Shown one piece after another: positions 1 to 51,648 of a DNA stretch of 51,648 nucleotides. The notes under the pieces are model-generated. The model was not told the origin of the DNA, did not search any database, and worked only from the letters and a program-made list of their open reading frames with translations. A program made the position numbers and the translations under genes. Every line of letters starts with the position of its first letter. Within the stretch, counting starts at the first letter, position 1. Source of the DNA: Gaiellales bacterium (GTDB lineage: Bacteria; Actinomycetota; Thermoleophilia; RBG-16-64-13); NCBI GenBank assembly GCA_012719395.1, contig JAAYAL010000012.1:1-51648 (forward strand). Reading direction: 5' to 3'.

Positions 1-1
1 C

Positions 2-124
2 CAGGAAGGCCGCGGCCAAGACGTCCTGAAGTGCACCTACTGCAACTCCTGCCGGGAGATGGAGGGTGGCTTCACCACCGTGGAGTGCATCCAGTGGAAG
101 AAGAAGGGTCAGCCGCAGGCGTAG
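2..124 (+). CDS. C-terminal fragment, probable NADH:flavin oxidoreductase (old yellow enzyme family)
   Basis: Only the last 40 codons are inside the window; the frame is open from base 2 to the TAG at 122-124. The fragment holds a Cys cluster (KCTYCNSC, then a lone Cys 17 residues later). It resembles the C-terminal cysteine-bearing tail of flavin-dependent enoate reductases of the old yellow enzyme family. An enoyl reductase would suit the acyl-CoA genes that follow 36 bases downstream. The family call rests on a short tail and is tentative; any small Cys-rich redox protein could end this way. Confidence 0.45.
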   Translation, partial: QEGRGQDVLKCTYCNSCREMEGGFTTVECIQWKKKGQPQA

Positions 125-160
125 CCGGGATCTAAGAGCAACAGGAGAAAGAGAGACTCA

Positions 161-1825
<1,665 letters not shown>

Positions 1826-1895
1826 GCGACGACGGCAAAGGGGGCGGGGCCATGGCGGTCCCGCCCCTCGCATATAGAAGAGAAAGAAGGAAGAG

Positions 1896-2648
1896 ATGGG
1901 ACTGGAAGGCAAAGTAGCCCTGGTCACCGGCGGGGCATTCGGGATCGGTAAGGCCATCGCCACCCGTCTGCTGCAGGACGGTGCGGCTGTGGCCATCCTG
2001 GACATTGACCTGGCCAAGGCCCAGGAGACGGTGTCCGAGTTGGAGCAGGGCGGCGGCAAGGTGATGGCCGTCCAGTGCGACGTCACCAGCGTGCAGAGCG
2101 CCAAAGACGCCGTGGCTGCTGTAGCACGGACCATGGGCTCGCCGGATATCTTGGTCAACAACGCCGGTGTGGACAAGCAGCAACTATTCGTGGAGACGGA
2201 TGAGAAGCTGTGGGACTGGATGATCTCCATCAACTACAAGGGCTTCTTGGTAGCCACGCACGCCACCATCCCCTACATGATCGAGAAGAAGAGCGGCATC
2301 ATCGTCAACCTGGGCTCTGACGCCGGCCGTATCGGCAACGCGCGCGAAGTGGTGTACTCGGGTACCAAGGCGGCCGTGATGGCTTCCACCAAGGCGCTGG
2401 CGCAGGAACTGGCCCGCTTCAACATCCGCGTGAATGCCGTGTCACCCGGCCCCATCCAGGCCACCGCGCTTCTCTCCGGCCTCTTCGAGGGTGAGATCGG
2501 CGAGAGGATTGCCAAGGTTGTGCCCATGAAGCGCCTGGGTCAACCCGAGGAAGTGGCGGCAGTGGTGTCGTTCTTCTGCTCGGAGGACTCGCGGTACCTG
2601 ACCGGCCAAGTTCTGTCCATCGACGGTGGCCTCACCATGATCGGCTAA
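1896..2648 (+). CDS. SDR-family oxidoreductase (3-oxoacyl reductase or 3-hydroxyacyl-CoA dehydrogenase type)
   Basis: A 250-residue classical short-chain dehydrogenase. It has the N-terminal nucleotide-binding motif TGGAFGIG, the structural NNAG motif and the catalytic Ser141, Tyr154 and Lys158 (YSGTK). The C-terminus has the usual LTGQVLSIDGG signature. Length matches FabG-like proteins. An SD (AGAAGGAAGAG) directly precedes the ATG. It sits 70 bases after the acyl-CoA ligase and 10 bases before the acyl-CoA dehydrogenase, so it most likely oxidises a hydroxyacyl-CoA (or reduces a ketoacyl-CoA) in the same pathway. The cofactor was not determined. Confidence 0.9.
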   Translation: MGLEGKVALVTGGAFGIGKAIATRLLQDGAAVAILDIDLAKAQETVSELEQGGGKVMAVQCDVTSVQSAKDAVAAVARTMGSPDILVNNAGVDKQQLFVETDEKLWDWMISINYKGFLVATHATIPYMIEKKSGIIVNLGSDAGRIGNAREVVYSGTKAAVMASTKALAQELARFNIRVNAVSPGPIQATALLSGLFEGEIGERIAKVVPMKRLGQPEEVAAVVSFFCSEDSRYLTGQVLSIDGGLTMIG

Positions 2649-2658
2649 GGGGGAACGA

Positions 2659-3789
2659 ATGGATTTTGGCCTCACTCCGGAACTCCTCGACCTCAAGGCG
2701 CAGTACCGGGAATGGGTGCACGGCACCCTGGATCCCCTGTGCGAGCCCATGGAGGAAGAGGAGCGCCTGCCGGACGCCCTGGTAGAGGAGTTGCGGCACG
2801 GGAAGCTTCGCTTCTTCGGCCTCACCATCCCCAAGGAATACGGCGGCGAGGGTTGGGCGGCGGGCAAGTGGCTGCCGGTGCTGGAAGAGATCGCGCGCGG
2901 CTACGCCATGTGCCGCATGATCGCCCATACCATGAACGGTCTCTTCTGGCGTCCGCTGTACGACCACGGCACAGAGGAACAGCGGCGGAAGTACCTGCCT
3001 AAGCTGGCGACCGGCGAGATCTGGGCGGCCAACGCCCTGACCGAGCCTGAAGGCGGCACGGGGCGGGACATCAACGCCACAACCACCAAGGACGGTGAGT
3101 ACTACATCCTGAGCGGCCACAAGTGGCTCATCACTCAGTTCCCGGAGTACACCAAGCTGTTCTACTGCTTCGCGGCTACGGAAGAGGGCATGACCTGCTT
3201 CTTGGTGGATGCGCCGGATGAAGGACTCGTCCTGGAGCCCATGAAGCGCATGATGGGCTGCCGGGGCCCGCGGCACTACAACGTGTACTACAGAGACCTG
3301 CGTGTGCATGAGTCGCAGATCCTGGGCGAAAAGGGAAGGGGGTTGGATATTGCGTTAGGCATGCTGCATCTCAGTCGGGTTTCGATCGCCTACTGCGGAG
3401 TGGGGACCGCCCAGCGCATGCTGGACCTGGCGGTTGCCTACGCCAAGAAGCGGATGACCTTCGGAAAGCTTCTGTCGACGCGGCAGGCCATCCAGAGCAA
3501 CGTGGCGCAGATGGCCACCGAGATCGAGGCCACGCGGCTGCTGGCCGCCAAGGCGGCCTGGAAGTTCGACCAGGGGCTCGACATGGTGGTGGATGCCAGC
3601 ATGGCCAAGATGTTCTCAGAGCAGATGACCATGCGCGTGGCGGAGATGGCTCTGCGCATGCACGGCGGCGTGGGCTTCACCGAGGCCTACCCGCTGGAGC
3701 GGCACTTCCGCGATTGCCGTTCCTTCCACTTTGAGGAGGGGACAGAAGAGATTCAGAAACTGCTCATCGCTCGTAGTCTATTGAAGTAG
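2659..3789 (+). CDS. acyl-CoA dehydrogenase
   Basis: A 376-residue FAD-dependent alpha,beta-dehydrogenase of acyl-CoA thioesters. The middle domain has the TEPEGGTGRD type of flavin/substrate loop near residues 130-140. The C-terminal domain ends with MHGGVGFTEAYPLERHFRD and EEGTEEIQ. Glu360, just before Gly-Thr, is in the place of the catalytic base of medium-chain acyl-CoA dehydrogenase. The ATG follows GGGGGAACGA. It is the third gene of the catabolic set, ten bases after the dehydrogenase gene. Electrons would go to an electron-transfer flavoprotein that is not encoded in this window. Confidence 0.92.
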   Translation: MDFGLTPELLDLKAQYREWVHGTLDPLCEPMEEEERLPDALVEELRHGKLRFFGLTIPKEYGGEGWAAGKWLPVLEEIARGYAMCRMIAHTMNGLFWRPLYDHGTEEQRRKYLPKLATGEIWAANALTEPEGGTGRDINATTTKDGEYYILSGHKWLITQFPEYTKLFYCFAATEEGMTCFLVDAPDEGLVLEPMKRMMGCRGPRHYNVYYRDLRVHESQILGEKGRGLDIALGMLHLSRVSIAYCGVGTAQRMLDLAVAYAKKRMTFGKLLSTRQAIQSNVAQMATEIEATRLLAAKAAWKFDQGLDMVVDASMAKMFSEQMTMRVAEMALRMHGGVGFTEAYPLERHFRDCRSFHFEEGTEEIQKLLIARSLLK

Positions 3790-3856
3790 GGGCGGCCGCC
3801 ATGGGGAGCGGCACCTCGAACATACAACACCGGGATCACCGTGAAGGGGTTGGATA

Positions 3857-5563
3857 ATGGCAAACTCGTTCGATAAGAGTGTCTCAGCACTCAGAACCCT
3901 CCGTCCGAATGACGCGTTCGACAAGAGCATCTTCTGGTTCAGGGATGATCTTCATCAGCCCTACACCATTTCACCCATGGGCATGACCACGATCCAGGCT
4001 CACCACTCCTGGTCCTACCACTACGCTGCAGCCGCTACCTCTCTGCCGCCGTCGAAAGGCGCGCACGTCAAGATGTTCGAAGGCCGGGTGTACCTGGGCT
4101 TCGCCGAGATCTCGGATCCCAAGGAAATCGAGTCTCGGGCGGCCAAGCACGGCGAGCTGGTCGAGTACTGCATCGACAACTGGGAGAGCTACTACCGGGA
4201 ACTGATCGGCGAGGTACAGCGCAATCTTGACACCCTCAACGGTGTGGATACCGACAAGCTGATCCTCGAACATCTCTACGAGCATCTGCTGCGCGCGGAG
4301 AGGCTCAACCGGCGCAATTGGGAGATCCACTTCAGCCTCATGTACCCGGCGGACTCCGTCTACTTTGCCTTCTTGGAGTTTCTTTCCAAGCACGGGGTGG
4401 AGGAGAAGGACGCCATAGTCATGGTGCGGGGCTTCGACAGCATCGCCACCCGCACCGACGAGGAGCTGTGGAACCTGGCCAACATGGCCAACTCCTGCTC
4501 GGCCCGGAAGATCATCGAGGACAACCCCGCAGATGCCATCCTTGCCAAGATGCGTCCGGTCGACGGTTGTGGCCAGTGGCTGGAGAAGTTCCAGCACTTC
4601 CTGGAGATCTACGGCCGTCGCGTGGTGGCCGCTCACCTCGACGTTTCCACGCCCACGTGGATCGAAGATCCCACGCCGGTGCTGGACACCATTCGCAGCT
4701 ACTTCACCCGTGTAGACCAGAAGTGGGACTTCTTCGGGGAGAAGCAGAAGATCGTTGAGCAGCGGAAGGAAGCGGTGGCTGCTTTCGAGGCCACGCTGTC
4801 TGAGGAGGAGAAGCCTGTCTTCCGGCGCCTGCTGAAGGCCGCCGAGGGTGTGTACATGTTCCAGGAGGATCACGGCTTCTACATTGACCAGGGGTCCACG
4901 GCCTGCATGCGCTACGCGGCCATGGCCTGCGGTAAGCGGCTGTACCGTCGCGGTCTACTGAAGGAGATCGACGATGTCATGTGGCTCAGCTACAACGAGC
5001 TGCGTGAGTGCATGGAGATGCTGGTGCGCAACGTGGAGGCGGCGGTGTATCACTACGCTGCCCTCATCCCGGGCCTCATTGAGCAGCGGAAGCAAGACGC
5101 CAAGGTGGCGGAAGGCATCGAGTCGCCGCTGACCTTCGGCACGCTGCCCGAGCATGTGCGCGACCCGATCGCCATCAAGGTGTTCGGCATCCAGGACGAG
5201 TTGCTGCATCCCAAGGGCGAGAAGGTTGTGGCCGAGCGCCTGGAAGGCTTCCCCGGCGCTCCGGGCTTGGCTGAAGGGCCGGCCCGGGTGGTGCGCGACT
5301 ACAAGGAGTTCCAGAACGTGCAGACCGGCGAGATCCTGGTGTGCCCGTACACCGGCACCGCTTGGACGCCGCTGTTCGTCAAGATCAAGGGCGTGGTCAC
5401 CGATACCGGCGGCATGCTGACCCACGCGGCCATCGCGGCGCGCGAGTACGGCATCCCGGCAGTGGTGGGCACCTGGAATGCGACAAACTCAATCCGCGAG
5501 GGCGACATCATCCGCGTTGACGGCACCTCCGGCGTGGTTGAGATTCTGGAGCGCAAGAGCTGA
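3857..5563 (+). CDS. PEP-utilizer swivelling-domain protein lacking an ATP-grasp domain
   Basis: 568 residues. The last ~100 form a phosphohistidine swivelling ('mobile') domain of the PEP synthase/pyruvate phosphate dikinase type: GGMLTHAAIAAREYGIPAVV with His523 as the likely phospho-acceptor, then the GDIIRVDGTSGVV strand. The first ~450 residues are helical and Glu/Arg-rich. They show neither an ATP-grasp nucleotide-binding module nor a PEP/pyruvate TIM barrel that I can recognise. Swivelling-domain proteins of this size occur with aromatic-degradation genes, for example the phenylphosphate synthase subunits, where a separate subunit supplies the ATP-binding domain. No such partner is present here. 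It lies 67 bases after the acyl-CoA dehydrogenase and probably belongs to the same unit. Function beyond phosphoryl transfer is not known. Confidence 0.75.
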   Translation: MANSFDKSVSALRTLRPNDAFDKSIFWFRDDLHQPYTISPMGMTTIQAHHSWSYHYAAAATSLPPSKGAHVKMFEGRVYLGFAEISDPKEIESRAAKHGELVEYCIDNWESYYRELIGEVQRNLDTLNGVDTDKLILEHLYEHLLRAERLNRRNWEIHFSLMYPADSVYFAFLEFLSKHGVEEKDAIVMVRGFDSIATRTDEELWNLANMANSCSARKIIEDNPADAILAKMRPVDGCGQWLEKFQHFLEIYGRRVVAAHLDVSTPTWIEDPTPVLDTIRSYFTRVDQKWDFFGEKQKIVEQRKEAVAAFEATLSEEEKPVFRRLLKAAEGVYMFQEDHGFYIDQGSTACMRYAAMACGKRLYRRGLLKEIDDVMWLSYNELRECMEMLVRNVEAAVYHYAALIPGLIEQRKQDAKVAEGIESPLTFGTLPEHVRDPIAIKVFGIQDELLHPKGEKVVAERLEGFPGAPGLAEGPARVVRDYKEFQNVQTGEILVCPYTGTAWTPLFVKIKGVVTDTGGMLTHAAIAAREYGIPAVVGTWNATNSIREGDIIRVDGTSGVVEILERKS

Positions 5564-5579
5564 GATCGGCAAGAGGGAA

Positions 5580-5607
5580 GCGGCGGGCCGGTGTACCGGC
5601 CCGCCGC
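5580..5607. repeat. 13-bp perfect inverted repeat between two genes
   Basis: Arms 5580-5592 and 5595-5607 are perfectly complementary (GCGGCGGGCCGGT and its complement), so the RNA would fold into a very stable GC hairpin. No U-run follows, so it is not a classical intrinsic terminator. It may attenuate or protect the message between the swivelling-domain gene and the membrane-protein gene. Confidence 0.6.
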
Positions 5608-5673
5608 CAACGGCTTGCCGTACCGGTTCTATTTTGTAGGGAGTACTACATTCAGCTTTAGGGGGTTACCCAA

Positions 5674-6804
5674 ATGAGTTTTCCAAAGGCGTTGATCAGA
5701 TGGATCATCGTCGTGGCCGTCGGCTGGCTCTTCATGTTCCTCACCCCCGGACAATGGTTTGTCAATTGGTACATTCCCATGTCGTTCTTCCTGCTCATGG
5801 GCACTGTCACCTTTGGCGTCATTGGTCTGGGGTGGCCTTTCGCGGCACCGGGCGGATCGTGGAAGCCCGGGACCAATCGCTGGGTCACCGGCATCCTGAT
5901 GACCATCGTTTGGATTGTGTTCGCGCTCATCATGACCGCGATAGAGACGTGGATCTGGCCGGGAAACCCGCTTTCGGGGGCGGCCAGCCCGGAGGGCGTG
6001 CCCGGCAATTACGGCGCGTGGGCCGGGATTGGCGTGTTCACAGCCACTCTATGGTACGCGTTCATCGGCATCGAGCCTCGTCCCTACGGCCCTGCCAAGT
6101 CGTGGGCTAACTGGTTGCTTTCCAGCTGTGTCATCCTGGTGGTCGCGGCGCTGATGTTCATCCTTTGTGTGCACTATGATCCCACGGTGGAAGGCATGGC
6201 CAAAGCTTCCTGGCTGCCTCACGGCGTGTGGTTCGGCGGCGACTGGATGGCTCTGTGCGTGTGGATCATCGTGTTCATCCAGATGTTTGGTATGCCGATG
6301 GTCTTCCAGGGCTGGCCCTGGTACAAGCTGGGGCAGCCGGCGTATCCCATCGTGAACACGGTGTGGGTCATCGCTTTGGGCTACGTGTTCTGGAGATGGG
6401 TGATGCCGGGCCTGTTCCCGGATAGCACCACTTTCACGTGGGGTGCCATCGGAGCCTCCGTGATCGGCTGGTCGCTCATGAGCTCCATCGCCTTCGAGTT
6501 CTGGCCCTTCGCGCGCCTCAAGCAACCGGCTCGCGGTGTGGCCATGTTCATCCTGTGGCAGTTGATCGTGCCTGCGCTGTGGATCATGCTCATCCGGTGG
6601 GTCATTGGCCCGCCGATCCTCACTCACCTCAACGATGCGTTTGGGGGACCGGCCATGGATATCAACCTGGTCACGGCCTTCTTCACGCTCCATGTGACGG
6701 CCATCGTGCTGTTGATCCACAACTTCTTCTACATGCGTGTGCCGCTGTCCATTCCCGGCCCGCCGCTGGGCCCGGAGGAGATTCCGCCGGCTCCGGCGAA
6801 GTAG
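5674..6804 (+). CDS. Trp-rich polytopic membrane protein, about ten TM helices
   Basis: 376 residues with roughly ten hydrophobic segments (about residues 8-28, 32-55, 70-95, 110-130, 145-170, 185-210, 222-245, 250-275, 285-308 and 325-350). It is unusually rich in tryptophan, with many Trp at helix ends. The C-terminus is a short Pro-rich cytosolic tail. I do not recognise the family: no transporter signature, no quinone or haem motif stands out. It is the last gene of the catabolic cluster, after the swivelling-domain protein and before a strong terminator, so a role in uptake of the substrate or in a membrane-bound step of the pathway is a reasonable guess only. The SD is GGGGG, about 9 bases before the ATG. 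Confidence 0.7.
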   Translation: MSFPKALIRWIIVVAVGWLFMFLTPGQWFVNWYIPMSFFLLMGTVTFGVIGLGWPFAAPGGSWKPGTNRWVTGILMTIVWIVFALIMTAIETWIWPGNPLSGAASPEGVPGNYGAWAGIGVFTATLWYAFIGIEPRPYGPAKSWANWLLSSCVILVVAALMFILCVHYDPTVEGMAKASWLPHGVWFGGDWMALCVWIIVFIQMFGMPMVFQGWPWYKLGQPAYPIVNTVWVIALGYVFWRWVMPGLFPDSTTFTWGAIGASVIGWSLMSSIAFEFWPFARLKQPARGVAMFILWQLIVPALWIMLIRWVIGPPILTHLNDAFGGPAMDINLVTAFFTLHVTAIVLLIHNFFYMRVPLSIPGPPLGPEEIPPAPAK

Positions 6805-6866
6805 ACGCCTTCCTGAACCGCTGCATCGCATTCCTGCGGGGTGGCGGGTGGACAGGCAGGATGTGG

Positions 6867-6900
6867 GAGGCCCCTGCCGCCGGAAGGCGGCAGGGGCCTC
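6867..6900. terminator. strong bidirectional hairpin terminator
   Basis: A perfect 15-bp stem (6867-6881 with 6886-6900) closed by a GGAA tetraloop of the GNRA type. It lies between the plus-strand membrane gene ending at 6804 and the minus-strand gene ending at 6975, where a shared terminator is expected. The U-tract is poor (GGCGTTTCGG on the plus strand). Confidence 0.75.
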
Positions 6901-6974
6901 GGCGTTTCGGCGGGGTGCCACGGTCCTCGAGGACGGTGCGGTCCACCGCGCGGCCCACTGAGGAGGGGTAGAGG

Positions 6975-7412
6975 CTACTGAGGCGCGGCGCAGTTGGGAC
7001 AGGTCACGGCTTCCTCGGGGATCGCGGTGCCGCAGTAGCGGCACTCCTTGTGGGCCGAAACTCTCGGGATGGCCGGCGTCTGGAGCGCAGCCTGCGCGGC
7101 GGCCTCCTGCCTGCGCTGCGTGGTTGTCACCACCAGCATGACAATCATGCCTGCCAGTGGGAAGAAGAAGCTGACCGCCGCCCACAGCCAGGGGCCGCCG
7201 GGCGCCCCCGTGCGCTTGGCCATCACTGCGGCCAGGATGGCGAACAGCACGGGGAAGGCGAGGAAGATGAAGGCGGAGGCGGAGAGAGACAGGGCGGTCG
7301 CCCATCCCTCGGAGCCGAACACGAACAGGTAGCCGGCGATGCCCACAACCACTGCCAGGACCACCACCGATACGACGCCCAGTGCCACCTTGCCACCTCT
7401 GGCTGCGACCAT
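6975..7412 (-). CDS. small membrane protein with C-terminal zinc ribbon
   Basis: 145 residues. Three hydrophobic stretches (about residues 8-32, 40-64 and 75-96) are followed by a short basic/Gln-Ala segment and a C-terminal zinc ribbon, CRYCGTAIPEEAVTCPNC, near residues 124-141. Zinc-ribbon membrane proteins of this kind are common and uncharacterised in Gram-positive bacteria; the ribbon would be cytosolic. It is transcribed away from the subtilase gene, with only about 30 bases between the two proposed starts, so the control regions overlap. Function unknown. Confidence 0.7.
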   Translation of the reverse strand: MVAARGGKVALGVVSVVVLAVVVGIAGYLFVFGSEGWATALSLSASAFIFLAFPVLFAILAAVMAKRTGAPGGPWLWAAVSFFFPLAGMIVMLVVTTTQRRQEAAAQAALQTPAIPRVSAHKECRYCGTAIPEEAVTCPNCAAPQ

Positions 7413-7441
7413 GCGGTTGCCTCCGTGTTACCCTTCGTTTG

Positions 7442-9475
7442 ATGCTTGCACAGCATATCTCAGGTGCCCGTCGTTGCCGACGCCGCATGGCCGGTGCGGT
7501 GGGGTTGGTCATGGCGTTATTGATCTGGTGGAGCGGGGTGGCGCCGTTCGCACCTGAGGTTGCCACCGGGTCGGAAGCTCCACACGTGCAGCAGGTGAAG
7601 CCCGTGGGGAAGTCGCGGGGAGCGGTGGAGGCCGTCGCGCGGAAGTCGGCGTCGCGCGCGGTCAAAACGGCCTTGGGCGTCGCGTCTGCCACCGAGGATC
7701 CCACTTATTTCCTCAAACTGGAGGACGGCGTCAGCAGACTCCCTGAGGGTGCGCTGGACGTCCTTGGCTTGAAGGTGACGCACTGGTTTGCGCACAGCAA
7801 CACGTTGGCCCTGGAAGCGGTTGCTGTTGGTTCTGGGGAGACGGCGGAGCGGGGGGAGAACGGAACGGCCCTGGTTGACGCTCTGGCCGGTCTGCCGGGG
7901 GTCGTATGGGCGGAGAAGGGTCGCCCGCTGCGGGCGGCGGCTTACCCCAATGACCCCTATTATGACCAGCAGTGGAGCCTGCCGGCCTCTTGCTTCCCGG
8001 GCGCGTGGGACATCACCGTGGGCCGGGAAGGGGTGGTCATCGCCGTGCTGGACAGCGGTGTGGCCCAGGACATCCCGGATCTGGCGGACAAGATCGTGGA
8101 GCCTTACAGCACCCTGCACGAGACGGCGGAAGCGTGGGCTTGGGAGGACGTTCACGGGCACGGCTCCGGCGTGGCCGGCGTGGCTCTTGCGCAGGGGGAC
8201 AACGCGGTGGGCGTGGCTGGGGCGGCGTGGGACGTTTCGCTCATGCCCGTGCACTTCACGGATGACGGCACCGTGTGGTCGCGTGACTTCGTGGAGGCCA
8301 TTTACTACGCGGTGGACCACGGGGCTGATGTCATAAACATAAGCTACGGCTCCGACGAGTTGGTAATGGGGGAGAAGGAGGCCATCGACTACGCCTTGCA
8401 GCAGGGTGTGGTGGTGGTGGCTGCCGCCGGCAACGGCGGATCCACTTCCGGCATCCAGTATCCTGCGGCCTTCCCGGGTGTCATCGCCGTCACTTCCTGC
8501 AGCCGGGCCTACCGCAGCTCCTCCTTCTCGAACGTGGGCCTCGAAGCGGATCTGGCGGCGCCGGGAGAGGAGATCCTCGCGTACTTCGCCACGGCCCAGG
8601 AATGGGGTCTGGCCGCGCAGTCCGGGACGTCCTTTGCCTCTCCGCTGGTGGCCGGCGCCGCGGCTCTGCTCCTCAGCGAGTGCCCGGACATGACCCCAGG
8701 CGAGGTGGAGGCCTGTTTGGAGGGAGCGGCCACCGACCTGGGCGCTCCCGGCTTCGACCCGGCGTTCGGCAACGGGTTGCTCAACGCGGAGGCGGCTCTG
8801 AAGGACGCCTGTGCCGTGTCCACCACCACAACCACCGCGCCTTCCACCACGTCTACCACCGAGCGGCCTTCCACCACGACCACCAGTGTCTCCGACCCTC
8901 TCCCTGTCTCACCTTTCCCTGACGTACCCACATACCACCCCTACTTCCGGGCCATAATTGAACTGGCGAGGGGAGGCGTGGTCAACGGGCGGACGGACGG
9001 CACCTTCGGCCCGGACAGCCCCGTGATGCGGGCGCAGTTCGCGAAGATGGCCTGTGGCGGGCTGGGGGTAGTGGTCACGGAGAGCTTGGTGGCCGCGTTC
9101 CAGGACCTGGGGGCGGACGATCCCGCCTCCCTCTACCCTCACGACTACATCGCCGCTGCTGCCGCTCAGGGCATCATGCGTGGAGTGACCTCGGGCTACT
9201 TCCGCCCCTGGGATACTCTCACCCGGGCACAGATGCTGACCGCGGTGGTGCGGGCCATGCACGCGTTGCACCCCGGTGCGCTGGCGGCCCCTCCCGCGTG
9301 GTTCCAGACCGGCGTGGGCGATTTCAGCGCGGATCACTATCCCCAGTTGCGGGTGGCGGAGTACAACGGACTGTTGGACGGTCTGGTGGGTTATGGGCCG
9401 GGATGGGACCCCTGGCTGGCGGCCACCCGGGGGGAGGTGGCGGATGTCCTGTGGCGGGCGATGACGGCCTACTAG
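7442..9475 (+). CDS. secreted subtilisin-like (S8) serine protease with three SLH modules
   Basis: About 677 residues from the ATG at 7442. An in-frame ATG at 7382 would overlap the divergent gene and put 20 residues ahead of the signal peptide, so 7442 (or 7487) is preferred. The N-terminus has an Arg-rich segment then a hydrophobic signal sequence. After a pro-region come the S8 catalytic residues Asp204 (VLDSGV), His240 (HGHGSGVAG), Asn331 of the oxyanion hole (AAGNGG) and Ser397 (GTSFASP). A Thr/Ser/Pro linker (bases 8821-8893) leads to three SLH-type repeats starting with FPDV, FQDL and FSAD, two carrying the R-A-Q motif. The enzyme is probably exported and anchored to secondary cell-wall polymer. 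It may process surface proteins or degrade extracellular protein. Confidence 0.9.
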   Translation: MLAQHISGARRCRRRMAGAVGLVMALLIWWSGVAPFAPEVATGSEAPHVQQVKPVGKSRGAVEAVARKSASRAVKTALGVASATEDPTYFLKLEDGVSRLPEGALDVLGLKVTHWFAHSNTLALEAVAVGSGETAERGENGTALVDALAGLPGVVWAEKGRPLRAAAYPNDPYYDQQWSLPASCFPGAWDITVGREGVVIAVLDSGVAQDIPDLADKIVEPYSTLHETAEAWAWEDVHGHGSGVAGVALAQGDNAVGVAGAAWDVSLMPVHFTDDGTVWSRDFVEAIYYAVDHGADVINISYGSDELVMGEKEAIDYALQQGVVVVAAAGNGGSTSGIQYPAAFPGVIAVTSCSRAYRSSSFSNVGLEADLAAPGEEILAYFATAQEWGLAAQSGTSFASPLVAGAAALLLSECPDMTPGEVEACLEGAATDLGAPGFDPAFGNGLLNAEAALKDACAVSTTTTTAPSTTSTTERPSTTTTSVSDPLPVSPFPDVPTYHPYFRAIIELARGGVVNGRTDGTFGPDSPVMRAQFAKMACGGLGVVVTESLVAAFQDLGADDPASLYPHDYIAAAAAQGIMRGVTSGYFRPWDTLTRAQMLTAVVRAMHALHPGALAAPPAWFQTGVGDFSADHYPQLRVAEYNGLLDGLVGYGPGWDPWLAATRGEVADVLWRAMTAY

Positions 9476-9539
9476 CCCGGAATCCGGTGTGGAACGCGCG
9501 GAAGCGGTGGTGTCCGCGGATTGAGGAGGTGCCCGAGCG

Positions 9540-10733
9540 ATGAAGATGCTGGAATACCAGGCCAAGAGGTTGCTCGCCGAGTACGGGGTGCCGGTGCCGA
9601 AGGGCGTGGTGTGCCGCGCGGAGGGTGAGGTTGCGGCCGCCTGGCAGACCCTGGTGGAGCCCGGCGCCCTGGGCGCCGCACCACAGAACCTGGTTCTCAA
9701 GGCGCAGGTGCCGTCCGGGAAGCGAGGCAAAGGTGGCGGGATTCTGGTGGCACGGAGCGCCGCGGAGGCACGGGAGGCTGTCACGCGCCTGCTGGCCTCG
9801 GAAGTGTGTGGTTTCCCGGTGCCGGAGGTCTTGGCGGAGCAGCAGCTGCCCGGCGGGCGCGAGCTGTATCTGAGCGTGCTCACCGGGACGGCGCCTTCCA
9901 ATCCCAGGCCCGTGGTTATGCTGAGCGCAGAAGGCGGGATGGAGATTGAGGATTTGGCGCGCGAGTTCCCGGACAGCATCAACGCGGTGCGCGTGGACCC
10001 GGCGTACGGGCTTCTTCCTTACCAGGCCCGCGGACTGGCCCGCCGTGCGGGGTTGGATGCCACTGCGCAAGCGCAGTTGGTGCAGATCATCGCCGCCGCG
10101 TACCGCGCGTACTGGGAGAGTGATGCCGAACTGGTGGAGATCAATCCTCTGACCCTGCTGCCCACGGGGGGTTTGGTGGCCCTGGATGCCAAGGTGACCA
10201 TTGACAACGCTGCGCGCCACCGCCACCCGGAGCTGGAAGGGGCACGCATCGACTCAGTGGAGACACGGGCCGCGGCCCTGGGCTTGAGCTACGTGGAGCT
10301 GGAAGGTGACATCGGCCTGATCAGCAACGGTGCTGGCCTCACCATGGCCACCATGGACCACTTGGCACTGCTGGGTGGGCGTCCCGCCAACTTCCTGGAC
10401 ACGGGGGAGCGCGTGCTGCGCGGGGGCATCCCGGACGGCCTCGGGCTGCTGTTGGCCAATCCGGCCGTGCGCGTGGTGCTCATCAACATCTTCGGGGGTG
10501 GGGTGCGTTGCGATGTCATCGCCGAGCGGATCGTGGAAGCGGTGCGCGCCCTGCCGGTGGGGCACATTCCCATCGTGGCGTCTCTGCACGGGAGGAATGA
10601 CGCCGTGGGACAGGAGATGCTGCAGCAGGCCGCTCTGCCGCGGGTGACCGTCCTGCCCACCATAGAGGAGGCATTGCGGGAGGCAGTACGGCTCTCGCGA
10701 GAGCCGGCGCCGGAAGAGGGGAGCGGGCGATGA
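9540..10733 (+). CDS. sucC: succinyl-CoA ligase [ADP-forming] beta subunit
   Basis: 397 residues, the family length. An N-terminal ATP-grasp fold begins MKMLEYQAKRLLAEYGVPVP, typical of SucC. The C-terminal CoA-ligase half carries NGAGLTMATMDHL, GGRPANFLDTG and INIFGGGVRCDVIA, all hallmarks of the subunit. It binds nucleotide and succinate and takes the phosphate from the alpha-subunit histidine. The start has a strong GAGGAGG SD 8 bases upstream. The stop overlaps the sucD start (ATGA), indicating translational coupling. It gives substrate-level phosphorylation in the TCA cycle, or succinyl-CoA formation if run in reverse. Related acyl-CoA ligases for malate or other acids cannot be fully excluded. 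Confidence 0.92.
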   Translation: MKMLEYQAKRLLAEYGVPVPKGVVCRAEGEVAAAWQTLVEPGALGAAPQNLVLKAQVPSGKRGKGGGILVARSAAEAREAVTRLLASEVCGFPVPEVLAEQQLPGGRELYLSVLTGTAPSNPRPVVMLSAEGGMEIEDLAREFPDSINAVRVDPAYGLLPYQARGLARRAGLDATAQAQLVQIIAAAYRAYWESDAELVEINPLTLLPTGGLVALDAKVTIDNAARHRHPELEGARIDSVETRAAALGLSYVELEGDIGLISNGAGLTMATMDHLALLGGRPANFLDTGERVLRGGIPDGLGLLLANPAVRVVLINIFGGGVRCDVIAERIVEAVRALPVGHIPIVASLHGRNDAVGQEMLQQAALPRVTVLPTIEEALREAVRLSREPAPEEGSGR

Positions 10734-11605
10734 GCATCATCGTGGACGCGGGCACGCGAGTGGTCATCCAAGGCATCACGGGAAAGTTCGGCTCCTACCA
10801 CTCGCAGCTCATGCGCGACTACGGCACCAAGGTGGTGGCGGGAGTGACGCCGGGCAAGGGGGGCTCGGAGGTGGGCGGCATCCCCGTCTACGATTCCATC
10901 GCCGAGGCCAGGGAGGAGCAGGGCGCAGAGGTGGTGGCCGTGTTGGTGCCCGCCCCTTTCGTGAAGGATGCGGTGTTCGAGGCCGTCGACTGTGGCATGC
11001 GGCTCATCGTTTCGTTGGTGGAGGGTGTGCCGGTGAAGGACACCATGCTGACCAAACGGCGGCTGAGCGAAAGTGACTGTCTCATGATCGGGCCCAACAG
11101 CCCAGGGATCATCACGCCCGGCGCCTGCCTGGTGGGTTTCATGCCCGGTCACGTCTACCTGCCCGGTCCGGTGGGGGTAGTGTCGCGGAGCGGAACGTTC
11201 TCTTACCAGGTGGCCGGTGAGTTGACGCGCCTGGGCATCGGGCAGAGCACCTGCCTGGGCATCGGCGGTGACCCCATATCCGGCGTGTCGTTCGAGGACA
11301 TCCTGACTCGTTTCCAGGCAGATGAGGGTACCGAGGCCATCGTGCTCATCGGCGAGATCGGCCGCACGGCTGAAGAGGAAGCGGCGGCCTTCATCGCGCG
11401 GCACGTCAGCAAGCCGGTGGTGTCCATCATCCTGGGGGCCACGGCGCCGCCCGGAAAGCAGATGGGCCACGCCGGTGCCATCATCTCCGCGGGCCGAGGG
11501 ACATACGCCTCCAAGGTGGCGGCCCTGGAGGAAGCAGGCGTGCCGGTGGCGCGCACGGCGACGGAGGCGGCGCACATGGTGGCGGAGGTCCTCCGCCGCA
11601 ACTGA
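10730..11605 (+). CDS. sucD: succinyl-CoA ligase [ADP-forming] alpha subunit
   Basis: 291 residues. The N-terminal CoA-binding Rossmann domain has GITGKFGSYHS near residues 17-27. The active phosphohistidine is His247 in GHAGAIISAGRG. The middle carries the conserved GPNSPGIITPG loop. It overlaps sucC by four bases and forms the alpha/beta ligase with it. No other TCA gene is adjacent. A weak hairpin follows at 11660-11680. Confidence 0.93.
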   Translation: MSIIVDAGTRVVIQGITGKFGSYHSQLMRDYGTKVVAGVTPGKGGSEVGGIPVYDSIAEAREEQGAEVVAVLVPAPFVKDAVFEAVDCGMRLIVSLVEGVPVKDTMLTKRRLSESDCLMIGPNSPGIITPGACLVGFMPGHVYLPGPVGVVSRSGTFSYQVAGELTRLGIGQSTCLGIGGDPISGVSFEDILTRFQADEGTEAIVLIGEIGRTAEEEAAAFIARHVSKPVVSIILGATAPPGKQMGHAGAIISAGRGTYASKVAALEEAGVPVARTATEAAHMVAEVLRRN

Positions 11606-11659
11606 GAAGCGGGCCCGCCGAGCGATTTTCCACCTCGGGAAGCGAGGCGGGCACACGCC

Positions 11660-11680
11660 GGGCCGCTCAGGGCGCGGCCC
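11660..11680 (+). terminator. possible weak terminator hairpin after sucD
   Basis: A 7-bp GC stem, GGGCCGC (11660-11666) with GCGGCCC (11674-11680), and a 7-base loop. No U-run follows. It separates sucCD from the metal-regulator operon, whose own promoter starts about 45 bases downstream. Confidence 0.35.
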
Positions 11681-11723
11681 ACTGGAAGGCGGAACTGCCC
11701 GGGATGTCGGCACGCGAGCCGCG

Positions 11724-11732
11724 TGCTACTAT
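11724..11732 (+). promoter_or_regulatory. extended -10 promoter of the zur-znuACB operon
   Basis: TGCTACTAT fits the extended -10 pattern TGNTANNAT. No good -35 is seen at the right distance. Transcription would begin near 11739, just before the palindrome at 11744-11758. Confidence 0.5.
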
Positions 11733-11743
11733 GGCGACATAAA

Positions 11744-11758
11744 TGAGAAGTCTTCTCA
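11744..11758. promoter_or_regulatory. Zur/Fur-type operator (perfect 7-1-7 palindrome)
   Basis: TGAGAAG-T-CTTCTCA is a perfect 7-1-7 inverted repeat, the architecture of Fur, Zur and PerR boxes. It starts about 12 bases downstream of the extended -10 and about 30 bases before the start of a Fur-family regulator gene. Binding there would block initiation, so the regulator probably represses its own transporter operon when metal is replete. Confidence 0.75.
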
Positions 11759-11788
11759 CTTACTCGCGGGGGGCACCAGGTGGGTGAC

Positions 11789-12223
11789 ATGAGCGGTAGC
11801 ACTTCTCTCGCGGAGCAGCTCAAGATGGCCGGCTTTCGGATGACACGGCAGCGGGCGGCCGTGCTGCGCGCCATGGCGGACAGCCCCACCCCCTTGAGCG
11901 CGTTGCAGCTGTGGAACCAGGCCAAGAGGAACTGCCCGTGCCTGGGCCTGGCCACCGTGTACCGCACCCTGGATGTGCTCAACATGGTGGGGGGAGTGGA
12001 GCGGTGCCACGCCGCCTCCGGTCGGAGCTTCGTTTCGTGCCCACCCGGCGACCATCACCACGTGGTCTGCGTGGTGTGCGGCCGGGTGGCGGAGTTCAGC
12101 CGCTGCAACGTGGCTTCGCTCATCCCCGAGGTGAGCCGGGAAACCGGTTTCCATGTGGAATCGCATCTGCTGGAACTGGCCGGGATCTGCCCCACCTGCC
12201 TGGCCGAGGAGAAGGCGGAATGA
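11789..12223 (+). CDS. zur: Fur-family metal regulator, probably Zur
   Basis: 144 residues from the ATG at 11789 (SD AGGTGG five bases upstream); a GTG at 11780 would add three residues. The N-terminal winged helix carries FRMTRQRAAVLRAM and the family signature ATVYRTLDVL. The C-terminal dimerisation half has GDHHHVVCVVCG and a final CPTC, which give the two CxxC pairs of the structural zinc site and a His cluster for sensing. It overlaps the znuA start (ATGA), so regulator and transporter are one transcript. The transporter context favours zinc sensing; manganese or iron sensing remain possible because family members look alike. Confidence 0.85.
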   Translation: MSGSTSLAEQLKMAGFRMTRQRAAVLRAMADSPTPLSALQLWNQAKRNCPCLGLATVYRTLDVLNMVGGVERCHAASGRSFVSCPPGDHHHVVCVVCGRVAEFSRCNVASLIPEVSRETGFHVESHLLELAGICPTCLAEEKAE

Positions 12224-13158
12224 GTGGGCCGGTGCACAGAGGAGTGTGCGTCACTCTCCTCGTGGGCCTGTTGTTGGTGGTGGCGGTCGGCGGGTGCGGG
12301 GGCGGGCAGGAGGCGCCAGGACCGGAAAGCGGCCCGGAGCCCTCTGTCCTGGCCGTGGAGAGCTTCTTGGCCGACATCGCCCAGAATGTGGCCGGAGACC
12401 GGCTGAAGGTGGATGTCCTCCTGCCTTCGGGCGTGGATCCGCATTCCTTCCAGCCCTCGCCGGCGGACGCCGGGAGGGTATCGGTTGCGCACGTGGTGAT
12501 CGTCAACGGGGCGGGACTGGAGGCGTTTCTGGCAGACCTGATGAATGCCTCGGGCTCGCAGGCGCGGGTGGTCGAGGCGTCGGCTGGGCTGCAGCCCCGT
12601 CTGAGCCGTTGGGGTGACGAGGCGGGAGAGTCCGACCCCCACTTCTGGCTGGACCCGGTCATGGTCAAGACTTACGTGGATAACATCCGGGACGGCTTGG
12701 CGGCCGCTGATCCGGCCGGTGCCGCCGAGTACGAGCGGAACGCGGCGGCCTACCAAGTGGAACTGGACGAGCTCAACGCCTGGATCGTCTCTCAGGTGCA
12801 GCGGGTGCCCAGCGGGCGCCGCCTGTTGGTCACCAATCACGAGAACTTGGGTTACTTCGCCGATCGCTACGGCTTCCAATTGGTGGGGACGCTGCTTGCC
12901 GGTGTCAGCAGCGGAGCCTCTCCTTCTGCCCAGGATCTTGCCAAGCTGGAGGACGATATCCGCCGTCTGGGCGTGCCGGCCGTCATCCTGGAGACGGGTG
13001 CCGACCCCAAGCTCGCGCAGCAGGTGGCGCAGGATACCGGGGCACGGGTGGTCACTGAGGTGCACACGCATGCGCTCGGTCCGGCCGGAGGATCGGCCGA
13101 TACCTATCTGGACATGATGCGGCACAACGTCACGGTGATCGTGGATGCGCTGCGCTGA
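12220..13158 (+). CDS. znuA: zinc/manganese ABC transporter, substrate-binding lipoprotein
   Basis: 312 residues from the ATG at 12220, which overlaps the zur stop; a longer open frame upstream is inside zur and is discarded. The signal peptide ends in a lipobox (VGGC near residue 27), so the mature protein is a lipoprotein. Expected cluster A-I metal ligands are His75 (DPHSFQ), His141 (SDPHFW), His207 (TNHENLGYF) and Glu258 (ILETGAD). The His-rich loop typical of many ZnuA proteins is missing, so zinc versus manganese cannot be settled from the binding protein alone. It delivers metal to the ZnuC/ZnuB importer encoded directly downstream. Confidence 0.9.
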   Translation: MSGPVHRGVCVTLLVGLLLVVAVGGCGGGQEAPGPESGPEPSVLAVESFLADIAQNVAGDRLKVDVLLPSGVDPHSFQPSPADAGRVSVAHVVIVNGAGLEAFLADLMNASGSQARVVEASAGLQPRLSRWGDEAGESDPHFWLDPVMVKTYVDNIRDGLAAADPAGAAEYERNAAAYQVELDELNAWIVSQVQRVPSGRRLLVTNHENLGYFADRYGFQLVGTLLAGVSSGASPSAQDLAKLEDDIRRLGVPAVILETGADPKLAQQVAQDTGARVVTEVHTHALGPAGGSADTYLDMMRHNVTVIVDALR

Positions 13159-14023
13159 CCCTCGTTTGCCGGAGAGCCCGGCCCGTCTGGAGTTGGAGGA
13201 CGTGTCGGCGGGGTATAAGGGCGTGCGCGCGCTGCGGCACGTGACCATGCAGGTGGCGCACGGCGCCCGGCTGGCAATCGTTGGCCCCAACGGCTCCGGC
13301 AAGTCAACCCTGTTTAAGGCTCTGGCGGGGCTGCTGCCGCTGTCCTCCGGTTCCATCCGTATCCACGGCGCGCCCCTGGGCGTGCACCGTGATTGCGTGG
13401 CCTACGTGCCGCAGCGCGAGGAGGTGGATTGGCGGTTCCCGGTCACCGCCTTGGATGTGGTGCTCATGGGGCGCTACGGCCGCCGGGGCTGGTTGAGAAG
13501 GCTGACCGCGGAAGACGTGGCGGTGGCGCGCCGGTGCCTGGAGCGCATGGGGATGGAACGGTTCGGGGCCAGGCCCATAGCCGATCTCTCCGGGGGCCAG
13601 CAGCAGCGGGTCTTCCTGGCCCGGGCGCTGGCGCAGGAACCGCATATCCTGCTCATGGACGAGCCCTTCAACGGCGTGGATGTGGGCACGCGTGAGACCA
13701 TCCTGGCTCTGTTGGACGAGTTGAGCGGACGGAAGGTCACTGCGCTTGTCTCCACTCACGATTTGAAGCTGGCTGCCACGCGTTTCCAGGTGGTGGCGCT
13801 TCTCAACCGGGAGCTGGTGGCCTACGGTTCGCCGGCGGAGGTCTTCACGTCCGCGAACCTGGCCGAGGTTTTCGGCGGCCAGGCGCTGTTCCTGGAGGGA
13901 GGCGTGGTGGTGGATCAATGCTGCCCGGGGGAGGCCACCTGCCCCGCGCACGACGGTCGCCACCAGGAGCATCAGCCCAGCGACCAGAGCCCGCGGACGG
14001 CGGGCGGCCCGCCCCGGCCATGA
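13145..14023 (+). CDS. znuC: zinc/manganese ABC transporter, ATP-binding protein
   Basis: 292 residues. Walker A is GPNGSGKST, the Q-loop is VPQR, the ABC signature is LSGGQQQR, Walker B is ILLMDEP and the switch histidine is in STHD. The start overlaps znuA by 14 bases. The last ~40 residues extend past the usual ABC domain and contain a Cys/His cluster, CCPGEATCPAHDGRHQEH, near residues 258-275, before a Pro-rich end. The tail could bind metal and sense it at the membrane. The stop overlaps the permease start (ATGA). Confidence 0.92.
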   Translation: MRCADPRLPESPARLELEDVSAGYKGVRALRHVTMQVAHGARLAIVGPNGSGKSTLFKALAGLLPLSSGSIRIHGAPLGVHRDCVAYVPQREEVDWRFPVTALDVVLMGRYGRRGWLRRLTAEDVAVARRCLERMGMERFGARPIADLSGGQQQRVFLARALAQEPHILLMDEPFNGVDVGTRETILALLDELSGRKVTALVSTHDLKLAATRFQVVALLNRELVAYGSPAEVFTSANLAEVFGGQALFLEGGVVVDQCCPGEATCPAHDGRHQEHQPSDQSPRTAGGPPRP

Positions 14024-14868
14024 TCGACTGGCTGGCCGAGCCCTTCACGCAGCCCTTCATGCAGCGGGCGCTGCTGGCCTCGCTCATGGTGGGGCTGCTG
14101 TGCTCGGTGGTGGGCTGCTACGTGGTACTGCGCGGCATGGCCTTCCTGGGTGACGCTCTGGCCCACGGCATCCTGCCCGGCATCGCGGTGGCGTACCTCT
14201 TGGACGGCAGCCTGGTGGTGGGGGCGTTGGTGGCGGCGTTGGTGGTGGCGTTGGGGGTGGGGGTGCTGTCCCGCCAGGGTACCGTACGCGAGGACACCGC
14301 CATTGGCATTCTCTTCTCGGCCGCCCTCTCTCTGGGTGTGGTGCTCATCAGCAGCATTCGGTCCTACGCGGTGGACCTCAATCATATTCTGTTCGGGGAC
14401 GTGCTCTCGGTGGGAGCTTCGGATCTATGGCTGACGGCCGGCTTGGGCCTGGTGGTACTGTTGGCGGTGCTGTTCATGTATCGGGCCCTGATGGTCTACT
14501 CCTTCGATCCCGTCTTTGCCTCCACGCTGGGGGTGCGCACGGAGTTGCTGCGCATGACCCTATTGGTGTTGCTGGCTCTGACCATAGTGGTGTCGCTGCG
14601 GACCGTGGGAGTGGGCCTGGTGGCGGCCATGCTGGTGACGCCGGCGGCCACCGCCTACCTATTGGTGCGGCGGTTGGCGCCCATGATGCTGGTGGCCGCC
14701 GGCGTCGGCCTGGCCAGCAGCCTCATCGGCCTGTACGTCAGCTACTACGCCAACGTCTCGTCCGGTGCTGCTATCGTGCTGACCGCCACCGTTCTGTTCT
14801 TTGGCGTCTTCCTCTTCTCGCCGCGCCACGGCCTGGTGCGGCGACTCACCTCTGGGGGAAAGAGCTAG
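14020..14868 (+). CDS. znuB: zinc/manganese ABC transporter permease
   Basis: 282 residues from the ATG at 14020, which overlaps the znuC stop; a start at 13918 would only add a Pro/Arg-rich translation of the znuC tail. About eight hydrophobic segments are visible. The family features FLGDALAHGILPGIAVAYLL (near residues 41-60) and the loop with VGLVAAMLVTPAATAYLL (near 203-220) are those of the ABC-3 permease family. It ends the zur-znuACB operon. Its TAG shares the four bases CTAG with the stop of the convergent minus-strand gene. Confidence 0.92.
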   Translation: MIDWLAEPFTQPFMQRALLASLMVGLLCSVVGCYVVLRGMAFLGDALAHGILPGIAVAYLLDGSLVVGALVAALVVALGVGVLSRQGTVREDTAIGILFSAALSLGVVLISSIRSYAVDLNHILFGDVLSVGASDLWLTAGLGLVVLLAVLFMYRALMVYSFDPVFASTLGVRTELLRMTLLVLLALTIVVSLRTVGVGLVAAMLVTPAATAYLLVRRLAPMMLVAAGVGLASSLIGLYVSYYANVSSGAAIVLTATVLFFGVFLFSPRHGLVRRLTSGGKS

Positions 14869-15611
14869 AGCGCTCCTCGCGGGTAGGGGGCGGCCTCGGG
14901 TGGCGCTTCCTCCTTGCCGTGGTGGGGCCGGAAGGTGGCCTTCAACTTCGTGACCGCTTCTGGGTGCAGGCGCTGCACGTAGGACTCCAGGATGTTCAGG
15001 TGCCGCGCCACCTGCGCGTCTGTCACCCCGGGGACGGCATAGGTGGTGTAGAGGGCCGATATTGTGTCGGGCTGGAGCTGAGTTCGCCGGTCCGGGCCAT
15101 ATACGACGCTGGAAACGGTCCCGCTTGGGTCTGCCATGTGCAGGTCGCCTGCTTTGAGGCGCTTGATCTCCCCGCTCATGGTCTCGAACTCCTCGCCGCC
15201 GGCTGCAGACATCAGGCGCAGGGGCAGAGCGAGCGTGCGGCGATCGTGCCCGGCGCTGAGGAGCCCGGTCTCCAACTCGGCCATGAACATGGCGGTGACC
15301 AAGCCGCCGGGGGAGGCGATGCTACGCTGCTTGAGGGCCACCGACTCCAACTGCAGGAGCACGTGGTAGGTCTTCTTGAAGCGCTTGTAGAAGGCGACGT
15401 AGGAGGGGAACGGCGGCAACGTTGCCAGCGCGGCCCGGTCTCGCCCCGCGTACGTGGTCCGCAAACCAGATTCCGTCTCCAGGCGAACTGCCGTGAGCAG
15501 TTCCGGAGGGCAGGTGACTCCGATCCCGTCCATGAGCAGCACGCCTGCGCCGGCGTCTGGATATGCCTCGGTCACGCTGCAATCGATGACCAGCACGTCT
15601 TCCGGTTTCAT
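14865..15611 (-). CDS. B3/B4 (tRNA-binding-like) domain protein
   Basis: 248 residues. The central part follows the pattern of stand-alone B3/B4 domains related to the beta subunit of phenylalanyl-tRNA synthetase: a YVAFYKRFKK helix, a SGEIKRLKAGDL stretch, an ADPSGTVSSVVYGPD hairpin and a later LYTTYAVPGV segment. Such stand-alone proteins are thought to bind tRNA or edit mischarged amino acids, but few are characterised, and the similarity here is weak. It overlaps the alcohol dehydrogenase start by four bases (ATGA) and is the downstream gene of that pair. Its 3' end is convergent with znuB. The pairing with a dehydrogenase gives no clear clue. Confidence 0.5.
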   Translation of the reverse strand: MKPEDVLVIDCSVTEAYPDAGAGVLLMDGIGVTCPPELLTAVRLETESGLRTTYAGRDRAALATLPPFPSYVAFYKRFKKTYHVLLQLESVALKQRSIASPGGLVTAMFMAELETGLLSAGHDRRTLALPLRLMSAAGGEEFETMSGEIKRLKAGDLHMADPSGTVSSVVYGPDRRTQLQPDTISALYTTYAVPGVTDAQVARHLNILESYVQRLHPEAVTKLKATFRPHHGKEEAPPEAAPYPRGAL

Positions 15612-16660
15612 GTTGTCTTCCCTTCGCCTGCCTGGGGTTCTTGATCCATCACCAGCACAGCCGCTCCCTGCAGGCGGCCGCGCCGGAGGTCGTCCAGAGC
15701 TTGATTGGCTTCCTCCAACCGGTAGGGCGTCACGTGCGTGGTCACCGGGATACGTGGGGCAAGGGCCAAGAACTCCTCACCGTCGTGGCGCGTGAGGTTG
15801 GCCACGGAGACCAGGGTGCGCTCACCCCACAGGATCGCGTAGGGGAAGCCGGGGATATCGGACATGTGGATGCCCCCACACACGCAGCACCCGCCCTTGG
15901 CCAGCGCGCGGAGGGCGGTGGGCACCAGTTCACCCGCCGGCGCGAAGATGATGGCCGCATGCAGCGGTTCGGGTGGGGCTTCGTCGGAGGCGCCTACCCA
16001 GTGCGCCCCCATCTCGCGGGCGAAATCCTGCGCGGCACCGTCACCCCGGCGGGTGAAGGCGTATACGCGGAGGCCTTGGTGCAGGGCCACCTGCGCCACG
16101 ATATGGGCGGCGGCCCCAAAGCCGTATATGCCCAAGCGCCCCCCCGGCTGTTGCAGATCAGGGTTACAGCGGGCCATGACCAGCGAACGGTAACCGATGA
16201 GCCCGGCGCAGAGCAGCGGGGCGGCTTGTAGATCCGGGTAGCCTTCCGGAAGAGGCAAGGCAAACCGGGCGTCCGCCACGGCGTACTGGGCGTAGCCTCC
16301 ATCCAGTTGGTAGCCGGTGAAGCGCGCGTGGTCGCACAGGTTTTCCCGTCCGCTGAGGCAGTAGCTGCACTTGCCGCACGTGTGGCCCAGCCAGGGCACG
16401 CCCACGCGGCGGCCCGGCTCAAGCCGGGCACCGGACGGGCCGCAACCGGGCCCTTGCTCCACCACGTGCCCTACGATCTCGTGACCGGGGATCAGAGGGA
16501 GTTTGGGCTGCGTAAGCTCGCCGTCCACCACATGAAGGTCGGTGCGGCACACGGCGCAGGCATGCACCTTGATCAGTACCTGTCCCGGGCCCAATTGGGG
16601 GATGGGCATGTCCACCATTCGCAACGCCGTGCCCGGCTTTTCCAGGATCATGGCCTGCAT
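15608..16660 (-). CDS. zinc-dependent alcohol dehydrogenase (MDR family)
   Basis: 350 residues. The catalytic zinc site is marked by CAVCRTDLH (near residues 36-44) and GHEIVGHV (near 59-66). The structural zinc loop is CGKCSYCLSGRENLC. The Rossmann motif GIYGFGAAAHI lies near 176-186. Domain layout matches the AdhA/AdhP group of bacterial NAD(P)-dependent alcohol dehydrogenases. The ATG has a good SD (AAAGGAGG, about 9 bases upstream). It is translationally coupled to the B3/B4-like gene. The substrate is unknown; primary alcohols or aldehydes are most likely. Confidence 0.9.
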   Translation of the reverse strand: MQAMILEKPGTALRMVDMPIPQLGPGQVLIKVHACAVCRTDLHVVDGELTQPKLPLIPGHEIVGHVVEQGPGCGPSGARLEPGRRVGVPWLGHTCGKCSYCLSGRENLCDHARFTGYQLDGGYAQYAVADARFALPLPEGYPDLQAAPLLCAGLIGYRSLVMARCNPDLQQPGGRLGIYGFGAAAHIVAQVALHQGLRVYAFTRRGDGAAQDFAREMGAHWVGASDEAPPEPLHAAIIFAPAGELVPTALRALAKGGCCVCGGIHMSDIPGFPYAILWGERTLVSVANLTRHDGEEFLALAPRIPVTTHVTPYRLEEANQALDDLRRGRLQGAAVLVMDQEPQAGEGKTT

Positions 16661-16693
16661 GGCTGCGTTCCTCCTTTGCCGGAGCGCGTCCGG

Positions 16694-18238
16694 CTAGTTC
16701 AGGGCGCCCGTAGAGTCCGACGCCAGAGCGGAGGACGGCGCAGCGGGGAGGGGGGAGATCATCATGCTGCGTAGGTTGTCGTCCGCTTCCAGCGCGCGCA
16801 GGAGGGCGTTGATCACCTTGGGATCGAATTGGGTGCCTGCACAGCGCAGCATCTCTGGGACGGCCTCCGCGTGCGTGCGCCCGGAGCGATACGGCCGGTC
16901 AGAGCGGATGGCGTGGTAGGCGTCGGCGGCGGCGATGATCCGCGCCCCCAAGGGAATCTCCTCCGCTTTAAGGCGGAAAGGATACCCGGTTCCGTCGTAG
17001 CGTTCCTGGTGATGGAGCACCAGCGGAACCACGTCGCGCAGTTCCGGCGCCTGCTCGATGACCCTCTTGCCCAGCACCGGATGCTGCTTGATGCTGTGCC
17101 ACTCCTCCTCGGTGAGGGCGCCCTGTTTGGTGAGGATGGCATCGGGCACTCCGATCTTGCCCACGTCATGGAGCAGCCCACCTATGGTGACCCGGCCCAC
17201 TTCCGTCGTGCTCAGATGAAGTTCGCGCCCGATGGCCGCCGCCAGCGCGGAAACCACCCGGCTGTGGCTGTGTGTGTACCGGTCACGAACGTCCACGGCT
17301 GCAGCCAGGCTGCGCACGATGGTGTTGGGTGTGTACACGCCGGCACGGGGTTGGCCTTCTGCCTCCGTACGTGGGGGGAGCTTGCTGTAGGTTTGCGCTT
17401 GGTTCCCACCCAGCGTCTTGGCGAAGAGGACGGCGTAGGTGGCGGCGTCAACCAGTTGCGCGGCCGAATCGCCGTCCCGGGGGTAGGACGCCATCCCCAG
17501 GCTGACGGTGAGGCGAAGATCGCCATTGCGGGGAGTGCGGAAGCTCCAACCGGCCACATTCTTCCTGATGCGCTCGGCGATCTCCACTCCGCCCCTCTGG
17601 AAGGTGTGGGGGAGGATGAGGGCGAACTGATCACCACCGAAGCGGGCGCAGAGGTCGATGCTGCGTACCCACTCGCGCAGATGGTCGGCCAACTCGGCCA
17701 GGACCTGGTCGCCCACGCGGTAGCCGAAGCGGTCGTTGGTGGCGCGGAATTGATCAATGTCGACGATGAGGAGGGTGAAGCTCTCTCCGAAACGGTAGGC
17801 GCGTTCACATTCGTGCGCCAACCTGTCCTGGAATGCGCGGTGGCTGGCGGTACGCGTCAGCGGGTCCTGCACGATCCCCGTTGGTGGCTCCGCACGGACC
17901 TGCCTCGAGCCGGCGGCCTTCAGCGCCAGGATGCTGGCGGCGGCGATCAGGGCACAGAGGATCAGCAGCAGTTCGTCGCCTTTGTCCAGGCCCCAGGGCA
18001 GCCGATGGGGTGCGAACACGCGCAGCAGTCCCCACACACAGACCAGGCAGCCCACTGCCAGCCACACGGGAGCCCAGCCGCGATGCCGGCCGGGGTTTCC
18101 GTTGACGGTGAGGGCACACACGGCCATCAGGCAGACAAACGAAGCAACCAACAAACCGGTGCCCGCCGGTATGCGAAATGCAGGCGTTTGGTGCGCTCCT
18201 TTCTTCTCACCAGCCGGTTCGACAAGGGGTGTGGGCAA
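16694..18238 (-). CDS. membrane protein with degenerate GGDEF and HD-GYP domains (cyclic-di-GMP turnover)
   Basis: 514 residues from a TTG at 18238, a start I do not fully trust: it lies in a palindrome and has no clear SD, and no better codon exists for about 25 residues. Three hydrophobic segments (about 24-45, 54-72 and 88-108) precede a GGDEF domain whose active-site signature reads GGDQF (201-205). The allosteric-site pattern RxxD (RSID) just upstream is intact. The C-terminal HD-GYP domain is complete, with His357-Asp358 (HDVGKIG), HHQERYDGTGYP (GYP at 418-420) and the usual ADAY segment. Likely a cyclic-di-GMP phosphodiesterase with a GGDEF domain that may serve as a regulatory input. 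Confidence 0.85.
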   Translation of the reverse strand: MPTPLVEPAGEKKGAHQTPAFRIPAGTGLLVASFVCLMAVCALTVNGNPGRHRGWAPVWLAVGCLVCVWGLLRVFAPHRLPWGLDKGDELLLILCALIAAASILALKAAGSRQVRAEPPTGIVQDPLTRTASHRAFQDRLAHECERAYRFGESFTLLIVDIDQFRATNDRFGYRVGDQVLAELADHLREWVRSIDLCARFGGDQFALILPHTFQRGGVEIAERIRKNVAGWSFRTPRNGDLRLTVSLGMASYPRDGDSAAQLVDAATYAVLFAKTLGGNQAQTYSKLPPRTEAEGQPRAGVYTPNTIVRSLAAAVDVRDRYTHSHSRVVSALAAAIGRELHLSTTEVGRVTIGGLLHDVGKIGVPDAILTKQGALTEEEWHSIKQHPVLGKRVIEQAPELRDVVPLVLHHQERYDGTGYPFRLKAEEIPLGARIIAAADAYHAIRSDRPYRSGRTHAEAVPEMLRCAGTQFDPKVINALLRALEADDNLRSMMISPLPAAPSSALASDSTGALN

Positions 18239-18251
18239 TCCTGCAGGATTG
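18236..18251. promoter_or_regulatory. 16-bp perfect palindrome, candidate operator
   Basis: CAATCCTGCAGGATTG is a perfect 16-bp palindrome lying between the divergent HD-GYP and deacetylase genes. It abuts the -10 at 18253-18258 and covers the TTG proposed as the HD-GYP start. A dimeric regulator bound here could control both directions. The regulator is not identified. Confidence 0.5.
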
Positions 18252-18252
18252 G

Positions 18253-18258
18253 CATAAT
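18253..18258 (+). promoter_or_regulatory. -10 element for a leaderless deacetylase transcript
   Basis: CATAAT matches five of six bases of the -10 consensus. The expected start of transcription, about seven bases after it, falls on the ATG at 18265, which would make the mRNA leaderless. No -35 is seen; the palindrome fills that area. Confidence 0.45.
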
Positions 18259-18264
18259 GGTCTC

Positions 18265-19116
18265 ATGGACAGTGGCCGGGGACTTGGGTTCTTTGTGGTT
18301 GGGCTGGCGATTCTGCTGGCGGCCGGCGTGGGCCTCGTTGGGTGTGGCTCGCCGGCAACCACCTCTGTCACCCAGCCACCGGTTTCCCTCACTGTGGCCA
18401 CCACCACCTCCACCGATTCCGGCTCCAGCACATCCACCGCCTCCGTCTCCTCCACCACCACGTCTCTCACCACCCCCACCACCGGCACCTCCTCTGTCCC
18501 GGCGGGGGGTAAGGAGTACAGCGTCCTGCCCACGGAGGACAAGGTAGTGGCTCTCACCTTTGACGCCGCTTACGAGCCCGCTCCGCTGGCCGGTATCCTG
18601 GCGGCCCTCGAGGAGGCGGATGCCATGGGCACCTTCTTCCTCACCGGCGAGTTTGTGGAGGATTTCCCCGCGGAGGTCGCCGCCATCCGCGCGGCCGGAT
18701 ACGCCATCGGCAGCCACTCCTACTCCCATCCAGACTTCGTGGAGCTGGGCGACGCTGAGATTCGCAAGCAGCTCTATACCACGGCGCAGCTCCTGGACGC
18801 GGCCAATGTGGCGGATCCGCGACCTCTCTTCCGGTTCCCCTACGGTTCACGTGATGAGCGCACGCTGAGCCTGCTGGGAGAGGAGGGCTATGTGAGCTTC
18901 TTCTGGACCATCGACACCATGGACTGGAAGCCGGAGAGGACCACGACGGAAATCAGGCAGGTGATCCTGGACAAGCTGCGGCCTGGTGCCATCGTCCTCA
19001 TGCACGTGGGCAGCCCGCAGACCGCAGAGATACTGCCACGGATACTGGCTGACCTCACCGAACGCGGCTACCGCACCATTGGGCTGCGCGAGGCACTGGC
19101 CGCGTACGGCGGTTGA
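18265..19116 (+). CDS. polysaccharide deacetylase (NodB-type) lipoprotein
   Basis: 283 residues from the ATG at 18265; the upstream in-frame ATG at 18178 lies inside the divergent gene. A signal peptide ends in a lipobox (LVGC, near residue 25). A Thr/Ser-rich linker of about 50 residues follows, then a NodB homology domain. Motif 1 is LTFDAAYEP with Asp100; the second Asp of the usual TFDD is replaced, as in the PdaA-like TFDxGYE group. The metal histidines are His151 and His155 (SHSYSH). RFPYGS, DTMDWK and IVLMHVG form motifs 3-5. It probably deacetylates peptidoglycan or another wall glycan at the outer membrane face. Confidence 0.9.
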   Translation: MDSGRGLGFFVVGLAILLAAGVGLVGCGSPATTSVTQPPVSLTVATTTSTDSGSSTSTASVSSTTTSLTTPTTGTSSVPAGGKEYSVLPTEDKVVALTFDAAYEPAPLAGILAALEEADAMGTFFLTGEFVEDFPAEVAAIRAAGYAIGSHSYSHPDFVELGDAEIRKQLYTTAQLLDAANVADPRPLFRFPYGSRDERTLSLLGEEGYVSFFWTIDTMDWKPERTTTEIRQVILDKLRPGAIVLMHVGSPQTAEILPRILADLTERGYRTIGLREALAAYGG

Positions 19117-19176
19117 ACCAGAGCTGGAGCCGTTGGGCGGGCAATGGCCCGGCACCGGCGTGATCGTCCGGCCTGG

Positions 19177-19776
19177 TCAGGAGTAGCGCTGCTCCTTCCA
19201 GGGATCGCCCAACTCGTGGTATCCCACCGACTCCCAGTAGCCCAGTCTCCTCTCAGCCATGAACTCGATCTCGGTCATCCACTTGGCGCTCTTCCAGAAG
19301 TAGAGGCGGGGCACGACCAGTCGCACGGGGCCGCCGTGCTCGTCGGAGAGGGGGGAACCCTCATACTCATAGGCCGCCAAGACGTCATCGCGCAGTAGTT
19401 CCTCCAAGGGGAGGTTGGTGGTCCAGGCGCGGTCGCCGTGCACCAGAACGTGACGGGCGGTGGGCAGGATGCGGGTGCCGGCGAGAAGGTCGGCGATCTG
19501 CACCCCCATCCAATGGGTGTCTAGCATGGACCAGGTGGTGACGCAGTGGATGTCCGACACCTGGCTGGTGGCGGGGAGGGCCAGGATGTCCTCCAGCGAG
19601 AAACGAAGCGGCGGGTCTACCAGGCCGGTGACGCGCAGGACCCAGGAACTGCGATCCAGGTGGCGGACGGATCCGGTCTGCAACACGGGCAAACGCTCAA
19701 CCACGTGTTGGCCGGGGGGAACCCGCGCAGCCAGGCGCGACGGGAGATCGGGTCTCTTGCCGAACAGAGGAGCCAT
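19177..19776 (-). CDS. molybdopterin-dependent oxidoreductase, sulfite-oxidase fold
   Basis: 199 residues with the sulfite-oxidase-type molybdopterin-binding fold. Cys78 in DIHCVTTWS is the expected molybdenum ligand, and HGGPVRLVVPRLYFWKSAKW matches the conserved cofactor loop. No signal peptide or Tat motif is seen, so the protein should be cytosolic, unlike MsrP (YedY). It lacks the haem and dimerisation domains of full sulfite oxidases. A ferredoxin gene lies about 100 bases upstream on the same strand and may supply or accept electrons. The substrate is unknown. Confidence 0.88.
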   Translation of the reverse strand: MAPLFGKRPDLPSRLAARVPPGQHVVERLPVLQTGSVRHLDRSSWVLRVTGLVDPPLRFSLEDILALPATSQVSDIHCVTTWSMLDTHWMGVQIADLLAGTRILPTARHVLVHGDRAWTTNLPLEELLRDDVLAAYEYEGSPLSDEHGGPVRLVVPRLYFWKSAKWMTEIEFMAERRLGYWESVGYHELGDPWKEQRYS

Positions 19777-19801
19777 TGGTCCTCCACTTCCTCAGAAAGG
19801 C

Positions 19802-19826
19802 AGAGGGCCGCGTGCCGCGGCCCTCT
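19802..19826 (-). terminator. hairpin between ferredoxin and molybdopterin oxidoreductase genes
   Basis: A perfect 11-bp stem (19802-19812 with 19816-19826) with a three-base loop. On the minus strand it follows the ferredoxin stop and is followed by a short T-rich CCTTTCTG. It could end most ferredoxin transcripts and let some read into the oxidoreductase gene. Confidence 0.55.
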
Positions 19827-19874
19827 CGATTCCTGCCGGTCGCCGCGCCAGAGGGGCGGCAATCCCTAGTGGGG

Positions 19875-20063
19875 CTACTCCAGCGAGATGGCGCCTTCCG
19901 GGCAGTTCTCGGCCGCTTCTTCGCAGCAGCCGGCATCCTCGCAGGCGTTGGGATCGATGACATGGCTGATGCCATCGTCGCCGACTTCGAACACGTCCGG
20001 GCAGGTGTCTTCGCAAATGCCGCAGCCTGTGCAGAGGTCAGGGTCGATTTTCGGAATAGACAT
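19875..20063 (-). CDS. ferredoxin, single 4Fe-4S type
   Basis: 62 residues from the ATG at 20063, which has a perfect AGGAGG SD; a longer frame starting at 20183 has none. Cys11, Cys14 and Cys17 (CTGCGIC) plus the remote Cys54 (NCPEGAI) should hold one [4Fe-4S] cluster. Cys21 and a central Cys (41, 46 or 47) are placed as in Desulfovibrio gigas ferredoxin, where the pair forms a disulfide. The protein is acidic. It probably carries low-potential electrons, possibly for the molybdopterin enzyme downstream. Confidence 0.92.
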   Translation of the reverse strand: MSIPKIDPDLCTGCGICEDTCPDVFEVGDDGISHVIDPNACEDAGCCEEAAENCPEGAISLE

Positions 20064-20096
20064 GCCGCTCCTCCTGTTGCAATCACGTGCGACCCT

Positions 20097-20125
20097 ATAT
20101 AAGCAGAGGCCGGGTGCGACTGCAA
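20097..20125 (-). promoter_or_regulatory. ferredoxin promoter
   Basis: On the minus strand, TTGCAG (20120-20125), a 17-base spacer and TTATAT (20097-20102) form a good sigma-70-type promoter. Transcription would start near 20090, giving a leader of about 27 bases that contains the AGGAGG of the ferredoxin gene. Confidence 0.6.
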
Positions 20126-20132
20126 GGAGAAC

Positions 20133-20161
20133 TGTGCCCGGGCTCGGCGCATGTGCCCGGG
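20133..20161. repeat. pair of 10-bp direct repeats upstream of tilS
   Basis: TGTGCCCGGG occurs at 20133-20142 and again at 20152-20161, a 19-base period, each copy containing the palindrome CCCGGG. They lie in the divergent ferredoxin-tilS control region and could be tandem regulator sites. Confidence 0.4.
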
Positions 20162-20231
20162 TGCTAATTTCTGTAGCGGGCATTTGTGGCGCAGTCCCTG
20201 CATCTGAGCATGAGAAGAGGGTGGGCTTGAG

Positions 20232-21722
20232 GTGGACGTGACGGCATCAGGGGCGCAATCGCCGGTGTCGACCGGGGCGGTGCGCGCGGTTGTGCGCTGG
20301 CTTTGCCTGCGGCATGGGCTCCTGGGGGGCGGGAGCCTCTTGGCCATGGTCTCGGGTGGCCAGGACTCCATGACCCTGCTGCACCTGCTTGCGGGCGGGT
20401 TGTGGGGCGGGATGGAGGAAGCCGGTGCGGGCCGGGATCCGCTTCCGCGTCCGCGGTCTGTCACCTGCCTTCACGTCAATCACCATCTTCGTGGGGAGGA
20501 GAGCGAAGCGGATCAGAGGCTGGTGGAAGCGACATGTGCCGGATTGGGCCTGTCGTTGGAGGTGGTCCATTGCCCCATCGACAAGGCGGCGGGGAACGTG
20601 CAGGAGGAGGCGCGGGAGGCGCGGAGGGCGGCGGCCCGCAGGGCCGCCGCCCGCTGGGCCGCCGCAGGCATAGCCACCGGGCACACCTTGGACGACCAGG
20701 TGGAGACGCTGCTCTACCGGCTGGGCCGCTACGGCGGGCCGGCCTCGCTGCGGGCAATGAAGCCTCGGGACGGCCTCTTCATCCGACCACTGCTGGCCGT
20801 GCGCCGCGTTGCCACCGAGGCGTACTGTCGGGCCATGGGGCTGGACTTCGCCGTGGACAGGGGTAACAACTACCCGGGGTACGCGCGGACCCGCATCAGG
20901 CAGGCGCTGATGCCGGCTTGGGAGGAAGCGGTTCCCGGCGCCGCTGAGGCGGCGGCGCGGGCGGCGGAACTGGTGGGGGAGATGATGGAGGCGGTGGGGC
21001 CGCACATTGCCGCAGCCCTGGCCGGCGCCTCGCCTGGTGGGGGGGCGCGGAAGGGGCCGTGGGGAGTCGAGGGGCTGCAGGAGTTCTCGGCGGAGCGGCT
21101 GCGCTGCCTGCCGTATGAGCTCCGCCGTCTGGTGCTGCATCGCCTGCTGGAATGTCACGAGGGGACGGAGGTGACCAGGGCCCGCGTGGAGGGAATGGAT
21201 GCGCTGCTATCGGGGCCGGCCTGCGCGCACCTGAGCCTGGGAGGGGGGTGGTCCCTGCAGAAGCACTACGATCGCGTCCGCCTGCAGCGGGCGGATCCTG
21301 CACAGGTCACGCACTGGGCGGGTGGGTGTGCCGGCGCGCCTGCCGTTGACTTGCCCGTGCCCGGTCAGGTGCGCTGGAACCACCTGGAGCTCACTGCCCA
21401 GGTGGGGTACCCCCTTCGCGCCGGGAGCTCCGTAGCGGAGGTGTTCGTGGATGCCCGCTCGCTGTCGCCCGCGCTTCGCGTGCGGGCCTGGCAGCCGGGG
21501 GACCGGTTGCGCCCCCTCGGTGCCGGCGGCAACCGCAAAGTGCAGGATATCTTCACGGAGGCCCGCGTTCCGCGCCATCTGCGGCATCGTGTGCCGCTGT
21601 TCGTGGCCGGCGAGCGCATCGTCTGGGTGGGCGGCCTCTGCGTGAGCGAAGAGAGTAGAATATGCCGGGCGACGCAGACTGTGTCCCGCTTGGCCATCAG
21701 CTCGGAGACAGGAATGATGTAG
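20232..21722 (+). CDS. tilS: tRNA(Ile)-lysidine synthetase
   Basis: 496 residues from GTG 20232. The PP-loop SGGQDS is at residues 41-46. It is followed by the family's HVNHHLRGEES segment and TGHTLDDQVETLLYRL. The C-terminal part has the VRAWQPGDRLRPLG and RKVQDIF elements of the TilS C-terminal domain. The enzyme uses ATP and lysine to modify C34 of the AUA-decoding tRNA-Ile, an essential reaction. It directly abuts hpt (no spacer), the conserved neighbour in Actinobacteria and Bacillota. Confidence 0.93.
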   Translation: MDVTASGAQSPVSTGAVRAVVRWLCLRHGLLGGGSLLAMVSGGQDSMTLLHLLAGGLWGGMEEAGAGRDPLPRPRSVTCLHVNHHLRGEESEADQRLVEATCAGLGLSLEVVHCPIDKAAGNVQEEAREARRAAARRAAARWAAAGIATGHTLDDQVETLLYRLGRYGGPASLRAMKPRDGLFIRPLLAVRRVATEAYCRAMGLDFAVDRGNNYPGYARTRIRQALMPAWEEAVPGAAEAAARAAELVGEMMEAVGPHIAAALAGASPGGGARKGPWGVEGLQEFSAERLRCLPYELRRLVLHRLLECHEGTEVTRARVEGMDALLSGPACAHLSLGGGWSLQKHYDRVRLQRADPAQVTHWAGGCAGAPAVDLPVPGQVRWNHLELTAQVGYPLRAGSSVAEVFVDARSLSPALRVRAWQPGDRLRPLGAGGNRKVQDIFTEARVPRHLRHRVPLFVAGERIVWVGGLCVSEESRICRATQTVSRLAISSETGMM

Positions 21723-22238
21723 ATGAAGATACTCATCGGGGAAGATGAGCTGCAGTCCCGGATCGATCAGCTGGCAGAGCAAATCACCCGGGACTACAAA
21801 GGCCTACAGCCGGTCATCATCTGCGTGCTCAAGGGGGCGGTGATCTTCGTCGCGGATCTGGTGCGACGGTTGGACTTCGATTTGGAAATGGACTTCATGG
21901 CGGTGTCCAGCTACGGGATGACAACGGACAGCTCAGGTGTGGTCCGCATTCTGAAGGACCTGGACATGGACATCAGAGACCGGCACGTGCTGATCGTGGA
22001 AGATATCATCGACTCGGGGCTGACGCTCACGTACCTGCTGAAGAACCTTAATTCCCGCGGGCCGGCCAGCGTGGAGATCTGTGCGTTGCTGGACAAGCCG
22101 GATAGGCGGAAGGCCGCTTTGCCCTGTCGCTACCTGGGCTTCTCCATCCCGGACAAGTTCGTCATCGGGTATGGGCTGGACCACGCGGAGAAGGGCCGCA
22201 ATCTTCCGTACATAGGATTGATGGAGGACGAAGCCTGA
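21723..22238 (+). CDS. hpt: hypoxanthine phosphoribosyltransferase
   Basis: 171 residues. The PRPP-binding loop VLIVEDIIDSGLTL lies at 89-102. An N-terminal VLKGAVIFVADL segment and the C-terminal KFVIGYGLDHAEKGRNLPYIG stretch are typical of bacterial Hpt. It salvages hypoxanthine and guanine to IMP and GMP with PRPP. The start immediately follows the tilS stop, so the two are probably co-translated; tilS-hpt-ftsH is a widely conserved order. Confidence 0.94.
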   Translation: MKILIGEDELQSRIDQLAEQITRDYKGLQPVIICVLKGAVIFVADLVRRLDFDLEMDFMAVSSYGMTTDSSGVVRILKDLDMDIRDRHVLIVEDIIDSGLTLTYLLKNLNSRGPASVEICALLDKPDRRKAALPCRYLGFSIPDKFVIGYGLDHAEKGRNLPYIGLMEDEA

Positions 22239-22326
22239 TCGTCCGGGCAACCGTGGCCCAAGGGTCTCTGGGCATCGCTTTGCTGGTTCCCGCTCGCCTG
22301 GCTTCACAATGGGATAGTTCGGGGCG

Positions 22327-22335
22327 TGTTAAGAT
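22327..22335 (+). promoter_or_regulatory. extended -10 promoter of ftsH
   Basis: TGTTAAGAT matches the extended -10 pattern. The predicted start near 22342 gives a leader of about 30 bases containing the hairpin at 22349-22365. The 133-base hpt-ftsH gap makes a separate promoter likely. Confidence 0.5.
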
Positions 22336-22348
22336 TATTCCAGTGCGT

Positions 22349-22365
22349 ATCCTTTATGAAGGGAT
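22349..22365 (+). promoter_or_regulatory. SD-sequestering RNA hairpin in the ftsH leader
   Basis: ATCCTTT (22349-22355) can pair with AAGGGAT and its 5' neighbour (22359-22365) in a seven-pair stem, one G-U, with a three-base loop. The right arm contains the whole SD (AAGGGA), seven bases before the TTG start of ftsH. The layout is that of a simple RNA thermometer. This is inference from pairing only. Confidence 0.45.
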
Positions 22366-22371
22366 GATTCC

Positions 22372-24333
<1,962 letters not shown>

Positions 24334-24342
24334 CGCGGCGGG

Positions 24343-24924
24343 GTGGCGGAGGTGGACGCGGCCAAGATTCGGCAGGGAGTCCGTCTGATCCTCGAGGGTA
24401 TCGGGGAGGATCCTGAGCGCGACGGTCTGCTGGAGACCCCACGCCGGGTGGCCCAGATGTATGAGGAAATCCTGAGCGGCATTGGACGCGACCTCGCTCC
24501 CATCGTGGAGTGCATGCCGTCTGATACCCACCAGGAGCTGGTGCTCATCAAGGACATCCCCTTCTACTCCATATGTGAGCACCACCTCACCCCGTTCTTC
24601 GGCATGGCGCACTTGGGCTACATACCGTCGTTGGGCGGCAAGATCGTCGGCATTTCCAAACTGGCGCGCTTGGTGCAGGCGGCGGCTGCCCGGCTGCAGT
24701 TGCAGGAGAGACTCACCAGTACCATTGCCGACACCATGGTGGAGAAGCTGGAGCCGGCCGGCGTCATGGTGCTGCTGCAGGCCGAGCACCTGTGCATGTC
24801 CATGCGGGGCGTGCGCACGGTGGGCGCACAGACGGTCACCTCGGCCGTGCGGGGCGTCTTCCGCAGCAATGCCGCCAGCAGGGCGGAGGTGCTGGCCCTC
24901 ATCGGCGCATCGCCGCGCGCGTAG
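24343..24924 (+). CDS. folE: GTP cyclohydrolase I
   Basis: 193 residues from GTG 24343. The zinc site and active site are visible in [12 protein letters not shown] (Cys78, His81) and in [12 protein letters not shown]. The enzyme converts GTP to 7,8-dihydroneopterin triphosphate, the first folate step. It opens the folE-folP-folB-folK run, nine bases after ftsH, the order seen in Mycobacterium. Confidence 0.95.
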
Positions 24925-24989
24925 CCCGGCAGCCGGCGCACGTGTCCGCCGCCCGCTCTCCCCACATCGTTCACTTCAGGAGGTAAGGC

Positions 24990-26207
24990 GTGATCCCCGC
25001 TACCGGAATGCCGCAAGTGGTTGCCCTGCACGATCTGAACGAGGCGCGTGCCCTCATGCGGCACATGGGTGTGTCCGAGGGCGGCGTGGACATCATGGAC
25101 AAGAAAGGGCTGTTCCGCGTGCTGCGCCTGACGGGGCTCGACACTCGAGCGGCCAGCATCCTCAAGCAGGAGATGCTTTCCCGCGGTGGCGAGGTGGCCA
25201 CCTCGCGCCGGGTGTACGAGTTGCGGGGAGGGGAGGCGGAGTGCCTGGTCATGGGCACGTTGTCCCAGTTCGACCGTCTGCTGCCCAAGCTGCGCAGCCA
25301 GCCTTTCGGCCTACGTCTATTGGCCGAATCCATGGCGGGGGCGCTGCAACAGTACGACGCGCCCCGGCGTGTCTCCCACCCGCTGCTGGATCTTTCGGAG
25401 CCTCCCGTGGTGATGGGTATCCTCAACGTCACTCCTGACTCTTTCTCTGACGGAGGCGACTTCCTGGAGGTGGCCTCCGCCGTGGAGCGCGTCCACCAGA
25501 TGGTGGAGGAGGGAGCGCAGTTGGTGGACGTGGGTGCGGACTCCAGCCGGCCTTGGTCGGAGGGAGTGGGCGCAGAGGAAGAGACGCGTCGCCTGCTGCC
25601 GGTGCTGGAGGCGCTGGGGCCTGGTTTCCCCGTCCCGCTGTGCGTGGATACCCGCCGGGCTCCCGTGGCCGCCGCGGCGCTGGAGGCGGGCGCCTCCATA
25701 GTGAATGACATCTCCGCCCTCCGTGCCGATCCGCAGATGGTGGCGGTGGTGCGCGACGCGGGCTGCCCTCTGATACTCATGCACATGCTGGGGACGCCGG
25801 CCACCATGCAGGACAACCCCGTCTACGAGGACGTGGTGGAGGACGTGTATTCCTTCTTCCTGGAACGGCTCAGCTTTGCGGTGGACGAAGGCATAACTGA
25901 GGCCAATTTGCTGCTGGACCCGGGAATCGGCTTCGGGAAGCTCCTGGAGCACAATCTCCAACTGCTCCGGCATTTGGGGAGCTTCCGCTCGCTGGGAAGG
26001 CCGCTGGTGCTGGGCGCTTCGCGCAAGGCCTTCCTGGGCAGGTTGCTGGATCAACCCGAGCCCAAAGGGCGTCTCGCGGGCACGGTGGCCACTACGGTGA
26101 TGGCCGGGATGCAGGGCGTGGACATCGTCCGCGTGCACGACGTCAGGGAGAACGTGGAGGCTGCCAGAGTACTGCGCGCCGTGGTTTCCGGTTCGCCCCA
26201 GGAGTGA
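24990..26207 (+). CDS. folP: dihydropteroate synthase with N-terminal extension
   Basis: 405 residues from GTG 24990, backed by a perfect AGGAGGT SD. The DHPS core starts near residue 137 with VVMGILNVTPDSFSDGG. The pterin/PABA-binding elements VDVGADSSRP, VNDISALRAD, ILMHMLGTPATMQ and LLDPGIGFGK follow in order, ending with the GASRKAFLG and RVHDVREN segments. The first ~135 residues are an additional domain absent from E. coli FolP; it contains an MDKKGLFRVLRL segment and looks globular. Similar extended forms are known in some Clostridia and archaea, but its role is not known. It joins dihydropterin pyrophosphate and p-aminobenzoate. Confidence 0.92.
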   Translation: MIPATGMPQVVALHDLNEARALMRHMGVSEGGVDIMDKKGLFRVLRLTGLDTRAASILKQEMLSRGGEVATSRRVYELRGGEAECLVMGTLSQFDRLLPKLRSQPFGLRLLAESMAGALQQYDAPRRVSHPLLDLSEPPVVMGILNVTPDSFSDGGDFLEVASAVERVHQMVEEGAQLVDVGADSSRPWSEGVGAEEETRRLLPVLEALGPGFPVPLCVDTRRAPVAAAALEAGASIVNDISALRADPQMVAVVRDAGCPLILMHMLGTPATMQDNPVYEDVVEDVYSFFLERLSFAVDEGITEANLLLDPGIGFGKLLEHNLQLLRHLGSFRSLGRPLVLGASRKAFLGRLLDQPEPKGRLAGTVATTVMAGMQGVDIVRVHDVRENVEAARVLRAVVSGSPQE

Positions 26208-26213
26208 GGCACC

Positions 26214-26585
26214 ATGACTGTCATCTCCCTGCAGGGACTGGAGGTCTTCGCTTTCCACGGGGTGGCCGAGGAAGAGCGGCGGCTGGGAGCCCGGTTCCTG
26301 CTGGACATTGAGCTGACGGTGGATCACTGCCCCGCGGAGGAAACCGACGCACTGGAGGACACCGTCGACTACGGGCGTGTGGCGGCGCTGGCGGAAGCCA
26401 TCGCCGCCGGCAGCAGCTTCAGGTTGCTGGAGCGTGTGGCGGGGGCTGTGGCCGACGGCATCATGGCCGAGATCCCGGTGGACATGGTGACCGTGCGGGT
26501 CACCAAGACGGCGGTGCCTCTGCCCCAGAAGGTGGCGGGGGCGTCTGTGAAGGTGGAAAGGGTCAGAATGGCACGGGGGCATTGA
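26214..26585 (+). CDS. folB: dihydroneopterin aldolase
   Basis: 123 residues. The N-terminus VISLQGLEVFAFHGVAEEERRLG and the central DTVDYGRVAAL are hallmark FolB segments, and the final VRVTKTAVPLP completes the fold. It converts dihydroneopterin to 6-hydroxymethyl-dihydropterin. Six bases separate it from folP and one from folK, so the folate genes are one transcript. Confidence 0.94.
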   Translation: MTVISLQGLEVFAFHGVAEEERRLGARFLLDIELTVDHCPAEETDALEDTVDYGRVAALAEAIAAGSSFRLLERVAGAVADGIMAEIPVDMVTVRVTKTAVPLPQKVAGASVKVERVRMARGH

Positions 26586-26586
26586 C

Positions 26587-27069
26587 GTGAGCGTGCGCGC
26601 CTTCTTGGGCCTGGGCTCCAACGTGGGCGACTCGCGACAGATCCTCCGCAGGGCCATTCTGCGAGTGGGAGGGTTGCCGGGAACGCGGGTGGTGGCATGT
26701 TCCGCGCTCTACCGCACGGCGCCGGTGGGCCGACAGGACCAGGCCGATTTCCTGAATCAAGTGATAGAGATTCAGACCTCGCTGAGCCCTCGGGCTCTGC
26801 TGGCAGCGGTGCTGGAAGTGGAACGGGAAGGCGGGCGGGTGCGGCGGGAGCGCTGGGGACCACGGACTCTGGACATTGATGTGGTCTGGTACGATGACGT
26901 GTCGGTTTCGGAGCCGGATCTGGAGATACCTCATCCCCGCCTGGAAGAAAGGCGTTTCGTGCTGGAACCTCTGTCCGAGCTCGCCCCCGGTCTGTCGTTG
27001 CCCAGCGGGCGCACGCTCGGGGAGGCGCTGACGCGGGTGGCGGACCAGCTGGTGGAGAAACTGGGGTGA
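26587..27069 (+). CDS. folK: 6-hydroxymethyl-dihydropterin pyrophosphokinase
   Basis: 160 residues from GTG 26587. The N-terminal AFLGLGSNVGDSRQ and the signature RWGPRTLDIDVVWYDD, with the metal-binding Asp pair, identify HPPK. LEIPHPRLEERRFVLEPL is also conserved. It makes the FolP substrate with ATP. The stop shares a base with the nadA ATG, linking the folate and NAD operons in one transcript. Confidence 0.94.
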   Translation: MSVRAFLGLGSNVGDSRQILRRAILRVGGLPGTRVVACSALYRTAPVGRQDQADFLNQVIEIQTSLSPRALLAAVLEVEREGGRVRRERWGPRTLDIDVVWYDDVSVSEPDLEIPHPRLEERRFVLEPLSELAPGLSLPSGRTLGEALTRVADQLVEKLG

Positions 27070-28007
27070 TGGAGGTCAGGGTGGGCGCAGGTAACGGTTT
27101 CGCGGAGCTTCAGGCTGAGTTGAAGAGGCTGGCGCGCGTCAAGAACGCCGTCATCCTGGCGCACAACTACCAGAGGCCGGAAGTGCAGGATGCGGCCGAT
27201 TTCGTGGGTGATTCCCTGGGCCTCTCCCGCCGGGCCGCGGAGTCAGATGCGGAGATCATTGTCTTCTGCGGCGTGGATTTCATGGCAGAGACGGCGGCCA
27301 TCTTGGCGCCGGAGAAGAGGGTGATCCTCCCCGAGGCGCGGGCCTGCTGCCCCATGGCACAGATGGTTGATGTGGAGGGACTGCAGGAGTTGAAGGACCA
27401 ACACCCCGGTGCCTGGGTGGTGAGCTACGTGAACACCTCGGCAGAGGTCAAGGCCCTCTCTGACGTGTGTTGCACCAGCGCCAACGCGGTGCAGGTGCTG
27501 CAGGGCGTTCCGGCGGACCGCGAGATCATCTTTACGCCGGACCGCAACCTGGGCTCCTGGGCGGCTCGGCGGGCCGGCAGGGAGGTTATCCTGTGGGAGG
27601 GCTTCTGCCCTACGCACGAGCTCATCCAGTTGGAGGACATCGTCAGGGCCAAGCAGGAGCATCCGGCGGCCAAAGTTGTGGTGCACCCGGAGTGTGCACC
27701 GGAGGTCAGCGCGGCCGCTGATGCAGTGGAGAGCACCACGGGCATGGTCCGCTACTGCCGGGGGGATCCGGCCCAGGAGTTCATCATAGGCACCGAAGCC
27801 GGCATGGTCCATCGCTTGACACGGGATGTGCCCGGGAAGAAGTATTACCCGGCCACTCGGTCTGCTGTATGCCCCAACATGAAGCTCACGACGCTGCGCA
27901 AGGCGGTGGAGGCCCTGCGCTGGGAACGCCCCGTGGTCGCCGTCCCCAGGGACGTGAGGGAGAAGGCGTTGCTGGCCGTGCAGCGCATGGTGGAATACGG
28001 TCGTTGA
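27069..28007 (+). CDS. nadA: quinolinate synthase
   Basis: 312 residues from ATG 27069 (an in-frame GTG at 27066 is an equal alternative). Three Cys placed for the [4Fe-4S] cluster are in EARACCPMA, SDVCCTSANAV and SAVCPNMKLTTL. NYQRPEVQDAADFVGDSLGL and VNTSAEVKALSDV are family segments. It condenses iminoaspartate with dihydroxyacetone phosphate to quinolinate. It heads nadA-nadB-nadC, the complete de novo route from aspartate. Confidence 0.95.
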   Translation: MEVRVGAGNGFAELQAELKRLARVKNAVILAHNYQRPEVQDAADFVGDSLGLSRRAAESDAEIIVFCGVDFMAETAAILAPEKRVILPEARACCPMAQMVDVEGLQELKDQHPGAWVVSYVNTSAEVKALSDVCCTSANAVQVLQGVPADREIIFTPDRNLGSWAARRAGREVILWEGFCPTHELIQLEDIVRAKQEHPAAKVVVHPECAPEVSAAADAVESTTGMVRYCRGDPAQEFIIGTEAGMVHRLTRDVPGKKYYPATRSAVCPNMKLTTLRKAVEALRWERPVVAVPRDVREKALLAVQRMVEYGR

Positions 28008-28022
28008 TCGGCGCGCGGCCTG

Positions 28023-29693
28023 ATGCCTGATCTCGGTTCCTCCAGCTCGCACCCCTACCTGGCCAACGGGCTCTCGCGGGATCTCCGCTGCCGCTCCTAC
28101 GATGTGGTCGTGGTGGGAGGTGGAGTCGGCGGTCTCACCGCGGCCATGGGCGCGGCTGCCTCGTGGAGCGTGGGGCTGCTCACCAAGGCCGGTTTCGACG
28201 AGACCGCCACCTTCTTCGCGCAGGGCGGCATCGCGGCCGCGCTCGCTCCCTACGATTCCCCGGAGTTGCATCTGCGGGACACTCTGGCCGCGGGCGCGGG
28301 TCTCTGCGATGAAGAGGCCGTCAAGGTGCTGGTGCAGGAGGGGCCGGATCGCGTCTACCGTCTGGAGCGGCTGGGTACCAAGTTCGACAAACTGGACGGC
28401 CAGCTGATCCTGGCTTCCGAAGGGGCGCACTCCGTGCCGCGTATCGTTCACGCGGGGGGAGACGCCACGGGCAGCGTGGTGGAAGGGGCCCTGGTTGAGG
28501 CCATGGTGGCCGGGCGGCGTGTGGCGCTGCACGAAGACGAATTCGTCGTGGATCTCATCATGCGTGAGGGGCGTGTGGTGGGCGCCCTGTCCCTGAGCCC
28601 GGACGGCGGTTTCACGGCCAGCTTCGCGCGCGCGGTGGTGCTGGCCACGGGGGGAGCGGGTCAGCTGTTCGCCAACACCACCAATCCTCCGGCTGCCACT
28701 GGAGATGGGCACGCCATGGCCTTTAGGGCGGGCGCCTGGTTGCGGGACATGGAATTCATGCAGTTCCACCCCACGGCTTTCTACTGCTCCGAGAACCCGG
28801 CGCTGCTGGTCACGGAGGCACTACGCGGTGCCGGGGCCTACCTCCGGGATATCCATGGGGAGCGCTTCATGCTTGGCATCCACCCACAGGCGGAACTCGC
28901 TCCGCGGGATGTGGTGGTGCGGCGCATGAAGGAAGTCATGGACCGGGACCAGGTGGACCACGTGCTGCTGGACGCCCGGCATCTGGCCTGCGTGGACCTG
29001 AGGGACAAGTTCCCCACTGTCACCCAGGGGCTCAGAGCGCGGGGGGTCGACCTGTGCACTCAGTTGGTGCCTGTCTCGCCTGCCTCCCACTACTTCATGG
29101 GGGGTGTCATCACAGACCTTTGGGGTCGCACCAGCCTCCCCGGCCTCTGGGCCTGCGGTGAAGTGGCCAGCACCGGAGTGCATGGCGCCAACCGGCTGGC
29201 CAGCAACTCCTTGCTGGAAGGCCTGGTGTTTGGTGAGCGGGTCGTCCACGATATTGAGCGCAGCTTCCGGGTGCCCGGTCTTCTGGAGCCACCGGAGCCG
29301 ATACTGTCGCTGCCGGCGACGAACGCGCCGGGCAACAGCGAAGGTGACGTGGCGGCCGCCCGCGAACGTCTGGCCCTGACCATGTCCCGTCTTTGCGGCA
29401 TCGTCCGCTCGGAAGCGGCCCTGTGCGAAGCGCGCCGCACGGTGAAGGAGATACGCGGTGCGTTGCGTCCTCCGCGGGCCCGGGTAGCGGAGCTGGAACT
29501 GGTCAACCTGCTGACGCTGGCTGAGCTGATGATCGAATCGGCTCTGCGGAGACAGGAGAGCAGGGGCGTGCACCTGAGGTCGGATTACCCGGAGCGCGAC
29601 GGTCGCTGGCTCAAGAACATCGCTGTGCGCAGGGAGAACGCCGGCAAGCGGAGCTTCCGGGTGCTGGAAAGAGGGGAGAGACCGGATGATTGA
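28023..29693 (+). CDS. nadB: L-aspartate oxidase
   Basis: 556 residues. The FAD-binding motif VVVVGGGVGGLTAA is near residues 27-40. The flavin loop TFFAQGGIAAAL and the HPTAFY and SPASHYFMGGV segments of the succinate dehydrogenase/aspartate oxidase family follow. A helical C-terminal domain completes the protein. It oxidises aspartate to iminoaspartate for NadA. It is 15 bases after nadA and overlaps nadC by eight bases. Confidence 0.94.
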   Translation: MPDLGSSSSHPYLANGLSRDLRCRSYDVVVVGGGVGGLTAAMGAAASWSVGLLTKAGFDETATFFAQGGIAAALAPYDSPELHLRDTLAAGAGLCDEEAVKVLVQEGPDRVYRLERLGTKFDKLDGQLILASEGAHSVPRIVHAGGDATGSVVEGALVEAMVAGRRVALHEDEFVVDLIMREGRVVGALSLSPDGGFTASFARAVVLATGGAGQLFANTTNPPAATGDGHAMAFRAGAWLRDMEFMQFHPTAFYCSENPALLVTEALRGAGAYLRDIHGERFMLGIHPQAELAPRDVVVRRMKEVMDRDQVDHVLLDARHLACVDLRDKFPTVTQGLRARGVDLCTQLVPVSPASHYFMGGVITDLWGRTSLPGLWACGEVASTGVHGANRLASNSLLEGLVFGERVVHDIERSFRVPGLLEPPEPILSLPATNAPGNSEGDVAAARERLALTMSRLCGIVRSEAALCEARRTVKEIRGALRPPRARVAELELVNLLTLAELMIESALRRQESRGVHLRSDYPERDGRWLKNIAVRRENAGKRSFRVLERGERPDD

Positions 29694-30540
29694 TGCAGCG
29701 GGACGCGAGTTGGTGCGCCTTGCCCTTCAGGAGGATCTGGCCGGTTTCGGTGACGTCACCTCGCTGTGGACCATTCCCGAGGAAGCTCGTGCGCGCGGGC
29801 ACATCGTGGCTCGGGAGCCGGCGACGGTCTCCGGGCTGGAGCTTGCGGCCGAGGTGTGTGCCCAGGTGGACACCTCACTGGAATTCGCCGCGCTGGTTGA
29901 CGAAGGGGCGGCTGTGGTGGCGGGCGATGCCCTGGCCGAAGTGTCCGGCGTGGCCCGCAGCCTGCTCTCTGCAGAGAGGACCTTGCTCAATATCCTGCGC
30001 CACCTGTGCGGGGTGGCCACCCAGGCGGCGCGGTTTGCGGACGCGGTGGAGGGGACCGGCGCCGTGGTGGTGGACACGCGCAAGACGCTCCCCGGCCTGC
30101 GCCACTGGGAGAAGCGGGCGGTGCGGGACGGGGGCTGTGGCAACCATCGCTTCGGCCTGTTCGACATGGTGCTCATCAAGGACAACCATCTGATGGCCGG
30201 GGGAGGCATCACGGCCACCGTGCGCCGGGCCAAGGAACTGGCGCCTTTCGGCATGAAGGTGGAAGTAGAGGTGGTGAGCGAGGCGGGTTTGCGTGAGGCG
30301 CTCGGCGCCGGAGCGGACATCATCATGTTGGACAACATGCCCCCGGCGGACATGGTGGCCTGCGTGCGGCTGGCCCGTGATCTGGCACCGACTGTGTTGT
30401 TGGAGGCATCGGGCCGGGTGAGCCTGGATTCCGTGCGGGCCATCGCCGAGACAGGGGTGGACATCATTTCCACCAGCGCGTTGACTGCAGGCGCGCCGCC
30501 GGTGGACCTTGCGCTGGACTTCGTAGATATGGAGGAATAG
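29686..30540 (+). CDS. nadC: nicotinate-nucleotide pyrophosphorylase (carboxylating)
   Basis: 284 residues. DTRKTLPGLR, EKRAVRDGGCGNHRFGLFD and LIKDNHL are the PRPP/quinolinate-binding segments, and VDIISTSALTAGAPPVDLALD is the conserved C-terminus. It converts quinolinate and PRPP to nicotinate mononucleotide. The start lies inside the end of nadB, and coaX follows after two bases. Confidence 0.95.
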   Translation: MIDAAGRELVRLALQEDLAGFGDVTSLWTIPEEARARGHIVAREPATVSGLELAAEVCAQVDTSLEFAALVDEGAAVVAGDALAEVSGVARSLLSAERTLLNILRHLCGVATQAARFADAVEGTGAVVVDTRKTLPGLRHWEKRAVRDGGCGNHRFGLFDMVLIKDNHLMAGGGITATVRRAKELAPFGMKVEVEVVSEAGLREALGAGADIIMLDNMPPADMVACVRLARDLAPTVLLEASGRVSLDSVRAIAETGVDIISTSALTAGAPPVDLALDFVDMEE

Positions 30541-30542
30541 CC

Positions 30543-31316
30543 ATGCTGCTTGCCGTTGACGTGGGCAATACCCACACGGTGTTGGGTTTGTTCGATGGTT
30601 CGGAACTCGTGCACGATTGGCGGGTGTCCACCGTCGTTACCCGTACGGCGGACGAACTGGCTATCATGGTCTTTGATCTGCTGAAGCTCTATGGGCTGGA
30701 CCGTTCGGCAGTCAGCGCGTTCGCGCTGGCCTCGGTGGTGCCCCGTCTCAATGTGCAGTATCCACTGATGAGCACGCGGCATCTCAAGGTGGAGCCGCTG
30801 GTGGTGGCGCCCGGCGTCAAGACGGGCATGCCCATCCTCACCAACAACCCTCGTGAGGTGGGGGCCGATCTGATTGTGGACGGCGTCGCGGCGTACGAGC
30901 GCTACGGCGGGCCCTGCATCGTGGTCGATTTTGGCACTGCCACCACGTTTTCCGCCATCTCCTCCAAAGGCGAGTATCTGGGGACGGCCATCGCGCCCGG
31001 GATCGAGGTTTCCATCGATGCCCTGGCGTCGCGAGCGGCCAAGCTCTCTAAGATCGAGCTGGTCGATCCGGGCACGGTGATCGGCAGGAGTACGCAGCAC
31101 AGCATGCAGGCGGGAGTGGTGTTTGGTTTCGCCGGCCAGGTAGACGGGATCATCGGCAAGATGCGCGAGGAGCTGGGCGGCCACGCGGTTTCGGTGGCCA
31201 CGGGGGGATTGGCCTGCCTGGTGTTCGAGCATGCGCGTACGCTTGACCACCTGGACAGCATGCTGACGCTCAAGGGCCTGGAGCTCATCTTCCGGCGTTC
31301 CCAGGAAGGCCGCTGA
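30543..31316 (+). CDS. coaX: type III pantothenate kinase
   Basis: 257 residues of the ASKHA fold. LLAVDVGNTHTVLGLFDG is the phosphate-1 motif at the N-terminus. DFGTATTFSAISSKGEYLG and APGIEVSIDAL supply the remaining type III signatures. It phosphorylates pantothenate, the first step of CoA synthesis, and is insensitive to CoA in characterised members. In Mycobacterium coaX precedes lysS after panC-panD; panC and panD are absent here and dusB and greA are inserted instead. Confidence 0.95.
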   Translation: MLLAVDVGNTHTVLGLFDGSELVHDWRVSTVVTRTADELAIMVFDLLKLYGLDRSAVSAFALASVVPRLNVQYPLMSTRHLKVEPLVVAPGVKTGMPILTNNPREVGADLIVDGVAAYERYGGPCIVVDFGTATTFSAISSKGEYLGTAIAPGIEVSIDALASRAAKLSKIELVDPGTVIGRSTQHSMQAGVVFGFAGQVDGIIGKMREELGGHAVSVATGGLACLVFEHARTLDHLDSMLTLKGLELIFRRSQEGR

Positions 31317-31354
31317 GCATAGGTTGTCCCGCCCAGAGCGCGGGTGGTACACCG

Positions 31355-32377
31355 GTGGACGTGCCCACCAATGGCCTTTCGGGCGGCCTGGCGCTGGATC
31401 GCTCGTTCCGTATCGCTGGGCTGGAGATGCCCAACCGGGTGGTGCTTGGCCCCATGGCCGGTGTCACCGGTCGGGCCTTTCGTCGCCACCTCAAGCGGCA
31501 CGGCGCCGGCTTGGTCTTCACAGAGATGGTCAGCGCCTACGGCATTGTGTACCGGAACCGGCGCACGGAGGACTACCTTGAGTTCGAGCAGGAGGAACGC
31601 CCCTTAGGCGTGCAACTGTTCGCGGCGGAGCCTCACGTGCTGGGGGAGGCGGCCGAGCTGGTGCTGGAGCGGGAACGGACCCCAGACCTGCTGGACATCA
31701 ACATGGGCTGCCCGGTGCGCAAGGTCGTGAAGACGGGGGCGGGGTCGGCCCTGCTGGCCGACCCCGCCCGGGCAGTGAGCGCGGCGGCGGCCGTGGTCCG
31801 GGCCGCCGCCGCCCGCGTCCCCGTGACCGTGAAACTGCGCAGTGGCCTGGTGCCGGGGGAGCACACCGCGCTCGAATTGGGGCCCCGCCTGGAGGCGGTG
31901 GGCGTCTCCGCCCTCTGCCTGCACCCTCGCGTTGCCTCCCAGATGTACCGGGGAACGGCGGATCACGCGGAGACGGCTGCGCTGAAGAGGCTGGTATCCA
32001 TTCCCGTTATTGCCTCGGGGGACGTGGACAGTCGGGCCGCCGCGGCCGCCATCATGGAGAGGACCGGAGCTGATGCCATCATGGTGGCTCGAGGCGTGCT
32101 GGGAAATCCCTGGCTGGTGTCGGAGCTGCTGCAGACCGGGACCACGGTCTTGGGCGGCGCTGCCGTGTTGGATGATCTGCTCGAGCTCCTGGAGGGAGTG
32201 ACGGCGGAAATGGGCCAGGAGCGCGGAGTGCGCTGGTTCCGCACTCACCTGGGCTGGTACCTGAAACGCCTTCGGGTCCCGGCCCGGCGTATTGGGGAAT
32301 TGCGGGCGGCCAGGGGTGTGGAGGAGGTCCGTGCCGGGCTGGAGCGGCTGCGCCGGGAGCTGACGTTGACACCCTAG
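31355..32377 (+). CDS. dusB: tRNA-dihydrouridine synthase
   Basis: 340 residues from GTG 31355. The FMN barrel is recognised by VLGPMAGVTGRAFR near residue 30 and DINMGCPVRKVVKTGAGSAL, with the proton-donor Cys119 in MGCP. VTVKLRSG, LHPRVASQMYRG and ASGDVDSRAAAA follow. It reduces uridines in the D-loop of tRNA. The last codons of the gene contain the -35 box of the greA promoter. Confidence 0.93.
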   Translation: MDVPTNGLSGGLALDRSFRIAGLEMPNRVVLGPMAGVTGRAFRRHLKRHGAGLVFTEMVSAYGIVYRNRRTEDYLEFEQEERPLGVQLFAAEPHVLGEAAELVLERERTPDLLDINMGCPVRKVVKTGAGSALLADPARAVSAAAAVVRAAAARVPVTVKLRSGLVPGEHTALELGPRLEAVGVSALCLHPRVASQMYRGTADHAETAALKRLVSIPVIASGDVDSRAAAAAIMERTGADAIMVARGVLGNPWLVSELLQTGTTVLGGAAVLDDLLELLEGVTAEMGQERGVRWFRTHLGWYLKRLRVPARRIGELRAARGVEEVRAGLERLRRELTLTP

Positions 32378-32395
32378 GAAAACCCTGACTATAAT
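32366..32395 (+). promoter_or_regulatory. consensus sigma-70 promoter of greA-lysS
   Basis: TTGACA (32366-32371), an 18-base spacer and TATAAT (32390-32395): both hexamers match the consensus exactly. The -35 lies in the last codons of dusB. Transcription should start near 32402, so an ATG inside the -10 (32394) cannot be the greA start. Confidence 0.85.
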
Positions 32396-32459
32396 GCCCG
32401 CCTGCATTCGCAGGAAGAATCAGGTGATGTCCCTGCCTGTCGAAACCGGGAGAGCGCCC

Positions 32460-32936
32460 GTGTCCCAGAAGGACGTGATACTCACCGCTGAAGGCCTCAA
32501 GAAGCTGCAGGATGAGATTGACTACCTCAGCACCACCAAGCGAGACGAGGTCGCCCAGAGGATCAAGGAAGCGCGCGAGTTCGGCGATATTTCTGAGAAC
32601 TCAGAATACGATGATGCCAAGAACGAGCAGGCCATGCTCGAGCGCCGGATCACGCAGCTGCAGGAGAAGCTGAGCCGGGCGCGGGTGGTGCGTACGTCGG
32701 AGATCGCGACGGATCGCGTGCAGCTCGGTGCCATCATCACTCTGCGGGATCTGGAGGATGACGAGGTGGTGAAGTACACGCTGGTGGGCTCGGCGGAAGC
32801 CAACCCCATGGAGGGCCGCGTGTCCAACGAGTCTCCGCTGGGTCAGGGCATCATGGGGCGCCGAGTGGGTGAAGTGGTGACGGTGCCCGCTCCGGTGGGT
32901 TCCGTGCGGTACGAGATACTGGAGATCGGAGTCTAG
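32460..32936 (+). CDS. greA: transcription elongation factor GreA
   Basis: 158 residues from GTG 32460, with GGGAG seven bases upstream; this gives exactly the usual GreA length and N-terminus (KDVILTAEGLKKLQDE). An ATG at 32427 with SD AGGAAG would add 11 residues and is a fair alternative; an ATG at 32394 lies in the promoter. The N-terminal coiled coil carries the acidic tip FGDISENSEYDDAK, whose Asp/Glu pair stimulates RNA cleavage in stalled polymerase. The C-terminal domain is FKBP-like, ending GEVVTVPAP. It is one base before lysS. Confidence 0.94.
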   Translation: MSQKDVILTAEGLKKLQDEIDYLSTTKRDEVAQRIKEAREFGDISENSEYDDAKNEQAMLERRITQLQEKLSRARVVRTSEIATDRVQLGAIITLRDLEDDEVVKYTLVGSAEANPMEGRVSNESPLGQGIMGRRVGEVVTVPAPVGSVRYEILEIGV

Positions 32937-32937
32937 A

Positions 32938-34374
32938 GTGGCCTTGGGTGAGGAACTGTACGCGCGCCGTTTCTGGCCCCGCACCACGGTGGCGGAGATC
33001 AAGGCGGTGTATGGCGGGCTGCAGACGGGTGAAGACGCCGAGAACTCGGACAGCCGCGTGGCCGGCCGGGTGATCTCCCGCCGGGAGCACGGCAAGGCCG
33101 CCTTCCTCACCATTCGCGACGGCTGGGATGACATCCAGCTCTATGCCAACATCAACACCTTGGGCGAGGAGTTGTTCCGAGCCTTCACGCACCTGGATCT
33201 GGGCGACATCATCGGGGTGGAGGGCCATATCTTTCGCACCCGTCGCGGGGAGCTGTCGGTGTTCGTGCAGAAGTGCACGTTGCTGACCAAATCGGTGCGG
33301 CCGCTTCCCGAGAAGTTCCATGGGCTTCAGGACCGGGAGACGCGCTATCGCCAGCGCTACGCGGACCTCATCTCCAACCCCGAGGTCTCACCGCAACTGC
33401 TGCTGCGCAGCCGGCTGATAGCGGCCATGAGACGCTACCTGGAGGGTCGTGGCTTCGTAGAGGTGGAGACCCCCATTCTGCAGCCTCTGCACGGCGGGGC
33501 CATCGCCAAGCCTTTCGTCACCCACCACAACGCTTTGGATACGGATCTCTACCTACGCATCGCGCCGGAGCTCTACCTCAAGCGCCTGTTGGTAGGTGGC
33601 TTCGACCGGGTGTTCGAGATCGGCAAGAACTTCCGCAATGAGGGCATCTCGCTGCTTCACAACCCGGAGTTCACCATGATGGAGCTCTATTGGGCCTACG
33701 TGGACTACAACGAGATCATGGAGTTGGTGGAGCAGCTCATCCCGGCCATGGCGCTGGAAGTGCTGGGCACTACCGTCATCACCGTGGAGGGCACGGACAT
33801 AGAGTTGGCGCCGCCCTGGCCGCGTCTCACCATCGACGGCATGTTGCGGGAGCACTTGGGCCTGTCGCTGAACGACATCCGCGCCGACCAAGCGGCGGCG
33901 CAGGCGGTGCTGGAGACCCGCGGGGTGCAGATCGATCCTGCCGACGACTTTGCCGGCTTGGTGGACCGCGCGCTCAAGCACCTGGTCTGGCCCACGCTGG
34001 TTTCGCCCGCCTTCGCCATCGACTACCCGCTGGAGCTGAGTCCGCTGGCCAAGAAGCACCCTACGGATCCCCTGTTGGTGGAGCGGTTCCAGCCCATCAT
34101 CGCCGGGCGGGAAGTGGGCAACGCCTTCTCCGAGTTGAATGATCCGGCGGATCAGCGGGCCCGCTTCGAGGAGCAGGCGGAGAAGAAGGCGCGTGGTGAC
34201 GAGGAGGCGCACGTGGTGGACGAAGACTACCTGCGCGCCCTGGAGTACGGCATGCCCCCGGCGGGCGGCTTGGGCATAGGTATCGACCGGCTCGTCATGC
34301 TGCTGGGAGGCTTGGATTCCATCCGCGATGTCATTCTCTTCCCGCAGCTGCGCCCGGAGGAGTTCCCCCACTAG
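32938..34374 (+). CDS. lysS: lysyl-tRNA synthetase, class II
   Basis: 478 residues from GTG 32938. An OB-fold anticodon domain (about 40-140, with VAGRVISRREHGKAAF) leads to the class II core. Motif 2 contains FRNEGISLLHNPEFTMME, and motif 3 is GLGIGIDRLVMLLGG. EVGNAFSELNDP is the lysine-site segment. It follows greA by one base, under the strong promoter. In the Actinobacteria this gene sits before clpC, as here. Confidence 0.95.
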   Translation: MALGEELYARRFWPRTTVAEIKAVYGGLQTGEDAENSDSRVAGRVISRREHGKAAFLTIRDGWDDIQLYANINTLGEELFRAFTHLDLGDIIGVEGHIFRTRRGELSVFVQKCTLLTKSVRPLPEKFHGLQDRETRYRQRYADLISNPEVSPQLLLRSRLIAAMRRYLEGRGFVEVETPILQPLHGGAIAKPFVTHHNALDTDLYLRIAPELYLKRLLVGGFDRVFEIGKNFRNEGISLLHNPEFTMMELYWAYVDYNEIMELVEQLIPAMALEVLGTTVITVEGTDIELAPPWPRLTIDGMLREHLGLSLNDIRADQAAAQAVLETRGVQIDPADDFAGLVDRALKHLVWPTLVSPAFAIDYPLELSPLAKKHPTDPLLVERFQPIIAGREVGNAFSELNDPADQRARFEEQAEKKARGDEEAHVVDEDYLRALEYGMPPAGGLGIGIDRLVMLLGGLDSIRDVILFPQLRPEEFPH

Positions 34375-34482
34375 CTCTCTATGGCGGGGGCGCGGTCACT
34401 CGGGGGGAGTGAGGGCCGGCTTTCTTGTGCGGCGGTTGAGCGCGTGTCGGTGCGTGTGATGACGGCTGCGTAGGCCCCTCTG

Positions 34483-34491
34483 TGTTAAAAT
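34483..34491 (+). promoter_or_regulatory. extended -10 promoter of the mcsA-mcsB-clpC operon
   Basis: TGTTAAAAT fits the extended -10 form. It lies in the 279-base gap after lysS, giving a leader of about 155 bases before the mcsA ATG. I could not find a clear CtsR heptad repeat or HrcA box in the gap; the rest of it shows nothing else I can name. Confidence 0.5.
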
Positions 34492-34653
34492 TGCTCCAAG
34501 AAATCGAACGCGAACGCAACCGCGGGCAGCGTCTGTTTTCCGCTTTCTTCAGCTGAATCACCATTCCAGTCGCCGTACGGGGCGGCTTGTCCGGGAGGGT
34601 CAATCCGAGTGTTTGCAGAAGGGGCAAAGTACAGGCCGGAGGGTTCCGCTTCC

Positions 34654-35169
34654 ATGTGCGAATCATGTGGGGTTCAACCGGCTTCGGTGCACGTGGCGCG
34701 GCTGGAGGATGGTCGCATCAGCACGTCTGACCTGTGCCAGAGCTGCGCGCAGGCCCTGGGAGAGGAGATGGGCGGCAACGGCCTGGTCTTCGCACTGCCG
34801 GCGGCGGTCGGTAGGTTCTTCGGCAGCATCATGGGAGTGGAACCACAGGAAGTGGTTGAGGCTGATGGCGGCCCGGACCTTATGTGTGGTGTGTGCGGTA
34901 CCACCACGTCGGATGTGCAGGAGTCGGGGCTGCTTGGTTGCGCTTCCTGCTATGACGTCTTTGAGGGGTATGTGCCGGAGGAGACGGTGGATGAGACTCT
35001 CGATCACCTGGGCAAGGTCCCGGCGCGCAATCCGCAGGGTGCAACGGATCGCAGGGAAGTGCTGCGTCTGCGGAGGATGCTGCGGGAGCTCGTGGACTCG
35101 GAGAGGTATGAAGAGGCCGCCGGCGTCCGTGATCGTTTGGCGGAACTGGGCGAGATGCCCCAGGGCTGA
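34654..35169 (+). CDS. mcsA: McsA-like zinc-finger protein with UVR motif
   Basis: 171 residues from the ATG at 34654 (GGAGGG about 10 bases upstream). A GTG at 34609 would add 15 residues ahead of the family's typical MCxxC start. Two four-Cys zinc units are seen: CESC...CQSC near residues 2-34 and CGVC...CASC near 73-93. A C-terminal UVR helix pair, LRRMLRELVDSERYEEAAGVRDRL, follows at about 140-163. McsA activates the arginine kinase McsB in Bacillus. It is two bases from the mcsB-like gene. CtsR, normally upstream in Bacillota, is absent. Confidence 0.85.
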   Translation: MCESCGVQPASVHVARLEDGRISTSDLCQSCAQALGEEMGGNGLVFALPAAVGRFFGSIMGVEPQEVVEADGGPDLMCGVCGTTTSDVQESGLLGCASCYDVFEGYVPEETVDETLDHLGKVPARNPQGATDRREVLRLRRMLRELVDSERYEEAAGVRDRLAELGEMPQG

Positions 35170-35171
35170 TC

Positions 35172-36188
35172 GTGGATGACACCCTCATCATGGCTACGGG
35201 CTTGCTGGTTGAGCGTAACGAAGCGGTCACGCCGTTTCCCCATGCGGCCCCACCGGAGCTGCTGGAGGAATTGAGCGCTCGCGCCACTGCGTGCCTGCAG
35301 CGTGAGGGCGCCCCGGGTGAGTGGGAGATTCATCCTCTGGACCAGCTTTCGCTGGCCATGCGCGCCTATCTGGTGGAGCGGGGGCTTCTGACGCCGGACT
35401 TCGCCGAGCGCAGCGGATCGGGACGGTTGGCAGGGGTCCTCCATGGCGGCAGGGCGTCGCTGGAGACCAACGGTGCCTCGCACTTCCGCCTCCTGTGCTC
35501 GCGGCCCTCCGACCATCTCATGGAGATGTGGGATGTGGTGGACGGCTTGGATGATGTGCTGGAAGCAGAGTTCGCGTGGGCTTTCCATGACCGGCGCGGG
35601 TACCTGAGCGCGGATCCGGACGTGTGCGGCACCGGGCTTCACGTGCATATCACGCTGGAAATCCCAGTGCTGATGGTGACCGGTCGCTTGGGAGCGCTGG
35701 CTGTGCGCCTCCAGAGCCAGGGTTTCACGCTGGCGCCGGTATGGGAGAGCGCGGGCGGCATGTTTCAGATCTTCAACCGTTCCACTTCCGGTCGCAACGA
35801 AGGCGAGCTCATGACTGCAGCCCTGGATGCGGCGCGTGCGGTGGTGGACAGGGAGAGATCTGCCCGCAAAGCGGTGTATCGCGAGAATCCCGGGAGGGCG
35901 CGTGACTACGTGGGCCGGGCCCTGGGAGTGGCTCAACAGGCCTGGGTCGTGAATGCGGCGGAGGGTGTCAGCCTCATTTCCGCGCTGCAGGTGGGAGGGG
36001 AGTTGGGGGTCACCGAACCGGCTCTTTCGCCGCAGGACGCCTTCGCCCTCATGCGCCGTATTCAGCCCGGGCACATTGTTGTCGAAGAAGTGAGGGCGGC
36101 CCATGGTGGCCTGGAAGAACCCGCGATTGATGAAGCACGCGCCCGGATCCTGCGAGACACGTTTGCAGGCACGCGCGCTCGCAGATAG
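35172..36188 (+). CDS. mcsB: McsB homologue (ATP:guanido phosphotransferase fold), probable pseudokinase
   Basis: 338 residues, clearly collinear with Bacillus McsB: a PFPH start segment, AFHDRRGYLSADPDVCGTG, FQIFNRST, VVDRERSARKAVY and a QPG-type end. The residues known to be needed for arginine phosphorylation are missing. The SSRIR ATP-binding motif reads ATGLL (residues 8-12). The NEEDH motif reads NGASH, losing both catalytic glutamates. The CPTN cysteine is Asp (DPDV). GTGLR reads GTGLH, and the RGxxGEG loop is absent. The protein should lack kinase activity but may remain an adaptor for ClpC. It lies between mcsA and clpC, 2 and 11 bases away. The frame is intact, so it is not a pseudogene. 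Confidence 0.85.
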   Translation: MDDTLIMATGLLVERNEAVTPFPHAAPPELLEELSARATACLQREGAPGEWEIHPLDQLSLAMRAYLVERGLLTPDFAERSGSGRLAGVLHGGRASLETNGASHFRLLCSRPSDHLMEMWDVVDGLDDVLEAEFAWAFHDRRGYLSADPDVCGTGLHVHITLEIPVLMVTGRLGALAVRLQSQGFTLAPVWESAGGMFQIFNRSTSGRNEGELMTAALDAARAVVDRERSARKAVYRENPGRARDYVGRALGVAQQAWVVNAAEGVSLISALQVGGELGVTEPALSPQDAFALMRRIQPGHIVVEEVRAAHGGLEEPAIDEARARILRDTFAGTRARR

Positions 36189-36199
36189 AGGAGAGCAGC

Positions 36200-38692
36200 A
36201 TGTTTGAGCGTTTCACGGAGAGGGCTCGGCAGGTCGTGGTCTTGGCGCAGGAAGAAGCCCGGGACCTGAAGCACAACTACATCGGCACAGAACACCTCCT
36301 GTTGGGATTGCTGCGGGAGGGTGACGGGGTGGCCGCCCGGGTGCTCTCGGCGCTCGATGTCTCATTGGAAGATGTCCGAGGCGAGGTCATGCGCATCGTG
36401 GGTGAGGGCGAGCATGAGGCTCAGGGGCAGATCCCCTTCACGCCGCGGGCGAAGAAGGTGCTGGAGCTGGCGCTGCGCGAGGCGCTGTCTCTGGGCCACA
36501 ACTACATCGGGACCGAGCACATCCTGCTTGGGCTGGTGCGGGAGAGCGAGGGTGTGGCCGCCCGGGTGCTGGCGGACCTTGACGCGGATGCGGACCGCAT
36601 CCGTCAAGAGGTCATGCGCGTGCTGTCCGGGCCCAGCCGTCGTACCGCCAAGACAGGGGCCGGGCCGGCCGCCGTGCCCGCGGGGAGCAAGAAGGGCTCC
36701 AAGGTGCTGGACCAGTTCGGGCGCAATCTCACGCAGTACGCGGAAGAGGATAAGCTGGATCCCGTGGTGGGCCGCCAGGTGGAGATCGAGCGGGTCATGC
36801 AGATCCTCTCGCGTCGCACCAAGAACAACCCGGTGCTGGTAGGCGAGCCGGGGGTGGGCAAGACGGCGGTGGTAGAGGGGTTGGCTCAGCTGATCTCGCA
36901 CGGCGAGGTCCCCGAATTGCTGCGCGACAAGCAGATCTACACGCTGGACCTGGGCGCACTGGTGGCCGGTTCCAAGTATCGGGGCGAGTTTGAGGAACGG
37001 CTCAAGAAAGTGATGAAGGAGATCGCCGAACGGGGAGATATCATCCTGTTCATTGACGAGATCCACAATCTGGTGGGCGCGGGCGCCGCGGAGGGCGCTA
37101 TCGATGCTGCCTCCATTCTCAAGCCGGCCTTGGCCCGCGGCGAGCTGCAGACCATCGGCGCCACCACCCTGGACGAGTACCGCAAGCATCTGGCCAAGGA
37201 TGCCGCGCTGGAGCGCCGTTTCCAGCAGATCCTGGTGCGCGAGCCCACCGTGGAGGAGACCATCCGCATTCTGGAGGGCCTGCGGGATCGCTACGAGGCC
37301 CACCACCGCGTGCGCATTGCGGACGAGGCACTCAATGCCGCCGCCAACCTGGCGGATCGCTACATATCTGATCGTTTCCTGCCGGACAAGGCCATCGACC
37401 TGGTGGATGAGGCGGGTTCGCGCAAGCGCATCCTGACCATGACCTCTCCTCCGGACTGCAAAGAGTTGGAGGAGCGCATCCAGTCGGTGCGCAAGGAGAA
37501 GGAAGCAGCCATCGAGAACCAGGAGTTCGAGAAGGCCGCCAACCTCCGGGATCGCGAGCGGCGCATGATCCAGGAGAAGCGCGAACTGGAGGAGCGCTGG
37601 CGCAACTCGGAGGAGGGTGACCGCGTGTCCGTGGGCGAGGAAGAGATCGCCGAGATCGTGGGCATGTGGACCGGCATTCCCGTGGCCAAGCTCACCGAGA
37701 CGGAGGCCAAGAAGCTCCTGCGTATGGAAGAGGAACTGCACAAGCGGGTGGTGGGGCAGGACGAAGCGCTGCTGGCGGTGGCCAAGGCCATCCGCCGCTC
37801 GCGTGCCAATCTGAGTGACCCTCGCCGGCCCACGGGCAGCTTCGTCTTCCTGGGACCTTCTGGTGTGGGCAAGACGGAACTGGCGCGGACCCTGGCCGAG
37901 TTCCTCTTCGGTGACGAGGACTCGCTCATCCAGGTGGATATGTCGGAGTACATGGAGAAGCACGCTGTCAGTCGCCTGTTGGGTTCGCCGCCCGGTTACG
38001 TTGGTTACGAGGAGGGTGGGCAACTGACGGAGGCGGTGCGTCGCCGGCCGTACTCGGTGGTGCTGCTGGATGAGATCGAGAAGGCACACCCGGACGTCTT
38101 CAACATCCTGCTGCAGATCTTGGAGGACGGGCGCCTGACTGACGCCCAGGGGCGCACGGTGGACTTCCGCAATACCATCGTCATCATGACCTCGAATATC
38201 GGTGCGGCCACCATCTCCAAAGGTCAGGTGCTGGGTTTCGCCGACCAGGTGGCGGAGGGCGGCTTGGAGTATGAGGACATGAAGGATCGGGTCATGGGCG
38301 AGCTCAAGCGGATCTTCCGTCCTGAGTTCCTCAACCGGATCGACGAAGTCATCGTGTTCCACAAGCTGACCAAGGCTCAGATCAAGGACATCATTGATCT
38401 CATGCTGGAGCGCCTGCGCGAGCAGATGAAAGAGCGGGACCTCAGCGTGGAGGTCACGGAAAACGCCAAGGAGTTGCTGGTGGAGCAGGGGTTTGACCCC
38501 GCCATGGGCGCTCGGCCGCTGCGCAGAGCCATCCAGCACAACGTGGAGGACCTGCTGGCCGACGAGATCCTGGCGGAGAAGGTGCCCAACGGCAGCACGG
38601 TGGTGCTGGAGCGTGAAGAGGACCACTTGGTGATCGCGGAGATCATCAAGAAGCAGCCGGAGGAGGTTCTCGTCGGCGACGAAGCCAAGTAG
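36200..38692 (+). CDS. clpC: ATP-dependent Clp protease ATP-binding subunit ClpC
   Basis: 830 residues. The N-terminal double repeat contains GTEHLLLGL and GTEHILLGL; Glu31 and Glu106 correspond to the two phospho-arginine pocket glutamates of Bacillus ClpC. The first AAA module has GEPGVGKT and a Walker B ending IDEIHNL. A coiled-coil middle domain with a UVR-like stretch follows, and the second AAA module has [11 protein letters not shown]. The IGF-type ClpP-docking loop seems to correspond to the VLGFADQ stretch. The SD is GAGGAGAG. It unfolds substrates for ClpP and is the third gene of the mcsA-mcsB-clpC unit. Confidence 0.96.
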
Positions 38693-38702
38693 AGGCGGCC
38701 GG

Positions 38703-40064
38703 ACGCGCAGCGTCTTCACCTGCAGCTCGTGTGGGTATCAGAGTCCGCGCTGGCTGGGGCGCTGCCCTGGGTGTTCGGCCTGGAACACGTTGATCGAGGA
38801 AGCCCTGGTGGAGACAAAGGCAGGGGCGGCCACCGGTACGGTGGCCGCCCCTGCCTTGCTGCTGCTGGATACGGTGGTCTCCGGCAGCGAGGATCGCATG
38901 TCGACCGGTCTGGCCGAGCTGGACCGCGTCCTGGGTGGCGGGCTGGTGGCGGGATCGCTGGTCCTTCTGGGCGGGGAGCCGGGCATCGGCAAAAGCACGC
39001 TGCTGCTACAGATGCTGTTGGAACTGGACCGCGGCGGTGTGCCGGTGGTGCTGGTGTCGGGCGAGGAATCACCGGCGCAGGTCAAGATGCGCGCCCGCCG
39101 GCTGGCCGAAGGTACGGGAGGGCTGCGGCTGCTGCCGGAGACCCAGGTGGAGAAGGTGGTCGCTTCGCTGGAGCGGGACTCGGTATCCGTCTGTGTGGTT
39201 GACTCGGTACAAACGCTGTGGACACCGGAGGTGGGGGGAGCAGCGGGGTCGGTGAGCCAGATCCGTGAAGCGACCGGTCATCTGCTGCGGGTGGCCAAGG
39301 AGCACAACGTGGCTGTGGTGCTGGTGGGTCACGTTACCAAAGATGGGTTTCTGGCGGGGCCGCGGGTGTTGGAGCACATGGTCGATGTCGTCCTGGCTTT
39401 CGAAGGCGATCGTGCGCACAGCTATCGACTGCTGCGCTCCGTCAAGAATCGTTTTGGCTCCACCAACGAAGTGGGTGTGTTCCAGATGGGCACGCGCGGC
39501 CTGGAAGGCGTGCCTGATCCCACCTCGCTGTTCCTGGAGGACACGGAACCCAGCTCTGGATCGGCGATAGTTGCCTCCGTGGAGGGCAGCCGCTGCCTGC
39601 TGGCCGAGATCCAGGCACTGGTGGTTCCCAGTGGCTTGGCGGTGCCGCGCCGGGTGGGGCGGGGTGTGGACAGGAATCGCATGGCCATGGTGGCGGCGGT
39701 GTTGACTCGGAAGGTCGGGCTGCGCTTGGCGGATCAGGACGTCTTCGTCAATGTGGCGGGCGGGCTTACGTTGGAGGATCCGGCCTCGGATCTGCCACTG
39801 GCGTTGGCCATCGCCTCTTCACTGCAGGAGAAGCAGGTCCCGGCAGAGGTGGCGGCCTTTGGCGAGGTGAGTCTCACAGGTCACGTGCGGTACGCCGCGC
39901 AGGGTGGAAAGCGGCTGCAGGAGCTGGTGCGTCGCGGTTTCAAGAAGGTATGGCTGCCACAGCGTAACCTGCAGGAAGCGCGTGAACAGGGTATAGTTGC
40001 TCCGGGTGTAGAGCTGCTCCCGGTCTTGGAGTTGCGGGAGGCAGTGAAGGGGGTCCTTGTTTAG
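38703..40064 (+). CDS. radA: DNA repair protein RadA with no standard start codon
   Basis: A 453-residue frame if read from the ACG at 38703, close to the family length. The N-terminal zinc finger is complete: FTCSSCGYQSPRWLG then CPGCSAWNTL. No ATG, GTG, TTG or CTG occurs in this frame between the stop at 38631 and the finger. ACG 38703 lies seven bases after GAGG, where the start should be. TTG 38790 is possible but would remove the whole finger. The linker carries a 19-bp hairpin. The RecA-like domain has GEPGIGKST and the KNRFGSTNEVGVF motif, and a Lon-like C-terminal domain follows. RadA promotes branch migration in recombination. Confidence 0.9.
   Translation, partial: TRSVFTCSSCGYQSPRWLGRCPGCSAWNTLIEEALVETKAGAATGTVAAPALLLLDTVVSGSEDRMSTGLAELDRVLGGGLVAGSLVLLGGEPGIGKSTLLLQMLLELDRGGVPVVLVSGEESPAQVKMRARRLAEGTGGLRLLPETQVEKVVASLERDSVSVCVVDSVQTLWTPEVGGAAGSVSQIREATGHLLRVAKEHNVAVVLVGHVTKDGFLAGPRVLEHMVDVVLAFEGDRAHSYRLLRSVKNRFGSTNEVGVFQMGTRGLEGVPDPTSLFLEDTEPSSGSAIVASVEGSRCLLAEIQALVVPSGLAVPRRVGRGVDRNRMAMVAAVLTRKVGLRLADQDVFVNVAGGLTLEDPASDLPLALAIASSLQEKQVPAEVAAFGEVSLTGHVRYAAQGGKRLQELVRRGFKKVWLPQRNLQEAREQGIVAPGVELLPVLELREAVKGVLV
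38817..38857. repeat. perfect 19-bp inverted repeat inside radA
   Basis: Arms 38817-38835 and 38839-38857 are exactly complementary, loop GTA. It begins AAGGCAGG and ends CCTGCCTT, and is followed by TGCTGCTGC, so it has the look of an intrinsic terminator without a U-run. It encodes the Ala/Gly/Val-rich linker between the RadA zinc finger and ATPase. Confidence 0.8.
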
Positions 40065-41139
40065 GACGCGGAAGATAACGGAAGCGGAGCTTGAAGCGGC
40101 CCTGCGCGCGGTGGCGCCGGGTACGGCTTTGCGCCAGTCGTTGGACAACATCGTGCGCGCCCGGACGGGCGCGCTTGTTGTTTTGGCGGATGAGAATCAG
40201 GTTGCGCCGCTCCTCTCCGGCGGCATCAGCATCGACACTGAATTCGCTCCCATGATCCTCTATGAACTGGCCAAGATGGATGGGGCCATCGTGCTCAACC
40301 GCGCCGGGACCCGCATCAACCATGCCAACGTGCACCTCATGCCCGATCCCACCATCCCCTCTACCGAGACGGGCACGCGTCACCGCACGGCGGAGCGGGT
40401 GGCCAAGCAGATCGACTCCCTGGTGGTGTCCATCTCTGCCGCTCGTGACGTGGTCTCTCTGTACCTGGGCAACGTGCATCACGTGCTGGAGGACATCCGC
40501 GTCATTGTCACCAAATCCCATCAAGCCCTGCTGACGCTGGAGCGCTACAAATCGCGCCTCAACCAGGTGTCCATCTCCCTCAGTGCCATGGAGTTTGAGA
40601 ACGCCGTGACGTTGCACGATGTACTGTTGGTGCTGCAGCGGTCGGAGATGGTGTTGCGCATTGCCTCTGAGATCGAGCGCTACGTCATCGAGTTGGGCAC
40701 CGAGGGACGGCTGACCAACATGCAACTGGAAGAGTTGATGGTGGATGTGCGCGAGGACCGGCAGGCGGTGCTCATGGACTATCTATCCAATTTTTCCCGC
40801 TCGGCCGTATTGGAGACCTGCCGCCGTCTGAACAACCTGGACCAAGAGGACCTGATCTCGCTGAGCCGCCTGGCCGAGCTGCTGGGGTACGACTCGGGAG
40901 TCAACTCGCTCGAGGTTCACGTCTCCCCGCGGGGCTTCCGCATGCTACGCAAGATCCCCCGGCTTCCCGCCGGTGTCATCGAGAATCTGGTAGGACGCTT
41001 CGGTTCGCTGCGCGACGCCATGGAGGCGTCGGTGGACGAGTTGCAGATAGTGGAGGGGGTTGGGCCGGGGCGCGCCAGGGACATCAAAGAAGGGTTCGTG
41101 CGCCTGCGCGAGCTCAACCTGCTGGAACGGTACGGGTAG
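40057..41139 (+). CDS. disA: DNA integrity scanning protein DisA, diadenylate cyclase
   Basis: 360 residues from TTG 40057, the only start available close to the family N-terminus; it overlaps radA by eight bases. The DAC domain has Asp75-Gly-Ala (MDGAIVLN) and Arg108-His-Arg (TRHRTAERVA), the catalytic signatures. A helical spine follows, and a C-terminal helix-hairpin-helix domain (LVGRFGSLRDAMEAS ... IVEGVGPGRARDI). It makes c-di-AMP from two ATP and binds branched DNA. The radA-disA pair is conserved; RadA is known to interact with DisA in Bacillus and Mycobacterium. Confidence 0.95.
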   Translation: MFRTRKITEAELEAALRAVAPGTALRQSLDNIVRARTGALVVLADENQVAPLLSGGISIDTEFAPMILYELAKMDGAIVLNRAGTRINHANVHLMPDPTIPSTETGTRHRTAERVAKQIDSLVVSISAARDVVSLYLGNVHHVLEDIRVIVTKSHQALLTLERYKSRLNQVSISLSAMEFENAVTLHDVLLVLQRSEMVLRIASEIERYVIELGTEGRLTNMQLEELMVDVREDRQAVLMDYLSNFSRSAVLETCRRLNNLDQEDLISLSRLAELLGYDSGVNSLEVHVSPRGFRMLRKIPRLPAGVIENLVGRFGSLRDAMEASVDELQIVEGVGPGRARDIKEGFVRLRELNLLERYG

Positions 41140-41217
41140 TGGTACGCAGCGTCGTGGGATACGTGTTGCGGTGCGCTCTGCAACTCATGGCCGCTTCGTG
41201 GAAAGGAGGTGAGATAC

Positions 41218-42258
41218 ATGGTTATTGTCACGCGACTGCTACTGGCGCTGCTGGGCGGGCTCGGCGGTTACCGGATCGCAGCATGGATTATGGATCGTGT
41301 TTCTTTATCCCGTATATACGAAATGTTGTTGCTGGTCCTGGGGGCTTTGCTCGGTATCGCGGTGGGCCTGTACCTGGGAGGCGTCATCGGACGGCAGCTG
41401 CTGAGAGTGGGCGGCTGGTTGGACCGCGTGACGTCCAGGATCAGCGCGGCAGCCCTCTTCATCACCAGCATCGGGTTGGTCCTGGGACTGGGCATTGGCG
41501 CCCTGCTGAGCTTCGGCGTGCGCAGCCTCCCCATTGTGGGCATCTACCTGCTGCCGGTGATCTTCTGCTTCACGGGCTACATCTGCGCCTACGTTGCGTA
41601 TAAGCGGCACGCGGATATCGCGCGTCTGTTCAACTTGAAGAACGTGCCCGCCTCGGCGGACAGGATGATCAGCCCCAAGGTGCTGGATACTTCGGCCATC
41701 ATCGATGCCCGCATCGGGGACATCGTCCCCACGCACTTCTTGGAAGGTGAGCTCATCCTGCCGCAGTTCGTGTTGGAGGAACTGCAGGGGATCGCCGATT
41801 CCACCGACCCGCAGCGGCGCGCCCGTGGACGGCGGGGGCTGGAGTGCGTGGAGACGCTGCGTGCGGTGGAAGACCGGTTGATGGTGTTGGACAAGGACTA
41901 TCCTGGGCTCAGTGAGGTGGATGCCAAGCTCATCAAGTTGGCCAAGGAACTCGATGGCCGCATCGTCACCACGGACTTCAACCTCAACAAGGTGGCGCAG
42001 ATCCAAGGCGTGGAAGTGCTCAACGTCAACGACCTGGCCAACGCCCTCAAGCCGGTGGTGCTGCCGGGCGAAGGCCTGGTGGTGAAGGTGGTCAGAGAGG
42101 GCAAGGAGGAGGACCAGGGGGTGGCCTACCTGGATGACGGCACTATGGTGGTCATTGAGGGCGGCCGGACCCGCTTGGGGCAGGAAGTGGCCGTGGAAGT
42201 GACCTCTGTACTGCAGAACCCGGCGGGCAAGATGGTCTTCGGGCGGCTGGCGTCGTGA
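41218..42258 (+). CDS. membrane PIN-TRAM domain protein (YacL family)
   Basis: 346 residues from the ATG at 41218, seven bases after an AAAGGAGGT SD. Four hydrophobic helices (about 3-22, 33-55, 75-100 and 103-125) precede a PIN nuclease-like domain with the acidic residues of [36 protein letters not shown] and [12 protein letters not shown]-terminal TRAM domain begins near residue 288. It is the YacL family of Gram-positive bacteria; the biochemical role is unsettled, with a suspected role in DNA repair or RNA turnover. The 78-base gap from disA and strong SD suggest separate translation. Its stop overlaps the ispD GTG. Confidence 0.9.
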
Positions 42259-43001
42259 GTCGTGAGGGGGCGGCGGCCACCACCACGCTGGGCGTGGTGG
42301 TGGCCGCCGCCGGTCGCGGCCTGCGCCTGGGTGCAGGCCGCCCCAAGCAGTATCTGGAGATAGCGGGCCGACCACTGTTAGAGTGGACCATCCTGGCGCT
42401 GTGCGCCTCCCCCCGGGTCGGCTCGGTGGTGGTGGCCTGCGAGGAGGAGGGTGTCCCCTTCTGGGGGCAGCGCTTGTCCCGGCTTGGGTCGGCGCCTCTG
42501 GCAGTGACCCCGGGGGGCGATTGCCGAGCGCTGTCTGTGCGCAACGGCCTTGGGCTCCTGCTGGAGAGAGGCAACCCGGAATTGGTGGCGGTGCACGATG
42601 GAGCGCGCCCCGGCTTCTCACCGGCGCTGATGGATGCTCTTGCTGCACGCCTGCTGCAGGCGGACCGGCCGGCTGGGGTGGTGCCCGGCCTGGTGCCGGC
42701 GGACACCATCAAAGAGACGGACGGTTCCGGTAGTGTGCTGCGTACCCTGGAACGCTCCCGGCTCTGTGCCGTGCAGACGCCGCAGCTCTTCCGGCGCGAG
42801 GCACTGAGGCGTTCCTACGCTCAGGCCGAGGACGTGCTGCGCGTTGCCACGGATGACGCTGCCTTGCTGGAGGGCCTGGGGGAGCGCGTGGTCACCATCC
42901 CCGGGGAGGTGGAGAACTTCAAGGTCACCACGTCGGCGGACCTGGAGGCCATGGAGCAGATACTGCTGGTGCGGCGGTGGGCCGTGCGAGGAGAGGCATG
43001 A
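42255..43001 (+). CDS. ispD: 2-C-methyl-D-erythritol 4-phosphate cytidylyltransferase
   Basis: 248 residues from GTG 42255, overlapping the preceding gene by four bases. The CTP-binding motif [16 protein letters not shown] is near residues 17-32, and [11 protein letters not shown] and [13 protein letters not shown] mark the active site. It makes CDP-methylerythritol in the MEP isoprenoid route. It shares four bases with ispF. In Mycobacterium, carD sits before ispD; here the YacL-like gene does. Confidence 0.93.
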
Positions 43002-43543
43002 TGACCCCCGAGGCGAGGAAGGCTCGGTCGGAGGCGGGGACATGGGGAGTTCCACCGGAGGTCGAGTACCGCGTGGGCTTGGGGGTGGATGCGCACCGCT
43101 TCGCCGCCGAACGGCCCTTGGTGCTGGGTGGGGTGCGCCTGCGGGAACGGGATGGGCTTGCCGGCCACAGTGATGCCGATGCCCTGCTGCACGCCGTCAT
43201 CGATGCCCTGCTGGGCGCCGCCGGCCTGGATGACATTGGGCAACTCTTTCCCGATAGCGACCCCGCCTTCGTCGGTGTCGACAGCCGCGAACTGCTCCGC
43301 GTGGCGGCCGCCAGCGTGGCGGCCGCCGGCTGGGAGGTGGTCAACGTGGATGCCGTGGTGGTGTGTCAAGAGCCGAAGATTGCGCCGTTCCGGGAAGCCA
43401 TGCGCGCGGCCATGGCGGCAGCCGCCGGCGTGGCCGAAGAGCGGGTGAACCTGCGGGGCAAAACCACGGAGGGCATGGGCTTTGCCGGCAGGGGAGAGGG
43501 GATCGCCGCGGAGGCGGTCGCCTTGCTGCGTCGCAACCGGTAG
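42998..43543 (+). CDS. ispF: 2-C-methyl-D-erythritol 2,4-cyclodiphosphate synthase
   Basis: 181 residues from ATG 42998, which overlaps the ispD stop; the first ~22 residues are an extra N-terminal stretch before the family start YRVGLGVDAHRF. The zinc site is Asp and His of VDAHRF plus His of LAGHSDADALLHAV. The C-terminus TEGMGFAGRGEGIAAEAV is typical. It closes the cyclic diphosphate in the MEP pathway. Confidence 0.94.
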   Translation: MMTPEARKARSEAGTWGVPPEVEYRVGLGVDAHRFAAERPLVLGGVRLRERDGLAGHSDADALLHAVIDALLGAAGLDDIGQLFPDSDPAFVGVDSRELLRVAAASVAAAGWEVVNVDAVVVCQEPKIAPFREAMRAAMAAAAGVAEERVNLRGKTTEGMGFAGRGEGIAAEAVALLRRNR

Positions 43544-43604
43544 CATTGACGGACGGCCGCGGCCATCCGCCCAGCCCATCTCCAGGTCATGAGGGAGGTT
43601 CAGC

Positions 43605-45071
43605 ATGACAGCCAACGGCTCGGTCCGAGTCCGCTTCGCTCCCAGTCCCACCGGCAGCCTTCACATCGGGAGCGCGCGCACAGCTCTCTTCAACTACCTC
43701 TTCGCGCGGCATCAGGGCGGGACCTTCGTGCTGCGTATCGAGGACACGGACCTGAAGCGCTCGCTGCGTGAACACGAGCACAGCATCACCCGAGATCTGC
43801 GCTGGCTGGGGCTGTCCGCGGATGAAAGCCCGGATGCGGGTGGTCCTTTCGGACCTTATCGTCAGAGCGAAAGGGTGCGTCTTTACGAGGAGGGCGTGCA
43901 GCGGCTGCTGCGCGAGGGACACGCCTACCGCTGTTTCTGCACGCAGGAGCGGCTGGACGCCTTGAAGGATGCGCAGTTGGCCCGGGGGGACATGCCCAAG
44001 TACGACGGCTGCTGCGCTGCCCTCGGTCTGGACGAAGTGGAGAGGCGTCTGGCCGCGGGGGAGAAGGCCACCGTGCGTTTCCGGGTTCCCCCGGGGGACG
44101 TAACCTACCATGACCTGATCCGTGGCACGCTCACCTTCCGCTCGGAAGTCATCGGTGACTTCATCGTCAAGCGTACCGACGGCGGCTACTCCTACAACTA
44201 CGCGGTGGTGGTTGATGATCTTGGCATGAAGATCACCCACGTCATTCGCGGCGAGGACCACATCACCAACACCGCTCGGCAACTCATGCTCTTTCGCGCC
44301 CTGGGGGTGGAACCTCCAACCTACGCCCACCATTCCATGATCCTGGCGCCGGACGGGAGCAAGCTCTCCAAGCGTCATGGCGCCACCAGTGTGGGCGAGT
44401 TCCGTGATCTGGGCTACCTGCCGGAAGCGGTGGTCAATTACCTGGCCCTGCTGGCCTGGCACCCCAGTGACGAGCGAGAGCTGTTCCGCCTTGACGAACT
44501 GGTGGAAGCTTTCACCATGGAACGGGTGTCGCGCAGCCCGGCCATACTGGATGTGGACAAGCTGAATTGGCTCAACGGCGTCTATATCCGCGGCTTGGCC
44601 GTGGAAGACTTGGCCGAGCGCGTGGAGCTCTACCTGAGCGAGGCCGGCCTGGTCTTCCAGCCGGTGCAACGAGAGGTGGTGACGGCCGCCATCCAGACCA
44701 GCCTGGTCACGCTGGAAGAGGCACCCAAGTATGCGGCTGTGTTCGCCGACGAGCCGGATGTGGCCTCCTCTCCCTTGCTCGCGGTCCTCAAGGCACCGGG
44801 TGTGGCTGACGTCTTCGAGTTGCTGGAGGAAGCGTTGGCACAGTTCAACGGGGAATACTTGACGGTGGAGGACGGCCGGGCGGTCATGCACCTTGTGGCC
44901 GGCGCCTGCAAGCAGCGCGGGCTCAAGGGCAAGGCCATCTACATGCCATTGCGGGTTGCCCTTACCGGCCGCGATCAGGGCCCGGAGCTGTTCTACTTGG
45001 TGGCGGGGTTGGGCCGTGGTCGCATACAGGCTCGGCTGGCGGCCGCCCGCCGTCTGCTGTCCGCCGCCTGA
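43605..45071 (+). CDS. gltX: glutamyl-tRNA synthetase
   Basis: 488 residues, ATG 43605 with SD GAGGGAGG. The HIGH motif is in APSPTGSLHIGSARTALFN and the KMSKS equivalent is SKLSKRHG. RIEDTDLKRS binds glutamate/ATP. The zinc-finger region CFCTQERL ... YDGCC keeps three of the four E. coli ligand positions; the last His is Ala. It stands 61 bases after ispF and 138 before cysS. Whether it also charges tRNA-Gln cannot be judged, as gatCAB is not in the window. Confidence 0.95.
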   Translation: MTANGSVRVRFAPSPTGSLHIGSARTALFNYLFARHQGGTFVLRIEDTDLKRSLREHEHSITRDLRWLGLSADESPDAGGPFGPYRQSERVRLYEEGVQRLLREGHAYRCFCTQERLDALKDAQLARGDMPKYDGCCAALGLDEVERRLAAGEKATVRFRVPPGDVTYHDLIRGTLTFRSEVIGDFIVKRTDGGYSYNYAVVVDDLGMKITHVIRGEDHITNTARQLMLFRALGVEPPTYAHHSMILAPDGSKLSKRHGATSVGEFRDLGYLPEAVVNYLALLAWHPSDERELFRLDELVEAFTMERVSRSPAILDVDKLNWLNGVYIRGLAVEDLAERVELYLSEAGLVFQPVQREVVTAAIQTSLVTLEEAPKYAAVFADEPDVASSPLLAVLKAPGVADVFELLEEALAQFNGEYLTVEDGRAVMHLVAGACKQRGLKGKAIYMPLRVALTGRDQGPELFYLVAGLGRGRIQARLAAARRLLSAA

Positions 45072-45123
45072 GGCCTGGGACCAGATCCGGCGCGGGCAGG
45101 GCCGTGGGTTTGTCCGGGGGTGG

Positions 45124-45132
45124 TGCTAAGAT
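45124..45132 (+). promoter_or_regulatory. extended -10 promoter of cysS
   Basis: TGCTAAGAT fits the extended -10 pattern in the 138-base gltX-cysS gap. Transcription would start near 45139, leaving a 70-base leader, too short for a T-box. Confidence 0.45.
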
Positions 45133-45209
45133 TGGCTACCTCGTCGCGCAGCGTGCCACTCAGGGCGCCTGTGTCCCCGGGAGTACCACGCCACAGAAGG
45201 AGAGCTGGG

Positions 45210-46613
45210 ATGCGCCTGTATGACTCGCTGACCCAGGAGAAGCGAGATTTCGTCCCCCGGGACGGAGACCACGTCACCATGTACTTCTGTGGCCCCACGG
45301 TCTACAACTACGTGCATTTGGGCAACGCCCGGCCCTTTGTGCTATCGCTGGTGGCCAAGCGCTTCTTCCAGTCGGTGGGCTGGAAGGTAACGTTGGTGGA
45401 GAACATCACGGACATCGATGACCGCATCATCAACAAGGCTCAGAAAGAGGGGCGCACGGCCCGGGAGGTGGCGGAGGAGTTCGCCGCCGCCTACATTGAG
45501 GATACCAATCGGCTAGGCTTGGGCCGGCCGGACATCGAGCCCTGTGCCACGGAGCACGTGTCGGAAATCGTCGCGCTCATCGAGCGGCTCATCGCCAACG
45601 GCCACGCCTACGCGGTCGCCAACGGTGACGTGTACTACAAGGTCGAAAGCTTCGGGGCCTACGGGAAGCTGTCCAAGCAGCGCATTGAAGAGATGCAGCA
45701 CGGCGCCCGTGTCACGCCGGGGGAGGAGAAGGACAGCCCGCTGGACTTCGCGCTGTGGAAAGCGGCCAAGCCGGGCGAGCCCTCCTGGTCCAGCCCCTGG
45801 GGCCAGGGGCGGCCTGGGTGGCATATCGAGTGCTCGGCCATGGGTCTGAAGTACCTGGGGGAGGGCTTCGACATTCACGGTGGCGGTCGGGACCTCATCT
45901 TCCCGCATCACGAGAACGAGATCGCGCAGAGCGAGGGAGCGCTGGGTGGGGACTTCGTCCGCTTCTGGGTGCACAACGGCATGCTGAACACGCGGGACGA
46001 GAAGATGTCCAAGAGCATCGGCAACATCTTCCTGTTGCGCGAGGCGCTGAAGGAGTATCGGCCGGAGACGCTGATCTGCTTCTTCGTCAGCAGCCACTAC
46101 CGCAGCCCCATCGAGTTCAGCGCCGATTCGCTGGCGGAGGCGGGACAGCAGGTGGAGCGCCTGCGCAACGTCTTTCGGGCATTGGTCGACTACCAGGGCC
46201 CCTCGGTGGCCGATGCCCCGGGTGACGCGGAGCTGACGGCGGCAGTGGAGAAGTATCGCGGGGCCCACCGCGAGGCCATGGCGGATGATCTCAACACCGG
46301 GGGTGCGCTGGGCGAAGTGTTCGCGCTGGCCCGCGAGGTCAATGCGGCCTTGGCGGCGAAGACGGTGTCTGAGGCGGCGGTGGAGCAGGCCAGGCAGGCC
46401 CTGTCGGACATGGTCTACGTGTTGGGTTTGGACGCCGTGACGCGCACGGCCCAGGAGGTGCCGGCGGAGGTGCTGGTGCTGGCCGAGGCGCGCGCCCGCG
46501 CCCGCGCCGAGCGCAAGTTCGCCGAGGCGGACCGCCTGCGCGACGAGATCGCCGCCGCCGGCTTCGAGGTACGCGATGTGCCCGATGGCTTCAGAGTCGT
46601 CCCGCGGGAGTAG
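45210..46613 (+). CDS. cysS: cysteinyl-tRNA synthetase
   Basis: 467 residues from ATG 45210 (AAGGAGAG upstream); a longer in-frame start at 45120 overlaps the promoter and adds an Arg/Pro-rich stretch. YFCGPTVYNYVHLGNARPF contains the first zinc Cys and the HIGH-type motif. WHIECSAMGLKYLGEGFDIHGGGRDLIFPHHENE completes the zinc site, and DEKMSKSIGN is KMSKS. The last 38 bases overlap rlmB. In Bacillus cysE precedes cysS; it is absent here. Confidence 0.95.
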   Translation: MRLYDSLTQEKRDFVPRDGDHVTMYFCGPTVYNYVHLGNARPFVLSLVAKRFFQSVGWKVTLVENITDIDDRIINKAQKEGRTAREVAEEFAAAYIEDTNRLGLGRPDIEPCATEHVSEIVALIERLIANGHAYAVANGDVYYKVESFGAYGKLSKQRIEEMQHGARVTPGEEKDSPLDFALWKAAKPGEPSWSSPWGQGRPGWHIECSAMGLKYLGEGFDIHGGGRDLIFPHHENEIAQSEGALGGDFVRFWVHNGMLNTRDEKMSKSIGNIFLLREALKEYRPETLICFFVSSHYRSPIEFSADSLAEAGQQVERLRNVFRALVDYQGPSVADAPGDAELTAAVEKYRGAHREAMADDLNTGGALGEVFALAREVNAALAAKTVSEAAVEQARQALSDMVYVLGLDAVTRTAQEVPAEVLVLAEARARARAERKFAEADRLRDEIAAAGFEVRDVPDGFRVVPRE

Positions 46614-47463
46614 TGCGCGGCCTGGGGTCCACCCCGCGCCTGGGGCACGGCAACCGCGCCGTGGGCCACAGCGCTCCATCGGTCGCTTGGGGGAGGGATC
46701 TCACGCCTCGGGGACGCGTCGGCCCGCCGCAATCGCCCCCAATCGCCTGATCTACGGCATCAACCCCGTGCGCGAAGCGCTTGGAGGGAATCGCCGTCTT
46801 CATCGAGTCTGGTACCACGAGTCGGTGGCAGGGCGGGATCTGTCCGCGCAGTTTCAGGCCTGGGCATGCGCGGCCGGCCAACCCGTGGGGCGTCTGCTCC
46901 CGGCCCCGGTGGAGGAACTGGTGGCGCTATCCGGTGCACTGGATCACCAAGGGCTGGTGGCCGAGGCCGATGCTTATGCTTATGCCGACCCGGAGCACGT
47001 GCTGCAGAGCAACTCTCTGCTGCTGGCGCTGGATCGCATCCAGGATCCACAGAATCTGGGGGCCATCATCCGCTCGGCGGAGATCGCCGGGGCAGCGGTT
47101 GTCATCCCGCGCCACCGCGCAGCGGAAGTGACTGGGGCGGTGGTCAAGGCGGCGGCCGGTGCCACTGAGCATGCGGCGGTGGCCCGGGTCCGCAACCTGG
47201 CCGACTTCATCGCGGAGGCTCAGGGGGCGGGTTTCTGGGTTTACGGGGCGGCCGCGCGGGGTGGATTGTATGACGAGCAGGACTATCGGGCACGGACCGT
47301 GTTCGTGCTGGGCTCGGAAGGGGAAGGGCTGGGTAGCAGGGTGGAGGCGGCGTGCGACGTGTTGGTGGGCATCCCGCAGTCGGGAAAGGTGGGGTCGCTC
47401 AACGTGAGCGTGGCGGCGGCTGTCTTGCTGTTCGAGGCCGTGCGGCAGCGGAGGTCGCCGTGA
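46576..47463 (+). CDS. rlmB: 23S rRNA 2'-O-methyltransferase, RlmB/TrmH family
   Basis: 295 residues from ATG 46576, with GAGGT six bases upstream, inside the end of cysS. The first ~55 residues are a Pro/Arg/Ser-rich extension before LIYGINPVREALGG, the family substrate-binding start. The SPOUT domain shows LDRIQDPQNLGAIIRSAEIAG, VLGSEGEGLG and PQSGKVGSLNVSVAAAVLLFE, the three SAM-knot motifs. It methylates ribose of a guanosine in 23S rRNA (G2251 in E. coli) or a related site. Confidence 0.92.
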   Translation: MCPMASESSRGSSARPGVHPAPGARQPRRGPQRSIGRLGEGSHASGTRRPAAIAPNRLIYGINPVREALGGNRRLHRVWYHESVAGRDLSAQFQAWACAAGQPVGRLLPAPVEELVALSGALDHQGLVAEADAYAYADPEHVLQSNSLLLALDRIQDPQNLGAIIRSAEIAGAAVVIPRHRAAEVTGAVVKAAAGATEHAAVARVRNLADFIAEAQGAGFWVYGAAARGGLYDEQDYRARTVFVLGSEGEGLGSRVEAACDVLVGIPQSGKVGSLNVSVAAAVLLFEAVRQRRSP

Positions 47464-48014
47464 CCGTTTACCTCATCGACGGCTACAACCTCCTGCACGC
47501 ACTCGTGAAGGCGGAGAACCGGGGCGCCGGCCCCGGAATGGACCTGGAGCGGGAGCGCGAGCGCTTGGTGGACCGCTTGGCCAGCTTCATGGGCGGGACC
47601 AACGACCGGGCCATCGCCGTGTTTGACTCCAGGCAGGCCAGACTGGAGCGGGCACAAACGGTCTCACCCAACGTTGAAGTGTACTATGGGTCTCTACGCC
47701 GGTCAGCCGACACTATCATTGAGCGCGCTGCTTACCGCCTGCGCCGTGATGAGACCATCGTGGTGGTGACCTCGGATTATGTGTTGCAGCAAACGGTGTT
47801 CTCGCCCGGGGTGGGCAACCATCCGGTGGTGCGACAGTCTTCGGCGCAGTTCATCGCTGAGTTGCGGACCGATGCTACGAACGTGACTCGGCGCAGCGTG
47901 GGACCGGCGGTGGAGCGCAGGGTGGAAGACGCCCTGGCGCCGGGTGTAGCCGAGCATCTCCGTCAGTTGCGGGATGACCTCCTGCAGGGAAGGGGCCCGG
48001 CTGGTGACCAATAA
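47460..48014 (+). CDS. NYN (YacP-type) ribonuclease-like protein
   Basis: 184 residues from GTG 47460, overlapping the rlmB stop (GTGA). YLIDGYNLLHAL at the N-terminus, AIAVFDSRQ, YYGSLRRSADTIIERAAYR and VVVTSDYVLQQTVF are the acidic motifs of the NYN/PIN-like YacP family, which in Bacillus (Rae1) cleaves ribosome-bound mRNA. The position between rlmB and sigH matches Bacillota order. Cleavage activity is inferred from the family only. Confidence 0.9.
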   Translation: MTVYLIDGYNLLHALVKAENRGAGPGMDLERERERLVDRLASFMGGTNDRAIAVFDSRQARLERAQTVSPNVEVYYGSLRRSADTIIERAAYRLRRDETIVVVTSDYVLQQTVFSPGVGNHPVVRQSSAQFIAELRTDATNVTRRSVGPAVERRVEDALAPGVAEHLRQLRDDLLQGRGPAGDQ

Positions 48015-50241
48015 CCCGGGCATCGCCGCCATGATGGCTTCCGCTGCGACGCTCTGCACGGTGCTGGCCGTCTGGGTGCTGCGGCGTGGCCACGGCGTGC
48101 GCGGGGCTGGGGCCTTCGGCGCGATGATGGTGGCCGCCGTTGTCTGGTCGGCCAGCGCCGCCTTCGAAGCCGGGCTGGGCGATATCGCCGCCAAGATGTG
48201 GGCGGCGAGAGTGGGTTACATCGGGACGCTCAGCGTCCCCGTCCTGTGGTTCGTGTTTGCCTCTGTCTACTCGGGACGGGACCGGTGGGTGACTAGGCGC
48301 AGCCTGGTGCTGTTGGCTCTGATTCCGATCCTGAGCTTCGTGCTGGTGGCCACCACCGAGTATCACGGGCTGGTCTGGACCGGTACCACGTTGGACAGCA
48401 GCACGGGCACCATCCTCTACCGGCATGGGGTCGTCTTCTGGGTGCTCGCCGTTCTGGGATACGTGTTCATGCTGGTGGGGGTTGTCTATGTGCTTGACAT
48501 GGCTGCCGGTTCCCGGACCGTGTACAGGCTGCAGGCGGGAGTCATCGCCGCTGCGGTGATCATCACCTGGATAGCCAATCTAGCTTACCTCTTGGGCTTC
48601 AGTCCCTGGGCGGGCGTCGATTTGGCGCCGTTGGCGTTCACCTTCACCGGGTGTCTCGTGGCCTGGGCGCTGATCGGCTTGGGTCTCTTCCGCCTGGTCC
48701 CGGTGGCGAATGAGACGTTGCTGTCCAACGTCTCTGACGCCGTGCTGGTGTTGGACGTGAACGGTGCGCTGGCAGATGCCAACCCCTTCGCCGTGCGGTG
48801 GTTGGGACTGAATATCCGCAAGGCCGTGGGCCGGCCGGCGCGCGAGGTACTGGCGGCGTGGCCGCCGGTGGTGGACCTGGTGGAGCGGCTGCAGGAGGGC
48901 AAACACGACGGCCGGTTGCAGGGGGCCGACCCCAAGGCGGAGCCGCGGGATATGGAGATCGCGCTTTCGCGAGTGGTGAGCCCCCGGGGGCAGCGGATGG
49001 GTTGGCTTCTGGTCTTGCACGATGTCACTGAGCGCACGCGGGCGCAGGAGGCATTGCTCACGACCCAAACGCAGTTGATGGACGATATCGCTGAGCGACG
49101 CCGTCTGGAGGCGGAGAACTCCCGGTTGCTGGAGGAGGCGCACAGGAGGGCGGAGGAGGCGGAGACGCTGCGTATGGCCGGGGCGGCGGTGGTGGCCTCC
49201 CTCAATCTGGACGAGGCCATAGACCGGATCCTGGAGGAGTTGGCACGGGTTGTGCCCTACGAGAGCGCCCTCGTGCAGCTGCTTCGCGATGGCGGCTTCG
49301 AGGTGGTGGGGCAGCGAGGCTTTGATTCTGAGCGTGACCTGGTGGGCCGAATACTCCCCCTGGCCCGTTTTGGCCCGGCGCGTTGCGTGTACGAGAAACG
49401 GCGCGCCGTGTGGCTGGCCGACTGGCACAAGATGGGTAGCCGTCTTGTGCCCGGGCGGGAGCACACGCACTCCTGGCTGGGGGTGCCGCTCATGGTACAC
49501 GACCGGCTGGTGGGAATGATGGTGCTTGATGACCGCGATGTCGGGCGGTTCACCGCCGACCACGCCCGACTGGCAGAGGCCTTCGCGGACCAAGTGGCCG
49601 TGGCCCTGGAGAATGCCCGCCTGTTTGCCGAAGCGCAGGCTCTGGCAGTGACCGACCCGCTGACAGGGCTTCGAAACCGCCGCCATTTCTATGAGGAGGG
49701 GGGGCGCGAGTTTGCCAGAGCGCGGCGCTATCCTCCGAAGCCGCTGGGCTGCCTTATGCTGGACATCGACCGCTTCAAGCTGGTCAACGATCGTTACGGA
49801 CATCTGGTGGGTGACGCCGTACTGCGTGGACTGGCTCGGGTGTGCCGGCGTGAGCTGCGGATGGTGGACCTGTTCGTCCGTTTTGGAGGTGAGGAATTCG
49901 TAGTGCTGGTGCCGGAAACGGATTCCGTCGGGGCAAGAGCTGTCGCGGAGCGCCTCCGGCTCGCTGTGGCCTACGCCCGCTTCGACCGACTGCTCGATGG
50001 CCCCGACCTGCCTGAAGGTCCGCCCCTGCCTCGGGTGACGGTGAGCGTGGGTGTAGCCGCCCTCACCGCGGAATGCTCCAACCTGGACCAACTGGTGGGC
50101 CTGAGTGACCGGGCGCTGTACCTGGCGAAACAGCAGGGCCGCAATCGAGTCTGCGTGTGGGAGGAGCCGGAGGAGGCGGATGGAGTCGGCGCCAGGGCGG
50201 CGCCAGGTGGCGCAGGTGAAGCGGCGGGCACAGACCTCTGA
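48004..50241 (+). CDS. membrane diguanylate cyclase with 7TM, PAS, GAF and GGDEF domains
   Basis: 745 residues from GTG 48004 (SD GGGAAGGGG), overlapping yacP by 11 bases. Seven hydrophobic helices (about 8-225) resemble the 7TM sensor region found on some histidine kinases. A PAS domain (about 238-345), a short coiled coil (345-395) and a GAF domain (about 398-545) follow. The GGDEF domain has LMLDIDRFKLVNDRYGHLVGD and an intact RFGGEEF. The inhibitory site is also intact: RMVD, four residues before RFGG, as in PleD. It should make cyclic-di-GMP in response to an unknown ligand. This gene is an insertion relative to the usual yacP-sigH order. Confidence 0.92.
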   Translation: MTNNPGIAAMMASAATLCTVLAVWVLRRGHGVRGAGAFGAMMVAAVVWSASAAFEAGLGDIAAKMWAARVGYIGTLSVPVLWFVFASVYSGRDRWVTRRSLVLLALIPILSFVLVATTEYHGLVWTGTTLDSSTGTILYRHGVVFWVLAVLGYVFMLVGVVYVLDMAAGSRTVYRLQAGVIAAAVIITWIANLAYLLGFSPWAGVDLAPLAFTFTGCLVAWALIGLGLFRLVPVANETLLSNVSDAVLVLDVNGALADANPFAVRWLGLNIRKAVGRPAREVLAAWPPVVDLVERLQEGKHDGRLQGADPKAEPRDMEIALSRVVSPRGQRMGWLLVLHDVTERTRAQEALLTTQTQLMDDIAERRRLEAENSRLLEEAHRRAEEAETLRMAGAAVVASLNLDEAIDRILEELARVVPYESALVQLLRDGGFEVVGQRGFDSERDLVGRILPLARFGPARCVYEKRRAVWLADWHKMGSRLVPGREHTHSWLGVPLMVHDRLVGMMVLDDRDVGRFTADHARLAEAFADQVAVALENARLFAEAQALAVTDPLTGLRNRRHFYEEGGREFARARRYPPKPLGCLMLDIDRFKLVNDRYGHLVGDAVLRGLARVCRRELRMVDLFVRFGGEEFVVLVPETDSVGARAVAERLRLAVAYARFDRLLDGPDLPEGPPLPRVTVSVGVAALTAECSNLDQLVGLSDRALYLAKQQGRNRVCVWEEPEEADGVGARAAPGGAGEAAGTDL

Positions 50242-50297
50242 TCTGCAGTGATGGGGGGCTTCCTCTCGGCCGGGAAAGACGCTCTCTGCACAAAGAC

Positions 50298-50325
50298 TTG
50301 CAGAAATCCTAGATTGCACTAGAAT
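50298..50325 (+). promoter_or_regulatory. sigH promoter
   Basis: TTGCAG (50298-50303), a 16-base spacer and TAGAAT (50320-50325). Transcription would begin near 50332, so an ATG at 50324, inside the -10, is not the sigH start. Confidence 0.55.
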
Positions 50326-50374
50326 GGGCACCAGGTGGTTGCCGAACAAAGCGCAAGGGAGACACGCGGCGAAC

Positions 50375-51022
50375 ATGGAACGGTCGATTCCAGCTGAATA
50401 CCCGCTGGTGGATTGGGATGATGAGGAGCAGCTGGTAGTACTGGCCAAGAACGGGAACCATGAGGCCGCCCGGCGCCTTCTCAGCCGCTACCACCAGTTC
50501 GTGCGCATCAAAGCCATCTCCTACTTCCTGGCGGGAGGAGAGAGTGACGATCTCATCCAGGAAGGCTACATCGGCTTGTACAAGGCCATCCGTGACTACC
50601 AGCCGGAGCGTGCAGCCAGCTTCCGCAGCTTTGCCGAGCTGTGCGTGACGCGCCAGATCATCACAGCGATCAAGACGGCGTCTCGCCAGAAACACTTCCC
50701 CCTCAATTCCTACGTGAGCTTCAGCTACTGCCCTGCCGGAACGGACGCGGAGAATTGGACTTTGGCCGACCTCATCCCCGCCGGCCGCTCCGCCGACCCG
50801 GTGACGCAGGTGATAAGCTCGGAGGAATTGGGGAGTCTCACCGGGTGCCTGACCACGCTGCTCAGCCCGCTGGAGTCCAAGGTGCTGAGGCACTACCTGG
50901 AGGGGATGTCCTACGAGTCCATCGCCGCCCGGGTTGGGCACGACACCAAGACGGTGGACAACGCCCTGCAGCGAGTGAAGCGGAAGGTGACCATGCACCT
51001 GGAGTCCCGCCGGGTGGTCTGA
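50375..51022 (+). CDS. sigH: RNA polymerase sigma factor, SigH family
   Basis: 215 residues from ATG 50375; an in-frame ATG at 50324 falls inside the -10 box. Region 2 has LIQEGYIGLYKAIRDYQPERAASFRSFAELCVTRQIITAIKTASRQKHFPLNSYVSF, nearly as in Bacillus sigma-H, and region 4 has YESIAARVGHDTKTVDNALQRVKRKV. Group and position after yacP both match the stationary-phase/competence/early-sporulation factor of Bacillota. No anti-sigma gene is adjacent. In this lineage its regulon is unknown; a role in sporulation cannot be assumed. Confidence 0.93.
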   Translation: MERSIPAEYPLVDWDDEEQLVVLAKNGNHEAARRLLSRYHQFVRIKAISYFLAGGESDDLIQEGYIGLYKAIRDYQPERAASFRSFAELCVTRQIITAIKTASRQKHFPLNSYVSFSYCPAGTDAENWTLADLIPAGRSADPVTQVISSEELGSLTGCLTTLLSPLESKVLRHYLEGMSYESIAARVGHDTKTVDNALQRVKRKVTMHLESRRVV

Positions 51023-51107
51023 GCACGCGGCGTTGTGCGCCTTTCCGGCCCGGCCGCGGCCGACCAGCCGCAGGCCACGATACGTGCCGGTACAGTACTC
51101 CTCGCCG

Positions 51108-51320
51108 CTACACTCCCCAATTCGCGTTGACGAGGGCCAGCGCCAGCGGGGGCGCCTCTGGTGCCCCGCCCTGCCAGGGCTGAGCCACGACGAGCACGAG
51201 CAACAGACATGCCAGCAGCGTCAGGCACAGCACCATGCGTGCCCGCTTGGCTCGCTTCCGGCGTTGGCGCGTGATCCGGCGCATCTTGACCCGGTAGACA
51301 GTGTAAGAGCACGTGGACAT
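51108..51320 (-). CDS. possible small single-helix membrane protein
   Basis: 70 residues from ATG 51320 (minus strand). A very basic N-terminal half (RRITRQRRKRAKRAR) is followed by one hydrophobic helix (about residues 29-45) and a short Pro/Ala-rich tail, like a type II anchor. No SD is visible; a GATAAT (51369-51374, minus) may be its -10. It is convergent with sigH. No family is recognised, and the ORF may be spurious. Confidence 0.4.
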   Translation of the reverse strand: MSTCSYTVYRVKMRRITRQRRKRAKRARMVLCLTLLACLLLVLVVAQPWQGGAPEAPPLALALVNANWGV

Positions 51321-51408
51321 GCGGTGAGCATAGACACAGCCTCGGACAGAAAAACGAGAGAAGGGCGCATTATCCCCGTCGATCATGCCCCCGTCCGGCG
51401 AAGATGCC

Positions 51409-51438
51409 TTGATAGGGGGCGAGGCGGGGCCGTAGAAT
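51409..51438 (+). promoter_or_regulatory. tRNA-Thr promoter
   Basis: TTGATA (51409-51414), an 18-base spacer and TAGAAT (51433-51438). Transcription would start near 51445, seven bases before the mature tRNA. Confidence 0.65.
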
Positions 51439-51451
51439 CGTTGTCACACAG

Positions 51452-51523
51452 GCCGGCGTAGCTCAACGGAAGAGCAACTGATTTGTAATCAGTAGGTTGG
51501 GGGTTCGATTCCCTTCGCCGGCT
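51452..51523 (+). tRNA. tRNA-Thr (anticodon UGU)
   Basis: A full cloverleaf: acceptor GCCGGCG pairs with CGCCGGC, the D-stem is GCTC/GAGC, the anticodon stem ACTGA/TCAGT closes a loop TTTGTAA with anticodon TGT, and the T-arm contains GGTTCGATTCC. The discriminator is T and CCA is not encoded. In Bacillota tRNA genes, rpmG and secE often follow sigH; here a mobile-element end follows the tRNA within 15 bases. Confidence 0.95.
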
Positions 51524-51537
51524 TAGGGCCTATCCCG

Positions 51538-51648
51538 CTAGGCCGCAACCAGGGCTGCCTGCAGGGCTGCGACTCGGGCCTTCTTGAAGGCGATGAGGCC
51601 ACCGGCCAACATCAAGAGGGCCAGGTGGTTCTCGTCCTTCTTGGACCA
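51538..51648 (-). CDS. C-terminal fragment, probable IS transposase
   Basis: 36 codons of a minus-strand frame enter from the right edge and end at a TAG (51538-51540). The sequence WSKKDENHLALLMLAGGLIAFKKARVA resembles the helical end of IS5/IS4-family transposases. TTAGGGCCTATCCCG (51523-51537), between tRNA and stop, looks like the outer end of an element, with TTAG in the form of an IS5-type target. The family is a guess until the rest is seen. Confidence 0.45.
   Translation of the reverse strand, partial: WSKKDENHLALLMLAGGLIAFKKARVAALQAALVAA

Follow-up and report, generated by a model that had tools for sequence, protein, structure and literature searches.

Kinase activity of McsB from Bacillus subtilis depends on seven arginine residues, as each of the substitutions R29K, R31K, R34K, R125K, R176K, R207K, and R337K abolishes it (PMC7235348). 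The C167S mutant is used as an inactive form of McsB in the same bacterium, and it stabilises MgsR less than deletion of mcsB does, which its authors read as a kinase-independent adaptor function (PMC7235348). Both the stimulation of ClpC by B. subtilis McsB and its function as an adaptor reportedly require, for the most part, that the kinase be active, and a review describes the adaptor and kinase functions as difficult to dissect and as going together in this species (PMC5506225). In unstressed B. subtilis cells McsB is bound to ClpC, and thiol stress is sensed by the zinc fingers of McsA (PMC5506225). In Staphylococcus aureus, the C-terminal zinc finger of McsA binds the McsB loop Tyr147-Tyr153 and orients the catalytic cysteine (PMC12467219; 8GQD). 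Phosphoarginine (pArg) phosphatases of the YwlE type have threonine at position 5 of the P-loop (PMC8001253). In mycobacteria, phosphoarginine and a pArg-binding ClpC are reported without a known McsB homologue (PMC9604228).

The window analysed here is a stretch of 51,648 nucleotides from an assembly that is 2.43 Mb in size and 98% complete. It contains an mcsB-like gene between mcsA and clpC (Table 1). The mcsB-like reading frame starts with GTG and is unbroken over 338 codons; it follows the end of mcsA after a gap of 2 nt, clpC starts 11 bases downstream, and radA and disA come next. The encoded protein scores 79.3 bits with PF00217 (ATP:guanido phosphotransferase; cut-off 22.4), and the NCBIfam McsB model NF002194 aligns residues 4-332 to model positions 13-341 of 345 with 145.8 bits. 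The protein scores below the NCBIfam McsB equivalog cut-offs (145.8 versus 385 bits and 121.2 versus 500 bits), and its top PDB sequence matches are McsB of B. subtilis and Geobacillus stearothermophilus (E 3e-28). The neighbouring McsA reaches 80 bits with NF053706, under the equivalog cut-off of 210, and matches UVR PF02151, and all eight of its zinc-finger cysteines align with those of B. subtilis McsA. The window ClpC contains GTEH twice, keeping both N-domain motifs (pArg sites), but these do not discriminate, since GTEH is reported to be conserved across actinobacterial ClpC generally (PMC9604228). ClpP is also present in the window genome. A preliminary description of this DNA had placed an intact, McsB-collinear gene between mcsA and clpC, and the reading frame, the NCBIfam alignment, and the neighbours agree with it. 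By its PF00217 match, its predicted full-length fold, and the gene order mcsA-mcsB-clpC, the gene is a true McsB orthologue. The loci of its close relatives belong to MAGs labelled Actinomycetota, Actinobacteria, or Thermoleophilia, including RBG_16_64_13, and a Firmicute host is rejected because these relatives are Actinomycetota MAGs. We note that a 785-codon open frame lies antisense to clpC (window 36362-38719, minus strand), most likely a by-product of G+C-rich codon usage.

Table 1 Features of the mcsA-mcsB-clpC locus, in window positions.
Feature	Position	Strand	Basis or remark
mcsA	34609..35169	+	186 aa; two Cys4 zinc fingers and UVR motif
mcsB-like gene, putative pseudokinase	35172..36188	+	338 aa; intact ORF, PF00217, McsB NCBIfam models, PDB and Foldseek matches
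ATGLL replacing SSRIR; Arg29 and Arg31 lost	35193..35207	+	alignment to B. subtilis McsB
NGASH replacing NEEDH; Glu120 and Glu121 lost	35469..35483	+	Gly at 120 invariant in family f1
Retained McsA zinc-finger contact loop FHDRRGY	35583..35603	+	equals B. subtilis Phe157-Tyr163, alignment
DPDV replacing CPTN; Cys167 lost	35613..35624	+	alignment to B. subtilis McsB
GTGLH replacing GTGLR; Arg176 to His	35628..35642	+	within family f1 in window genome only
Lid APVWESAGG (f1 consensus PLWGGAGG) replacing RGxYGEGxxxxGN; Arg207 and Glu212 lost	35733..35759	+	4 aa shorter
DEARA segment, D338xxR341A part of pArg-receptor motif; Arg337 to Ile	36129..36143	+	
clpC	36200..38692	+	830 aa; Clp_N x2, AAA_2, UVR

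Residue numbering throughout is that of B. subtilis McsB. The B. subtilis sequence in our alignments agrees with the PDB alignments over the part that they cover and with all residues named in PMC7235348. The five motif changes listed in the preliminary description are all seen in this alignment: SSRIR, NEEDH, and CPTN are replaced as it had stated, GTGLR has become GTGLH, though this change is particular to the window genome, and the RGxxGEG loop is lost, with RGIYGEG of B. subtilis giving way to APVWESAGG in a lid four residues shorter. Among the seven essential arginines, the window protein retains Arg34 and Arg125 only, and Cys167, Glu121, and Glu212 are all absent. The window copy has the extra losses R176H and D122S, the latter also found in its nearest relative.

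We refer to the family-level Actinomycetota group of the window as f1, represented by 18 McsB sequences from 17 genomes and 11 genera. Arg29, Arg31, Glu120, Cys167, Arg207, and the lid glutamate are missing in all 18 sequences, and the RGxYGEGxxxxGN lid is replaced in each of them by a conserved PLWGGAGG-type loop that is four residues shorter. Glu121 is replaced in 15 of the 18, and position 176 is Arg in 15, Lys in two, and His in the window protein. Arg34 and His123 are retained throughout and Arg125 in 15/18. At the pArg-receptor site, D338, R341, and A342 are invariant (18/18) and R337 is absent (18/18); R337 is likewise absent from motif-intact actinobacterial McsB. Four of the five motif losses, all but GTGLH, are common to the whole family in these alignments, which is far beyond chance. 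The preliminary description had proposed this comparison with characterised McsB and relatives, and had held that relatives with intact motifs would mark the copy as merely decaying; no such copy occurs in the 17 f1 genomes and 11 genera.

PF00217 was found in 17 of 18 f1 genomes, the single negative genome being 78% complete, and in none of 43 other sampled class members. While a single-sequence scan of genome contigs gave no matches, a search with the f1 family alignment recovered the relatives, detecting the gene in 17 of 299 class genomes, every one of them f1. The distribution of McsA coincides with that of McsB, covering the same 17 genomes and 0/23 others from the class, and each f1 McsA inspected keeps all eight zinc-finger cysteines. 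The order mcsA-mcsB-clpC is contiguous in the window and in 16/16 other f1 loci examined. Upstream of the operon, lysS is found in 14 of these 16 (one of the remaining contigs starts at mcsA, and locus L030 is without lysS across 5.4 kb), and radA lies downstream of clpC wherever the contig extends that far. ClpC identity across f1 is 78-88%. The dN/dS ratio of mcsB is 0.05-0.13 in five f1 pairs, and 0.15 (window versus nearest relative) and 0.22 in two further pairs in which dS is saturated; these values are similar to those of mcsA and higher than those of clpC. The f1 mcsB is under purifying selection, and with the losses shared by all members this lends good support to the earlier view of a pseudokinase that is kept and not decaying. 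One MAG with 7% contamination (G007) has two McsA-McsB pairs (L018 and L008), perhaps reflecting contamination rather than paralogues.

The AlphaFold2 model of the window McsB, run on 19 sequences, has a pLDDT of 82.6 and a pTM of 0.80, and its least confident parts include the McsA-contact loop region (about residues 131-150). The top Foldseek matches in the PDB are full-length McsB (6tv6, TM 0.84; 6fh3, 0.84) over ~330 columns, with a TM range of 0.82-0.84 over 6tv6, 6fh1, and 6fh3 and both the phosphotransferase and dimerisation domains covered. The McsA-contact loop has a mean entropy of 0.58 in f1 versus 1.03 in kinase-intact actinobacterial McsB, and the initial stretch of the dimerisation domain 0.96 versus 1.39, whereas the Cys segment is less conserved in f1 (1.13 versus 0.90); as the f1 set is phylogenetically narrower, the contrast between segments outweighs the single entropy values. 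Near the old active site and the lid, Glu117, Gly120, Pro208, Trp210, and Gly219 have newly become invariant, or nearly so, in f1, which suggests a rebuilt surface and not an abandoned one.

The f1 protein resembles the McsB kinases of B. subtilis, G. stearothermophilus, and S. aureus (6TV6, 6FH1-3, 8GQD) in its predicted full-length two-domain fold, its operon position between mcsA and clpC, the McsA-contact loop, and the dimerisation-domain residues Arg255, Arg272, Asp338, and Arg341. Unlike these kinases, it has no catalytic Cys, lacks Glu residues as well as four to five of those seven arginines, carries a lid that is shortened by four residues and has a new, conserved sequence, and has an N-terminus ~19 residues shorter, at an identity of about 24-26%. 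The laboratory mutant C167S of B. subtilis is comparable as an McsB without kinase activity, a loss that is inferred in f1; C167S is one engineered change, whereas the loss in f1 would be natural and clade-wide and concern the whole site. Bacterial serine-threonine pseudokinases are dead kinases retained for regulation, as is proposed for f1 McsB, but the f1 protein has the unrelated phosphagen/guanido-kinase fold.

The rest of a Bacillus-type phosphoarginine pathway was searched for as well. No second guanido kinase was found in the window genome, so that a second, intact one taking over is rejected. CtsR was detected in 0/41 relatives and 0/23 other McsB-bearing actinobacteria, in a search whose Lactococcus lactis control was detected and in which B. 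subtilis was not among the controls reported as detected; the window has no match to the CIRCE element, and the window genome has no match to an LMW-type phosphatase (LMWPc). The locus differs from the Bacillus-type CtsR/McsA/McsB/YwlE circuit in having no CtsR and no YwlE-type phosphatase in the window genome, and a circuit of that type is rejected because no CtsR was found in the genomes searched. LMW phosphatase matches occur in only 2 of 13 f1 genomes, and these are arsenate-reductase-like or otherwise without CxGNxCRS, the motif being found in 0/13 f1 genomes tested. A CxGNxCRS phosphatase occurs in 0/18 kinase-dead versus 12/16 kinase-kept genomes (Fisher 3e-6). In three phylogenetically independent pairs, a sign test on this association is not significant, and at the specificity position nearly all CxGNxCRS phosphatases found carry Ile, as the pTyr type does, in place of the Thr of pArg phosphatases. 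The paired loss of the phosphatase is therefore only suggestive.

McsB between mcsA and clpC is also found in other Actinomycetota families. In the families f28, f13, f56, f48, f50, and f11, SSRxRxARN, NEEDH, and RGxxGEG are mostly kept; these proteins share the phylum and the mcsA-mcsB-clpC order with f1, but they mostly keep the RGxxGEGxxxxGN lid, and most such genomes carry a CxGNxCRS phosphatase. Loci L042-L057, L062, and L066, from several Actinomycetota families, have mostly intact McsB motifs without CtsR. In a McsB tree computed without the motif columns, the f1 sequences form a single clade (100/100), whose stem, at 1.33 changes per site, exceeds every other internal branch in length, and its sister is probably the group of f28, f43, and f48 (support 94/91). 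Loss of at least two of seven key residues maps to five changes, in f1, f43, two f12 lineages, and one Verrucomicrobiales sequence, by a parsimony count on a single tree that leaves out members of f28 and f13 differing at one residue.

The two f43 sequences (L046 and L047, from one genus) have NSHNH or NAQNH in place of NEEDH, Ser for Cys167, GRG for the GEG of the lid, and Lys for Arg125. This is apparently a second, independent loss of McsB kinase motifs, as judged from the alignment, and nucleotide binding may persist in f43, as Arg29, Arg31, Arg176, and Arg207 are retained. In f12, one of the two McsB lineages with lost key residues (L058-L061 and L063; L064, L065, and L067) lacks the lid residues Arg207 and Glu212, and the other lacks Arg29, Arg31, Glu121, and Arg207. 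Their sisters L062 and L066 are largely motif-intact; mcsA adjoins, and clpC is next wherever the contig reaches. The Verrucomicrobiales McsB-like gene (L037:6001-6813) lies upstream of clpC and carries R29I, R125V, R176Q, R207H, and C167Q; no mcsA was detected at this locus with the window McsA as query.

Taken together, these observations make it very probable that f1 McsB has lost arginine-kinase activity, most likely in the ancestor of this one Actinomycetota family, after which the protein would have been kept in a non-catalytic form. Gene decay or an assembly error could account for the extra losses R176H and D122S in the window copy, but this is hardly credible and we reject it: the family-wide motif losses are shared by 17 genomes of different projects and 11 genera, without internal stops and with dN/dS of 0.05-0.13, and the nearest relative has D122S too. 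Some relatives may still bind nucleotide or have residual activity, as Arg34, His123, and mostly Arg125 and Arg176 remain. The conserved new cleft could also serve a different reaction or ligand instead. Continued phosphotransfer by a reorganised active site, using another catalytic base or acceptor, would fit the invariant Arg34 and His123, the Arg125 and Arg176 of most members, and the strong conservation of cleft and lid with their new near-invariant residues. We consider it improbable, because the protein has lost Cys167, Glu120, Arg29, Arg31, Arg207, and the lid Glu all together, 15/18 members lack Glu121 as well, the lid has shrunk by four residues, and the window genome is also without Arg176.

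The reading we prefer is that the McsB pseudokinase, together with McsA, serves ClpC as an adaptor or activity switch that needs no phosphorylation, and as a whole statement we hold it somewhat more probable than its negation. The preliminary description had suggested an adaptor of this kind. An adaptor role is plausible from synteny, McsA co-occurrence, and conserved interfaces, and the partial effect of C167S in B. subtilis (PMC7235348) speaks for it as well. The zinc fingers of McsA would go on binding McsB at its conserved FxxxxGYL loop, the kept dimerisation domain would hold the McsA-McsB assembly together, and the assembly would dock on the co-encoded ClpC and control ClpCP, possibly in a redox-sensitive manner through the McsA zinc fingers; the rebuilt conserved cleft and lid may serve as a binding surface and not as a catalytic site. 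The adaptor role is not simply transferable to f1, because in B. subtilis this function of McsB reportedly requires an active kinase (PMC5506225). It is less likely, but a serious candidate, that the pseudokinase mainly inhibits or holds ClpC as a brake or assembly partner, or senses redox state with McsA, and delivers no substrates. The fixed operon and the intact McsA cysteines are in line with this, as are the presence of B. subtilis McsB on unstressed ClpC and the sensing of thiol stress by McsA zinc fingers (PMC5506225), while the conserved rebuilt cleft hints at ligand or substrate binding, and the results fit inhibition and delivery alike. There is also a slim chance that the dead McsB reads phosphoarginine, with some unknown kinase as its source, and hands it to ClpC. 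Both GTEH pArg sites of ClpC and the invariant D338 and R341 speak for such a reader, as does pArg in actinobacteria without known McsB (PMC9604228), but the receptor-site R337 is lost in 18/18; the 13/13 tested f1 genomes without a CxGNxCRS LMW phosphatase speak against a pArg cycle like those already described.

In the open-licence literature, a scope outside which most subscription papers fall, we met with no account of an McsB that is kinase-dead by nature. We see about an even chance that a natural, clade-wide, kinase-independent McsA-McsB-ClpC protein quality control exists in Actinomycetota, with McsB turned into a pseudokinase dedicated to ClpC and with the kinase site lost repeatedly across lineages. 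It is worth noting that the host is an actinobacterium, whereas experimental work on McsB comes from Firmicutes, and that McsB occurs here in deep Actinomycetota, a phylum whose mycobacteria are reported to contain pArg although no McsB homologue is known from them (PMC9604228). The preliminary description had overlooked the actinobacterial host, the clade-wide extent of the feature, and the recurrence of similar losses in further lineages. As f1 has kept McsB, McsA, and ClpC but discarded the kinase site, its members would provide natural separation-of-function proteins, in which the adaptor question is directly testable. If the repeated loss of the kinase site in f1, f43, the two f12 lineages, and Verrucomicrobiales is true, it would mean that the non-catalytic function of McsB outlasts its kinase activity.
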